From NCBI GenBank assembly GCA_016201265.1, contig JACQDD010000013.1, positions 1 through 50,399 on the forward strand: 50,399 bases of DNA, given 5' to 3'. This DNA is from Terriglobales bacterium. GTDB lineage: Bacteria; Acidobacteriota; Terriglobia; Terriglobales; Acidobacteriaceae. Positions 1 through 50,399 of this stretch are shown here, one piece after another. Made by a program: the position numbers and the translations under genes. Under the pieces are notes generated by a model. It ran no database searches. It had not been told where the DNA came from and worked only from the letters and a program-made list of their open reading frames with translations. The first letter of the stretch is position 1, and the number at the start of each line of letters is the position of its first letter.

Positions 1-2
1 GC

Positions 3-575
3 GGCGCCAAAGACGCGAAGGTTGTCGCCGTTAACTACGACGATTTCCAGTGCCCGTTCTGCGCGCGCATGCACTCAGCGCTCTTCCCCACGCTGCTGAA
101 GGAGTACGGCGACCGCGTCCTGTTTATCTACAAGGACTACCCGCTCGACGACATTCATCCCTGGGCGATTCATGCCGCGGTGAATGCGAACTGCCTGGCG
201 GCGCAGAATGCCGACGCCTACTGGGATTTTGCCGACTACGTGCACGGGAATCAAAAAGTAATCACCAATGCGAAGGGCCCCGGCGCGCGGAATGCGACCC
301 TCGACAAACTGGCCACGGCGCAAGGCAGAAAGCACAATCTGGACGCGACCAAGTTGCAGGCCTGTGTCAAGGCGCAGGACGACAAGGCGGTGCGCGCCTC
401 GCAGAAGGAGGGAGAGAAGATCGGCGTGAGCGCGACCCCAGAAATGTTCGTGAATGGCCGGAAGGTAGATGGAGCGCTTCCCATCGAAACCTTGCGAGCC
501 GTGTTCGACAATGCGCTGCGAGACGCGGGCGTCGCTCCTCCGGAGCATAAGTCTGCTTCTGGGGATACCAATTGA
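3..575 (+). CDS. DsbA-family thioredoxin-like disulfide oxidoreductase (5' truncated by window edge)
   Basis: Frame open from nt 3: GAKDAKVVAVNYDDFQCPFCARMHSALFP...; CPFC active-site motif and the late SATPEMFVNGRKVDG motif typical of DsbA/thioredoxin_4 proteins. Confidence 0.88.
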   Translation, partial: GAKDAKVVAVNYDDFQCPFCARMHSALFPTLLKEYGDRVLFIYKDYPLDDIHPWAIHAAVNANCLAAQNADAYWDFADYVHGNQKVITNAKGPGARNATLDKLATAQGRKHNLDATKLQACVKAQDDKAVRASQKEGEKIGVSATPEMFVNGRKVDGALPIETLRAVFDNALRDAGVAPPEHKSASGDTN

Positions 576-672
576 GGACGAAGGAGGCAAATTCCCGCAG
601 ATCACGGCGCCGATCTCCCCGGTGGCAGCTGGCGACTGGAAGCGAATCGTCCGCTTCCTGCGAAACAAGAAA

Positions 673-691
673 GCCTCCGCGTAACGGAGGC
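673..691 (+). terminator. Hairpin GCCTCCG-CGTAA-CGGAGGC followed by TCTTCT
   Basis: 7-bp perfect stem downstream of the DsbA-like CDS. Confidence 0.5.
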
Positions 692-722
692 TCTTCTGCA
701 CGAACCAGGAGCGAGAAACTCT

Positions 723-1469
723 CTACTGCGGAGGCTTCGGTGCGGGCTGGGGCGCGGTCTTCGACGGTTTTGCCGGGACTGTTTGCACGCCTTTTTGCCC
801 GGGCCCAATACCGGGCGTGCACTTGGCCGGATGCTTGAATAACGCCGGGTCGGGCAGCTTCAGGCTCACGTTCGTGTACAGGATTTCCAACTTCGGTCCC
901 ACTTTCCCCATTGGACCAGTGGGCTCGACCTCGATCTTGATAGGGAAGTGTTCCAGATCCTCAGCTTCCCAGAGCTTCATTTTGACTACAAAGGGCCGAC
1001 TATCGTTGGGCGTGAACGTGACATTTTCGATGGCGCAGGGGTGTCCGTCCACGGTTTCTTTTTCCGTCGTAAGAGAGCGCTCGACCTTGAAGTCGCGAAA
1101 TGCAGAAAATGGGAAAGTGCCGGCATCAGAAGCGGCAATTTGGGCGCAAGAATGTGGATCCACACCCCAGGTCATCGGGTTCTCCAGATCCACAATGCGA
1201 TAGGAATCCCCGAAATCGACGCGCATCAGCTTTCCGGAACGGTAGATCTTGCGATCGTGATCCCGGCCGATTCCGCCATTGATGGTGGCTGAAAAAGTCT
1301 TAAAGGAATCCAAGGGATTCTTCGACGAGCCGCCAGTGGCAGGCGGAGATGACTTCGCTGGGGTTTGCCCCCGGCCAATGCCGCCCAGCAATATCACCGC
1401 AGACAGCAGCACGAACCCGAATGGTCCCAGCTTCATGAAAAACGAAACTCCGGCAAGAAAGAGAGCCAC
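723..1469 (-). CDS. Hypothetical exported protein (248 aa)
   Basis: Complete ORF with hydrophobic N-terminus and Pro-rich C-terminus. Confidence 0.65.
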   Translation of the reverse strand: MALFLAGVSFFMKLGPFGFVLLSAVILLGGIGRGQTPAKSSPPATGGSSKNPLDSFKTFSATINGGIGRDHDRKIYRSGKLMRVDFGDSYRIVDLENPMTWGVDPHSCAQIAASDAGTFPFSAFRDFKVERSLTTEKETVDGHPCAIENVTFTPNDSRPFVVKMKLWEAEDLEHFPIKIEVEPTGPMGKVGPKLEILYTNVSLKLPDPALFKHPAKCTPGIGPGQKGVQTVPAKPSKTAPQPAPKPPQ

Positions 1470-1507
1470 GCCGCTACGCGGCGGCGTGGCCGCTGTGTGA
1501 GTTGAAA

Positions 1508-1972
1508 CTAACGTTGGGCCGCATCCCTTGTACTCCCCTTGGCGTCAGCGCTGGCACCGTTGATCCAGGTACCGTAGTTGACCAAGTAGTTGCCATACAT
1601 ATCTGTGTCCCAATAAATGGTCCACGTGTGGTAATTCTTGTTGACAAGAAGCTGGAATGCGTTGCCCGTGTAGGCGTAGTACGCCGGGCTGTTAAGGGCC
1701 AGGACGGCACCCGACCCGTACTGGTAGTACGAGGATACGGCGAACTTGAAGCCGCCGCCGGGATAGAAGTTTCCGTCACACATAGCGTTGTAATACCATC
1801 CGCCCACAAGGGCCTTTGGCGTGACACCCGGGTTTGAGCTGTACCAATGAACATACGCTACGTTGCAGTAAGGGTTCCCGTTGGTGTCGCGAAGGGTGAA
1901 AGCGTAATCTGTGGCACTGGCGGCCACACTGCAAACCATCAGCAAAGAAAGCACGAACAGCATCTTCTTCAT
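1508..1972 (-). CDS. Hypothetical secreted protein (154 aa)
   Basis: Clear signal peptide MKKMLFVLSLLMVCSVAASA; aromatic-rich mature part. Confidence 0.7.
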   Translation of the reverse strand: MKKMLFVLSLLMVCSVAASATDYAFTLRDTNGNPYCNVAYVHWYSSNPGVTPKALVGGWYYNAMCDGNFYPGGGFKFAVSSYYQYGSGAVLALNSPAYYAYTGNAFQLLVNKNYHTWTIYWDTDMYGNYLVNYGTWINGASADAKGSTRDAAQR

Positions 1973-2748
1973 CGGAGTGTTCTCCTGGAAGTTAGGGTTT
2001 CACTGACGGGGAAATCTAAAGCTTTGCTTTCGAGGGGCTGGGGGAAAACCCCTTGCGTCTGCAACCTTCGTACAGGCGGATGCAGGAGTCAATACGAGAG
2101 GTGCCTTTGGCCCCGGAAATCTTGAAGAGGAAATTCCCAGAAAGGGAAGGTTCGGTTTTGGAACTTGTCCGGAGCGCAAAAAATTGCAGCTCCGACGGAC
2201 GCAAACACAGTTCCAGGCACAGCAGCGCCCTGCTCGTGCCAAGTTTCCGCCGACAACTCTAGTGGCTGCGCGAGCCCGGTCCAGCGGCGCGCCTCAACCC
2301 CGCTTTCTGAACATGCGAACCGCGATGTAGATGGCGAGGACGACAACCACGATCTCGAGCAGACGCACAAGCATTTCGCAGCCTCCGAACGCGGCCCTCA
2401 TCATGTCATGGACGCTTGCCCGCGTCCCGAAAATTCTCCAGCATGCCAGAGGGGTGCGGATGGCGCGCTGAGGAAGCAAGCACCCTTCGTAATGTGGAAT
2501 CGGTAACGAGAGGAATCTTGTATCCGAGGAGGGCTTGAACTAAGTTGGCTTGCAGCGCGTCTTTTGACGCGCTTATGAGGTATCGGGCGTCCAGCATCGC
2601 CACTCTGGACGCCCTTATGTTTGCGGTCACCACGCCGGTCAGAATGAGATTTTCCCGAGCACGCGAAAAGGCGTCCCTCTGGAAAAGCTGAGGAACGCCC
2701 TCGACTGCAAGTTCGACTATGGCACGCGCAGCCCCGCGCGCCGTCGGT

Positions 2749-3957
2749 TTATGCGTTCAGACTGAGTGAGCTGCTCTGCGCCGGACTGTTTAAGACTGAG
2801 TCAAACAGGTTCAGCACCAGCTGGTAATTGAAGCTCGCCTGGTTGAAATTGATGGAAACTTCTTCGCGAGGGTTCCCATTCTGCCCTTGAATCACGTCGA
2901 TGGTGAGCTGTCCGCCCGAGCCGTGGTCGCCAAAGTTGATCGTGACCTCTTCGGGCGTGCTCGATGGGTTCGGCAGATTCACGATGATTTCCGGCGTGTT
3001 GCCGCTTGGCGTCGTCGATCCCCCCACGTTGATGATGATCTCGGGAGGCCCGACCGGCCCACCTCCTGTACTCGGCGGTCCCTGCGGCGGTGGCACCGGC
3101 GTCGGAGGTAGCGTTCCTATTGGCGAAGGCGTGGGCGGCAGAGTCGCGATGGGCACCGGAGTCGGTGGGAGGGTTCCCCCTGGTGCTGGTGTCGGCGGAG
3201 TGTTCCCGCCGCTGACGGGAGGAAGGGGACCGCCGAACAGATTGATAATGATTGGCGGCAGCGTGCCAAACCCAACCTGCGTAGCGTGATGGCCGAAGGT
3301 GTCGGCGAGGGCAGTGAAAGCCTGCTGCGCGCCCGCCAGGTCCCCGTTCTGAAGGGCCTGGCCGATGGCCTCGAAGGCCTGTTCGCGATCGGCTCGACGG
3401 AACGGCGTCGAACTGCGGAACGGGCCGTTCTGGCCGAGCGTCACCAGCGCGTCGAAAGCCTGCTGTGCTGCATTCACGTCTCCCGACTGGAGCGCTTGCC
3501 CAAGCTGCTCCAGGCCGGCTTTCCTCTGCGCCCGGAAGCTTTGCAGTTGCTGGTGGATCGAGTCCGCGTCGGAAACGTTCTCGGTCTCGCCGGCACTCTC
3601 ACTGCCGCCCAGGTTCACGATGAATGCGGGAAGATGATGGTCGCCATCTGCGTGATGGCGCCCAAAGGTTTCCTGCAAACTGGCAAATGCCGCCTGCGCC
3701 CCGGCCAGATCGCCTGATTGCAATGCCTGCCCGATGGCATCGAAGTTTGTGGCTCGGTCGGTGCGCGAAAAAGGCTCCGAATTGCTGAATGGCCCGCCCT
3801 GTCCCAGTGAGGCCAGGGCGTCATAAGCCTGCTGCGCCGCGTTCAGATCGCCCGCCTGAAGCGCGCTTCCCAGTTGCCGCAGGTCGGCGCGGCGATCGTG
3901 GTGGAAATTCTGGAGTTCTTGAAAAATCGAGACGTTCGAAACTGCCGGTGTGGACAT
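2749..3957 (-). CDS. Repeat-containing hypothetical protein (402 aa) with duplicated helical module, PPTP linker and repeated beta-like motifs
   Basis: Four copies of L/IGQALQ-GD-xAQxAFxAL, PPTPxPxGTL repeats, then EIIINVGG/EIIVNLPN/EEVTINFGD/EEVSINFNQ motifs. Confidence 0.75.
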   Translation of the reverse strand: MSTPAVSNVSIFQELQNFHHDRRADLRQLGSALQAGDLNAAQQAYDALASLGQGGPFSNSEPFSRTDRATNFDAIGQALQSGDLAGAQAAFASLQETFGRHHADGDHHLPAFIVNLGGSESAGETENVSDADSIHQQLQSFRAQRKAGLEQLGQALQSGDVNAAQQAFDALVTLGQNGPFRSSTPFRRADREQAFEAIGQALQNGDLAGAQQAFTALADTFGHHATQVGFGTLPPIIINLFGGPLPPVSGGNTPPTPAPGGTLPPTPVPIATLPPTPSPIGTLPPTPVPPPQGPPSTGGGPVGPPEIIINVGGSTTPSGNTPEIIVNLPNPSSTPEEVTINFGDHGSGGQLTIDVIQGQNGNPREEVSINFNQASFNYQLVLNLFDSVLNSPAQSSSLSLNA

Positions 3958-4157
3958 AGCTCTCTCCTCGCGGGTTCCTCGGTCCGGCAGCGGCCAACGG
4001 CTCGTCTGCCATCCCCGTTAGCTTTATCGGTGGATGGCTCGATAACTTTAGAGGAAGCTACAGGATTACCAACGTACCGAGGCAAGGTGTGCTGAGATGG
4101 GGCTTGCGCCTAGCGAGGGATCTTGCTGACGGCTGAATGCTGACGGCTGGGTTTATC

Positions 4158-4234
4158 TGGCGCGCCCGGAGAGATTCGAACTCCCGACCTACAGCTCCGG
4201 AGGCTGCCGCTCTATCCAGCTGAGCTACGGGCGC
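4158..4234 (-). tRNA. tRNA-Arg (anticodon CCG), CCA encoded
   Basis: Minus strand folds as cloverleaf: acceptor GCGCCCG/CGGGCGC, anticodon arm GCAGC-CTCCGGA-GCTGT, T arm GGGAG-TTCGAAT-CTCTC, discriminator G then CCA. Confidence 0.95.
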
Positions 4235-4281
4235 GCACCGATTTCAGTTTACCTGCTTCGCGGATCGCTATCAAACCGCGG

Positions 4282-4515
4282 TCAGCAGCCGTCCACTTTC
4301 CAGAAACGTTCCCGATAATAGCCCAGTTGCAAGACGCGGTTCTTGGGATCATGGCGCTTGCCGCAGTTGGGGCAGGGAATGAAGCTGCGGATATGCGTTC
4401 CCTGGCGGTCGTAATCTTCGGCGACCGCAAAACTGGTGCCGCAACTGCACGGGATAAGAAACATGCGCGGATGTTTCTTCTGCTCTTCACGCTCCTTGGA
4501 GGCGCGCTTCTTCAT
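4282..4515 (-). CDS. Small zinc-ribbon-like protein (77 aa)
   Basis: CSCG...CPNCGKR Cys pairs; abuts typA stop. Confidence 0.6.
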   Translation of the reverse strand: MKKRASKEREEQKKHPRMFLIPCSCGTSFAVAEDYDRQGTHIRSFIPCPNCGKRHDPKNRVLQLGYYRERFWKVDGC

Positions 4516-6338
4516 CAGCTCTCTTGGACCATGACCATCGAACTCTTCTTGCGCCGGTTCGACTGCAAGACTTTCTTTCTCAGGCGCAGCGATTTTGGTG
4601 TGACTTCGACAAACTCGTCATCGGCGATGAACTCAATGGCTTGTTCGAGATTGAGATTACGGTAGGGCACCAGGCGGATGGCTTCGTCGGCGGTGGAGGC
4701 GCGCATGTTGGTCAACTTCTTCTCGCGGACGGCGTTGACATCGAGATCGGTATCCTTCGCGTTCTCGCCAATGATCATGCCCTCGTAGAGTTCAATGCCG
4801 GGGCCGACGAAGAGTTCTCCGCGCTCCTGCAGGCCCCAGAGCGCATAGGCAGTCGAAACGCCGGAGCGGTCGGCAACCAGCACGCCGGTCAGGCGGTGCG
4901 GGATTTCACCTTGCCACTCGGTGTAGCCATCGAAGAGCGCGTTCATGACGATGGTGCCGCGGGTATCGGTGAGCAGCTGGCTGCGCAGGCCGATCAGGCC
5001 ACGGCTGGCCACGCGGAACTCGATGCGGACGCGGCCGTAGCCGTGATTGTGCATGTTCGCGACTTCGCCTTTGCGCGACCCGAGTTGCTCCATGACCACA
5101 CCGACAAATTCTTCGGGGATATCGACGGTGAGGTGCTCGACCGGTTCCATCAGCTTCCCGTCAATGCGTTTGGTGACGATCTCGGGCTTGCCCACCATCA
5201 GCTCGAAGCCCTCGCGGCGCATCATCTCAATCAAGATGGAAAGCTGGAGCTCGCCGCGGCCGAGGACTTTGAACGAATCGGTGCTGCCGGTTTCTTCCAT
5301 GCGCAGCGAGACGTTGGTCAGCAATTCCTTTTCGAGGCGCTCGCGCAGATTGCGGGAGGTGACGTAGTTGCCCTCGCGTCCGCAAAACGGAGAGGTGTTG
5401 ATGGTGAACAGCATGGCAATCGTAGGCTCGTCAATGACGATGGGCGGCAGGGGCGCGGGATGTTCGGCGTCGGTGATGGTTTCGCCGATGGTGATTCCCT
5501 CAACGCCCGCGATGGCGACAATATCTCCCAACATTGTTTCGGTGCTGTCCGTGCGCTTCAGGCCGGAAAAGCTGAAGAGCTTGGTGATTTTTGTTTTGTG
5601 AAACGAGCCGTCACGCTTGGCGATAGCGACGTCTTCGCCGGTCTTCAAGGTTCCAGAAAATACGCGGGCGATGGCCAGCCGGCCGAGGTAATCGCTGTAG
5701 TCGAGGTTGGCGACCAGAATCTGCAGCGTGCCGGTGGCGTCGCCGCGCGGAGCGGGAATAGTGTCGACAATCGCCTCGAAGAGGGGACGCAGGTTCTCGC
5801 CGGCCGCTCCCTGATGGACGGCAGCCGTGCCCGCCTTGGCGTTGGTGTAGAGGACGGGGAAGTCAAGCTGGTCTTCGTGAGCGTCCAGATCGATAAAAAG
5901 GTCGTAGATTTCGTTGAGAACTTCCTGGGGGCGAGCGTCGGCGCGATCAATCTTATTAATGACGACAATCGGTGGCAGGTTGGCTTCCAGCGCCTTGCTG
6001 AGCACGTAACGGGTCTGCGGCAGTGGGCCCTCGCTGGCGTCCACGAGCAGCATCACGCCGTCGACCATCTTGAGGGCGCGCTCGACCTCGCCGCCGAAGT
6101 CGCTGTGGCCGGGCGTATCCACGATATTGATCTTGACGTCGTGATAGAAGATAGCCGTGTTCTTGGCGAGGATGGTGATGCCGCGCTCGCGCTCGAGTTC
6201 GTTGGAGTCCATGACGCGCTCGGCGACGGCCTCGTTCTCGCGGAAGGTGCCACTCTGGCGAAGCATGGCGTCCACCAGCGTGGTCTTGCCGTGGTCCACG
6301 TGGGCGATGATGGCGATGTTGCGGATACTTGGGTTCAG
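4515..6338 (-). CDS. typA: Ribosome-associated GTPase TypA/BipA, probable CTG start
   Basis: [45 protein letters not shown]; translation factor GTPase with BipA C-terminus. Start placed at CTG 6338-6336 behind AGAGGAG. Confidence 0.93.
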
Positions 6339-6457
6339 GTTGAATACTCCTCTGGGTCTGCCGTTGGGGGCTTATTACTACTTTACTATGGCGGGGAGGT
6401 TCAGGGGGCGCTTGAGCGAGGTAGTGGTAAAAGGTTAAGATCAAAGGAGGTCAGAAC

Positions 6458-6727
6458 ATGCCAACTCTCGATTGGTCCCAATGCCCCGCCGTTGAAAGTG
6501 TGCCGGGAAGGTTAAGCGGCGCATGGGTGTTTCGCGATACCCGTATGCCCGTATCCGCCGTGTTCGAAAACCTGGAAGCTGGTGCCACAGTGGATGAGAT
6601 TGTGGACTGGTTCAGCATTTCTAAGGAGCAGGTAATCGAGGTTCTGGAATTCGCCGCGCGCAGCCTCGCCGCTCCGATTCCGGTCGAGCCAATACCCGCG
6701 TCCGCCCCCGATGCTCGTTCTCTTTGA
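6458..6727 (+). CDS. DUF433-like putative antitoxin
   Basis: SGAWVFRDTRMPVSAVFENLEAGATVDEIVDWF...QVIEVLEFAA pattern of DUF433; AAAGGAGG upstream. Confidence 0.85.
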   Translation: MPTLDWSQCPAVESVPGRLSGAWVFRDTRMPVSAVFENLEAGATVDEIVDWFSISKEQVIEVLEFAARSLAAPIPVEPIPASAPDARSL

Positions 6728-7040
6728 CCACAGCGTACCTGCGCCGTTGGCTCCCCACCTGATCGGCCATGCGATCACAGAGGCAAGAACTCGCGGATGG
6801 GACGCGCTTTCCAACGGCGACTTGCTCGCCGAAGCGGAGCGGGCGGGGTTCCATGTTTTTCTTACCGCTGACAAGAATATCCAATACCAGCAGAATCTTA
6901 CTGGCCGCAAAATAGCCGTTGTGGTGCTGGGCACTCCGCAATGGCCGCTGGTCCGATTGCACACCGCAAAAATTGCGGCGGCGATAAACGCAGCGACGCC
7001 CGGCAGCTATGCTGAAGTTCAGATTCCGTACAAGTCCTGA
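6711..7040 (+). CDS. DUF5615-like PIN-fold putative toxin
   Basis: MLVLFDHSVPAPLAPHL...LLAEAERAGFHVFLTADKNIQYQQNL; overlaps the DUF433 ORF by 17 nt. Confidence 0.8.
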   Translation: MLVLFDHSVPAPLAPHLIGHAITEARTRGWDALSNGDLLAEAERAGFHVFLTADKNIQYQQNLTGRKIAVVVLGTPQWPLVRLHTAKIAAAINAATPGSYAEVQIPYKS

Positions 7041-7408
7041 TGCGTATCGAAACCATTACCCGCAGGGGCAAGGAATTCGCCGTGATTCCGGTGAAAGACC
7101 TGCAGAAGCTGATGGAAGATGCGGAAATGCTTGCCGACGTGAAGGCCTACGATGCCGCAAAAGCGCGTCTTGAAGATGGCGAGAACGAACTCATACCGCT
7201 GGAGATCACCGAGCGCAGACTGAAGGGAGAGGCCGCGCTCCGTGTTTGGCGTGAGTACGGGAAGCTTACCCAGGAGCGGCTCGCGAAGAAGTCGAAGGTA
7301 TCGCGCGCGCTTGTCGCGGCGATTGAGACCAACCGCAAAGCCGGGTCCGTCCGCACATGGAAGAAGCTGGGCGCTGCGCTGGACGTGGGCTGGGAACAAC
7401 TGGCATGA
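7040..7408 (+). CDS. HTH (XRE-like) antitoxin-type protein
   Basis: C-terminal HTH LRVWREYGKLTQERLAKKSKVSRALVAAIETNRK; start overlaps preceding stop (TGATG). Confidence 0.75.
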   Translation: MRIETITRRGKEFAVIPVKDLQKLMEDAEMLADVKAYDAAKARLEDGENELIPLEITERRLKGEAALRVWREYGKLTQERLAKKSKVSRALVAAIETNRKAGSVRTWKKLGAALDVGWEQLA

Positions 7409-7490
7409 CGCCAGCGCCGACTAACCCGGGATGCCGGATGGCTGGCGGCTCCACAGAATTCTTCGGGCCCCAAGTCCGGAAAGGATCCTT

Positions 7491-8993
7491 ATGACACCAA
7501 ACGCACCCACAGCAGACCGGGACTCCACTCAGCTCGAAGCCCTCGGCTATGACTCCAAGTTTGATCGCTCCATGAGCCTGTGGGCGAACTTCGCGCTCGG
7601 CTTCACTTACTTGTCGCCTGTGGTGGGAGTGTACACACTCTTCGCCGTCGCCTTTGCCGCTGGCGGTCCGCCGATGTTCTGGACCTACTTGTTTGTCGGA
7701 ATCGGACAACTGTTCGTGGCCATGGTGTTCGGAGAGATCGTTTCTCAATTTCCCATTGCCGGCGGTCTCTATCCCTGGGCCCGACGGCTGGTGGGAAAGC
7801 GCTGGGCGTGGATGGCAGGCTGGGTCTACCTGTGGGCCTTGTGCAGCACCATCGCTGGGGTTGCCGTCGGAGGAGCTCCCTACGTGGCTCAGCTTCTTGG
7901 CCTGAAGGTGGGTCAAGCCGGAGAAGTTGCGATCGCCATCGCCATGATTATCGGCACGACCGCGCTCAACGTCAGTGGCACGAAGCTTCTGGCTCGGGTC
8001 GCCATGTTCGGATTCATTTGTGAGCTGGTGGGCGCGATTGTGGTGGGGGGCTATCTGCTGATCGTGGCGCGGCACCAGAGCTTCTGGGTTCTCTTCCAAA
8101 GCTTTGGCCTCGGCCACGGTCATTACTTCTCCGCCTTCGTGGCGTCGAGCGTGGCCGCGATGTGGTGCTACTACGGCTTTGAAGCTTGCGGCGACGTCGC
8201 CGAAGAGACTCCCGACGCCAGCCGCGCCATCCCCAAGGCGATGCGCATGACCATCTACATTGGCGGCTTCGCGGCCATGCTGGTTTGCCTGGCTTTCGTA
8301 TTGGCAGTGCCCGATCTGAACGCCGTGTTCTCCGGGCGGGATACCGACCCGGTGGTTACCATCCTGAACACCGCTATGGGCCCGATCGGGCTGCGGGCGG
8401 TCATCGCGGTGGTCATGGTTTCCTTCCTTTCCTGCCTTATCAGTCTGGAGGCGGCCACCAGCCGCCTGTTGTTCAGCTACGGCCGCGACCGCATGATCCT
8501 TGGCAGCCATCAGCTCAGCACGCTTTCCGAACGCACGCGAGTTCCGGTGAATGCCTTGCTGTTTGCCGGAATTGTGCCGGCCTTCATTGCGATTACAGGT
8601 TTGTTCCTTAAAAGAATGGTTGAGACGATCGTCGTATCCAGCGCCGCCGGCATCTACGTCGCCTTCCAGATGATTGTCCTGGCGGCCCTGATCGCGCGCG
8701 CCAAGGGCTGGAAACCAAGAGGAGCGTTTCGTCTGGGCATCTGGGCGTGGCCAGTCAATTTGGCGGCGCTCACCTATGGTGTCCTGGCCATCATCAACAT
8801 GGTTTGGCCGCGTTCTCCCCAGGACCCCTGGTATAGCAACTACGGAATGATGGTAGTGTGGGTGGCCGTATTCGCTATCGGCCTGTTCTACGCGGCCCTG
8901 TTCCGGCCCTACGATCACGGCGATGCACCCGAGGGCGATGCTCACCTCGCCCACTTGGACGTGCCGCTGCAAGCCGAGAGCAGCCTCGATTAG
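7491..8993 (+). CDS. APC-superfamily amino acid/polyamine permease
   Basis: Polytopic; FALGFTYLSPVVGVYTLF, FEACGDVAEETPDASRAIPKAM; ATG preceded by AAGGATC. Confidence 0.88.
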   Translation: MTPNAPTADRDSTQLEALGYDSKFDRSMSLWANFALGFTYLSPVVGVYTLFAVAFAAGGPPMFWTYLFVGIGQLFVAMVFGEIVSQFPIAGGLYPWARRLVGKRWAWMAGWVYLWALCSTIAGVAVGGAPYVAQLLGLKVGQAGEVAIAIAMIIGTTALNVSGTKLLARVAMFGFICELVGAIVVGGYLLIVARHQSFWVLFQSFGLGHGHYFSAFVASSVAAMWCYYGFEACGDVAEETPDASRAIPKAMRMTIYIGGFAAMLVCLAFVLAVPDLNAVFSGRDTDPVVTILNTAMGPIGLRAVIAVVMVSFLSCLISLEAATSRLLFSYGRDRMILGSHQLSTLSERTRVPVNALLFAGIVPAFIAITGLFLKRMVETIVVSSAAGIYVAFQMIVLAALIARAKGWKPRGAFRLGIWAWPVNLAALTYGVLAIINMVWPRSPQDPWYSNYGMMVVWVAVFAIGLFYAALFRPYDHGDAPEGDAHLAHLDVPLQAESSLD

Positions 8994-9012
8994 AGCAATG
9001 GGCTGACGGCCA

Positions 9013-9152
9013 CGGGTCGCTCGAGGGCGAGATCACATCGTAGTTGCCCGTGCTGCCGCCGCGCAGCTTGGCCACCAGTTCGTCGCTCGAGCCCATGCAG
9101 GAAGCGGAAACCCTGGAGTGGCCAGCAGCAGGAAAAGCGACTTGCGGATCAT
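9013..9152 (-). pseudogene. Remnant of a polyamine ABC transporter substrate-binding protein (PotD-like)
   Basis: ATGA overlap with the amidohydrolase stop; signal peptide MIRKSLFLLLATPGFPLPAWA in one frame, then SSDELVAKLRGGSTGNYDVISPSSD in another frame; then runs into the antisense of the permease. Confidence 0.6.
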
Positions 9153-10891
9153 TGTTTCTTCTCCCCGGCCGAGGGACTCTTCCAGTTGGGCGATTCGTAA
9201 ACGACTTTGCCGCCGACCACCGTCAGGAGGACTTCCGTCTTTCCGATCTCCGAGGGCTCAATCTTGAACAGGTCGCGATCAAGCACGATGAAGTCCGCCA
9301 GTTTCCCCGGTTCGAGCGAACCTTCCGTTTTCTCGCGCCGCCCAGCGAAGGCCGCGCCCAGTGTGTAGGCGCGAATCGTATCTTCGAGACTCAAGCGCTG
9401 CTGCGGAACGAATCCGCCCGCCGGCTCGCCCTCAGCGGTCTGTCGCGTGACGGCAGTTTGCACACCGCGCCACGGGTTCAGCGTCACCACCGGCCAGTCG
9501 CTGCCGAAGGCCAGCACTCCACCCTTCTGCGCGATGCTCCGCCATACCCACGGCCGGGTCGCCCGCTCCGGTCCGATGTTGCGCGCCCAGATGCCCAGCG
9601 TGTCCTCGTCGGGATACGAGTGCAGGGGCTGCATGCTGGCAATTACGCCGAGCTTCCCGAAGCGTTCGATGTCTTGCGCACTGATGGTCTCGATGTGCTC
9701 GATGCGCGGCCGCGCATCTTTGGTGTGGTTCACTTCCGCGGCGTTCTGGTAGGCGTCGAGCGCCAACCGGACTGCCTTGTCGCCGATTGCGTGGGTGAAG
9801 ACCTGCAAGCCTCGGCCATCGAGATCAGCCACGGCAGCTTTGTACTTCTCGGGATCCCAGAACAGCTTGCCGCTCTGCGAAGGATCATCGCTGTAGGGCG
9901 CCAGCATCGCCGCCGTGTGCGCTTCGACGACGCCGTCGAGCATGGTCTTTACGACGCCGCCCGAGATCCACTCATCGTTATACTGCCGCCGCGCGTCTTC
10001 GATCTTCCTGTGGATTTCGGGCGTCAGTCCGGGCGGGTCGAGAAAGTACGCAGCGTAGAGACGCAGCGTCAGTTCGCCCTGCTGGCGCAATTCGTTGTAC
10101 AGGTCAAGATATTCAAAGTCTTGTCCGGCGCTGTGCACGCGCACCAATCCGGCCTTGTTCGCTTCGTGAATGCCCTTGCGCAGCGCGTCCAGACGTTCCG
10201 GGCGAGTGGGTTTCGGGATTTTCGCGTCGACCAGGTCCCCGGCCGCTTCCTTCAGCGCGCCCGTAGCCTCACCCTTCTCGTCGCGGACAATTTTCCCGTT
10301 GGGCGGGTCGGGAGTGTGGCGGTCAATGCCCGCGATCGCCAGAGCCTTGCTGTTGGCCCAGGAGCTGTGACCGTCGAATGCGACCAGGTACACCGGCCGG
10401 TCCGGGACCACCTCGTCCAGAATTTTCTTGTCCGGCAGCCCGGTGGGTTTGAAGGTGGGATAGGTCCAGCCCATGCCCTGGACCCAGGGCTCGTTCGGGT
10501 GAGCGTCGGCATAGGCTTTCACGCGCTTCTGAATCTCGGCAACCGTCGCTGCACCGTTCAGATCCACGCGCGTCAGTCCGAGTGAGCCGTCGATGAAATG
10601 GATGTGGCAGTCCGTGAACCCCGGCAGAACGAGTCGCCCACCAGCATCAATGACTTTGGTTGCGCTGGCGCGATAGGCCTCGATCTTCGCCTTGTCGCCG
10701 ACGGCGACAATCTTGTCGGCGCGAATGGCGATCGCCTCCGCCCACGCCTGTTGCGGGTTCACCGTGTAGATGCGTGCATTGGTGACAATGACATCAGCGG
10801 GCTGGGACGATTGCGCGGCTGCGGACGCCGCGATCCCAACCACACACCAGAGCAGAAAGCTGAACCAGGTACAAAGACGGGGGAACGGCAT
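9149..10891 (-). CDS. Amidohydrolase family 3 (YtcJ-like), exported
   Basis: ADVIVTNARIYTVNPQQAWAEAIAIRADKIVAVG, PGFTDCHIHF, SDWPV; signal peptide. Confidence 0.88.
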   Translation of the reverse strand: MPFPRLCTWFSFLLWCVVGIAASAAAQSSQPADVIVTNARIYTVNPQQAWAEAIAIRADKIVAVGDKAKIEAYRASATKVIDAGGRLVLPGFTDCHIHFIDGSLGLTRVDLNGAATVAEIQKRVKAYADAHPNEPWVQGMGWTYPTFKPTGLPDKKILDEVVPDRPVYLVAFDGHSSWANSKALAIAGIDRHTPDPPNGKIVRDEKGEATGALKEAAGDLVDAKIPKPTRPERLDALRKGIHEANKAGLVRVHSAGQDFEYLDLYNELRQQGELTLRLYAAYFLDPPGLTPEIHRKIEDARRQYNDEWISGGVVKTMLDGVVEAHTAAMLAPYSDDPSQSGKLFWDPEKYKAAVADLDGRGLQVFTHAIGDKAVRLALDAYQNAAEVNHTKDARPRIEHIETISAQDIERFGKLGVIASMQPLHSYPDEDTLGIWARNIGPERATRPWVWRSIAQKGGVLAFGSDWPVVTLNPWRGVQTAVTRQTAEGEPAGGFVPQQRLSLEDTIRAYTLGAAFAGRREKTEGSLEPGKLADFIVLDRDLFKIEPSEIGKTEVLLTVVGGKVVYESPNWKSPSAGEKKQ

Positions 10892-10910
10892 AGGTCCTTC
10901 TTCTTAAGAA

Positions 10911-11708
10911 TCAGAATGTCGGCGGAGTGTTGATCCATAGGACCCAGGTCTCGCTCCGGCCGGGATTTTTCCAGTGATGCGGGGTGGCGCTCTCGAAATA
11001 AAAGCTGTCGCCGCGCTTCAGAGAATACTCCTCGCCGGCCAGCGCAATCTTCAGTTCGCCGCGCAGCAGATAGAGGAATTCTTCGCCTTCGTGCGCGTAC
11101 GATTCGCCGCTGCCCGCCTGGGGCGCGATCCGGAACAGGTGTGGCTCCATCACCGTGTTGCCCCAGGCCAGCAGTTCCATGCGCACGCCCGGACCCGCTT
11201 CCAGCACCTTGCGCTTCTGCGGACGCACCAGCCGGGTATTGGATTCCGTCGGATCAAAAAAATCAAGAATGTTCCGGCGATAGAAGCGTGCCAACTTGCG
11301 CAGCGTGCCCACGGAAGCGCTCATTTGCGATCGTTCGAGGGCGCTGAGGAAGCCGACGGAGATGCCCACGGTTTTGGCGACTTCGGCCAGGCCGAGGCCG
11401 CGTTTGCTGCGCAACTGGCGCAACCGCGGCCCGATGGCGCCCGCCGCTCCGTCGCTGGGCGGCCGGATCGCGCCCTCGCGCTTCAGCGCCTGCACGATGG
11501 CGGGCGCGTTCAGTCCCCGCACCTTGCGCAGGTAGCGCGCCTTCTTCAATTGCCGGACGTCTTCTTTGCTGTAGAGGCGGTAGCGGCTTTCTGTGCGCCG
11601 CGGCCGCGTCAGGCCCAGGCTCTCCCACCCGCGAATCGCCGAGGGGGAGAGTCCAACCATCCGCGCCACATCCCCGATTTTCAAGTATGATTTGGCATCG
11701 CTGGACAT
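10911..11708 (-). CDS. Transcriptional regulator: MerR-type HTH + XRE-type HTH + cupin
   Basis: IGDVARMVGLSPSAIRGWESLGLTRPRRTESRYRLYS; LRQLRSKRGLGLAEVAKTVGISVGFLSALERSQMSASV; HEGEEFLYLLRGELKIAL...RGDSFYFESATPHHWKN. Confidence 0.85.
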   Translation of the reverse strand: MSSDAKSYLKIGDVARMVGLSPSAIRGWESLGLTRPRRTESRYRLYSKEDVRQLKKARYLRKVRGLNAPAIVQALKREGAIRPPSDGAAGAIGPRLRQLRSKRGLGLAEVAKTVGISVGFLSALERSQMSASVGTLRKLARFYRRNILDFFDPTESNTRLVRPQKRKVLEAGPGVRMELLAWGNTVMEPHLFRIAPQAGSGESYAHEGEEFLYLLRGELKIALAGEEYSLKRGDSFYFESATPHHWKNPGRSETWVLWINTPPTF

Positions 11709-11872
11709 GGCTTCGAATTCGATTTCTCGGACCGGCTGCCGGGGAATTTTCCGCTTGACAGATGTCGGCGGAGTCACTAACCTTGCGCGATTATAGCAAG
11801 GTTTGCTTTTCGCGCAAGTCGAATTCGGATCTAATGAAAAACTTCCCCTCGTGGATCTGGAGGATCTGTCCC

Positions 11873-14800
11873 ATGCCGCCGTCAAAAACGATCTGGATGA
11901 CACGTTGGCTCGCCGTCTTGAGCCTCTGCTTGATTTGTTCCACCCTGGTTTCCGCGCAAAGCACCGGCGGGCGCATTCTGGGCCGTATCGCCGACGCCAC
12001 CGGCGCTGTTCTGGGCGGCGTCAAGGTCACATTGACCAATGAGGCCACCGGCGTCAGCGCCGAGACCAAGACCAACAGCACCGGGGATTACGTGTTTCCC
12101 CAGGTGGCGGTAGGCGTGTACCGCCTGGAGTTCGACCTGGCGGGCTTCAAGAAGAACTTGCAGCGCGGTGTGAACGTTGATCTCAACCAGGTCTTGACCA
12201 TCAACTCGATCATGCAGGTGGGCGAGAGGAGAGAGACGGTGGAAGTGACTTCCGAGGCGCCCCTGGTGGATACCACCAGCACCCAGCTGGGTGCCGTCAT
12301 GGATGAGCGCTCGGTCTCGAACTTACCCCTCAACTCGCGCGATACCTACCAATTGCTGCAGTTGCAACCCGGCGTGCAAGGCGTCGGCGGGTCTGACCTG
12401 TTCTACGGCAGCAATACGGCCGGCTCAGTTTCGGTCAACGGCGGCCGCGGCCGTTCCAATAACTTCAACGTCAACGGGGGCGACAGCAACGACCTTTTCG
12501 TCAACTCCCCGGCGATTCAACCCACGCCCGACAGCATCGCGGAATTCCGTGTGCTATCGAATACATTCGACGCCGAGTATGGCCGTAACTCCGGCGCCGT
12601 CATCAACGTCGTCACCAAGTCGGGAACTAACGGCTGGCATGGCAGCTTGTACGAGTTCCTTCGCAATCAGATGTTCAACTCCAAGGGCTACCTCGATCCG
12701 CGACGCCCTGACGACAAACAGAATCAGTTCGGCGGAACGTTCGGCGGACCGATCGTGAAGGATCGGACCTTCTTTTTTGCCTCGTACGAGGGGCGCCGCG
12801 TCGTGCACGGCATTACGTCGGATCCGGTGGTAGTGCCGACCGCCGCAGAGCGGAACGGCGAGCTCTCCCTTGGTGGCTCTGTCGGTACTCAACTCTTCGC
12901 CGACATCCTGAGCGAGCGCTGCGGGGTCGAAGCTGCTGAGGGCTCGGCCTACTCGGATTTGTTCACCAGTCCGGAGCTCCTCAAGTCCTGTTTTGATCCG
13001 GTTGCGGCCGATATCCTCGATCGTTTTGTTCCTCTGCCGAACTCGCCTGATTCCACTTTCCGCTCCATTCCCAATGACAGAAGTCACGCCAACCAGGTCT
13101 CGCTCAAACTCGATCACCGCATCAATGAAAAGCAGAACCTGAGCCTCTATTACTTCTTCAACGATTCCGTCGATGCGCAGCCGTTTACCAGATTCCAGGC
13201 AGCCACGCCCAACCTTCTGGAAGGGTTCGGCAACAACAACGCCTTCCGCGTGCAGCAGGTCAATCTTTCTCACACCTGGACTCTGAGTAACAGCACCGTC
13301 AACGAAGCCCGCCTCACGTACTTCCGCGAAGCCCAGGGGACCTTCCTGCACCCGCAGCGGACTAACAACGTCATCGACTCCTGCAATTCGATCGGCGTAG
13401 ACCATTGCTTCAACGGTGTCACCGATGCGCCTGTAGCTTTCTCTAAGGTCCTCCCAGAGCCCCTCGATGCCAATAACCCCAAATACGGCATTACCCCGAA
13501 CCTCGGCTCCAATCGCGAAGGAATCCCCTTTATCAGCGTCTCCGGTGGCTTTACCATCGGCAACAACTTCGAGGGGGAGCTACCGCAGATCGGCAACTCG
13601 TACCAGCTCAGCGACAATCTCACCAAGGTGATCGGGAGCCACACCACCAAGTTTGGCGTCGATCTGCGCGAGCAGCGCTTCCTGCAGACTCTCTACTTTG
13701 ATGTCAGCGGCGATTACAGCTTTTTTGGTGGCGGACCGAACGATACCGGGAACCTGTTTGCTAACTACCTGTTGGGGCTGCCGGATTCCTACCTACAGGG
13801 CTCGGCGCAAACCGAGGACGTGCGGGGAAAATCCGTCTATCTCTTTGCCCAGGACAGCTGGAAGATCAAGCCGAATCTGACCCTGAACTACGGCTTGCGC
13901 TGGGAGTTCAATCAGCCCATCTACGATGCCGGCAAGCGCTACCAGACTTTCCGGCCCGGACAGGTCACCACAACCTACCCCTGCCAGCTCTCCGCGGACA
14001 GCATTACCAATTTTGAGGATCTCGGGATCGTCAACCCAGATTGCAACAACACGGGCACTACTCCGGTGGGCCTTGTGGTGCCCGGAGACAAGGGTGTTCC
14101 CCGAGGGCTCACCGCGTCCTACTACAATGCGTGGGCTCCGCGCGTCGGCATCGCCTGGGATCCCTGGAAGAACGGGAAAACCACCATCCGCGGCGGCTGG
14201 GGTATGTTCTACAACCCCATCGAGCAACTGGTGCTCGAGCAGTTCCAGGCGGAACCACCTTTCGGGGGCAGTTCCCTGATCTCGGAAGGCCTGTTCAACA
14301 CGCCCTTCATCGGACAGGACGGCACCAAGGTTCCCAACCCCTTCAACGGCATCCTTACCCCGCCCCCCGGAACACCTACTGACTGGTCTGCCTTCCGCCC
14401 CATTTTGTTATTTGGCGAATTGGAACCCAAGCTGCGCGCGCAATATACGGCGCAGTACAACTTCGGCATTACTCGCGAGTTGGCCAAGGACCTGGTCCTG
14501 TCGATCGGTTATGTTGGGTCGCAAGGCCATCGTTTGCTGGCAACAAAAGACATCAACTACGGAAACCCGCAAACCTGTATCGATCTGCAGAATATTTCCG
14601 ATCTCACCGGCGACGGCGATCTGGCCTGCGGTCCCTTCTATGCGGACAGCTCCTTTACCATTGCTGCCGGAGAGATTCCTGAGGGAGTTTCGCTCCACAT
14701 GCCCTACGGTTCTCAGGAGGTGGTGACAGGTCCCAATCCGACTCCGATCACTCTGGTCGGACTCCGCAAGTATTCTTCTCCCGGTTGCGATCCGTTCACG

Positions 14801-15589
14801 GGGAACGGATGTCCACCCGACGGCGTCCCCGTCTTTTCCAGCATCTTCGCGCAGGACACCATCGCCAGCTCCAACTACAACTCGCTGCAGACTTCTCTGG
14901 AGAAGCGCATGGCCCACGGGCTGCAGTTCGAGATCGCCTACACCTGGAGCAAGTCGATTGACAACGCTTCCAGCTTCGAGAACATCGTGAAGCCGATCTG
15001 CGACCGCTGCAATCGGTCGCTTTCGTTGTTCGACGCGCGGCACCGCTTCGTTCTCAGTTACCTCTGGCAGCTTCCGGTTCCTCAGTACCAGGGGGCCAAG
15101 GGCAAGTTCCTGAACGGGTGGGCGGTTTCCGGCGTTACCAGCTTTCAGACCGGATTCCCGATTCGCATCCTGTCCAGCAACGATGCCGAGCTGATGAACA
15201 GCTTTGACTTCGAACTGCCGGGCAAACCGGACCTGGTCAAGCCGTTCCACGCGCAGGATCCAAGGAAGAACAACAAGTACGCCTTCGACCCCACTGCGTT
15301 CGCCCTTCCGGTGCAGGATGCCAATTCCACTCCCTTGCAACTGCTGGGCAATTCGCCCCGCACGATCTGCTGCGGCCCCGGGATCAATAATTTCGACTTC
15401 TCCGTTCAAAAGGTCACCCAAATCGGTGAAAGCAAGCACCTCGAATTCCGGGCCGAGTTCTTCAACGTGTTTAACCACACGCAGTTCCTCAACCCGGACG
15501 GCAACATCAGCGACGGCGCCGATTTCGGCCGCGTGAAGCGCACCCGCGACCCGCGCCAGGTGCAGTTCGCGTTGAAGTTTTCGTTCTAG
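11873..15589 (+). CDS. TonB-dependent receptor / Oar-like outer membrane protein with carboxypeptidase-regulatory-like domain
   Basis: GGAGG-N9-ATG start; GRILGRIADATGAVLGGVKVTLTNEATG; plug-like NLPLNSRDTYQLLQLQPG; C-terminal FNVFNHTQFLNP...QFALKFSF. Confidence 0.9.
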   Translation: MPPSKTIWMTRWLAVLSLCLICSTLVSAQSTGGRILGRIADATGAVLGGVKVTLTNEATGVSAETKTNSTGDYVFPQVAVGVYRLEFDLAGFKKNLQRGVNVDLNQVLTINSIMQVGERRETVEVTSEAPLVDTTSTQLGAVMDERSVSNLPLNSRDTYQLLQLQPGVQGVGGSDLFYGSNTAGSVSVNGGRGRSNNFNVNGGDSNDLFVNSPAIQPTPDSIAEFRVLSNTFDAEYGRNSGAVINVVTKSGTNGWHGSLYEFLRNQMFNSKGYLDPRRPDDKQNQFGGTFGGPIVKDRTFFFASYEGRRVVHGITSDPVVVPTAAERNGELSLGGSVGTQLFADILSERCGVEAAEGSAYSDLFTSPELLKSCFDPVAADILDRFVPLPNSPDSTFRSIPNDRSHANQVSLKLDHRINEKQNLSLYYFFNDSVDAQPFTRFQAATPNLLEGFGNNNAFRVQQVNLSHTWTLSNSTVNEARLTYFREAQGTFLHPQRTNNVIDSCNSIGVDHCFNGVTDAPVAFSKVLPEPLDANNPKYGITPNLGSNREGIPFISVSGGFTIGNNFEGELPQIGNSYQLSDNLTKVIGSHTTKFGVDLREQRFLQTLYFDVSGDYSFFGGGPNDTGNLFANYLLGLPDSYLQGSAQTEDVRGKSVYLFAQDSWKIKPNLTLNYGLRWEFNQPIYDAGKRYQTFRPGQVTTTYPCQLSADSITNFEDLGIVNPDCNNTGTTPVGLVVPGDKGVPRGLTASYYNAWAPRVGIAWDPWKNGKTTIRGGWGMFYNPIEQLVLEQFQAEPPFGGSSLISEGLFNTPFIGQDGTKVPNPFNGILTPPPGTPTDWSAFRPILLFGELEPKLRAQYTAQYNFGITRELAKDLVLSIGYVGSQGHRLLATKDINYGNPQTCIDLQNISDLTGDGDLACGPFYADSSFTIAAGEIPEGVSLHMPYGSQEVVTGPNPTPITLVGLRKYSSPGCDPFTGNGCPPDGVPVFSSIFAQDTIASSNYNSLQTSLEKRMAHGLQFEIAYTWSKSIDNASSFENIVKPICDRCNRSLSLFDARHRFVLSYLWQLPVPQYQGAKGKFLNGWAVSGVTSFQTGFPIRILSSNDAELMNSFDFELPGKPDLVKPFHAQDPRKNNKYAFDPTAFALPVQDANSTPLQLLGNSPRTICCGPGINNFDFSVQKVTQIGESKHLEFRAEFFNVFNHTQFLNPDGNISDGADFGRVKRTRDPRQVQFALKFSF

Positions 15590-15601
15590 AATCTGGATAT
15601 A

Positions 15602-15624
15602 CCCGGGCAGCTTCGCCGCCCGGG
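15602..15624 (+). terminator. Hairpin CCCGGGC...GCCCGGG after receptor gene
   Basis: Perfect GC-rich stem just after the stop. Confidence 0.5.
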
Positions 15625-15668
15625 CCCAATCTAATGGCCCACCGGCCTGAGTCTTAACTGGAGACACG

Positions 15669-17048
15669 ATGTACCCCGCACTGCAAAAAGAGCTCGAGAT
15701 CTTCGAGCATCGCACCCCGAAGTCTGCTGAGGCGCATAAGAAAAATCTGAAGCGCCTCCCCCTCGGCGTGGCCAGCAATTACCGCGCCTACGATCCTTAT
15801 CCGATCTTCGTCCAAGACGCGCAGGGCAGCCATTTCCGCGATCTCGACGGCAACCAATATCTGGACCACAATCTCTGTTTCGGCGCGCTGATGGCGGGGC
15901 ATTGCCATCCCGCGGTGATGAAGGCAGTTGAAAAACGGCTTTCCACCGGCACCATGCTCGGCATGCCGCACAACATGGAGTGGGAACTGGCGGAAGAAAT
16001 CTGCAACCGCTTTCCGGTGGAAATGTGCCGCTTCGGCAACAGCGGCACCGAAGCCACCATGCACACCATCCGCTTGGCTCGCGCTGCCACCGCACGCGAC
16101 AAGATCATCAAGTTCGAAGGGGGCTATCATGGCCTGCACGACTCCGCCCTGGTCAGCGTCAAGCCGCATCCGCCCAAAGACGACTTCGGCGACATCAAAA
16201 ACCCGCAACCAGTCCCGGGCGGACTAGGCGTGCCCAAGGCGAGTATCGCCAACGTTTTGATTGCGACTTTCAACGATCTGGAGACGGTCGAGCGCCGCTT
16301 CAAAGAAAATCCCGGCGAGATTGCCGCCATCATCCTCGAGCCGATCATGATGAACGTCGGGCTCTGCATGCCACAGAAAGGATTTCTCGAAGGCCTGCGG
16401 CAGTTCTGCGACAAGTACGGCGCGTTGCTGATCTTCGACGAAGTAAAAACCGGCGCGAAGCTTTGCTGGGGCGGCGCTTCAGAATACTTTGGCGTCATTC
16501 CCGACATGATCTGCCTGGCAAAATCGATTGGCGGGGGATTGCCGCTGGCTGCCTTCGGCACCCACAAGCGCGTCATGGACCTCATCTCCGACCACAAGGT
16601 TTTCCACGGCGGCACTTACAACACCAACCCGGTTTCGATGGCCGCCGGCCTGGCCACTTTCCGCGAGGTGCTCACGCGCGAGAACTACGCGCATGTGGAC
16701 AAGCTCAGCAAGAAAGTGACCGACGGCTACAGGAAGATTGTCGCGAAAGCTGGTCTGCAAGCCTACGTGGTGAGCGCGGGCGTGAACGGCGCACTGATGT
16801 TCTACCCGGAGGAGATCCGCAACTACCGCGACTGGTTGCCGATTGATGTTGACCTGTGGCGGCACTACTGGTTCGGCATGGTGAATCGCGGCGTGATGTG
16901 CCAGCCCTACTGGTGGGACGAGCAGTGGACGATTTCGGTCCAACACACCGAGGGCGACATTGAGCAGCACCTGGCGGTATTCGATGATATTGCCGGTTCG
17001 CTCGCCGCCGCCCAGCACGAGCGGTTGGGAGCAGTGGCGGCACATTGA
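15669..17048 (+). CDS. Class III aminotransferase (glutamate-1-semialdehyde aminomutase-like)
   Basis: GNSGTEATMHTIRLARAATARDKIIKFEGGYHG; LLIFDEVKTG; CLAKSIGGGLPLAAFG (PLP Lys). Confidence 0.88.
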   Translation: MYPALQKELEIFEHRTPKSAEAHKKNLKRLPLGVASNYRAYDPYPIFVQDAQGSHFRDLDGNQYLDHNLCFGALMAGHCHPAVMKAVEKRLSTGTMLGMPHNMEWELAEEICNRFPVEMCRFGNSGTEATMHTIRLARAATARDKIIKFEGGYHGLHDSALVSVKPHPPKDDFGDIKNPQPVPGGLGVPKASIANVLIATFNDLETVERRFKENPGEIAAIILEPIMMNVGLCMPQKGFLEGLRQFCDKYGALLIFDEVKTGAKLCWGGASEYFGVIPDMICLAKSIGGGLPLAAFGTHKRVMDLISDHKVFHGGTYNTNPVSMAAGLATFREVLTRENYAHVDKLSKKVTDGYRKIVAKAGLQAYVVSAGVNGALMFYPEEIRNYRDWLPIDVDLWRHYWFGMVNRGVMCQPYWWDEQWTISVQHTEGDIEQHLAVFDDIAGSLAAAQHERLGAVAAH

Positions 17049-17052
17049 AGCT

Positions 17053-17107
17053 GTGCGAGCCCGGGTCTTCGACCCGGGCAGGCCGGGTCAGAGACCCGGC
17101 CCCACAC
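17053..17107 (+). repeat. Two-hairpin GTG...CAC intergenic element, copy 1
   Basis: GCCCGGGTC-TTC-GACCCGGGC then GGCCGGGTC-AGA-GACCCGGCC then CCACAC. Confidence 0.85.
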
Positions 17108-17148
17108 AGACCCGGCTCCACATGGGCCAGCAAGTCTTGGAGTGACTT

Positions 17149-18597
17149 TTGTCTACCCAACCCGGCGACAAGCAGCCGCACCTCAAGCGCGTTCTCGGAC
17201 GCTGGGACCTGGTGCTGCTCTTTGTTGTCGCCGTTTTCAACTTGAACGTTGTGCCGTCGATCGCGGCCAACGGCGGCGTCACCGTCTGGCTCTGGATCAT
17301 CTCGTTGCTGCTTTTCTTCTGGCCGCAGGGAATCGCCGTCATTGAACTGGCCCAGCGCTACCCCGGCGAAGGCGGTGTGTACCTGTGGGCCAAAGAAGTT
17401 TTCGGCGACTTTCATGGGTTCCTCTCCGGCTGGTGCTACTGGACCAACAACATGCTCTACGTGCCGACGGTGATGCTGTACTTCGTCGGCGTGTCGGTTT
17501 TTGCCCTGGGCCCCGGCCACGCCGCTCTCGCCGACAACAAGAACTTCGCCATGATCGCGTCGGTGACGTTGCTGGCGTTTCTGACAGTGCTGAACATCGT
17601 CGGCCTGGGTGTGGGCAAGTGGCTGAACAATCTCGGCGCCATCGGAACGTTCGTTGCCGCGGCCGTGTTGATCGGTCTGGGATTGACAGTATTTTCGCGC
17701 TTCGGAACCCCGGTCACGGCAACCGATTTTCACATTCCCGCCGACCCCAAGTTTGTCCTGAATTCGTTCGGCGTAATTTGTTTTGGTTTGGTCGGGCTGG
17801 AACTCGCCTCTGTGATGGGCGACGAGATTCGTGATCCGAAAAGAACCTTGCCCGGCGCCGTAGCCTGGGGCGGCCTGATTTCGGGCGCGCTCTATATCGG
17901 CGCAACGCTCACTTTGCTCGTCGCAGTCGGCAAGAACGAGATCAGCGTGCTGCAGGGCATCGTGCAGGCCGTCAGCCACATGGCTGGTAAAGTTGGCGTG
18001 GCATGGATCATCACACCGTTTGCGGTCATGCTCAGCTTGTCCATCGCCGGCATCGGCTCGGCCTGGATGGGAGGCTCGGCCCGCATCCCATTTGTCGCGG
18101 GACTTGATTCCTACATGCCGCCGTGGCTCGGGAAAATTCATCCGAAGTATGCAACGCCCCATGCCGCGCTGATCGTGCAAGCGATCGTCTCGCTGATCCT
18201 GATCGTGATCAACTTCACGGCTTCGGGCGGGGTGCAGGAAGCGTTCCAGACCATGCTCTCGCTGGCCGTGGTCTTACAGCTCGTGCCGTTCCTGTACGTG
18301 TTTGCCGCGCTGCTGAGATTCGCCTTGCGCCGGGATTTCGCCGAGGTCCGCTACCGCCGCGGCACGCTGATCTTTGCCGGCGCGAGCGGATTGCTGACCA
18401 CAACCCTGGGAATCGCCCTTGCCTTCTTCCCCGCGAAGCAGATCACTTCGCTGTGGTGGTACGAAGTAAAGATGGTGGGATTTACGGTGTTCTTTCTCGC
18501 GCTGGCCGCGTTCTTCTTCTTCGTGTACGGGAGGCTCAAGACGCCGCGAGGGGCCGCGGTCGAGGAGAAGAATTTGGGAGCAGTCAGGTCCACGTAG
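17149..18597 (+). CDS. APC-family amino acid permease (TTG start)
   Basis: Polytopic 482 aa; PGEGGVYLWAKEVFGDFHGFLSGWCYW typical of APC transporters. Confidence 0.88.
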   Translation: MSTQPGDKQPHLKRVLGRWDLVLLFVVAVFNLNVVPSIAANGGVTVWLWIISLLLFFWPQGIAVIELAQRYPGEGGVYLWAKEVFGDFHGFLSGWCYWTNNMLYVPTVMLYFVGVSVFALGPGHAALADNKNFAMIASVTLLAFLTVLNIVGLGVGKWLNNLGAIGTFVAAAVLIGLGLTVFSRFGTPVTATDFHIPADPKFVLNSFGVICFGLVGLELASVMGDEIRDPKRTLPGAVAWGGLISGALYIGATLTLLVAVGKNEISVLQGIVQAVSHMAGKVGVAWIITPFAVMLSLSIAGIGSAWMGGSARIPFVAGLDSYMPPWLGKIHPKYATPHAALIVQAIVSLILIVINFTASGGVQEAFQTMLSLAVVLQLVPFLYVFAALLRFALRRDFAEVRYRRGTLIFAGASGLLTTTLGIALAFFPAKQITSLWWYEVKMVGFTVFFLALAAFFFFVYGRLKTPRGAAVEEKNLGAVRST

Positions 18598-18639
18598 GGG
18601 CGGACGCCCGCGTCCGCCCGGCCGGGCGAAGCTCGGCCA
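18597..18639 (+). repeat. Tandem GC-rich hairpins after permease gene
   Basis: GGGCGGACG-CCCG-CGTCCGCCC followed by GGCCGGGC-GAA-GCTCGGCC. Confidence 0.6.
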
Positions 18640-18667
18640 TAGCAGAGATTTTGGAAGGAGGCTTTCT

Positions 18668-20149
18668 ATGCCAAGCGGAGTCAAGTCCGAAGTTCGTACC
18701 TATCAGATGTACATCAATGGCGAATGGGTGGACAGCGTGTCCAACAAGACCTCTGCCATCATCGATCCATCCACGGAAGAGGTGATCGCGCAGGTGCCGT
18801 CGGGCAACGCGGAGGACGTAAACCGGGCGGTGGCCGCGGCCAAGGCCGCTTTTGAAACCGGCCCGTGGGCTTCGACGACGCCGCAGGAGCGCGGCCGGGT
18901 CCTGTTCCGTCTAGCGGAAAAAATTCGCCAGAACGCGGCCATGCTGGCGGAAATCGAATCGCGCAACTGCGGCAAGCCGATCGTCGAGGCGGAATACGAC
19001 ATTAACGACGCCGCCACCTGCTTCGAGTATTACGGCGGGATGGCCACGAAAATTCTGGGAACGGTCAACCCGGTTCCGGACAACGCCGTCAGTCTGACCA
19101 TGAAGGAACCGATGGGCGTGGCCGCCATGATCACGCCGTGGAACTATCCGCTGGTGATGGCGACGTGGAAGATGGCGCCGGCGTTGGCTGCGGGGTGTAC
19201 TTGTATTCTGAAACCGCCGGGGGTCACGCCGCTGACCGTGCTGGAACTGGCGAATTGGCTCCCGGAAGTAGGCCTGCCGCCGGGCGTGCTGAACATCGTT
19301 ACGGGATCGGGGTCGGTCTGCGGCACGGCGCTGACGCAGCACCCGGACGTGAACAAGATCGCTTTCACCGGCAGCAATGAAGTAGGCAAGGTCATCATCA
19401 AGCAGGCTGCGGACACCTTGAAGCGGGTTACCATGGAGTTGGGCGGCAAGTCCCCCAACATCTTTTTCGCCGACGCGGACTTCGAAAATGCCATTGACGG
19501 CGCGCTCTTCGGCGTCTTCATCAACCAGGGAGAAGTATGCTCGGCGGGCAGCCGCATCCTGGTCGAGCGGTCCATCTACAAGAAGTTCGTCGAGGCCATG
19601 ACCGAGAAGGCCAAGAGAATCCGGCTCGGTCCGCCGCTCGAGCGCGAAACCAAGATGGGCCCCATGGTGAGCAAGGACCAGTACGAGACGGTGCGCTCCT
19701 ATCAGGAGATTGGCAAGAAAGAAGCCAAGATGTCCATCGGTGGCGGCCGGGCGGAGAAATTCGCCAAGGGCTACTACATCGAACCCACGATTTTCTATGA
19801 CGTGGACAACCACGCCCGGATTGCGCAAGAAGAGATCTTTGGGCCGGTGGCGGCCGTGATTCCGTTCGACGACGAAAAAGACGCGCTCAAGATCGCGAAC
19901 GACACGCCCTACGGGCTGGCCGCCGCCGTCTGGACGCGCGATATTTTCAAGGCCATGCGCGTGGTGAAGGCGTTGCGCGCCGGCATCGTGTGGGTGAACC
20001 ACATGCAGCCGACGTATGTGGAAGCGCCCTGGGGCGGCTACAAGCAGTCCGGCTATGGCCGTGAACTCGGGCCGTGGGGCATCGAAGAGTATCTGGAAAG
20101 CAAACAGGTGCACATCAACCTGAACGAGCAACCGATCGGCTGGTACTGA
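18668..20149 (+). CDS. Aldehyde dehydrogenase (betaine/gamma-aminobutyraldehyde dehydrogenase-like)
   Basis: TPWNYPLVMATWKMAPALAAGCTCILKPP, FTGSNEVGK, ELGGKSPNIFFADADFE, NQGEVCSAGSRILVE. Confidence 0.93.
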   Translation: MPSGVKSEVRTYQMYINGEWVDSVSNKTSAIIDPSTEEVIAQVPSGNAEDVNRAVAAAKAAFETGPWASTTPQERGRVLFRLAEKIRQNAAMLAEIESRNCGKPIVEAEYDINDAATCFEYYGGMATKILGTVNPVPDNAVSLTMKEPMGVAAMITPWNYPLVMATWKMAPALAAGCTCILKPPGVTPLTVLELANWLPEVGLPPGVLNIVTGSGSVCGTALTQHPDVNKIAFTGSNEVGKVIIKQAADTLKRVTMELGGKSPNIFFADADFENAIDGALFGVFINQGEVCSAGSRILVERSIYKKFVEAMTEKAKRIRLGPPLERETKMGPMVSKDQYETVRSYQEIGKKEAKMSIGGGRAEKFAKGYYIEPTIFYDVDNHARIAQEEIFGPVAAVIPFDDEKDALKIANDTPYGLAAAVWTRDIFKAMRVVKALRAGIVWVNHMQPTYVEAPWGGYKQSGYGRELGPWGIEEYLESKQVHINLNEQPIGWY

Positions 20150-20151
20150 AG

Positions 20152-20248
20152 ACCAGTGGTCAGTGGCCAGTGGTCAGTGGTCAGTAGAACTGACCTTGGC
20201 GCTGGCAGACTTTGCTGAGAACTGAGAACTGACAGCTGAGAACTGAAC
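20152..20248. repeat. Degenerate CAGTGGTCAGTGG / GAACTGA intergenic repeat
   Basis: CCAGTGGTCAGTGGCCAGTGGTCAGTGGTCAGTAGAACTGA ... GAGAACTGAGAACTGACAGCTGAGAACTGAAC. Confidence 0.8.
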
Positions 20249-20249
20249 T

Positions 20250-21617
20250 ATGTCCACCATTCAACTGCGCACCCCAATTCCCGGACCGCGCTCGCAAGAG
20301 CTGATGAAACGCCGCAACGCTGCCGTGGTGCAGGCTGCCTATCACGCTACGCCGGTTTTTATCGCGAAGGCCGAAGGGGCGGTCGTCGAAGACGTCGACG
20401 GCAACCGCCTGATTGATTTCGCTGGTGGCATCGGCTGCCTCAACACCGGTCACCGCGCTCCCGCCGTAGTCGAAGCCATTCGCCGCCAGCTCGACCGCTT
20501 TCTGCACACCAGTTTCAACGTGCTGCCCTACGAGAGCTACGTCGCGGTCTGCGAGAAGCTCAACGCGCTCACGCCCGGAAAGTTTTCCAAGAAAACTTTG
20601 CTGGTCAACACCGGCGCTGAGGCTACCGAAAACGCCATCAAAATCGCGCGCAGCTACACCAAGCGGCCTGCGATCATCAGCTTTGAAGATGCTTTCCATG
20701 GCCGCACCTATATGGCCATGGCCGTCACCAGCAAAACACATCCTTACAAGGCAGGATTCGAGCCCTTTCCGGGCGATGTCTACCGCATCCCGTACGCGTA
20801 CTGCTATCGCTGCTCCTACTCGATGAAGTATCCGTCCTGCGAAGTGCATTGCGCCAAGCACATTGAAGATACTTTCAAGCGGGTGGTGGCATCAGAGTCC
20901 GTCGCAGCCGTGATCGTGGAGCCGATCCTGGGTGAAGGCGGGTTCGTTACGCCGCCGGCGGAGTTCTTCCCGACTCTGGCCGCGATCTGCCGCAAGCACG
21001 GCATTCTCCTGATCGCCGACGAAGTCCAGACCGGCTTCGCCCGCACCGGCGCGCTCTTCGCCTGCGAGCGGCTGGGACTCGAGCCCGATCTGATCTGCAT
21101 GGCAAAATCGCTGACGGGCGGCTTGCCCATGGCCGCGGTGACTGGACGCGCTGAGATTATGGACACTCCCGCTTCCGGCCAACTCGGAGGAACCTTCAGT
21201 GGCAATCCGGCGGCCTGCGAAGCCGCCCTCGCCGTGCTCGACATCATCGAGAAGCAAGACCTCTGCGCCCGCGCCAACGTGCTCGGCGAGCGCTTCCGCA
21301 AGCGCGCAGCGAAGTGGCAATCACAGTGGGAACTGATCGGCGAATTCCGCGGACTCGGCGCCATGCAAGCGCTCGAACTCGTCCGCTCGAAAGCCACGCG
21401 CCAGCCCGCTGACGAAGAAACCAAACAAGTGGCACAATACTGCTACGAGCATGGGCTTGTGCTGATCACGGCCGGTTCCTACGGCAACGTGATTCGCCTG
21501 CTGATGCCGCTGGTGCTGACCGACGCGCAAATGGACGAAGCCATGGACGTGCTGGAAGCGGCGCTCGCCCACGTCGCTGCCGAGAAGAAAGGTGCACTTG
21601 CGGAGCAGTCAGCATAA
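20250..21617 (+). CDS. gabT: Class III aminotransferase, 4-aminobutyrate aminotransferase-like
   Basis: VVEDVDGNRLIDFAGGIGCLNTGHRAPAVVEA; LLVNTGAEATENAIKIAR; IADEVQTGFARTG; AKSLTGGLPMAAV. Confidence 0.9.
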   Translation: MSTIQLRTPIPGPRSQELMKRRNAAVVQAAYHATPVFIAKAEGAVVEDVDGNRLIDFAGGIGCLNTGHRAPAVVEAIRRQLDRFLHTSFNVLPYESYVAVCEKLNALTPGKFSKKTLLVNTGAEATENAIKIARSYTKRPAIISFEDAFHGRTYMAMAVTSKTHPYKAGFEPFPGDVYRIPYAYCYRCSYSMKYPSCEVHCAKHIEDTFKRVVASESVAAVIVEPILGEGGFVTPPAEFFPTLAAICRKHGILLIADEVQTGFARTGALFACERLGLEPDLICMAKSLTGGLPMAAVTGRAEIMDTPASGQLGGTFSGNPAACEAALAVLDIIEKQDLCARANVLGERFRKRAAKWQSQWELIGEFRGLGAMQALELVRSKATRQPADEETKQVAQYCYEHGLVLITAGSYGNVIRLLMPLVLTDAQMDEAMDVLEAALAHVAAEKKGALAEQSA

Positions 21618-21628
21618 TCATTACTGCC

Positions 21629-22042
21629 ATGAAACTTCTCACCACAGAGTCACAGAGACACAGAGAGAACGAGGAGCGGGATCCTCGAACCGGCCCAATC
21701 ATCGGCGCGGCTATTGAAGTGCACCGCCAACTTGGTCCGGGGTTGCTGGAGTCCGCCTACGAAGAGTGCTTGTGTCACGAACTGCATCTACGCGGGCTGA
21801 CTTTTGAGCGCCAGGTGGACCTTCCGGTCTCGTATAAGGGCTTCCGTCTTGATTGTGGATATAAGATGGACCTGGTCGTCGAGCAACAGGTGGTTCTCGA
21901 ACTCAAGTGTGTGGAAAAACTTCTGCCGATCCACGAGGCGCAGCTTCTCACATATCTCAAACTCTCGGGGAAGCGCGTCGGCCTGCTGATCAACTTTAAT
22001 GTTTCATTACTAACGCAGGGGATCATCAGAAGAGTTTTGTGA
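21629..22042 (+). CDS. GxxExxY family protein (PDDEXK_3-like)
   Basis: GAAIEVHRQLGPGLLESAYEECLCHELHLRGLTFERQVDLPVSYKG...DLVVEQQVVLELKCVEKL. Confidence 0.9.
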   Translation: MKLLTTESQRHRENEERDPRTGPIIGAAIEVHRQLGPGLLESAYEECLCHELHLRGLTFERQVDLPVSYKGFRLDCGYKMDLVVEQQVVLELKCVEKLLPIHEAQLLTYLKLSGKRVGLLINFNVSLLTQGIIRRVL

Positions 22043-22072
22043 TTCCTCTGTGTCTCTGTGACTCTGTGGTGA
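21639..22072 (+). mobile_element. Putative IR-bounded GxxExxY unit (434 bp)
   Basis: Perfect 27-bp inverted repeats 21639-21665 and 22046-22072 (TCACCACAGAGTCACAGAGACACAGAG) enclosing one ORF. Confidence 0.65.
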
Positions 22073-22103
22073 AATAGTTCTTGGGTTCTGAATCGAGGAA
22101 CGG

Positions 22104-23289
22104 ATGACCACTGCCACCGCTACCCCCACCATGACCGGCCAGGAGATGGTCGACCTCACCAGGAAGCACACTTTGTTCGAATGGTCGGCGCAGTCGAAGG
22201 TCGATCCTATTCCCGTCGCGCGCGCCAAGGGCATTCATTTCTGGACGCCGGAAGGGAATCGCTGAGATCACACCGGGTGACATTGATACTTTCTTCTTTA
22301 CTAACGGCGGCGCCGAAGCCAACGAGAACGCCATCAAGATTGCCCGCTTCTTCACCGGACGCCACAAGATCATGGCGCGCTACCGCTCCTATCACGGCGC
22401 CACCGCCGGAGCCATCAGCCTTACGGGCGATCCGCGGCGCTGGGCTGCCGAGCCGGGCATTCCGGGTGTCGTGCACGTGCTCGACCCCTACCACGGCATC
22501 GAGCGCGGATGGGATTCGGCCGAAACCTCGCTGGCGATGATCGAGGAAACCATGCAGCTCGAAGGCCCGCACACCATCGCCGCCTTCATCCTCGAGACGG
22601 TTGTCGGCACCAACGGCATCCTCGTTCCGCCCGACGGCTACATGCAAGGCGTGCGCAAGCTCTGCGACAAGTACGGGATCCTCATGATCGCCGACGAAGT
22701 CATGGCCGGTTTTGGCCGCACCGGGGAGTGGTTCGCCATTGACCACTGGAAGGTTGTACCCGACCTCATCTGCATGGCCAAGGGACTGACCTCGAGTTAC
22801 CTGCCGCTGGGCGCAGTGGGCATGCGCCATCACATCGCGCAGCATTTCCAGGACAAAGTCTTCTACGGAGGCCTGACCTACAACTCGCATCCCATGGGAT
22901 GCGCGGCCGCGCTCGCGACCATTCGTGTGTATGAAGAAGACAACCTGATCGAGAACGCCCGCAAGATGGGCGCGATCATGAAAGACCTGGGAGCGGAACT
23001 GCAGAAGAAGCATCCGTCGGTCGGCGCAGTGCGTTCGATCGGACTGTTCGGCATCGTCGAACTGGTTCGCAGCCGCAAGACACGGCAGCCGATGGCTCCA
23101 TTCAACGGCACATCAGAGGAAATGGCGGCGCTGGGAAAATTCTTCCGCGAGAACGGACTCTACACAATCGTGCGCTGGAACAGCTTCTACACCAACCCGC
23201 CGCTGTGCATCAACGAGCAGCAACTGCTCGAAGCCTTCGCCATCATTGACAAAGGCCTCGAGATCACCGACAAGGCGGTGACGGACTGA
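22104..23289 (+). pseudogene. Class III aminotransferase with internal frame-breaking deletion
   Basis: N-terminal MTTATATPTMTGQEMVDLTRKHTLFEW...FWTPEGNR-stop in one frame; ITPGDIDTFFFTNGGAEANENAIKIARFFTGRHK... in another; fold residues expected between them are absent. Confidence 0.82.
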
Positions 23290-23290
23290 A

Positions 23291-24010
23291 CTACGAGGTT
23301 ACGGAATAAGCTGCGCACAGCGGGTTCTGCTCCGCCGCGCTCTCCCGCCGATCCGGAACTTCCTTGTCGCTACTGGCGAGAAGGTTCTCCAGCTTGTGCT
23401 GAGTACTCTGCTGCAGTTGCCGGAATCGGATACCGGTGCCGCAGCCGTACACGCTGTGTGTGATCGTCCCGTGCATCCACACTCTTTCCTCTTCCAACCA
23501 GAGGGCAAGGCTCACTTCGGTCAGCGGTTCCATGGCATGCGGCACCTGTACGCGGCAGCCGCCGTCGCTGACATCGCTCGCGGTCACCCACATGGGAGGC
23601 TGGTCGCCGCGGATTCTGATCTCAACCGCAATTTCGCACTCATAGCGCGCCTGCTGTCTCCGGCTGGTCACGCGCGGGCGGACATACTCATCGGGACCGG
23701 AAGCCGGCAGCCAGCAATCCACGGTCGCCGGAACCGGACCGGCGGCTGCCAGTCCAATCTGCCTTCCGTCGCCGGAACCTGATTGTTCCCAAATGACGTG
23801 GAACCGCCGCGTAGTTTCGTTACAGCGCAACGCGACCACGTCTCCCACCTTGACGCCGCAACTGACGTCTTCGAGCAGCGCTCCATTGCGGCTCATGTTG
23901 AGTACGCGGACACGGTCCAGGAAGGCGCGGCCCTTGGCGTCCATGCCACACAGACTGGCCGGAAGGGTCATTAGTATCCGGGGCTGGCGTCGGCATCCCA
24001 TAGTCGTCAC
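23291..24010 (-). CDS. PilZ-domain-like protein (possibly two PilZ-like halves)
   Basis: RRQQARYECEIAVEIRIRG...TASDVSDGGCRVQ and an N-terminal half with VLNMSRNGALLEDVSC. Confidence 0.75.
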   Translation of the reverse strand: MTTMGCRRQPRILMTLPASLCGMDAKGRAFLDRVRVLNMSRNGALLEDVSCGVKVGDVVALRCNETTRRFHVIWEQSGSGDGRQIGLAAAGPVPATVDCWLPASGPDEYVRPRVTSRRQQARYECEIAVEIRIRGDQPPMWVTASDVSDGGCRVQVPHAMEPLTEVSLALWLEEERVWMHGTITHSVYGCGTGIRFRQLQQSTQHKLENLLASSDKEVPDRRESAAEQNPLCAAYSVTS

Positions 24011-24460
24011 GAATCCTTCGCTTTGAATTGATACGCGCCTTACAGCGCGCGGGGGGATGAGTCCTGGCTGCTGTCCGCCCGCGTCGCGGTTACAGAAGTA
24101 ACCAAAGTTGGGCGGTCCTGCAGCACAACTCCAAACGCCTTAGGAGCATGCACGCTGCCATTTCCACCAGGTGACAACGCAAGGACTTGCCCCGGAACTG
24201 CAAGGGAAGTCTGCAAGATCATGCAGGTCGGGGCATCGGAGTTGAAATTCCATACTTACAAGCCAAGAGTATCTAGGTCGCAGAAGTCCCGCTCTCAGGC
24301 GCCGATAGTCTCTAATGCGGCCCGTTCTCGCAAAGATGGCCGCTCGCGAATTAGAAACTGCTCAGAATGGCTCTAGTCCAGGAAGGACGAATCTAGATTT
24401 CAGGGAGTAGTCGTGGGCCTCGCCGCGGCGATGGAATCCCGCGTCTGAGAGGATAGGTTA

Positions 24461-25747
24461 ATGCCGGTCGGTGCAAGTTGCTTGATGCTCGTGATCGCGG
24501 TACTGGTCGCCAACGTTCTGAAGCACGTGTTGGCGGGACTGGTGAAGCTGACCGTTTCCGCGGCTCGGCCTCGCAAAGACTATTCGCTCCAGCCAAGCGT
24601 GAGTATTCTTTTGCCCTGCTACAACGAGGGCAAGACGGTGTACGACACGGTGGAAAGCATCAGCCGCAGTAACTACCCGAACCACAAGTTCGAAATCATT
24701 GCGATTGATGACTACTCCACTGACGATAGTTATCAGTGGTTTCTCAAGTCGCAAGAAGACTTCACTAACATCAGGATCAGAGTCAGCCGGAACCCGCAAA
24801 ATCAGGGAAAAGCCCGGACGGTGTGCAATGCACTGAAGCAATCGGAGGCCGAGATTGTTCTCTCCATCGATTCGGACTGCATCTTCCATCCCGAGGCCAT
24901 CCGCGAACTGGTGGCTTGTTTCGTGGACCCCAAGATCGGCGCGGTGGGCGGCGCCGTCGGTGTGCGAAACGTCAACGACAACATCGTGACCGCCATTCAG
25001 ACTTTTGTCTATTACACGAACTTCCGTCTGATGAAGGTGCTGGAGAACTGGACACGATCGGTCATCTGCATCAGCGGCTGCATGTTCGCGGTGCGGCGAG
25101 ATCTGTTTCTGAACCTCGAGCCCAAGGTCCGGGGCCGCCGCTGGCTGGGTATCGAGGTGAATGACGGGGAAGACCGCTTTCTGACTCACCAGATACTTCT
25201 CGCAGGGTACGGCACGGTTCTCAACAGCAGCGCGCAATGCTGGACGACGGTGCCGAACACCCTGCCGGGGCTGTTCAAACAGCAGATCCGGTGGCAGCGG
25301 TCCGGGGTGCGGGATTTCCTGCTCACGCTCCAGACCCTGCCCCAGCATGTGTGGACCCAGCACCCGAACACCATTTACAACCTGGTGATTCCGACACTCG
25401 CCGCGATGTCCAGCGTGGTGGTGATGCTGATTCTCATGTTCCCCTACAGTTTCTTCCTCTTTTCGGTGGCCCCTGGGCTCTTCCTTCTGTATGGAGCGGG
25501 AGCCGCGACCTTCGACGCTCTCGTCCGGAAGCACAACCCCGAGCAGGCCGTGACCAGCCCGCTCCGGCTGGCTGCCTTCGCGGTCTGGATCGTCGCCGGG
25601 CGCCTGATCGAGATCATTGCCATGCTGACCCTCGACTCCCGTGACTGGGGAACTCGGGCCAAGGCAGTTGCGCTGCAGGAATCGGCACAGGAGGAATCCC
25701 CGTCGCAAGCATTGGAGCTGGATGTGGCAACCGCCGCGGGTGATTAA
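24461..25747 (+). CDS. Family 2 glycosyltransferase, membrane-bound (processive synthase-like)
   Basis: VSILLPCYNEGKTVYDTVESISRSNYPNHKFEIIAIDDYSTDDSYQW; SIDSDCIFHPEA; GEDRFLTHQIL; QIRWQRSGVRDF; C-terminal TMs. Confidence 0.9.
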   Translation: MPVGASCLMLVIAVLVANVLKHVLAGLVKLTVSAARPRKDYSLQPSVSILLPCYNEGKTVYDTVESISRSNYPNHKFEIIAIDDYSTDDSYQWFLKSQEDFTNIRIRVSRNPQNQGKARTVCNALKQSEAEIVLSIDSDCIFHPEAIRELVACFVDPKIGAVGGAVGVRNVNDNIVTAIQTFVYYTNFRLMKVLENWTRSVICISGCMFAVRRDLFLNLEPKVRGRRWLGIEVNDGEDRFLTHQILLAGYGTVLNSSAQCWTTVPNTLPGLFKQQIRWQRSGVRDFLLTLQTLPQHVWTQHPNTIYNLVIPTLAAMSSVVVMLILMFPYSFFLFSVAPGLFLLYGAGAATFDALVRKHNPEQAVTSPLRLAAFAVWIVAGRLIEIIAMLTLDSRDWGTRAKAVALQESAQEESPSQALELDVATAAGD

Positions 25748-26826
25748 TGAGGAACGAATTCTTGCTTTACGTGAGTGGAGGGCTTCACACAGCGTTGCAC
25801 GTGCTACTCAGCAAAGCTGTCCTGTTGCTGTACCGCGTGTTTGCGATCGTGGCGCTCTATGGTGTGCTCGTCGGCGTGTTCGCCTACGCGGTCATGTTGG
25901 GAGTCTATGCGATCAATACTTCGTGGATCGCTCCCGTGATCCTTGCTCCCACCGATCAAAGAAGCCTGGATGTCACCGAGCGGCTCATTACCACGCGTAA
26001 CAGCCTGGAAGATCTGACGCTGGAAATGAACCGGCAGAAGAGCTTGCTGGCTGAAATGAAGCAGCACCGGGCGGCACTTAAGTCTCTACAGCCGGAGTTG
26101 GAAGCGGCCGTCGTCCGCGAGCGACAACATAACAAAGTGGCGGCAAAGGATCTGCTGCGGCTGAACCAACAGAAACGCGCGGACATTGACAAGACGCGCG
26201 GCCTGGTGGACGACGTGAACGGAGTAGAAGCAGAAATTCAGCGAGACCTGGCGGCCAACCTGATCACCAAGGGAGAGGCGGCGATTCAGCGTGCGCAGCT
26301 CAATCAGACTCGCAACGCCGCCACCGACAGCCAGATCAACGAAGTCTTGTTGCGCGACAGCGTCCTGCAGAAGAGCACGATCGGCACCCAGATCCTCGAT
26401 GTTCTCGATAAGCGGGCTGAGCTCGAATCCCAGATCGCCCAGCTTGACATCAGCATTGCCATAGCCGGACAAGAAATCGCGACGGTTCAAGCGCAGGTGG
26501 AGCGGCTCAACAAAGCCATCAACCTGGCAACCCAGACGCCCTACTTCCTCGCCGTGTCGGGCGAAGAGACGCTGCACTTCGCCTTCGTCCCCTACGACAA
26601 TCGGACGAGCGTCTGGGTGGGTGCTCCAGTGTACGACTGCTATCTCCACGTGCTTTTGTGCCGGCAGGTGGGCACGGTCAAGCGCATCTTTGAGAGTGAA
26701 GAAAAAACTCAGAATCCGATCTTCCGAACGGATATGCGCGGGTTCCTCATCCAGCTCGACTTGCAGAATGAAGAATCCGCAAAGTCCAAGACCTTGTTTC
26801 TGAACCATAGGCCACTGCTCCTGTAA
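25747..26826 (+). CDS. Membrane-anchored long coiled-coil, HlyD/membrane-fusion-like protein
   Basis: N-terminal TM helices, long coiled-coil, short C-terminal beta region; overlaps GT stop by 1 nt (TAATGA). Confidence 0.65.
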   Translation: MRNEFLLYVSGGLHTALHVLLSKAVLLLYRVFAIVALYGVLVGVFAYAVMLGVYAINTSWIAPVILAPTDQRSLDVTERLITTRNSLEDLTLEMNRQKSLLAEMKQHRAALKSLQPELEAAVVRERQHNKVAAKDLLRLNQQKRADIDKTRGLVDDVNGVEAEIQRDLAANLITKGEAAIQRAQLNQTRNAATDSQINEVLLRDSVLQKSTIGTQILDVLDKRAELESQIAQLDISIAIAGQEIATVQAQVERLNKAINLATQTPYFLAVSGEETLHFAFVPYDNRTSVWVGAPVYDCYLHVLLCRQVGTVKRIFESEEKTQNPIFRTDMRGFLIQLDLQNEESAKSKTLFLNHRPLLL

Positions 26827-26835
26827 GGAGACCAT

Positions 26836-27879
26836 TTGAAGTCAGTAATTCTCGCACTGTGTCTAGTGTCCACCGACGCCTTCGCCAACGAGGATCAGGA
26901 TGCCTATTGCCAGTATGTGACGGAGCAGGCGGCGGCCGAGCGCGATCGCCTCCGCACGCCCAACGTTGTAGCGGGGCTGACTCAGCCCAACTCCGGTCTG
27001 CCGATGCAGGTGGTGTGGGGAGTCTCCAGCAGCGTGGCCAACAACCGCAAAGCAGTCCTGACCATGCAGGTCGCACGCAAGAACTGCCAGCTCTACCAGA
27101 CAGCGGTAGAGGCCCAGATGCATGTTCAGTACGCCCTGCCGGAGATCGAGAGAGACATCCTGCAACATCGCCTGGCACTGATTGAGCAGGCGACGGCCCA
27201 ATTGGAGATTCTCCTGGCCGCCAATATGAAGCTGGTGGAAGCGCAGAACGTGACTCGCCCTGCCTTGTACCCTTTGAAAGCGGCCAAGGTGAGACTGAAT
27301 TCCAGCCGCGCCACCACCTCGATCGAAATCACTTCGAGGTATGTGCCCCAACTCAGCTCCACGCCTTTGCGGGATTTAATCGTAAGTAAGCTCGACAGCG
27401 ACCGGGAAGCCCAGAAAGCCATGGCCAAGTTAGAGCGGCAAAACAATTGGGACCTGGCGCTCTCGGTGGGGGCACATCACCAGGTCCGTCCTTTGTCCCA
27501 GGAGAAGGTCGCAGCCTATGGCGAGATCAGCTTCAGCTACAACCTGGCAGACTGGGCGATCGGCCGCCATCTCCGCGATGCGACTGAGTCCTATGGTCGA
27601 TGGAAGGCAGTGCAGGCAGGGGATGTCGCGTATGCGGCGGAGATCCTTCGGCGCCAGATCGGGCAAACTATCGCCATTCAGGAAGGCCAATTGGCCTTGT
27701 TGCGGGATGAGGACAAAGAAATTGACCAGGACATCGAGCACCTCGGCGGGATCAACACCAATGCGGCAGTCGGCTTCCGCAATCAATTGATTGCCGATCA
27801 GTTGGTCCTCCGCGTCGATGTCGGCGACATGGTCTTTCGTTTAGACAGGCTGCGTGCCTTTCTGCGCGACAACTTCTGA
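26836..27879 (+). CDS. Exported helical protein (possible TolC-like/outer-membrane component), TTG start
   Basis: Signal peptide MKSVILALCLVSTDAFA; long helical segments; 9 nt after preceding gene. Confidence 0.6.
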   Translation: MKSVILALCLVSTDAFANEDQDAYCQYVTEQAAAERDRLRTPNVVAGLTQPNSGLPMQVVWGVSSSVANNRKAVLTMQVARKNCQLYQTAVEAQMHVQYALPEIERDILQHRLALIEQATAQLEILLAANMKLVEAQNVTRPALYPLKAAKVRLNSSRATTSIEITSRYVPQLSSTPLRDLIVSKLDSDREAQKAMAKLERQNNWDLALSVGAHHQVRPLSQEKVAAYGEISFSYNLADWAIGRHLRDATESYGRWKAVQAGDVAYAAEILRRQIGQTIAIQEGQLALLRDEDKEIDQDIEHLGGINTNAAVGFRNQLIADQLVLRVDVGDMVFRLDRLRAFLRDNF

Positions 27880-28027
27880 GGAGCTCCGGCGGGTGGCGGC
27901 CCTTCTGATCGACCTGATTCTCGAGGGGCGCCCGCCGCCACACAAGCATGCGAGATCCTTCGCGGCCAAGAGCGCCGCTCAGGTGACCGCAGCGGGCTCC
28001 CGCTTCGCTCACGCCCGCTAGGCGCGC

Positions 28028-29182
28028 TCACTTCGTCAGCCGGTTGTATTTTTTCAGCACCTCGCGCAGCTTGTCGTGGGGCAGGGCGATGACGGTGCGG
28101 TCGTTGACGCCGGTCATGGTTTCGGCGGCGACCATGGCGTTGATCACCGCTTCTTCCGTCGCCTGCACGGTGGCGAGGAAGAGCGGATCCAACTGGTCGT
28201 TGGGCACCATCTTCAGGTCGTGGATGCCCTTCGGGCTCGCCGCTTCTGGGTTCGCTGTTGAGAAGGCGATGAAGATGTCGCCGGAGCCGTCGCCGGAGAA
28301 GCTGCCGTTGCGCCCGAGCCCAAGAGAAGCTTTGCGGGCGATCCGCTTGAGTTGCGTGGGGATGATGGGCGCATCGGTGGCGACGACGATGATGATCGAG
28401 CCCACGTCATCTTTCCAGACCGTATGCTCCGGAATCTCGCGGCCCACCGGAACTCCTGCGATGCGCAACTGGTCGCGCTGTCCGTAGTTGCACTGCACGA
28501 GCACGCCGACGGTGTAGCCGCCTGATTTGGCATCAAGCACGCGCGAGGCCGTCCCGATCCCGCCCTTGAACTCGTTGCAGATCATGCCGGTTCCGCCGCC
28601 GACATTGCCTTCCTCGACCGCGCCGGTGTGCGCGGAGTCGAGCGCGTGAAAGGCATGCTCGGGCTTCACGTGGAAGCCATTGATGTCGTTGAGATAGCCG
28701 TCCCAGGTCTCGGCGACCACGGGCAGCGACCACCAATAGCCCTCCATGTCGGGCTTGCCGCGCTTGACCTTCCAGGCGATGACCGCGTCGCGAACCACGC
28801 CCACGCTGTGCGTGTTCGTGATCATGATGGGACCATCAACGAAGCCGGAGTCTTCTACCCAGGTGGTGCCGGTCATCTCGCCGTTGCCGTTGAGCGTGAA
28901 CCAGGCGCCGAAAACGGCGTCCTTGGACTCTTTGCCGCGTGGAAGAACAGCGGTGACGCCGGTGCGAACCGGGCCTTCGCCCACCTTCAGTTTGCCTGCG
29001 CCGGAAATGAGCGTGGTGTGGCCGACTTCGACGCCTTTGACATCGGTGATGGCGTTGTTCGGGCCGGGAGTGCCGTCGAAGGGAACGCCGAGATCGCGGG
29101 CACGCGGTTTGGTTTGAGCGAAGGTGAGTGCGGTTGTGCTGACGAGCAGAACGAGGACTTGGACTGAGCGGGATCGGATCAT
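28028..29182 (-). CDS. P1 family peptidase (DmpA/L-aminopeptidase-like), exported
   Basis: RARDLGVPFDGTPGPNNAITDVKGVEVGHTTLI; NEFKGGIGTASR; GRNGSFSGDGSGDIFIAFSTAN. Confidence 0.9.
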   Translation of the reverse strand: MIRSRSVQVLVLLVSTTALTFAQTKPRARDLGVPFDGTPGPNNAITDVKGVEVGHTTLISGAGKLKVGEGPVRTGVTAVLPRGKESKDAVFGAWFTLNGNGEMTGTTWVEDSGFVDGPIMITNTHSVGVVRDAVIAWKVKRGKPDMEGYWWSLPVVAETWDGYLNDINGFHVKPEHAFHALDSAHTGAVEEGNVGGGTGMICNEFKGGIGTASRVLDAKSGGYTVGVLVQCNYGQRDQLRIAGVPVGREIPEHTVWKDDVGSIIIVVATDAPIIPTQLKRIARKASLGLGRNGSFSGDGSGDIFIAFSTANPEAASPKGIHDLKMVPNDQLDPLFLATVQATEEAVINAMVAAETMTGVNDRTVIALPHDKLREVLKKYNRLTK

Positions 29183-29255
29183 AGTTGTCGGTTCGAACGG
29201 GGACGGTGCACGCGGCAGTATAAAGCATCGAAACGAGGGTGCTAAATGCGAATTT

Positions 29256-29396
29256 CTCACCGCAGAGCCACAGAGACACAGAGAAACCCGTCCGAGAAAT
29301 CTCGTCGCAGAGGGATTCTTGTTCCGCCTTTGCAACTCTCGCCGCCGACCGATCTTTACAAATCGAGCATGTCTTTCTCTGTGTCTCTGTGGTGAG
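29256..29396. repeat. ORF-less CACAGAG inverted-repeat element (141 bp)
   Basis: CTCACCGCAGAGCCACAGAGACACAGAGAAA at 29256-29286; CTCACCACAGAGACACAGAGAAA on minus at 29374-29396. Confidence 0.8.
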
Positions 29397-29447
29397 GAAT
29401 CTAGGCTGGTTTACAATTCAACGAAGGGAAAGCCATCGGGAGAGAAC

Positions 29448-29729
29448 ATGGAGAACTGGAAAAAGGCGGCGATCGCGGGATCGATGGGAGCGGCGACGAT
29501 CTTGATGCTGAAAGGGAAGCGTCCAGCGGGAGTGCTGGTGGCGGGCGTGGGGCTGGCGGTGCTGGCATCGGAATATCCCGAAAAGTTTGTGCGGATCCGG
29601 GAAGAGATTCCTTCTTACGTGCGGCAAGGAACGAAGTTTCTCGATCTGGCGATGAAGATCGGGACGAAGATCGGAGAACTGGCGGAGCGGCGGGGGCGGG
29701 CGGTGTTTGAGGAGTTGGGGGAATACTGA
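29448..29729 (+). CDS. Hypothetical protein (93 aa)
   Basis: MENWKKAAIAGSMGAATILML...; internal ATG chosen over the track's longer ORF. Confidence 0.6.
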   Translation: MENWKKAAIAGSMGAATILMLKGKRPAGVLVAGVGLAVLASEYPEKFVRIREEIPSYVRQGTKFLDLAMKIGTKIGELAERRGRAVFEELGEY

Positions 29730-29805
29730 GAGGCGCGAGTAACGAGTCGTCGGGAGAATGCCTGGCAGCCGCACATAACGGTCGGAGTAGGGGTCCTTCG
29801 ACTCC

Positions 29806-29835
29806 GCAAAGCGATGCGCGAGCGCATCGCTTTGC
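29806..29835. repeat. Perfect hairpin GCAAAGCGATGCGC-GA-GCGCATCGCTTTGC
   Basis: 14-bp perfect arms. Confidence 0.8.
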
Positions 29836-29887
29836 TCCGCTCAGGATGACAGATTGGAAAGTGCGCGGATGAAGGCTTGCGCAGACT

Positions 29888-30205
29888 TCACTCGATGCCG
29901 AGTTGTTTGCGGGCGTCGGGGCTGAGGCGTTCGGGAGTCCAGGGCGGGTTCCAGACGATGTTGACGGCGGCGTTGCGGACGCCGGGGAGCTGTTCGAGGC
30001 GCGACTTCACCTGGTCGCTGATCATCACGAGCGCGGGACAGCCTTGGGCGGTGAGGGTCATGTCCACGGTGACGTCCTGCTGCTGATCGGGCGTGGAGTC
30101 GAAGCGGACTTCATAAATGAGTCCGAGATCCACGATGTTGACGGGGATCTCCGGGTCGTAGCACTGCTTGAGTGCGCTGAGGACGTCTTCCTGGGTGAGC
30201 GGCAT
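29888..30205 (-). CDS. MIP18/DUF59-family metal-sulfur cluster assembly factor
   Basis: LTQEDVLSALKQCYDPEIPVNIVDLGLIYEV; DMTLTAQGCPALVMISDQVKSRL. Confidence 0.9.
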   Translation of the reverse strand: MPLTQEDVLSALKQCYDPEIPVNIVDLGLIYEVRFDSTPDQQQDVTVDMTLTAQGCPALVMISDQVKSRLEQLPGVRNAAVNIVWNPPWTPERLSPDARKQLGIE

Positions 30206-30222
30206 AATCTACAAATTAGATC

Positions 30223-30945
30223 ATGGCAATCGATCCGGAGTTGCGAAAAAAGCTACAGATTTTCCTGGTGGCGGCGATTGTGCTGGCCGGCGGACGGGCG
30301 GCGTATATCGTCTACGACCGGTATGAGGAGCGCAAGGAAGATGAGCGGCCTAAGCAAGAAAAGGCGCTGAACGCGGACTACTACGTTACGCCCCGGAAGC
30401 TGCGCCCGTACGATCTGAAGTCGGCACGGGAATTGACGAAGCAACCGGTGTGGGTAAAGGTGGGCTACGGCAACACGTACTATCCGTACGATGTCGCGCG
30501 ACATAAGGCTGAGTTTGGGCGGGAGGCGGGAACGCTCGGGCCGCTACAGAAATTGCAGATCCAGGATGTGGTGAGGGATGTCGCGCCGCTGGCTCCGGGG
30601 GTGAAGCAGATTCTGGCGAGATTTGAAATCGAGGGGAAGGCTTACGTGGTGCCGATCGGAGTGGAAAATGGCGGAGATTACAAGATCTATTCGGATGACA
30701 TGTTTTTTGTTCAAGATCCGCACGAGCTGTATCAGCACTGGTCGGCTGAGGTCTGGAAGGCGATTGATGGGCACGAGGTTCGTCCGGGGATGAGCGAGCT
30801 GCAGGTCGGGTTTGCGCTGGGCCTGGGAGCGGCTGAGGGAGCGGGGGAGTACGGTTCGAGGACTCTGCATTATGCCAACGGGGGGAAGCCGGTGAGGGTT
30901 ACGTTTCGGAATGACGAGGCGGTCGAGATCGTGCCGGGGTCGTAG
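30223..30945 (+). CDS. Hypothetical membrane-anchored protein (240 aa)
   Basis: Complete ORF with N-terminal TM. Confidence 0.65.
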   Translation: MAIDPELRKKLQIFLVAAIVLAGGRAAYIVYDRYEERKEDERPKQEKALNADYYVTPRKLRPYDLKSARELTKQPVWVKVGYGNTYYPYDVARHKAEFGREAGTLGPLQKLQIQDVVRDVAPLAPGVKQILARFEIEGKAYVVPIGVENGGDYKIYSDDMFFVQDPHELYQHWSAEVWKAIDGHEVRPGMSELQVGFALGLGAAEGAGEYGSRTLHYANGGKPVRVTFRNDEAVEIVPGS

Positions 30946-31083
30946 CGCACGACAGCGTGCAACCTGAGGGGCTGAAGCCCCGTTCTAATTGGGAGCACTG
31001 AATGCAGCGCTGAAGTGCCGCTCCACCCAAGACCTTGTTCGCGGAAAGTCCTTTCGTAGCTCGCAGAGCGTACAATTCCGGGC

Positions 31084-32487
31084 ATGAGACGAGCGCTCGG
31101 CGTTGTTCTTTTCTCTCTTCTACTGTCTCTTTCTAGTTCTCTCCTCAGTTTGGCTGCGACGCGCACTCTGCGCGTGGACTACTACCACACTGGAAATGCG
31201 CAGCAGGAGTGGTTCAGCCTGGATCGGGTGGTGCTGGAACCGCTGGAGTGGGCGGGTAATCCTGCCAAGGCCATCGATGAGAGTCAGCTCGGGAACTATT
31301 TGTTTGAGGTGCGCGAGAAGGGAAGCGGGAAGCTGGTGTATTCGCGCGGGTTTGATTCCGTGTTTGGGGAATGGAGGACGACGGGAGAGGCGTTGCATGC
31401 CAACCGGACGTTTTCCGAGTCGCTGCGATTTCCGAGTCCTGGGGATGTGGCGGCGGTGTCGCTGAAGGAGCGCGCGGGAGGCGGGTTTCGCGAGGTGTGG
31501 AAGACGGTGGTCGATCCGAAGGACAAGTTTGTGGACCGATCGCGTCCGCCGTCGCCGGGAGCGTTGATTGAGCTGCAGAAGACGGGCGATCCGGCCGGCA
31601 AAGTTGATCTGCTCGTGATGGGCGATGGCTACACGGCGGCGGAACGGGGCAAGTGCGAAAAAGATGCGCGGCGGTTCATGGAGACGCTGTTCTCCACGTC
31701 GCCGTTTCGGGAGCATCAGAGAGATTTCAACGTTTGGGGACTGTGTCCGGCGGCGGAGGAGTCGGGGATCGCGCGGCCCTCGAGCGGGATTCACCGGCGG
31801 TCGCCGCTGGGGACGACTTACGACACATTCGACACCGAGCGCTATGTGCTGACGACGGAGAATCGGGCGCTGCGGGATGTGGCGTCGTTTGCGCCGTATG
31901 AGTTCATCGAGATCCTGGTGAATGGGCAGACGTACGGTGGAGGCGGGATTTTCAATCAATACGCGACCGTGGCAATCGACAATCTGTGGGCGGGATATGT
32001 GGGAGTGCATGAATTCGGACACCAGTTCGCGGCGCTGGCGGATGAGTACTACACATCGGACGTGGCGTATCTGCCGCCAGGAAAGAAGACGGAGCCATGG
32101 GAGCCGAATGTGACGGCGCTGCTTGATCCGGCAAATTTGAAGTGGAAGGACCTGATGACGGCGGGAACGCCGGCGCCTACGCCCTGGGATAAAGAGGAGT
32201 TTGACCGGTTCGAGCGGGACATTCAGCGTCAGCGGAAAGAGTTGCGGGCGGCTGGGAAGCCCGAGGCGGAAATGGACGAGCTGTTCCGCAAAGAACGCGA
32301 GAAGGAAGATGCGCTGTTTCGATCAGAGAAATATGCGGGCAAGGTGGGCGCTTTCGAAGGGGCGAATTACGCAGCGAAGGGGTATTACCGTCCGGAGGTG
32401 GATTGCATCATGTTCACGCGGCACCAGACTTTCTGCGCGGTTTGCCGGCGGGCGATTGAGCGGGTGATTGCGATGTATGTGAGTTGA
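31084..32487 (+). CDS. M64-like metallopeptidase, exported
   Basis: DLLVMGDGYTAAER and HEFGHQFAALADEYY zinc motif; signal peptide. Confidence 0.88.
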   Translation: MRRALGVVLFSLLLSLSSSLLSLAATRTLRVDYYHTGNAQQEWFSLDRVVLEPLEWAGNPAKAIDESQLGNYLFEVREKGSGKLVYSRGFDSVFGEWRTTGEALHANRTFSESLRFPSPGDVAAVSLKERAGGGFREVWKTVVDPKDKFVDRSRPPSPGALIELQKTGDPAGKVDLLVMGDGYTAAERGKCEKDARRFMETLFSTSPFREHQRDFNVWGLCPAAEESGIARPSSGIHRRSPLGTTYDTFDTERYVLTTENRALRDVASFAPYEFIEILVNGQTYGGGGIFNQYATVAIDNLWAGYVGVHEFGHQFAALADEYYTSDVAYLPPGKKTEPWEPNVTALLDPANLKWKDLMTAGTPAPTPWDKEEFDRFERDIQRQRKELRAAGKPEAEMDELFRKEREKEDALFRSEKYAGKVGAFEGANYAAKGYYRPEVDCIMFTRHQTFCAVCRRAIERVIAMYVS

Positions 32488-32502
32488 GAGTCGCGAACCC
32501 AT

Positions 32503-32534
32503 ATCACCACAGAGGCACAGAGGTCACAGAGAAG
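32503..32534. repeat. Solo CACAGAG-family repeat
   Basis: ATCACCACAGAGGCACAGAGGTCACAGAGAAG. Confidence 0.75.
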
Positions 32535-33150
32535 AGCTTTTGGGTAAAGGCAGGCGGGCGCGGACGAACTCTACGAGTTCAGGCGTGACGTACTCTGGCG
32601 GGTGGATGGCGAAGATCGGGCGATTGAGGACCGGCTTCAGAGAGACGCGCTCCCAGACAGGGCTCGCCGAGTCTGCGGCAGCGTGCAGCAGGATGGCATC
32701 GGCGCGGTCGAGAAAAGTTTGGGCGGAGGCTTTGAAGTCGGCAGTCGTTGGGTCGAGTACCGTTAAATAAAGGTCAGGTTTCAGGAAACGGAGAACGCTG
32801 TTCGATTCGATGATGGCGTTTTTTGCGCCGGCGAGGATCTGGCGGATACGGGGCATGGCTTCGGCAAGGCGTCCTTGTTCGGTGCGGACCCACCAGGCGT
32901 GCGCGGCGCCGGCGACGAGGAAACGCGAGGTGTCGGATTCGCCGGAGCGGTCTTTTTCTTCCGAGATGGCCCAGGAGTGGTCGTTGGTGGCGCAGTCGCA
33001 GGCTTGGCCGTTGGCGGAGCAGATGCCGTGTCCGTATTGAGTGATTTTGAGGGCGGTCCAGCGGAGGTCGGGCAAGGCGGAAATCAGACCGGCGACGACG
33101 CTGGTTTTGCCGAGGTTGCGGGTGTGTCCGCCGATGACGACTACAGGCAT
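32524..33150 (-). CDS. P-loop NTPase-like protein (MobB-like)
   Basis: VVVIGGHTRNLGKTSVVAGLI. Confidence 0.65.
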   Translation of the reverse strand: MPVVVIGGHTRNLGKTSVVAGLISALPDLRWTALKITQYGHGICSANGQACDCATNDHSWAISEEKDRSGESDTSRFLVAGAAHAWWVRTEQGRLAEAMPRIRQILAGAKNAIIESNSVLRFLKPDLYLTVLDPTTADFKASAQTFLDRADAILLHAAADSASPVWERVSLKPVLNRPIFAIHPPEYVTPELVEFVRARLPLPKSSSL

Positions 33151-33232
33151 TGGGCTTCAGGCTCTGGGCTTTAGGTTCTCGGCTTGACTAGTGTGCGGAG
33201 ACGCGGCAAGCCGCGTATCTACGTTGATCTCT

Positions 33233-34234
33233 CTAATCTGCTCGGTCCTTCTTGGCTGAGCGGGACAAGAACGCCAACTCCTTAAGATACTCCCGGAGGG
33301 GGCGCGCGGGAGTCCCCCAGAAAACGACGCCTTTTCCGCGGACTACCTTCTTCGGCAGGATGCCGCATCCTCCGCCTAGGATGACGCCTTCTTCGATGCG
33401 CGCGTGATCACCGATGCCGACCTGCCCGCCCATGATGACGTTATCTCCGACCACGACGCTGCCGGAGAGGCCGGTCTGCGCGGCGATGACCACGTCCCGA
33501 CCGATCTGGACGTTGTGGCCGATCTGGACGAGGTTGTCGATTTTTGTGCCACGGCGGATGCGGGTTTCGTCGAGAGCACCGCGATCGACGGTAGAGTTGG
33601 CGCCGATCCCGACGTCGTCTTCGATGACCAGGCGTCCGACTTGGGGGAATTGCTCGTAGCGGCCAGTGTTGTTGTCGCGGACGTAGCCGAAACCTTCGCT
33701 GCCGAGAACCGCGCCCGCCTGGACGACAACACGTTCGCCGAGGGTCGTGCCGGAATAGATAGTGACGTTGGGATCGAGTCGGCAGTAAGCGCCGATTTCG
33801 ACGCCGTCGCCGAGCACGCAGCCGGGGGCAATGGTGCTGCCATCGCCGATTTGGACGTGTTCGCCGAGGACGGCGCGGGGGCCGATGGCAACGTTGGCGC
33901 CGATACGGGCGGAGGCGGGAACGATAGCGGAGGGATGGCTTCCGGTTTGGTGGTGGCTGGAATCTTGGAGGAGTTTGGCGGCGCGGGCGAAGGTCAGGCG
34001 AGGTTGGGCGGAGATCAGGAGCGGCTTGGCGGCGACGACGTTCGCGAATTCTCCGGCGATGATGGCGGCTGCCCGGGAGGAGAGAGCGGCGGCCAGATGT
34101 TTGGGGTCCTCCACAAAGATCAAGGAGTCTTGCGCAGCGGAAGTTACGCTGGCGACGTTCGAGACAGGAACGGATGAGTCGCCGAGCACGCGGCACGCCA
34201 ACTTTTCGGCGAGAGCACCGAGAGTCTGTTTCAT
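33233..34234 (-). CDS. lpxD: UDP-3-O-(3-hydroxymyristoyl)glucosamine N-acyltransferase
   Basis: Left-handed beta-helix hexapeptide repeats; YVRDNNTGRYEQFPQVGRLVIEDDVGIGANSTVDRGALDETRI. Confidence 0.93.
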   Translation of the reverse strand: MKQTLGALAEKLACRVLGDSSVPVSNVASVTSAAQDSLIFVEDPKHLAAALSSRAAAIIAGEFANVVAAKPLLISAQPRLTFARAAKLLQDSSHHQTGSHPSAIVPASARIGANVAIGPRAVLGEHVQIGDGSTIAPGCVLGDGVEIGAYCRLDPNVTIYSGTTLGERVVVQAGAVLGSEGFGYVRDNNTGRYEQFPQVGRLVIEDDVGIGANSTVDRGALDETRIRRGTKIDNLVQIGHNVQIGRDVVIAAQTGLSGSVVVGDNVIMGGQVGIGDHARIEEGVILGGGCGILPKKVVRGKGVVFWGTPARPLREYLKELAFLSRSAKKDRAD

Positions 34235-34481
34235 GACCTTTATTGTCGCGTTAGCGGGCGGGGCACGCAAATGGGGGCGGCAAGTGCCAGCTCCCGGAGT
34301 GGGTGTTGCGGGGGCTAGAAAAAGCGATCACCACGGGGGCACGGGGGAACACAGGGGGATTGTTTGGCGAGTTCGAGATTCCGTAAGCCGCGTTTCTCCG
34401 CCGCTGAAAATCTTTAACCGCAGAGAACGCAAAGGAATCCGCAAAGGACGCAGAGAAAACCAAGAGCCTAAAGGCTGAAGC

Positions 34482-35381
34482 CTAATACAGCGGCGGCTGG
34501 CCTTCGGGGCGGGTTTTCCAGCGGCGGTGGACCCAGAGCCACTGGTCGGGATAGCGGCGGACGTAGTCTTCGATAATCTTGGTGAATTTGGCGGTGTTGG
34601 CGACGACGTCGGCTTGGTCGTCGCCGGTGCGGATGAGTTCGACGGCGGGGTCGAAGCGCAGGATGTATTTTCGCAGCTTGGAGTCCCACACTGTGAAACC
34701 GGGGACGACGGCGGCATCGGTGCGCAGGGCGATGCGGGCCAGTCCGCTGGCCGTACAGGCGGGGATGCCGAAGAAATCCACGAAGACGCCTTGGGGCGGG
34801 GTCATGTTGGTGTCCATGAGGATGCCGACGGTTTCGCCAGCGCGCATGGCGGCGAGGAGGCCGCGGACGAAATCGTCTTTGTCCACGGTGCGGTTGCCGT
34901 GCATAGTGCGATATCCCTGGATCAGGCGGTCGACGAGGGGATTGTCGAGCGAGCGCATGACGATGGAGAGCGGGTGTCCCTGGAGGGAGTGGGCGAAGGC
35001 GGAAAGTTCCCAGGCGCCGAGATGGGCGGTCAGAAAGAGAACACCTTTGCCGCGGGCGAAGGCGCGCTCGAAGTTTTCGAAGCCGTCGTAAATGACGACC
35101 TGGCTGACATTTTCGCGAGTGTAGCGGGGGAACAGGCAGACTTCGGCGAACTGGCGTCCGAGGGAGACGTATGCGCCGCGAAGAATGCGGCGGCGCTCAC
35201 GGCGGGACATTTGCGGGAAGGCGAGAGCGAGGTTGCGCATCCCGACGCGGCGCAGGCGTCCGTGAAGCAGGTAGACGATGAGGCCGAGGGCGATCCCTTT
35301 GGCGCGGGCCAGGGGACGGGGAAGGAGGCCGACGGTCTTTACCCAGAGCCAGACGAGGGCGAATTCGAGGCGGTGGCGCAC
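34482..35381 (-). CDS. Lysophospholipid/lipid A acyltransferase (LpxL/HtrB-like)
   Basis: GVLFLTAHLGAWELSAFA; MDTNMTPPQGVFVDFFG; GTG start chosen because the upstream in-frame sequence is intergenic repeat. Confidence 0.85.
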   Translation of the reverse strand: MRHRLEFALVWLWVKTVGLLPRPLARAKGIALGLIVYLLHGRLRRVGMRNLALAFPQMSRRERRRILRGAYVSLGRQFAEVCLFPRYTRENVSQVVIYDGFENFERAFARGKGVLFLTAHLGAWELSAFAHSLQGHPLSIVMRSLDNPLVDRLIQGYRTMHGNRTVDKDDFVRGLLAAMRAGETVGILMDTNMTPPQGVFVDFFGIPACTASGLARIALRTDAAVVPGFTVWDSKLRKYILRFDPAVELIRTGDDQADVVANTAKFTKIIEDYVRRYPDQWLWVHRRWKTRPEGQPPLY

Positions 35382-35424
35382 TAGGCGGGAGTGTAGGGGT
35401 TGGAGAGCCAACTCTGCAAGGTGG

Positions 35425-35502
35425 GTGTGGGGCCGGGTCCCTTCGGCTCCGCTCAGGGCATGCTTCGACCCGGCCGGCGGGTCAGAGACCCGCCGCCACA
35501 CG
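35425..35502. repeat. Two-hairpin GTG...CAC intergenic element, copy 2 (loop insertion)
   Basis: GGCCGGGTC-[27-nt loop]-GACCCGGCC then GGCGGGTC-AGA-GACCCGCC then GCCACACG. Confidence 0.85.
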
Positions 35503-35511
35503 CACACGATG

Positions 35512-36201
35512 TTATTTGCTTTCGGCGGCTTTGGCCCACTTGGCTAAGGTGCTCAGGAACGGGTAGGCGGCCTGGGGCGGATCAATGTTTCCTTCGAGCG
35601 ATGTTTTGAACGGGACCATGCGGCCGTAAAAGTCACGGGTACTGTCTTTGTCCTGCTTGACGACGGCGCCGGTGAGTTCGAGTCCGGCAAAGGCGCCGCG
35701 GGCGCGAGAATAGGTGAGGACCTGCGCTTTTAGTTTCCAGTCGGTGTCGGCGGAGGCGTGGCGACCGACGGGGCCGGCGGCGGCGCTGGCGTCGGCGCCC
35801 AGTTTGAAGTTGCTGGAGAGCAGGTTCTTCATGCCCTCTTTGTTCATGACGAGCATGACCAGGTCCACGGCTTCGGCGCCAATTTGCAGGCCGAAGCTGC
35901 CGCCGCCGATGGTGAAGAAAGCGGGAGCGCTCCAGCCCTTGGGGGTGCGGCAACTGGCGACACCTTTACCGTAGCGGGCGCCGAAAATGAAGCCGCCTTT
36001 GAGTAGCGTGGGAATGACGGCTACACACTCCGCGGAACCAAGCACTTCTTCGGGGATGCCCTGGTCGGGCGCGGCCTGGATTTCGTCGAGCACGGTGCCG
36101 GCCGACTCGACGCGCTTGACGGCCTTGGTGTTTTCATCGGCGGAAAAAACGGTGGTGGAAAGAGAGAGAAGGAGTACCAGAACCAGGAGCTTTCGCATCA
36201 T
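35512..36201 (-). CDS. SYLF/YSC84-like lipid-binding exported protein
   Basis: AECVAVIPTLLKGGFIFGARYGKGVASCRT...WSAPAFFTIGGGSFGLQIGAEAVDLVMLVMNKEGMKNLL. Confidence 0.9.
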   Translation of the reverse strand: MMRKLLVLVLLLSLSTTVFSADENTKAVKRVESAGTVLDEIQAAPDQGIPEEVLGSAECVAVIPTLLKGGFIFGARYGKGVASCRTPKGWSAPAFFTIGGGSFGLQIGAEAVDLVMLVMNKEGMKNLLSSNFKLGADASAAAGPVGRHASADTDWKLKAQVLTYSRARGAFAGLELTGAVVKQDKDSTRDFYGRMVPFKTSLEGNIDPPQAAYPFLSTLAKWAKAAESK

Positions 36202-36392
36202 GCCTCACTTGGGAGATAGGAATGCCCTAATTCTATAAGATGCGTGGTGAGAGGCGGAGGCTGCCGGGGGAGTGATGGGAGTCAGCTTGAGTATTTTGCG
36301 GGTTCCGCGCCGCTCAAACCCTTACCGCGAAGGGCGCAAAGGAATCGCCAAGGACGCGAAGAAAGGCTTGAACCACAGGGAGCACAGGGATT

Positions 36393-36490
36393 GCAGAAGT
36401 CAGATTGCAGAAGTCAGATTGCAGAAGTCAGATTGCAGAAGTCAGATTGCAGAAGTCAGATTGCAGAAGTCAGATTGCAGAAGTCAGATT
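36393..36490. repeat. 14-bp tandem repeat, 7 perfect copies of GCAGAAGTCAGATT
   Basis: Read directly; degenerate continuation to ~36500. Confidence 0.97.
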
Positions 36491-36656
36491 GCAGAATGCA
36501 GAAGTGAAATCTTATGAGGACAAAAAAATCGGGGCTGAAAGCGGCGACCCTAATCTCCACTCCCAACCCCGTCTCCCGCAAGATTACGAGGGTCACTGTC
36601 CCGGGGTAACTTTGGAAAGGGTGGAAGCACAGGGGGAATCTCGGCCGAGAAGGAGC

Positions 36657-36710
36657 GTGTGGGGCCGGATCTTCGATCCGGCCGGCGGGTCAGAGACCCG
36701 CCGCCACACG
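36657..36710. repeat. Two-hairpin GTG...CAC intergenic element, copy 3
   Basis: GTGTGG-GGCCGGATC-TTC-GATCCGGCC-GGCGGGTC-AGA-GACCCGCC-G-CCACAC. Confidence 0.9.
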
Positions 36711-36711
36711 A

Positions 36712-37368
36712 TTATTTCGCCGTCACCAAGGAATGGGTGATGGCGTGAACCGAAAGTGCGATGCGGTTCTGCACGCCGACTTTGCGCATCAGTTTAGCCA
36801 CATGGGCCTTGACCGTGCGCTCTTCGATGCCGAGCGCGGCGCCGATTTCTTTGTTGGAGCGGCCGGCGACCAGCATTTCGAGAACTTCTTTTTCGCGGTC
36901 GGTAAAGGTGACGCGGCCGGCCGGGAAGATACGGCCCGGGGAAGCAGTTACGCGTTCGATGAAAGTGGAGAGCACGCGGCGCGGAGCCCAGACGGAACCT
37001 TGGTTGACCACGCGTAAAGCCTGCACAAACTCAGTGGGCGAGGCGGCTTCGTCCACGTAGCCCTTGGCGCCGGAAGCGATGGCTTTCAGGATGCTTTCCT
37101 CATCCATGCCGGAGCCGGTCACGATGATGCGCAGGTCGGGGCGGACGGCTTTCAGGCTGGCCATGATGTCGAACAGATTTTGTCCGGAGCGATTGCCGAG
37201 CAGAACGAGATCGATGTTGGGAAGCTGGCCCAAGTCGGCGAGCGAGGCGGAGACCAATTCCAGATCGGGCTCCGAATCAAAGAGTGCGCGGAATCCCACG
37301 AACCGAAGTGGATCGCTTTCCACCACGGCGACACGGATGAGCGGCTTTCTCGCGACTGCAGCTTTCAT
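36712..37368 (-). CDS. NarL/LuxR-type response regulator
   Basis: Receiver-like IRVAVVESD...; HTH LTDREKEVLEMLVAGRSNKEIGAALGIEERTVKAHVAKLMRKVGVQNR pattern. Confidence 0.88.
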   Translation of the reverse strand: MKAAVARKPLIRVAVVESDPLRFVGFRALFDSEPDLELVSASLADLGQLPNIDLVLLGNRSGQNLFDIMASLKAVRPDLRIIVTGSGMDEESILKAIASGAKGYVDEAASPTEFVQALRVVNQGSVWAPRRVLSTFIERVTASPGRIFPAGRVTFTDREKEVLEMLVAGRSNKEIGAALGIEERTVKAHVAKLMRKVGVQNRIALSVHAITHSLVTAK

Positions 37369-37490
37369 AGGTTTCCCTGTTAGGATTGCATCCAACTAGA
37401 AGATTGCCTGAATTAGAACAGAATTGGAATGATTGGTGACCGAAGGGAAATTACGGGGGTAACGTCCGAGAAGAGGGTCTGGAGGAGGAA

Positions 37491-38012
37491 TTGGCGGTGA
37501 ACAAGAGGCGGATTCGGCGGCTTTGGGCGGGAATGCTGGTGGGGATGATGGCAGGAGTACTGGCGCGGGCACAAGCTCCGGAGCAGAGCGCGCCACCGGC
37601 GCCGACGCAGGATGCGGCGCAGAGCGCTCCGGGAACGGCGCCGACGCAGGCGCCGGTGGTATATCAGCCGAAGTTCCCGGGCGATCCGGCGCGTTCGGAA
37701 TCGGAGGCGCAGGCCCTGGGCTACATGCGGGTGGTGCTGCGGGCGCAGAAGGAATACAAGAAGCGGCATGACAAATATGCGGAAACTTTGCCCGCGCTGG
37801 CCGGGACCGGGTCGCTGACCAAGCGCATGGCGCGCTCGACCGAACGCGGGGATTACACGGCCGGATTTCGTTCGCAGAAGGACGGCTTCATTTTGACCAT
37901 GACTCCCAAGCAGATGGACAGCGAGCACCGGTCGTTCTATGCGGAAGAGGATGGAGTGATTCACGCGGACGATCAGAAGGCGGCGGATCTGAGTTCGCCT
38001 AAAATCAAGTAG
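37491..38012 (+). CDS. Hypothetical exported protein (173 aa)
   Basis: GGAGGAGGA upstream; signal-like N-terminus; stop codon lies in a palindromic repeat. Confidence 0.65.
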   Translation: MAVNKRRIRRLWAGMLVGMMAGVLARAQAPEQSAPPAPTQDAAQSAPGTAPTQAPVVYQPKFPGDPARSESEAQALGYMRVVLRAQKEYKKRHDKYAETLPALAGTGSLTKRMARSTERGDYTAGFRSQKDGFILTMTPKQMDSEHRSFYAEEDGVIHADDQKAADLSSPKIK

Positions 38013-38090
38013 TTCGTAGTTCGGAGTTCGCACTTGCGGTTGCAACTGGAGTTCACGAACTACGAACTACGAACTCCGAGCTACGAACTA
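38010..38090. repeat. Inverted repeat TAGTTCGTAGTTCGGAGTTCG / CGAACTCCGAGCTACGAACTA
   Basis: 21-nt arms with 1 mismatch; both convergent stop codons lie in the arms. Confidence 0.9.
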
Positions 38091-40469
38091 GGGTCCCACA
38101 GGCGGGCCGTCGTCGGGACCGGGGTGAGTGGGTTCCTGCTGCACGGGACGACTCTGACCGGCGCTGCGGCGGGGCGTGAAGGTACTGCCCTCGCCCGTGA
38201 TGCGCCGAAGTTCCTTGACGATGTCCTCCCGGTCGCGGGCGGCGTAGTCGTGGGCGAAGCGGGTGAGGGCTTCGGTCAGGATTTCGTGGTGGTGCACATT
38301 CTCCAGGCCCGGTTCGCGGGTGATATTCAGCCACAAGCGATGAAGCAGGAGGACGTCCTCGTTCTTCATGGTGGGGGTGTGCGGACCGATGCGGAAAGAG
38401 TCGACCTTGTTGTCGGGGCGAACGATTTGCAGGACGAACTGCTGTTTGGGTTCGGGCAGGGCCTCCCAGGCGCGGCCCAGGGCGAAGGCCTGCTCGGCGG
38501 GGGTCATCTTGCTGGAGAGACCGGCGACGACGGCCGAGGATTCTAGATTGTTGGCGGTCTGCACGATGGCGGCCCAAACATCTCCGGCGGGAACCACGAG
38601 CAGAGAAGCGTGTTTGCCGACACTCTCGGCCACGGAGACGGCGCGGGTGAACAGGGTCTGCTCGTAGTCGCTGAAGATCTGCTCCATGGCGAGATCGTAG
38701 GCGGCGGCGCCAAAGCGGCTGACGCGGGCCGACATCACCACCACATCCTGGTCACGCGTGTCGATTCGTTCCAGGGCCCAACGCAGGTGAGCCAGCGTGT
38801 TGTAGTCGCGCACCGGAACCAGCACATTGCCGGCGCGAATGTTGAGCGCTTTGCGCTCCACCGTGTCGCTCTGCAGGAGCTGGAAGTGGTCCTTCATCTG
38901 CTGCTCGGCGAGAGCGTACTTTTTCCGGTTCACGCGCTCGGAAACGGTGAAGATGACGAAGAAGACGACGGCGAAGGAAACTCCGGCGACGGTAGCAACC
39001 GACTTCGTGAACAGGTTGACCAGGGCAGTCGCGAGCAACACCATGAACACGGAAGCCAACCCGACCGGTATTTCGTGACCGCCAATGTTGATATTGGGCG
39101 GAACCTTCCAGCCCCGAACGCCCTTGTATTTGAAACGCAGAACCAGCATGGCAAGGCTGTTGAAGGTGAAGCTCCAGATCACACCGAAGGCATAGGCTTC
39201 GCCGAGGACATAGACATTGCCCCGGCTGGCCAGAATGGTGAGGATCTGGAGCAAGACGACCAGGTTGATGATGCGGGAGCTGGTACCGTACTTGCGATGC
39301 GGGAAGCGGAACCAGTCGGCCAGGACTCCGTCTTCGGAAACGCGGTTCAGAACCCCGTTGGAGCCGATGATGGCGGTGTTGACGGCGCCGGAAAGAATCA
39401 GGAAGCCAACGACGACGACAAATCCGCGAAAGAGCAGGCGAAGAATGGGAGGGCCCCACATGTACATGGCGAGGCCGGCGATGAGGTTGTCTTTATAAAC
39501 GGGTACCCGGACCGCGTCCGGGATGAGCATGACAAAGAGCAGCGCAGTCAGCCCGGTGAAGACGAAGCTATAGATGGCGATGATGATGGCGGCGCGCTTC
39601 AGGTTCTTGAGCTTGGGGTGGGCCAGTTCGCGGTTGACCTGAGCGAGGGATTCTTCCCCGCTCATGGCCAGAACCGAGTGGCCAAAGGCCATCAGGATCC
39701 CGAGCACGCCGAACATGCGGGCGAGACTCTGTTCGGGGAAGCTGTGACTAAGGAAGCCGAGCGATTCCTTGCTGAAATGGAGGTTCTCGGGCGTGGGCAG
39801 AGGAACGTGCTGGTATCCGGACTTGGCCAGGGTCAGTGCCGACCACGCCAGAAGGATCACCACCATGACGGTGGTGATCTGCATGACGCGGAGGGCTTTT
39901 TCGCTGGACTCGTGGATGCCCTTGATGTTCTCCCACCAGAAATAGACGGTGACCGCGAGAGCGAACGCCACCGCAGTCCAGTTGACGTTGACGTGGGGTG
40001 TGCCTTGGAAAATATTGTGAAGGGCGCGCGGGATCCAACCGTGCGCGTCGGCGGTGGCGAAGGTTTCGTTGATCAGTCCAGCGATGTACTGGCCGGCCGA
40101 CACGCCGGAAATTGGCCCCGTAAGGATGTAATCGAACATCAGGGCGGAGACGCTGATCTTGGCGAGAGTGCCGCCGAGGGCTTCTTTGACGACGCGGTAC
40201 ACGCCGCCGCGGACGAACATGGAGCAGCTTTCCACGTACACCGCGCGTACGGTGAACGAGAACAGCATGACGCCGACGATGAACCAGGGAGCCGACTTGC
40301 CGACGGCCTGCTCGGCAATGCCACAAGCGTAGAAGGCGGACGAGCCGAGGTCATTGAGCACGATGGCGGCGGCGCGCCAGTAGGAGATGAAGGTCAGCAT
40401 CACCGAGGTGGCGACGACGATTCGAACGCGGTTCGAACCGTTGGATGCGGGCTGGAGGGGTGATGACAT
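38088..40469 (-). CDS. APC-family permease with large C-terminal cytosolic region (793 aa)
   Basis: Polytopic N-terminal two-thirds (NRVRIVVATSVMLTFISYWRAAAIVLNDLGSSAFYACG); USP-like soluble C-terminus. Confidence 0.85.
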   Translation of the reverse strand: MSSPLQPASNGSNRVRIVVATSVMLTFISYWRAAAIVLNDLGSSAFYACGIAEQAVGKSAPWFIVGVMLFSFTVRAVYVESCSMFVRGGVYRVVKEALGGTLAKISVSALMFDYILTGPISGVSAGQYIAGLINETFATADAHGWIPRALHNIFQGTPHVNVNWTAVAFALAVTVYFWWENIKGIHESSEKALRVMQITTVMVVILLAWSALTLAKSGYQHVPLPTPENLHFSKESLGFLSHSFPEQSLARMFGVLGILMAFGHSVLAMSGEESLAQVNRELAHPKLKNLKRAAIIIAIYSFVFTGLTALLFVMLIPDAVRVPVYKDNLIAGLAMYMWGPPILRLLFRGFVVVVGFLILSGAVNTAIIGSNGVLNRVSEDGVLADWFRFPHRKYGTSSRIINLVVLLQILTILASRGNVYVLGEAYAFGVIWSFTFNSLAMLVLRFKYKGVRGWKVPPNINIGGHEIPVGLASVFMVLLATALVNLFTKSVATVAGVSFAVVFFVIFTVSERVNRKKYALAEQQMKDHFQLLQSDTVERKALNIRAGNVLVPVRDYNTLAHLRWALERIDTRDQDVVVMSARVSRFGAAAYDLAMEQIFSDYEQTLFTRAVSVAESVGKHASLLVVPAGDVWAAIVQTANNLESSAVVAGLSSKMTPAEQAFALGRAWEALPEPKQQFVLQIVRPDNKVDSFRIGPHTPTMKNEDVLLLHRLWLNITREPGLENVHHHEILTEALTRFAHDYAARDREDIVKELRRITGEGSTFTPRRSAGQSRPVQQEPTHPGPDDGPPVGP

Positions 40470-40490
40470 GCAGGAACGAGCGAGCGGTCC

Positions 40491-40631
40491 TTAGGAATGG
40501 ATCTCGTCTTCCTCCATGCCCAAGAGCGTTTTCAAGTCTTCGATCCCGCTCAGCATGAAGACCACACTCGATCCGATGGAGCCGACGATGAACATGCCTT
40601 CCAGGATACGCGCCAACAACCTACCCAACAT
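40491..40631 (-). CDS. Putative 46-aa single-TM protein upstream of the permease
   Basis: MLGRLLARILEGMFIVGSIGSSVVFMLSGIEDLKTLLGMEEDEIHS; below the ORF-track length cutoff; stop 21 nt before the permease ATG. Confidence 0.55.
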   Translation of the reverse strand: MLGRLLARILEGMFIVGSIGSSVVFMLSGIEDLKTLLGMEEDEIHS

Positions 40632-40727
40632 TGGCATAAGTACAACATGTTATCCGATACGGGAGAAGGAGAACAGAGTGGGGAGCGGAAATCGCGGGCG
40701 CGGAATCCAATTTGCTATGCTTGCGGC

Positions 40728-42308
40728 GTGAAGATCCACTCCAGCGCGTGGCGACTGATGCTGCTCTCGGCGGGACTGCAGGTTGTGATTTTTCCGCTGC
40801 CGGGGCTTTACTGGCTTTCGTGGATTGCGGTGGCGCCCTTGCTGATCGCGCTGTTGCGAGCCCGAGCTCCAGAAACCCTGCAGGTGGACGCGGCAGTGAG
40901 GTTAGCGCCGGCCAGCCCGTGGCAGGGTTTTGTGCTGGCTTACGCGTGCGGGATTATTTGGTACCTGGGGACGTGCTACTGGGTGTTCGACACCATGCAC
41001 CGGTATGGCGGGCTGGCGATTCCGGTGGCCCTGCTGGTCCTGATGGCGGCCAGCATGCACGAAGCGCTGTATCACGGGCTGTTCGGCTTGCTGCTGGCTA
41101 CGGCGGCCCGGGGCAAGGTTGGTCAGCGCCGGGCGCTGGTGTTGGCTCCGCTCTTTTGGGTGGTGGCAGAGCTGGCGCGGACGCGCATCTCGGCGTTTCC
41201 GTGGGAGCTGCTGGGTTACGCGCAGACGGGCAATCCTACGCTTACGCGGATTGCGACGCTGACCGGAGTGTACGGGCTGTCGCTTGAGATCATGCTGGTG
41301 AACAGCGTCTTCGCGGCGGCATTCCTGGTGGCGAAAGAGCGGCGGAGATGGCTGCTGGTGGCGGCTTTTGCGGCGGCGATCCTGCTGCAGGCCGGGCAGT
41401 GGCTGGCGCCGCCTGCGGCGCCAACCGACAAGACGGCGCTGCTGGTGCAGACCAATGTACCGGCGCAGGAAGGCTGGACCATCGAGTATTTTCAGGGGAC
41501 GCTGCGGGATCTGACGTGGATCAGCCTGCATCCTCCGGGTGGAAAAGATGGGCAGCAGTTCAATCTGATCGTGTGGCCGGAGTCACCGTCGCCGTTTTTT
41601 CTGAATGACGCCAGCTTCCGGGAAGTGGTGGCGGCGCTGGCGCAGCAGAGCCGGACGTGGCTGCTGGTCGGCAGTATCGGGGTGGAGAGCGCGTCGGCGT
41701 CGTCACGGCACACGAGCGAAGTGTTCAATTCTGCGGGGTTGATCAGTCCTGCGGGCGAGTTGACGGCGCGCTACGACAAGGTGCACCTGGTGCCGTTCGG
41801 CGAATATGTGCCTTTTAAGAGTGTGCTTCCGTTTATGGATATGCTGACCGACCAGGTGGGGAACTTTGCCCGTGGCGCCTCGCGCGAACCGGTGGACGCG
41901 GGCGGGCAACGGCTGGGGGTTTCCATCTGCTACGAGTCTATCTTTCCCGATGAGGCGCGTGAGCCTGTGCGGCGCGGGGCCGGCGTGCTGGTAAACATCA
42001 CCAACGACGGCTGGTACGGCGACAGTGGCGCCTGGAAGCAGCACCTGCAAATGACGCAGATGCGCGCCGTCGAAAACGGGCGCTGGCTGCTGGTGGGGAC
42101 CAATACGGGGATGACGGCGTCGGTGGACCCGTATGGGCGGATCGTGGCGGCAACCGGGCGGAAGATGCGGACCGCGTTGGCGGCGCCGTACGGTCTGCTT
42201 TCCGGCACCACGTTCTACACGCGGCACGGGGATTGGTTCGCCTATCTGTGTGCGATAATTTCTGTAGGCGCAATCATTGCGCGATTTTTGAGAACCAGTA
42301 GTCAGTAG
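40728..42308 (+). CDS. lnt: Apolipoprotein N-acyltransferase (GTG start)
   Basis: N-terminal TMs; nitrilase-like IVWPESPSPFF, YDKVHLVPFGEYVPF, GVSICYESIFPDEAR, NITNDGWYGDSGAWKQHLQM. Confidence 0.95.
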   Translation: MKIHSSAWRLMLLSAGLQVVIFPLPGLYWLSWIAVAPLLIALLRARAPETLQVDAAVRLAPASPWQGFVLAYACGIIWYLGTCYWVFDTMHRYGGLAIPVALLVLMAASMHEALYHGLFGLLLATAARGKVGQRRALVLAPLFWVVAELARTRISAFPWELLGYAQTGNPTLTRIATLTGVYGLSLEIMLVNSVFAAAFLVAKERRRWLLVAAFAAAILLQAGQWLAPPAAPTDKTALLVQTNVPAQEGWTIEYFQGTLRDLTWISLHPPGGKDGQQFNLIVWPESPSPFFLNDASFREVVAALAQQSRTWLLVGSIGVESASASSRHTSEVFNSAGLISPAGELTARYDKVHLVPFGEYVPFKSVLPFMDMLTDQVGNFARGASREPVDAGGQRLGVSICYESIFPDEAREPVRRGAGVLVNITNDGWYGDSGAWKQHLQMTQMRAVENGRWLLVGTNTGMTASVDPYGRIVAATGRKMRTALAAPYGLLSGTTFYTRHGDWFAYLCAIISVGAIIARFLRTSSQ

Positions 42309-42530
42309 CCAGTAGTCAGGAGTCAGTACCGATTCTGGTTACCGACTCGAACAGGTTTCAAAAATACTTGCAGGGACCGACTGAAGGGACCCTCAGGGGC
42401 TAAAGCCCACGTTTTTGGCGGCCGCGAGCGGCACGACTGAAGTCGTGCCCTCCCGAAAACCGATTTTTGAGACCAGTTCTCGTCTGTGCCGATTCTGACT
42501 ACCGGCTACTGACTACTGGCTACTAGGCAC
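42291..42530. repeat. Composite intergenic repeat: AGTAGTCAGTAGCC arms in inverted orientation around GGGGCTAAAGCCC and GGCACGAC-TGAA-GTCGTGCC hairpins
   Basis: Read directly on both strands. Confidence 0.75.
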
Positions 42531-42546
42531 GCACGAGCGCACTCAT

Positions 42547-43651
42547 ATGTTAGACGAACTCACACAGCAATACGCCTCTCTGAAGACCAAGGTCCACGAC
42601 CTCCGGGAGTATCTTTGACGCGGGCAAGCTGCGCCAGCAGTTAGCCGAGATCGAGAAGCAAGCGGCCGATCCGAATCTGTGGTCGAATCCGGCAAAATCT
42701 CAACTAGTGATGCGCGAGCGCAAGCGCCTGCAAGAAGTGGTGTCGCTGGAAAGCGATCTGGTGCGGCGGACCGAAGACATCGGTGCGTATTTCGACCTGG
42801 CGGGAGAGGGCGAGAACGTTGCGGCGGACTTGCAACGGGAACTGGATGCGCTGCGCGAGCTGGTGGACCGGGTCGAGACCGAGACCTTGCTTTCGGGAGA
42901 GAACGACGCGCGGAATGCGATTATGACGATCCATCCGGGAGCGGGCGGCACCGAGTCGCAGGACTGGGCCGAGATGCTGCTGCGAATGTATTTGCGGTGG
43001 GCGGAGCGGCAGCGGTTCCAGACGGAAATGTATGACTACCAGCCGGGCGAAGAGGCGGGGATCAAGTCGGCGACCTTTGCCGTGAACGGCGAGTATGCCT
43101 TTGGTTACCTGACGAGCGAGATCGGAGTACACCGGCTGGTAAGGATTTCGCCGTTCGATCAGGCGAAGCGGCGGCATACGTCATTTGCCAGCGTGTTCGT
43201 TTCGCCGGAAATTGACGACAGCATTGAGGTGGTGATCAAGCCGGAAGATCTGCGCGTGGATACTTACCGGTCGAGCGGCAAGGGCGGACAGCACGTGAAT
43301 ACGACCGATTCGGCGGTGCGGATTACGCATCTTCCCACCGGGCTGGTGGCCAGTTGCCAGAACGAACGCTCGCAGCACAAGAACAAGGAAAAGGCGATGA
43401 GCATGCTGCGCTCCAAGCTTTACGAGTTCGAGATGGAGAAGAAACGGGAGGTCACGAAGCAGATCGAGGACTCGAAGCTGGATATTGATTTCGGCTCGCA
43501 GATCCGGTCGTACGTGATGCAGCCCTACCGGCTGATCAAGGATCACCGCACAAAACTAGAAGTGGGCGACGTGGATCGCGTGGTGGACGGAGATTTGCGG
43601 CCCTTCATGCAGGCGTATCTGCGGATGCGCAGGGGAGAGAAGAAATCGTGA
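42547..43651 (+). CDS. prfB: Peptide chain release factor 2 with programmed +1 frameshift (join 42547..42615, 42617..43651)
   Basis: MLDELTQQYASLKTKVHDLREYL then TAT-CTT-TGA-C slip site with GGGAG upstream; GGQ in YRSSGKGGQHVNTTDSAVRITHLPTG. Confidence 0.97.
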
Positions 43652-44265
43652 GCACGCGCACGGCAGCGGTCCATCGTGGATTAAGCCTGGAATACTTCAC
43701 GGTGGCGTGGAACTTGCTGGAGGCGGTGGTAGCGCTGATCTCGGGCGCGGTGGCAAGCAGCATCGCGCTGGTTGGCTTTGGGCTGGACTCGCTGATCGAG
43801 GTGTCGTCCGGGAGCATTTTGCTTTGGCGGTTGCATTCGGATGACGATGAAGAACGGCGGGAAGCGGTGGAGCAGCGCGCGCTGAAGCTGGTTGGAATCA
43901 GCTTTCTGGTTCTGGCGGCTTATGTGGCTGGGGATTCGGCGCTGAGTCTGGTCAGGCGCGAAGCTCCGGAGCGAAGCCTGCCGGGAATTGTGCTGGCGGT
44001 TGTGTCGCTGATCGCCATGCCGCTGCTGGCACGGAGTAAGCGAAAAGTGGCGTCAGCATTGGGGAGTTCGGCGCTGCAGGCCGATTCGCGGCAGACGGAT
44101 ATCTGCGCCTACCTTTCGGCGATTTTGTTGGTCGGCCTGCTGCTGAACGCCGCTTTCGAGTGGTGGTGGGCGGACCCGGTGGCCGGGATGGTGATGGTGC
44201 CGCTCATCGCGTATGAGGGGACCCAGGCCCTGCGCGGAAAAACCTGCTGCGACGATTGCAGCTAG
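43648..44265 (+). CDS. Cation-diffusion-facilitator-like transporter (GTG start)
   Basis: SIALVGFGLDSLIEVSSG; ALQADSRQTDICAYLSAILLVGLLLNAAFEWWWADPVAGMVMVPLIAYEG. Confidence 0.85.
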   Translation: MSTRTAAVHRGLSLEYFTVAWNLLEAVVALISGAVASSIALVGFGLDSLIEVSSGSILLWRLHSDDDEERREAVEQRALKLVGISFLVLAAYVAGDSALSLVRREAPERSLPGIVLAVVSLIAMPLLARSKRKVASALGSSALQADSRQTDICAYLSAILLVGLLLNAAFEWWWADPVAGMVMVPLIAYEGTQALRGKTCCDDCS

Positions 44266-44277
44266 AAAGTTCATGGA

Positions 44278-44910
44278 ATGAAGAAAAGGACCTCGCTGAA
44301 ACCCCCGGCGCTCGGCACGCGGCTGCAGCGGGCGTTTCGCTACGCCGCGGAGAAGCACGCGGGCCAGACGCGAAAGCAGTCGGCGGTGCCTTATCTATCG
44401 CATCTGATGGCGGTGACGTCGCTGGTGCTCGAGGGCGGTGGCGATGAGGACATGGCCATCGCGGCGCTGCTGCACGATGTGGTGGAAGATTGCGGAGGCA
44501 TGCCGAGGTTGCGGGAAATTCGCCGGAGATTTGGGGCGCGCGTGGCGAAGATGGTCGAGGGCTGCACGGATTCGTTCAGCGATCCGAAACTGGAGTGGGC
44601 GGCGCGGAAAGACGAGTATCTGCAGAGACTGAAACAGGAAGACGGCGAGACGCGGCTGGTTTCGGCGTCCGACAAACTGCATAACGTTCGGACCGTGCTG
44701 GCCGACTACCGGCAGGATGGGGAATCAATCTGGAAACGGTTCAACGGCGGGCGGGAAGGCACGCTCTGGTACTATCGCGCGTTAAGCGACGAGTTTCAGC
44801 GGCGGAAAACGAACCGGATTACGCGGGAGCTCGCAATTGCGGTGGCGGAATTGGAAAAGGCGGCCGGCGTGAAGTCTGGCGGAGTTGCCGAAGATGAGGC
44901 AGGGAGATGA
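44278..44910 (+). CDS. HD-domain hydrolase (RelA/SpoT HD-like)
   Basis: AGQTRKQSAVPYLSHLMAVTSLVLEGGGDEDMAIAALLHDVVEDCGG; SASDKLHNVRTVLADYR. Confidence 0.88.
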   Translation: MKKRTSLKPPALGTRLQRAFRYAAEKHAGQTRKQSAVPYLSHLMAVTSLVLEGGGDEDMAIAALLHDVVEDCGGMPRLREIRRRFGARVAKMVEGCTDSFSDPKLEWAARKDEYLQRLKQEDGETRLVSASDKLHNVRTVLADYRQDGESIWKRFNGGREGTLWYYRALSDEFQRRKTNRITRELAIAVAELEKAAGVKSGGVAEDEAGR

Positions 44911-44913
44911 ACC

Positions 44914-46197
44914 ATGCCGCGGATGATTGACCTGATCCGCAAGTCGCAGATGTCTTCGAACCTGATGCACGCGGCGGCGCGCGGGGCGCTCATGGTGCAG
45001 CCGGGCGAGATGATGGAAATCCTGGTGCATCTGGCACTGCACAACAAGGTTTTTGGCGAGCTGGCGCGTATGACCCTGGCGGGTTGGGATGAGAAAGCTT
45101 CGCTGGGAGTGGCGGCCGATCCGGCAACCCATCGCGAGGTGCTGGGATACATGGTCTCGCCGAAAAATCTTCGGCCCGCCCTGCTTCCGGCGTTGTTGGA
45201 AAATCCTTCCGTCGGGGAAGAAGAACTGGCGGAGCTGGCGGCGACGGGGTCGCGCGAGGTGATTGAGGTCCTGGTGGTGAGCGCGCGAGTAAAGAACTCG
45301 CCGGCGCTCGCCGAGGCGCTGCGGTCCAACCCTCGGATGCGTGCGCACGAACTGATGGCAACCGCAGACCTAGCAGATCCGGTGGAAATCCCCGAGCCGG
45401 CCCCGGAAGCCGAGGTTGGGGGAGATGCGGAGGCGGCGGCAGGGCCGGTGGGTGAGGCGGCTCCGGAAGCTGTGGCCACACCAGAAGCGACTGAAGATCC
45501 GGAAACCGCGGACGAAGAAGTGCTGGCGCAAGCGATTGCACACTATCTCCAGGAGAACGCGGCGGAGCTGGCAGTGGAAGGCGACAAGCCCTTCCAGCCG
45601 GTTCGCATGATGCACGAAGGGACGGGAAGCGAAGGCGGTGCGGAGGTAGAGGCTGTGGCCGCGGCCGAAGCGGAGCCGACCGAGGCCAAGCCAGCTGCGG
45701 CGGCCACTGCCAAGCCGATCGCTGCGGCGGGCCATACGGCCAAGAGACCCGGGCCTCCGTCAGGAGACGAAAGGCGGGACAGCACGCTGCAGAAGATTGC
45801 CAAGCTCGACATCAAGGGACGAATCGCGCTGGCGATGCGGGGCACCAAGGAAGAACGCTCGTTGCTCATCCGCGACGGGACAAAGCTCGTCGCCCTGTCG
45901 GTACTCGATTCGCCGAAGGTCTCGGATGGGGAAGTGGAAAATTTCGCCCAGCAAAAAAATGTATTGGAGGCGGTGCTGCGGGCGATCCCGCTGAAGCGGC
46001 GCTTCGTCAAGAACTACGCCGTCGTACGAAACCTGGTGTACAACCCGCGCACGCCGCTGGATCTCTCGCTGGGCTTGATGAAAAACCTGCTGATTCACGA
46101 TTTGAAGAATCTGTCGGGGAACAAGGAAGTTGCCGATACGATACGCAAGCTGGCGCTGCGGATGTTTAGGCAGAAGACGGAGAAGAAGAAAGAATGA
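44914..46197 (+). CDS. Hypothetical protein (427 aa), helical N- and C-terminal parts separated by Ala/Glu/Pro-rich linker
   Basis: Starts 4 nt after the HD gene; no family recognised. Confidence 0.7.
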   Translation: MPRMIDLIRKSQMSSNLMHAAARGALMVQPGEMMEILVHLALHNKVFGELARMTLAGWDEKASLGVAADPATHREVLGYMVSPKNLRPALLPALLENPSVGEEELAELAATGSREVIEVLVVSARVKNSPALAEALRSNPRMRAHELMATADLADPVEIPEPAPEAEVGGDAEAAAGPVGEAAPEAVATPEATEDPETADEEVLAQAIAHYLQENAAELAVEGDKPFQPVRMMHEGTGSEGGAEVEAVAAAEAEPTEAKPAAAATAKPIAAAGHTAKRPGPPSGDERRDSTLQKIAKLDIKGRIALAMRGTKEERSLLIRDGTKLVALSVLDSPKVSDGEVENFAQQKNVLEAVLRAIPLKRRFVKNYAVVRNLVYNPRTPLDLSLGLMKNLLIHDLKNLSGNKEVADTIRKLALRMFRQKTEKKKE

Positions 46198-46237
46198 AAG
46201 GCAGTCGCTAGTTGCTGGTTGCTAGTCGCTAGTCTCA

Positions 46238-46281
46238 ATACCCAGTACCCAGTACCCAGTACCCAGTAGCCAGTACCCAGT
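46238..46281. repeat. TACCCAG tandem repeats
   Basis: ATACCCAGTACCCAGTACCCAGTACCCAGTAGCCAGTACCCAG. Confidence 0.9.
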
Positions 46282-46296
46282 GAGAGGCACACATCA

Positions 46297-46701
46297 GTGG
46301 AGCGGTCGGATCCTATTTACGAACTGCTATCGCGGGTGAAGACGATTGCAGTGGTGGGGCTGTCGGACAGCCCGCTGCGGCCCAGCCATGGTGTTTCGGC
46401 TTACATGCAGTCGCAGGGATACAGGATCATTCCGGTGAATCCGCAGATTACGGAGGCGCTGGGGGAGAATTCTTATCCGTCGCTGCTCGACGTTCCGGAA
46501 AAAATTGACCTGGTGGATGTGTTCCGGCGGCCGGAGTATGTGGATGAGATTGTCGAGCAGGCCATTCAGCTGAAGATCCCGGCGATCTGGTTGCAGGAAG
46601 ATGTGGTCAACGAGCGGGCCGCGGAGAGAGCGCGCAAGGCCGGGGTGTTCGTGGTGATGGACCGGTGCATTCTAAAAGAGCACCGAGCGCGGTTCGGGTG
46701 A
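46297..46701 (+). CDS. CoA-binding domain protein (YccU-like)
   Basis: VKTIAVVGLSDSPLRPSHGVSAYMQSQGYRIIPVNP; DVFRRPEYV; IWLQEDVVNE. Confidence 0.93.
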   Translation: MERSDPIYELLSRVKTIAVVGLSDSPLRPSHGVSAYMQSQGYRIIPVNPQITEALGENSYPSLLDVPEKIDLVDVFRRPEYVDEIVEQAIQLKIPAIWLQEDVVNERAAERARKAGVFVVMDRCILKEHRARFG

Positions 46702-46760
46702 CGAACCCGACGAGAATCCGGATCGGAAACAAGAGTTTGCAGGCGGGTGTCTAATTTATC

Positions 46761-47150
46761 GTGAAGCTGACTTGCTTAGTGACGTGCGTCCTGCTGCTTG
46801 AATTGTCATTGGTGGGACAGGAGCCGCCGGCGAATCCCTGCGCGGCCGGGGCGATGTCTTCCGCCGAAAGGGGACGTGAACCTCAGCGGCTTCAGTCAGA
46901 CCGGGAACCTCGACGAGGTCAGCAAGAAACTCAGAACCCTTGCGATAGCAACAGTTCTCTGTCAAAGTCCGATCCCAGCGGCGATGCGGTCGGATGGGAT
47001 CCCGTGAGCGTTTGGGATGGCCCGAACGCCGGGGAGTTTGTGGTTTTCTTCTTTGCGGGCTTGTTTATCTGCGCACCGGTTTTCTTGGTTGTTAGACGAC
47101 TGAGAAGCCGGAAGCGCGAATCACTGGTGGTGAAAAAGCTTCTCGAATAG
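46761..47150 (+). CDS. Hypothetical exported/membrane protein (129 aa), uncertain
   Basis: Signal-like N-terminus and C-terminal TM (FVVFFFAGLFICAPVFLVVRRL); low-complexity middle. Confidence 0.4.
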   Translation: MKLTCLVTCVLLLELSLVGQEPPANPCAAGAMSSAERGREPQRLQSDREPRRGQQETQNPCDSNSSLSKSDPSGDAVGWDPVSVWDGPNAGEFVVFFFAGLFICAPVFLVVRRLRSRKRESLVVKKLLE

Positions 47151-47176
47151 GTCGGCGCGTTGATCGAGCCTACCTC

Positions 47177-48514
47177 TTACTCCGGGCGGGCACCGACTAG
47201 GATCACCGTCGCATCATCGCGCAGGCCGGTGCCGTTTACGAATTGTTTTACGTCGGCCAGCAGAGATTCCAGCGAAGCATCGGGTAGTTGCAGTTGCGCC
47301 AGCAGCCGTTCCGGGCCGTATTCCTCGCCGGTCGCGAGGGCGGCTTCGGTGATGCCGTCGGAATAGATGGCGAGCCGCGCGTGCGGGCTCAGGGTGATTT
47401 CTGTTTCGGAGAACTTGCTGACGGCGATCCCAAGCGGTAGGCCGTGTTCGGTTGCGATCCAACGATGGCCGTCAGGCTCGACCAGGAGTGGCGGCAGATG
47501 GCCGGCGTTGGCCAGGCGCAAGCGGCGGGTTGAGGGATCGAATTCCGCGTACACCATGGTGACGAAACGGCCGCAGGGGAAGTCTTCCACCATCATGTTG
47601 TTGAGGCGGGTCAGCACCTCGGCGGGTCCGGAGCCGGTCTGCGCGAGCGAGCGCAACATGCCACGGGTGGCGGACATCAGTAGCGCGGCGGCGGTGCCTT
47701 TACCGGAGACGTCGGCGAGGACGAGGCCCCAGCGGCCGTCGGACAGCGGGATGAAGTCGTACCAATCGCCGCCGATGGCGCCGGCGGGAATCGAGAGCCC
47801 GGACACGCGGAAGCCGGGAATGAGCGGCGAACTGCGCGGCAGCAGAGCCTGTTGAATTGAGCGGGCTTCCTCGGCCTCGCGGCTCATGAGTTGGCGCTGC
47901 TCGCGTTCATCTCCGAAGCGGCGCGCGTTTTGCACGGCGACGGCCACGTGCGAGCAGAGGCCCTGCAGCAAACGGAGCTGCGCAGGCGAGAAGGCGTCCA
48001 GTTCACAGTGCGAAGCTGTGAAGACGCCGATCAGATCGCCCTCCACATGGAGCGGGATGGCGACTTCCGAGCGGACGTCGGGCTCGCAGGGCTTGTAGTA
48101 GGGATCTCGGGTTACGTCGGGGGCGTAGCGCATCTGACGGGTGGCGGCCACGTATCCAACCATTCCTTCGGTGCCAACCTTCATTCGATGCCCTTTGCCG
48201 TGCACCGAGCAGCCGCGCATGCCGGAAAGAACCAATTCGCTGTTGGCGGCGTCGTGAAGATAGATATTGATTTCGACGCAGCCGAGCGAGGCAGCAACTT
48301 CGTCGGCGATACGCTGGACGATCTCGTCCAGGTCCAGGCTGGCAGTGATCCGTTGCGCGAACTTTTGCAGGCGCACTAATTCGGCAAGCTTGAAGGCGGG
48401 TGTTTCGGGAGCAGGCAGACTGGGAAAGTCGAAATCGGTGCGCGGAGTGGTGGCCACGACAAAACCCTCCTGACCGGCGGGCCGGTTGAGGAGATTGCTG
48501 AAAAAGTCCCTCAA
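47177..48514 (-). CDS. GAF + PP2C-type (SpoIIE/RsbU-like) serine phosphatase
   Basis: GAF-like DLDEIVQRIADEVAASLG...; SIQQALLPRSSPLIPGFRVSGLSIPAGAIGGDWYDFIPLSDGRWGLVLADVSGKGTAAAL; start codon uncertain. Confidence 0.9.
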   Translation of the reverse strand: MRDFFSNLLNRPAGQEGFVVATTPRTDFDFPSLPAPETPAFKLAELVRLQKFAQRITASLDLDEIVQRIADEVAASLGCVEINIYLHDAANSELVLSGMRGCSVHGKGHRMKVGTEGMVGYVAATRQMRYAPDVTRDPYYKPCEPDVRSEVAIPLHVEGDLIGVFTASHCELDAFSPAQLRLLQGLCSHVAVAVQNARRFGDEREQRQLMSREAEEARSIQQALLPRSSPLIPGFRVSGLSIPAGAIGGDWYDFIPLSDGRWGLVLADVSGKGTAAALLMSATRGMLRSLAQTGSGPAEVLTRLNNMMVEDFPCGRFVTMVYAEFDPSTRRLRLANAGHLPPLLVEPDGHRWIATEHGLPLGIAVSKFSETEITLSPHARLAIYSDGITEAALATGEEYGPERLLAQLQLPDASLESLLADVKQFVNGTGLRDDATVILVGARPE

Positions 48515-48600
48515 TTGTCATCCCGAGCGAAGCGAGGGGTCTGCAGTTCTGCTGGACTCCGGACCGAATGCAGATCCCTCGCTTCGCTCGGGATGACAAT
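48514..48600. repeat. Long inverted repeat ATTGTCATCCCGAGCGAAGCGAGGG(G/A)TCTGCA
   Basis: 32-nt arms (48514-48545, 48569-48600), 1 mismatch, 23-nt loop. Confidence 0.97.
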
Positions 48601-48646
48601 CAGAAGGCTTTTCTGCGAACTCCTTAAGATGATCCGATTCCACAAA

Positions 48647-49826
48647 TCAGCCTTCCGATTCTCTTTTTGTTCGACTTGATTTCGTCTGCCGGAGGCTTTT
48701 GATTTCCTCCAGGCGCTCACGAATTCGCTTCTCTACGCCCTCGCTGGTGGGCTGGTAATAGGTGCGGTTGCGCAGGCTGTCGGGGAGGCATTGCATGCCG
48801 GCTACCTTGTCTTGCACATCGTGGGCGTACTGGTAACCCTGGCCGTAGCCCAGGCCTTTCATCAGGCCGGTGGGGGCATTGCGCAGGTGCAAAGGGACGG
48901 GTTCGGCGGCGGTGCGTTCCACATCATCCCGAACGGCGCCGTAGGCGGTGTAGAGCGCGTTGGATTTCGGCGCGAGGGAGAGGTAAACGACGGCCTGGGC
49001 GAGCGCGAGATTGCCTTCGGGCATGCCGATGAAGTCCACGGCATCGCGAGTTGTAGTGCTCTTCGCCGGATTTGTCGTAGAGGAGGACGCGTTTCTGCAA
49101 CGCTTCATGGACCATTTCGTCGGAGAGCATGCTGGTGCTGGATTGCTGAGCGAGCGCGGCAGCCACCTCGAGCGCGTTGTAGGCGCTGCGGGCATCGCCG
49201 CTGGAGTACGCGGCAATCTTCTGAAGAACTTCGTCGGAGGCTTCGAGGTGAAGCTGGCCAAGGCCGCGTTCCGTGTCGGAGAGGGCGCGCCGCAGAAGAA
49301 GCACGATCTGATCTTCGGTGAGCGGTTTCAGCACGTACACACGGCAGCGCGAAAGCAGCGCGGAGATGATTTCGAAGGAAGGATTCTCGGTAGTGGCGCC
49401 GATCAGGCGGATGCTGCCTTTTTCGACGTAAGGCAGGAAGGCATCCTGCTGGGCCTTGTTGAAGCGATGAATTTCGTCCACGAAAACGATGGTGCGGGTG
49501 CCGTACTGGCGGGCGCGGTCGGCGTCGGCCATGACCTGCTTGATTTCTTTGATGCCGGAGAGCACGGCGGAAAACTCGATGAACTCGGCCTTGGTGATGC
49601 CGGCGATGATCTTGGCGAGAGTGGTTTTGCCGGTGCCGGGCGGTCCCCAGAAGATCATGGAACCGGGGTCGTCACGCTCGATCTGGACGCGCAGCGGTTT
49701 GCCGGGACCGACGAGGTGCTCCTGGCCGACGAATTCTTCGAGCGTGCGGGGCCGCATGCGGTCGGCGAGGGGGCGGGCGCCGGGGGCGGCGTTGTCAGCG
49801 CTCGGGATGGGTTGGAACAAACTCAC
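48647..49826 (-). pseudogene. rarA: Replication-associated recombination protein A (RarA/MgsA AAA ATPase) with internal frame-breaking deletion
   Basis: 5' part MSLFQPIPSADN...GPPGTGKTTLAKIIAG...FVDEIHRFNKAQQDAFLP...LLYDKSGEEHYN; 3' part in another frame RDAVDFIGMPEGNLALAQAVVYLSLAPKSNALYTAYGA... Confidence 0.85.
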
Positions 49827-49838
49827 GCGGACACCTTT

Positions 49839-49865
49839 TCACCACAGAGTCACAGAGACACAGAG
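49839..49865. repeat. Solo copy of the 27-mer GxxExxY-unit terminal repeat
   Basis: TCACCACAGAGTCACAGAGACACAGAG, identical to 21639-21665. Confidence 0.95.
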
Positions 49866-49866
49866 A

Positions 49867-49992
49867 AAGTCAGAAGTCAGAAGGCAGATTGCAGAAGTAG
49901 GACGCCCCGGGTTTGAGTGCTTGGCGATTTTCGTTCCATGTTTACCAATCTTAAGATTTTACTTCTGCAATCTGACTTCTGACTTCTGACTT
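49867..49992. repeat. 33-bp inverted repeats (1 mismatch) around a 60-bp core
   Basis: AAGTCAGAAGTCAGAAG(G/T)CAGATTGCAGAAGTA at 49867-49899 and reverse-complemented at 49960-49992. Confidence 0.95.
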
Positions 49993-50399
49993 GCTCTTGC
50001 AGCTTCATACAACACAATACTCGCTGCCACGCCCGCGTTGAGCGATTCCACTTGCGCGGCCTGTGGGATGACGATGGTTTCGTCCATGTGATGCATGAGG
50101 TCGCGAGGGAGGCCGGCGCCTTCGTTGCCGATGAAGATGGCCAGGGGCAGAGTCCAGGTGGCTTCGGGCAGCGGAGTTCCTTTGTGCGAGGAGGTTGCAA
50201 CCAGGCGCACGCGGCGCTGGCGCAGCAGCGCGATCAGTTCACCGGAGGGGATCTGAAGGAAAGGCAATCGGAAAATCGAGCCCGCCGAGCCGCGGAGAAC
50301 TTTCGCATTGAAGGGGCTGACAGTTCCTTCCGACAGGAAAATGCCGGCGGCGCCGAAGGCTTCGGCGGAGCGGAAGATGGTACCGAGGTTGCCGGGGTC
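49959..50399 (-). CDS. TrmH/SpoU family RNA methyltransferase (5' truncated by window edge)
   Basis: DPGNLGTIFRSAEAFGAAGIFLSEGTVSPFNAKVLRGSAGSIFRLPF; FIGNEGAGLPRDL; VESLNAGVAASIVLYEA. Confidence 0.93.
   Translation of the reverse strand, partial: DPGNLGTIFRSAEAFGAAGIFLSEGTVSPFNAKVLRGSAGSIFRLPFLQIPSGELIALLRQRRVRLVATSSHKGTPLPEATWTLPLAIFIGNEGAGLPRDLMHHMDETIVIPQAAQVESLNAGVAASIVLYEAARASQKSEVRLQK

Follow-up and report, generated by a model that had tools for sequence, protein, structure and literature searches.

A gene-free CACAGAG arm pair from a Terriglobales genome: a candidate member of a small mobile hairpin family associated with the GxxExxY nuclease

What kind of element is a pair of facing CACAGAG arms that holds no gene, and how does it relate to a gene-carrying unit with the same arms on the same contig? 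The question is raised by contig JACQDD010000013.1 of a Terriglobales bacterium (assembly GCA_016201265.1), analysed over a stretch of 50,399 nucleotides that we call the window. An initial annotation had described the gene-free pair as a MITE-like derivative of a 434-bp GxxExxY unit, mobilised in trans.

The element and its copies in the genome

The gene-free, hairpin-like element spans 141 bp (29256-29396), in coordinates and sequence as first annotated. Two facing CACAGAG arms enclose an ORF-less core of 87 bp, and the right arm is shorter than the left by exactly one 8-nt unit, both of which were confirmed (Table 1). Mechanical ORFs from both neighbouring genes extend into or through the element, yet nothing conserved was found in its interior, and a Rfam search of the element gave no RNA family up to E 1, so that a known RNA family was rejected. 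The element is located between divergent genes, with the S58 peptidase on the left and the 93-aa protein on the right, rather than at a 3' end. Just outside the left arm begins a sigma-70-like promoter of the peptidase gene. No terminator-like site was found in the element, and a transcription terminator was also rejected, given the lack of a T-run after the stem and this position.

Table 1. Coordinates of the arms, genes and related features in the window
Feature	Position	Strand	Description
Left arm	29256-29286	+	CTCACCGCAGAGCCACAGAGACACAGAGAAA = CTCACC + CGCAGAG-C-CACAGAG-A-CACAGAG + AAA, three units
Core	29287-29373		87 bp, no gene, no Rfam match, unrelated to GxxExxY gene or to the genome's other cores
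Right arm	29374-29396	-	reverse complement CTCACCACAGAGACACAGAGAAA = CTCACC + ACAGAG-A-CACAGAG + AAA, two units
Gene-carrying member	21638-22073	+	arms 21638-21668 and about 22043-22073 around GxxExxY gene
GxxExxY gene	21629-22042	+	TIGR04256, E 3e-46; PF13366 PDDEXK_3
Left neighbour, peptidase family S58 gene	28028-29182	-	PF03576, E 1e-120
Right neighbour, conserved 93-aa gene	29448-29729	+	adjoins S58 gene in most congeners; no Pfam match
Unpaired arm, same family	32505-32531	+	CACAGAG x3
Unpaired arm, same family	49840-49868	+	beside (GTCAGAA)n inverted pair

In the window, CACAGAG occurs 18 times against 5.8 expected, a count reached by none of 100 shuffles. The assembly comprises 2.93 Mb in 300 contigs and is 76% complete, and in the pattern searches on which the genome-wide counts are based, the motif CACAGAGnCACAGAG (= CACAGAGNCACAGAG) gave 71 matches, compared with 4 for the reversed-pattern control. 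All 20 scored pairs face inward, 19 of them are gene-free, and their cores range from 18 to 161 bp. Facing arm pairs are thus far more frequent than chance would give, and the 141-bp feature belongs to a group of about twenty such elements in its own genome.

Folding of the whole element gives a highly stable stem (-52.7 kcal/mol), and the pairs of this genome mostly occupy tight gaps between co-directional genes, according to a rough reading-frame score. These two points favour an alternative in which the arm pairs are host hairpins kept for an RNA or DNA role, like REP or ERIC sequences within operons, that GxxExxY units adopted as landing or regulatory sites. We consider this alternative unlikely, and the position of the 141-bp pair between divergent genes already argues against it.

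Other repeats are also present. A second inverted tandem family, (GTCAGAA)n, was observed at window positions 49866-50000 and at loci L035, L038, L049 and L062, nested in or beside CACAGAG arms. Close to the element, positions 29784-29851 hold a dispersed repeat (CCTTCGACTCCGC...GCTCAGGATGAC) related to dozens of others in the genus, and positions 27976-28038 another short dispersed repeat with matches in many congeners.

The arms and the GxxExxY gene

The gene-carrying member in the window has a type-A GxxExxY gene, a clear member of the GxxExxY/PDDEXK_3 family (TIGR04256, PF13366), with the same arms as the 141-bp element, which thereby has both facing TTMACC-(RCnRAG)n arms and a cognate gene in its own genome. 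The arm consensus is TTMACC-RCnRAG-n(1-2)-RCnRAG-n(1-2)-RCnRAG-RA, facing, around a variable loop. In the genus, 19 of 24 genomes have one to five GxxExxY matches, and nearly all the copies that we read sit between inverted arms, whose repeated word differs from clade to clade: CACAGAG (A), CACGGAG (B), CGCAGAG (C), CGCCGAG (D), CACGAAGG (E), CACAGGG (F), and others. Broken or partial copies of the gene were seen in G077 (C23), G078 (C43), G079 (C51), G018 (C38), G029 (C10) and G038 (C71); G029 and G038 carry many arms, yet only such broken or partial copies.

The association extends well beyond the genus. Both arms were found at 88 of 139 GxxExxY loci, and at least one arm at 120, compared with none and 25, respectively, of 1566 control placements of 350 bp elsewhere in the same loci. 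A search across GTDB species, with every locus verified by tblastn using the protein from the window, revealed GxxExxY in many phyla, including Chloroflexota, Planctomycetota, Verrucomicrobia, Cyanobacteria, Bacteroidota and methanogenic archaea, whereas no match was found in phages and only seven plasmid records had one. In this cross-phylum set, archaea included, usable flanks were available for 79 loci, and in 67 of these an inverted arm pair scores at least 15 (0.8% for shuffles). The arm type also tracks the protein, requiring 39 changes on the protein tree against 63.8 when shuffled (minimum 57), and the arm unit in the cross-phylum set requires 26 against 34.2, which is not expected if the arms were host hairpins taken up by the gene. 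In summary, arms and gene belong together across phyla.

GxxExxY is present in 139 of the 396 genomes of the phylum sample, namely in 40 of 45 with arms and 99 of 351 without (p = 2e-15), and in 28 of 29 genera with arms and 52 of 182 without, in tables that were counted by hand and that include some arms belonging to the gene units; the p-values, including that for co-occurrence in 61 genomes of the family (Fisher p = 6e-4), overstate independence because the genomes are related. This co-occurrence, together with the arms around GxxExxY in many phyla, indicates that the link between the 141-bp pair and the 434-bp unit is real, and it reaches far beyond the window, the arms being those of the GxxExxY unit both here and across phyla. 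Five of the 45 arm-carrying genomes have no GxxExxY.

The gene-free pairs follow the gene type in part. In the genus, A-type pairs track A-type genes: short type-A pairs are present in 3 of 3 genomes of the genus with a type-A gene and in 4 of 21 others (p = 0.017, by hand, with gene copies partly typed). Arm and gene types also match in two further genomes: G052 has 63 A-type arms and an A-type gene, and G051 has 62 arms, none of them pure A-type, and a B-type gene. Short B-type pairs are commonest in G062 and G076, both without GxxExxY, and G075 has A-type pairs, but the one gene found there is of type C. Such persistence of pairs in genomes that lack GxxExxY is in line with a host role. A simple dosage of the gene in trans was rejected, because the genus shows no correspondence between B-type pairs and B-type genes; perhaps the gene has disappeared from G062 and G076, or perhaps it is dispensable. 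Mobilisation of gene-free pairs in trans by GxxExxY is plausible, and the evidence from genomes is mixed.

Between GxxExxY orthologues (two sets), third codon positions differ by 48-54%, whereas the heptamers are near-invariant and the spacer bases vary, so that the arms are clearly constrained, as would also be expected of host hairpins. In 107 elements with an 8-nt period, agreement between the two arms lies far above that of shuffled pairs at the unit bases and only slightly above it at the spacer bases, and in 78 of 103 loci the commonest unit is identical in both arms, compared with 17 when shuffled. Spacer bases matched as stem pairs are little above shuffled (0.51 against 0.41; type A, 0.43 against 0.34), less than would be expected of stem bases, which speaks against host hairpins and led us to reject selection for pairing over the whole stem. 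The combination of constant heptamers, free spacers and matching units in the two arms is read as recognition of each heptamer by a protein, although concerted change of the arms by conversion or recent insertion may be another source of the matching.

Cyanobacteria are known to have STRR sequences, degenerate heptamers repeated in tandem in non-coding DNA that in some cases build the stems of hairpins. The arms could likewise be short tandem repeats grown by slippage and inverted by template switching, immobile as units, with GxxExxY acting on the hairpins in repair. They do consist of tandem degenerate units of 7-9 nt in variable number, and comparable pairs are built from further heptamers (GTCAGAA, AATTTGT, GATTnnT), in part within the same gaps. 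In our view this is improbable, since slippage would copy the spacer base too, and here the repetition does not cover the whole unit, the heptamers being constant and the spacer base free. Furthermore, in contrast to STRR, the heptamers stand in facing pairs and bracket a specific nuclease gene, and slippage leaves unexplained both the presence of one heptamer family around one gene family across phyla and the matched arms around a 350-bp gene.

The GxxExxY protein, which has no recognised transposase or integrase domain, was modelled with AlphaFold2 (pLDDT 90.5; the N-terminal residues 1-14 are arm-encoded and of low confidence). No sequence relative was found in the PDB, and the best structural matches (Foldseek) are the Cas4-like SSO0001 and lambda-type exonucleases, with high probability and weak E-values (best 2.8e-3). 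Residues D81, K93, Q105 and Y109 are invariant in 43 sequences and E91 is nearly so, a pattern that presumably corresponds to a PD-(D/E)XK nuclease with a QxxxY motif. These features fit a predicted PD-(D/E)XK nuclease with a Cas4/lambda-exonuclease-like fold. In the parts of the literature available to us, GxxExxY appears only as an annotation, with no flanking repeats or function mentioned, and neither the arm sequences nor the name PDDEXK_3 were found; the hairpin family with GxxExxY thus seems little-noticed, being not described in the literature found.

Cores, target sites and turnover

The annotation had the element derived from the 434-bp unit, and here our results differ. No match was detected between the 87-bp core and the GxxExxY gene, and an all-against-all comparison of cores within the genome gave a single match, C28/C230, through the nested second repeat family, which is also the only exception to the lack of copies with an identical core. 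No core is common to the copies in this genome, and in pairs from other genomes of the phylum, compared by eye, the cores are unrelated and similarity lies mainly in the arms. With no detectable similarity of the core to the gene or to other cores, descent from the 434-bp unit by internal loss is unsupported, and a deletion derivative of the gene unit was rejected.

Direct flanking repeats were searched at any offset in 156 elements, with no consistent excess, that is, no target-site duplication. Empty sites were found. The S58 peptidase and 93-aa genes adjoin throughout the genus, and the gap between them, 268 bp in our genome, is element-free and 90-185 bp long in 13 of the 18 congeners read, among them the sister species G070 (98/99 support; ...GCATCGAAGCGCGGA|GGGCTGGTTTACAAT...). 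At the site of the gene-carrying member, congeners G067, G072, G074 and G081 have neither gene nor arms. The elements thus differ in presence between sister species, and both the change of one gap between sisters and the occurrence of armed gene units at sites that are arm-free in relatives argue against host hairpins.

The description as MITE-like therefore stands in part: the facing pairs, the empty sites and the arms shared with the 434-bp unit agree with it, whereas the elements are not a homogeneous family, their loops are unrelated and target-site duplication is lacking. Two hallmarks of MITEs are thus missing, and the term itself does not fit. An ordinary MITE, derived by deletion from a DDE insertion sequence and mobilised by some unrelated transposase, would account for inverted ends without a gene, many dispersed copies and presence or absence between relatives; with no shared core, no target-site duplication and GxxExxY, not a transposase, as the gene found between such ends, this explanation is very improbable and was rejected.

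The same gaps seem to be used repeatedly. Five congeners (G064, G075, G079, G080 and G062) have other inserts between the S58 and 93-aa genes, and those of G064 and G079 start with arm-like sequence (ACCACCGGG, ACCACAGGG), so that this gap is apparently reused. In the C196 gap, beside a gene that by eye is yajQ-like, the insertion point is common to our genome and G070, and the flanks are 80-87% identical; arm type and number of units nevertheless differ, and no similarity was detected between the cores (0.58 against 0.57 shuffled). Other congeners have A, B or C arms there, or nothing. It therefore appears that elements come and go, or are exchanged for others, at sites that are used more than once. 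In the C28 gap, the cores of two congeners are still recognisable as relatives (0.66, with shuffled values of at most 0.63), and their arms are near-identical.

Further arrangements were observed at individual loci. In the C28 gap, where our genome has CACAGAG arms, facing pairs of a third heptamer family (AATTTGT/GTAATTT) occur at L289, L291, L292 and L294 (G061, G082, G066 and G065). L101, L106 and L117 represent one gene neighbourhood with GxxExxY units of different arm types (L101 compared with the other two), and in L101 an arm of one type persists as a remnant outside the other, which suggests replacement. Loci L341-L344 (G341) contain long tandem arrays of nested arms, far denser than in our genome.

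Relation to known systems and proposed mechanism

REPINs are REP doublets associated with RAYTs, the REP-associated tyrosine transposases (Bertels and Rainey 2011, PMC3116915). The elements studied here share with them short hairpin-forming inverted doublets, over-represented in many dispersed extragenic copies, a linked single-gene partner, and gene-free, non-autonomous copies. They differ in that the gene between the arms belongs to TIGR04256/PF13366 and is a predicted PD-(D/E)XK nuclease, not a Y1 tyrosine transposase; in that the arm is a row of tandem CACRGAG heptamers with free spacer bases and not a folded REP palindrome tagged GTAG or CGTC; and in that the loops are not common to the copies. 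By analogy, the element would work most like a REPIN with a different enzyme, whose action we infer.

On balance, we favour as probable, with some reserve, that the 141-bp feature is a gene-free member of a small mobile hairpin family, similar to REPIN/RAYT and built around a PD-(D/E)XK nuclease. In its gene-carrying form, the GxxExxY nuclease gene lies between facing arms; the nuclease would recognise the repeated heptamers, probably while the hairpin is single-stranded or cruciform, cut at or near the arm ends, and the element would spread by a route without target-site duplication. The gene-free pairs would then either be mobilised in trans or remain behind from such events, in the way that REPINs relate to RAYTs. 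Movement itself is suggested by the patterns of presence and absence; the absence of identical cores, the mismatches in G062, G076 and G075, the five arm-only genomes, the lack of target-site duplication, the weak E-values of the fold matches and the lack of a recognised transposase or integrase domain in GxxExxY count against this reading. A broader version, which we put forward as a tentative and somewhat doubtful possibility, is that a Cas4/lambda-exonuclease-like nuclease, without a transposase, moves heptamer-row hairpins in bacteria and archaea, each clade reading its own heptamer and leaving gene-free hairpins with ever-changing loops in many phyla.

A role of such nucleases in DNA mobilisation has a parallel in the Rpn recombination-promoting nucleases, PD-(D/E)XK proteins once annotated as transposases and linked to DNA mobilisation (PMC5350276, PMC10327210). 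Unlike GxxExxY, they form a different Pfam family, PF04754. We know of no association of Rpn nucleases with tandem-heptamer arms.

The arms provide a concrete candidate substrate for the GxxExxY nuclease, with a natural set of matched and mismatched arm-protein pairs. The pattern points to a little-noticed family of small mobile elements in many bacterial phyla and some archaea. Should the arms prove to be moved by this nuclease, DNA mobilisation would have to be added to the activities of a fold that is seldom grouped with the transposases, and a type of intergenic hairpin common in environmental genomes would have an explanation.
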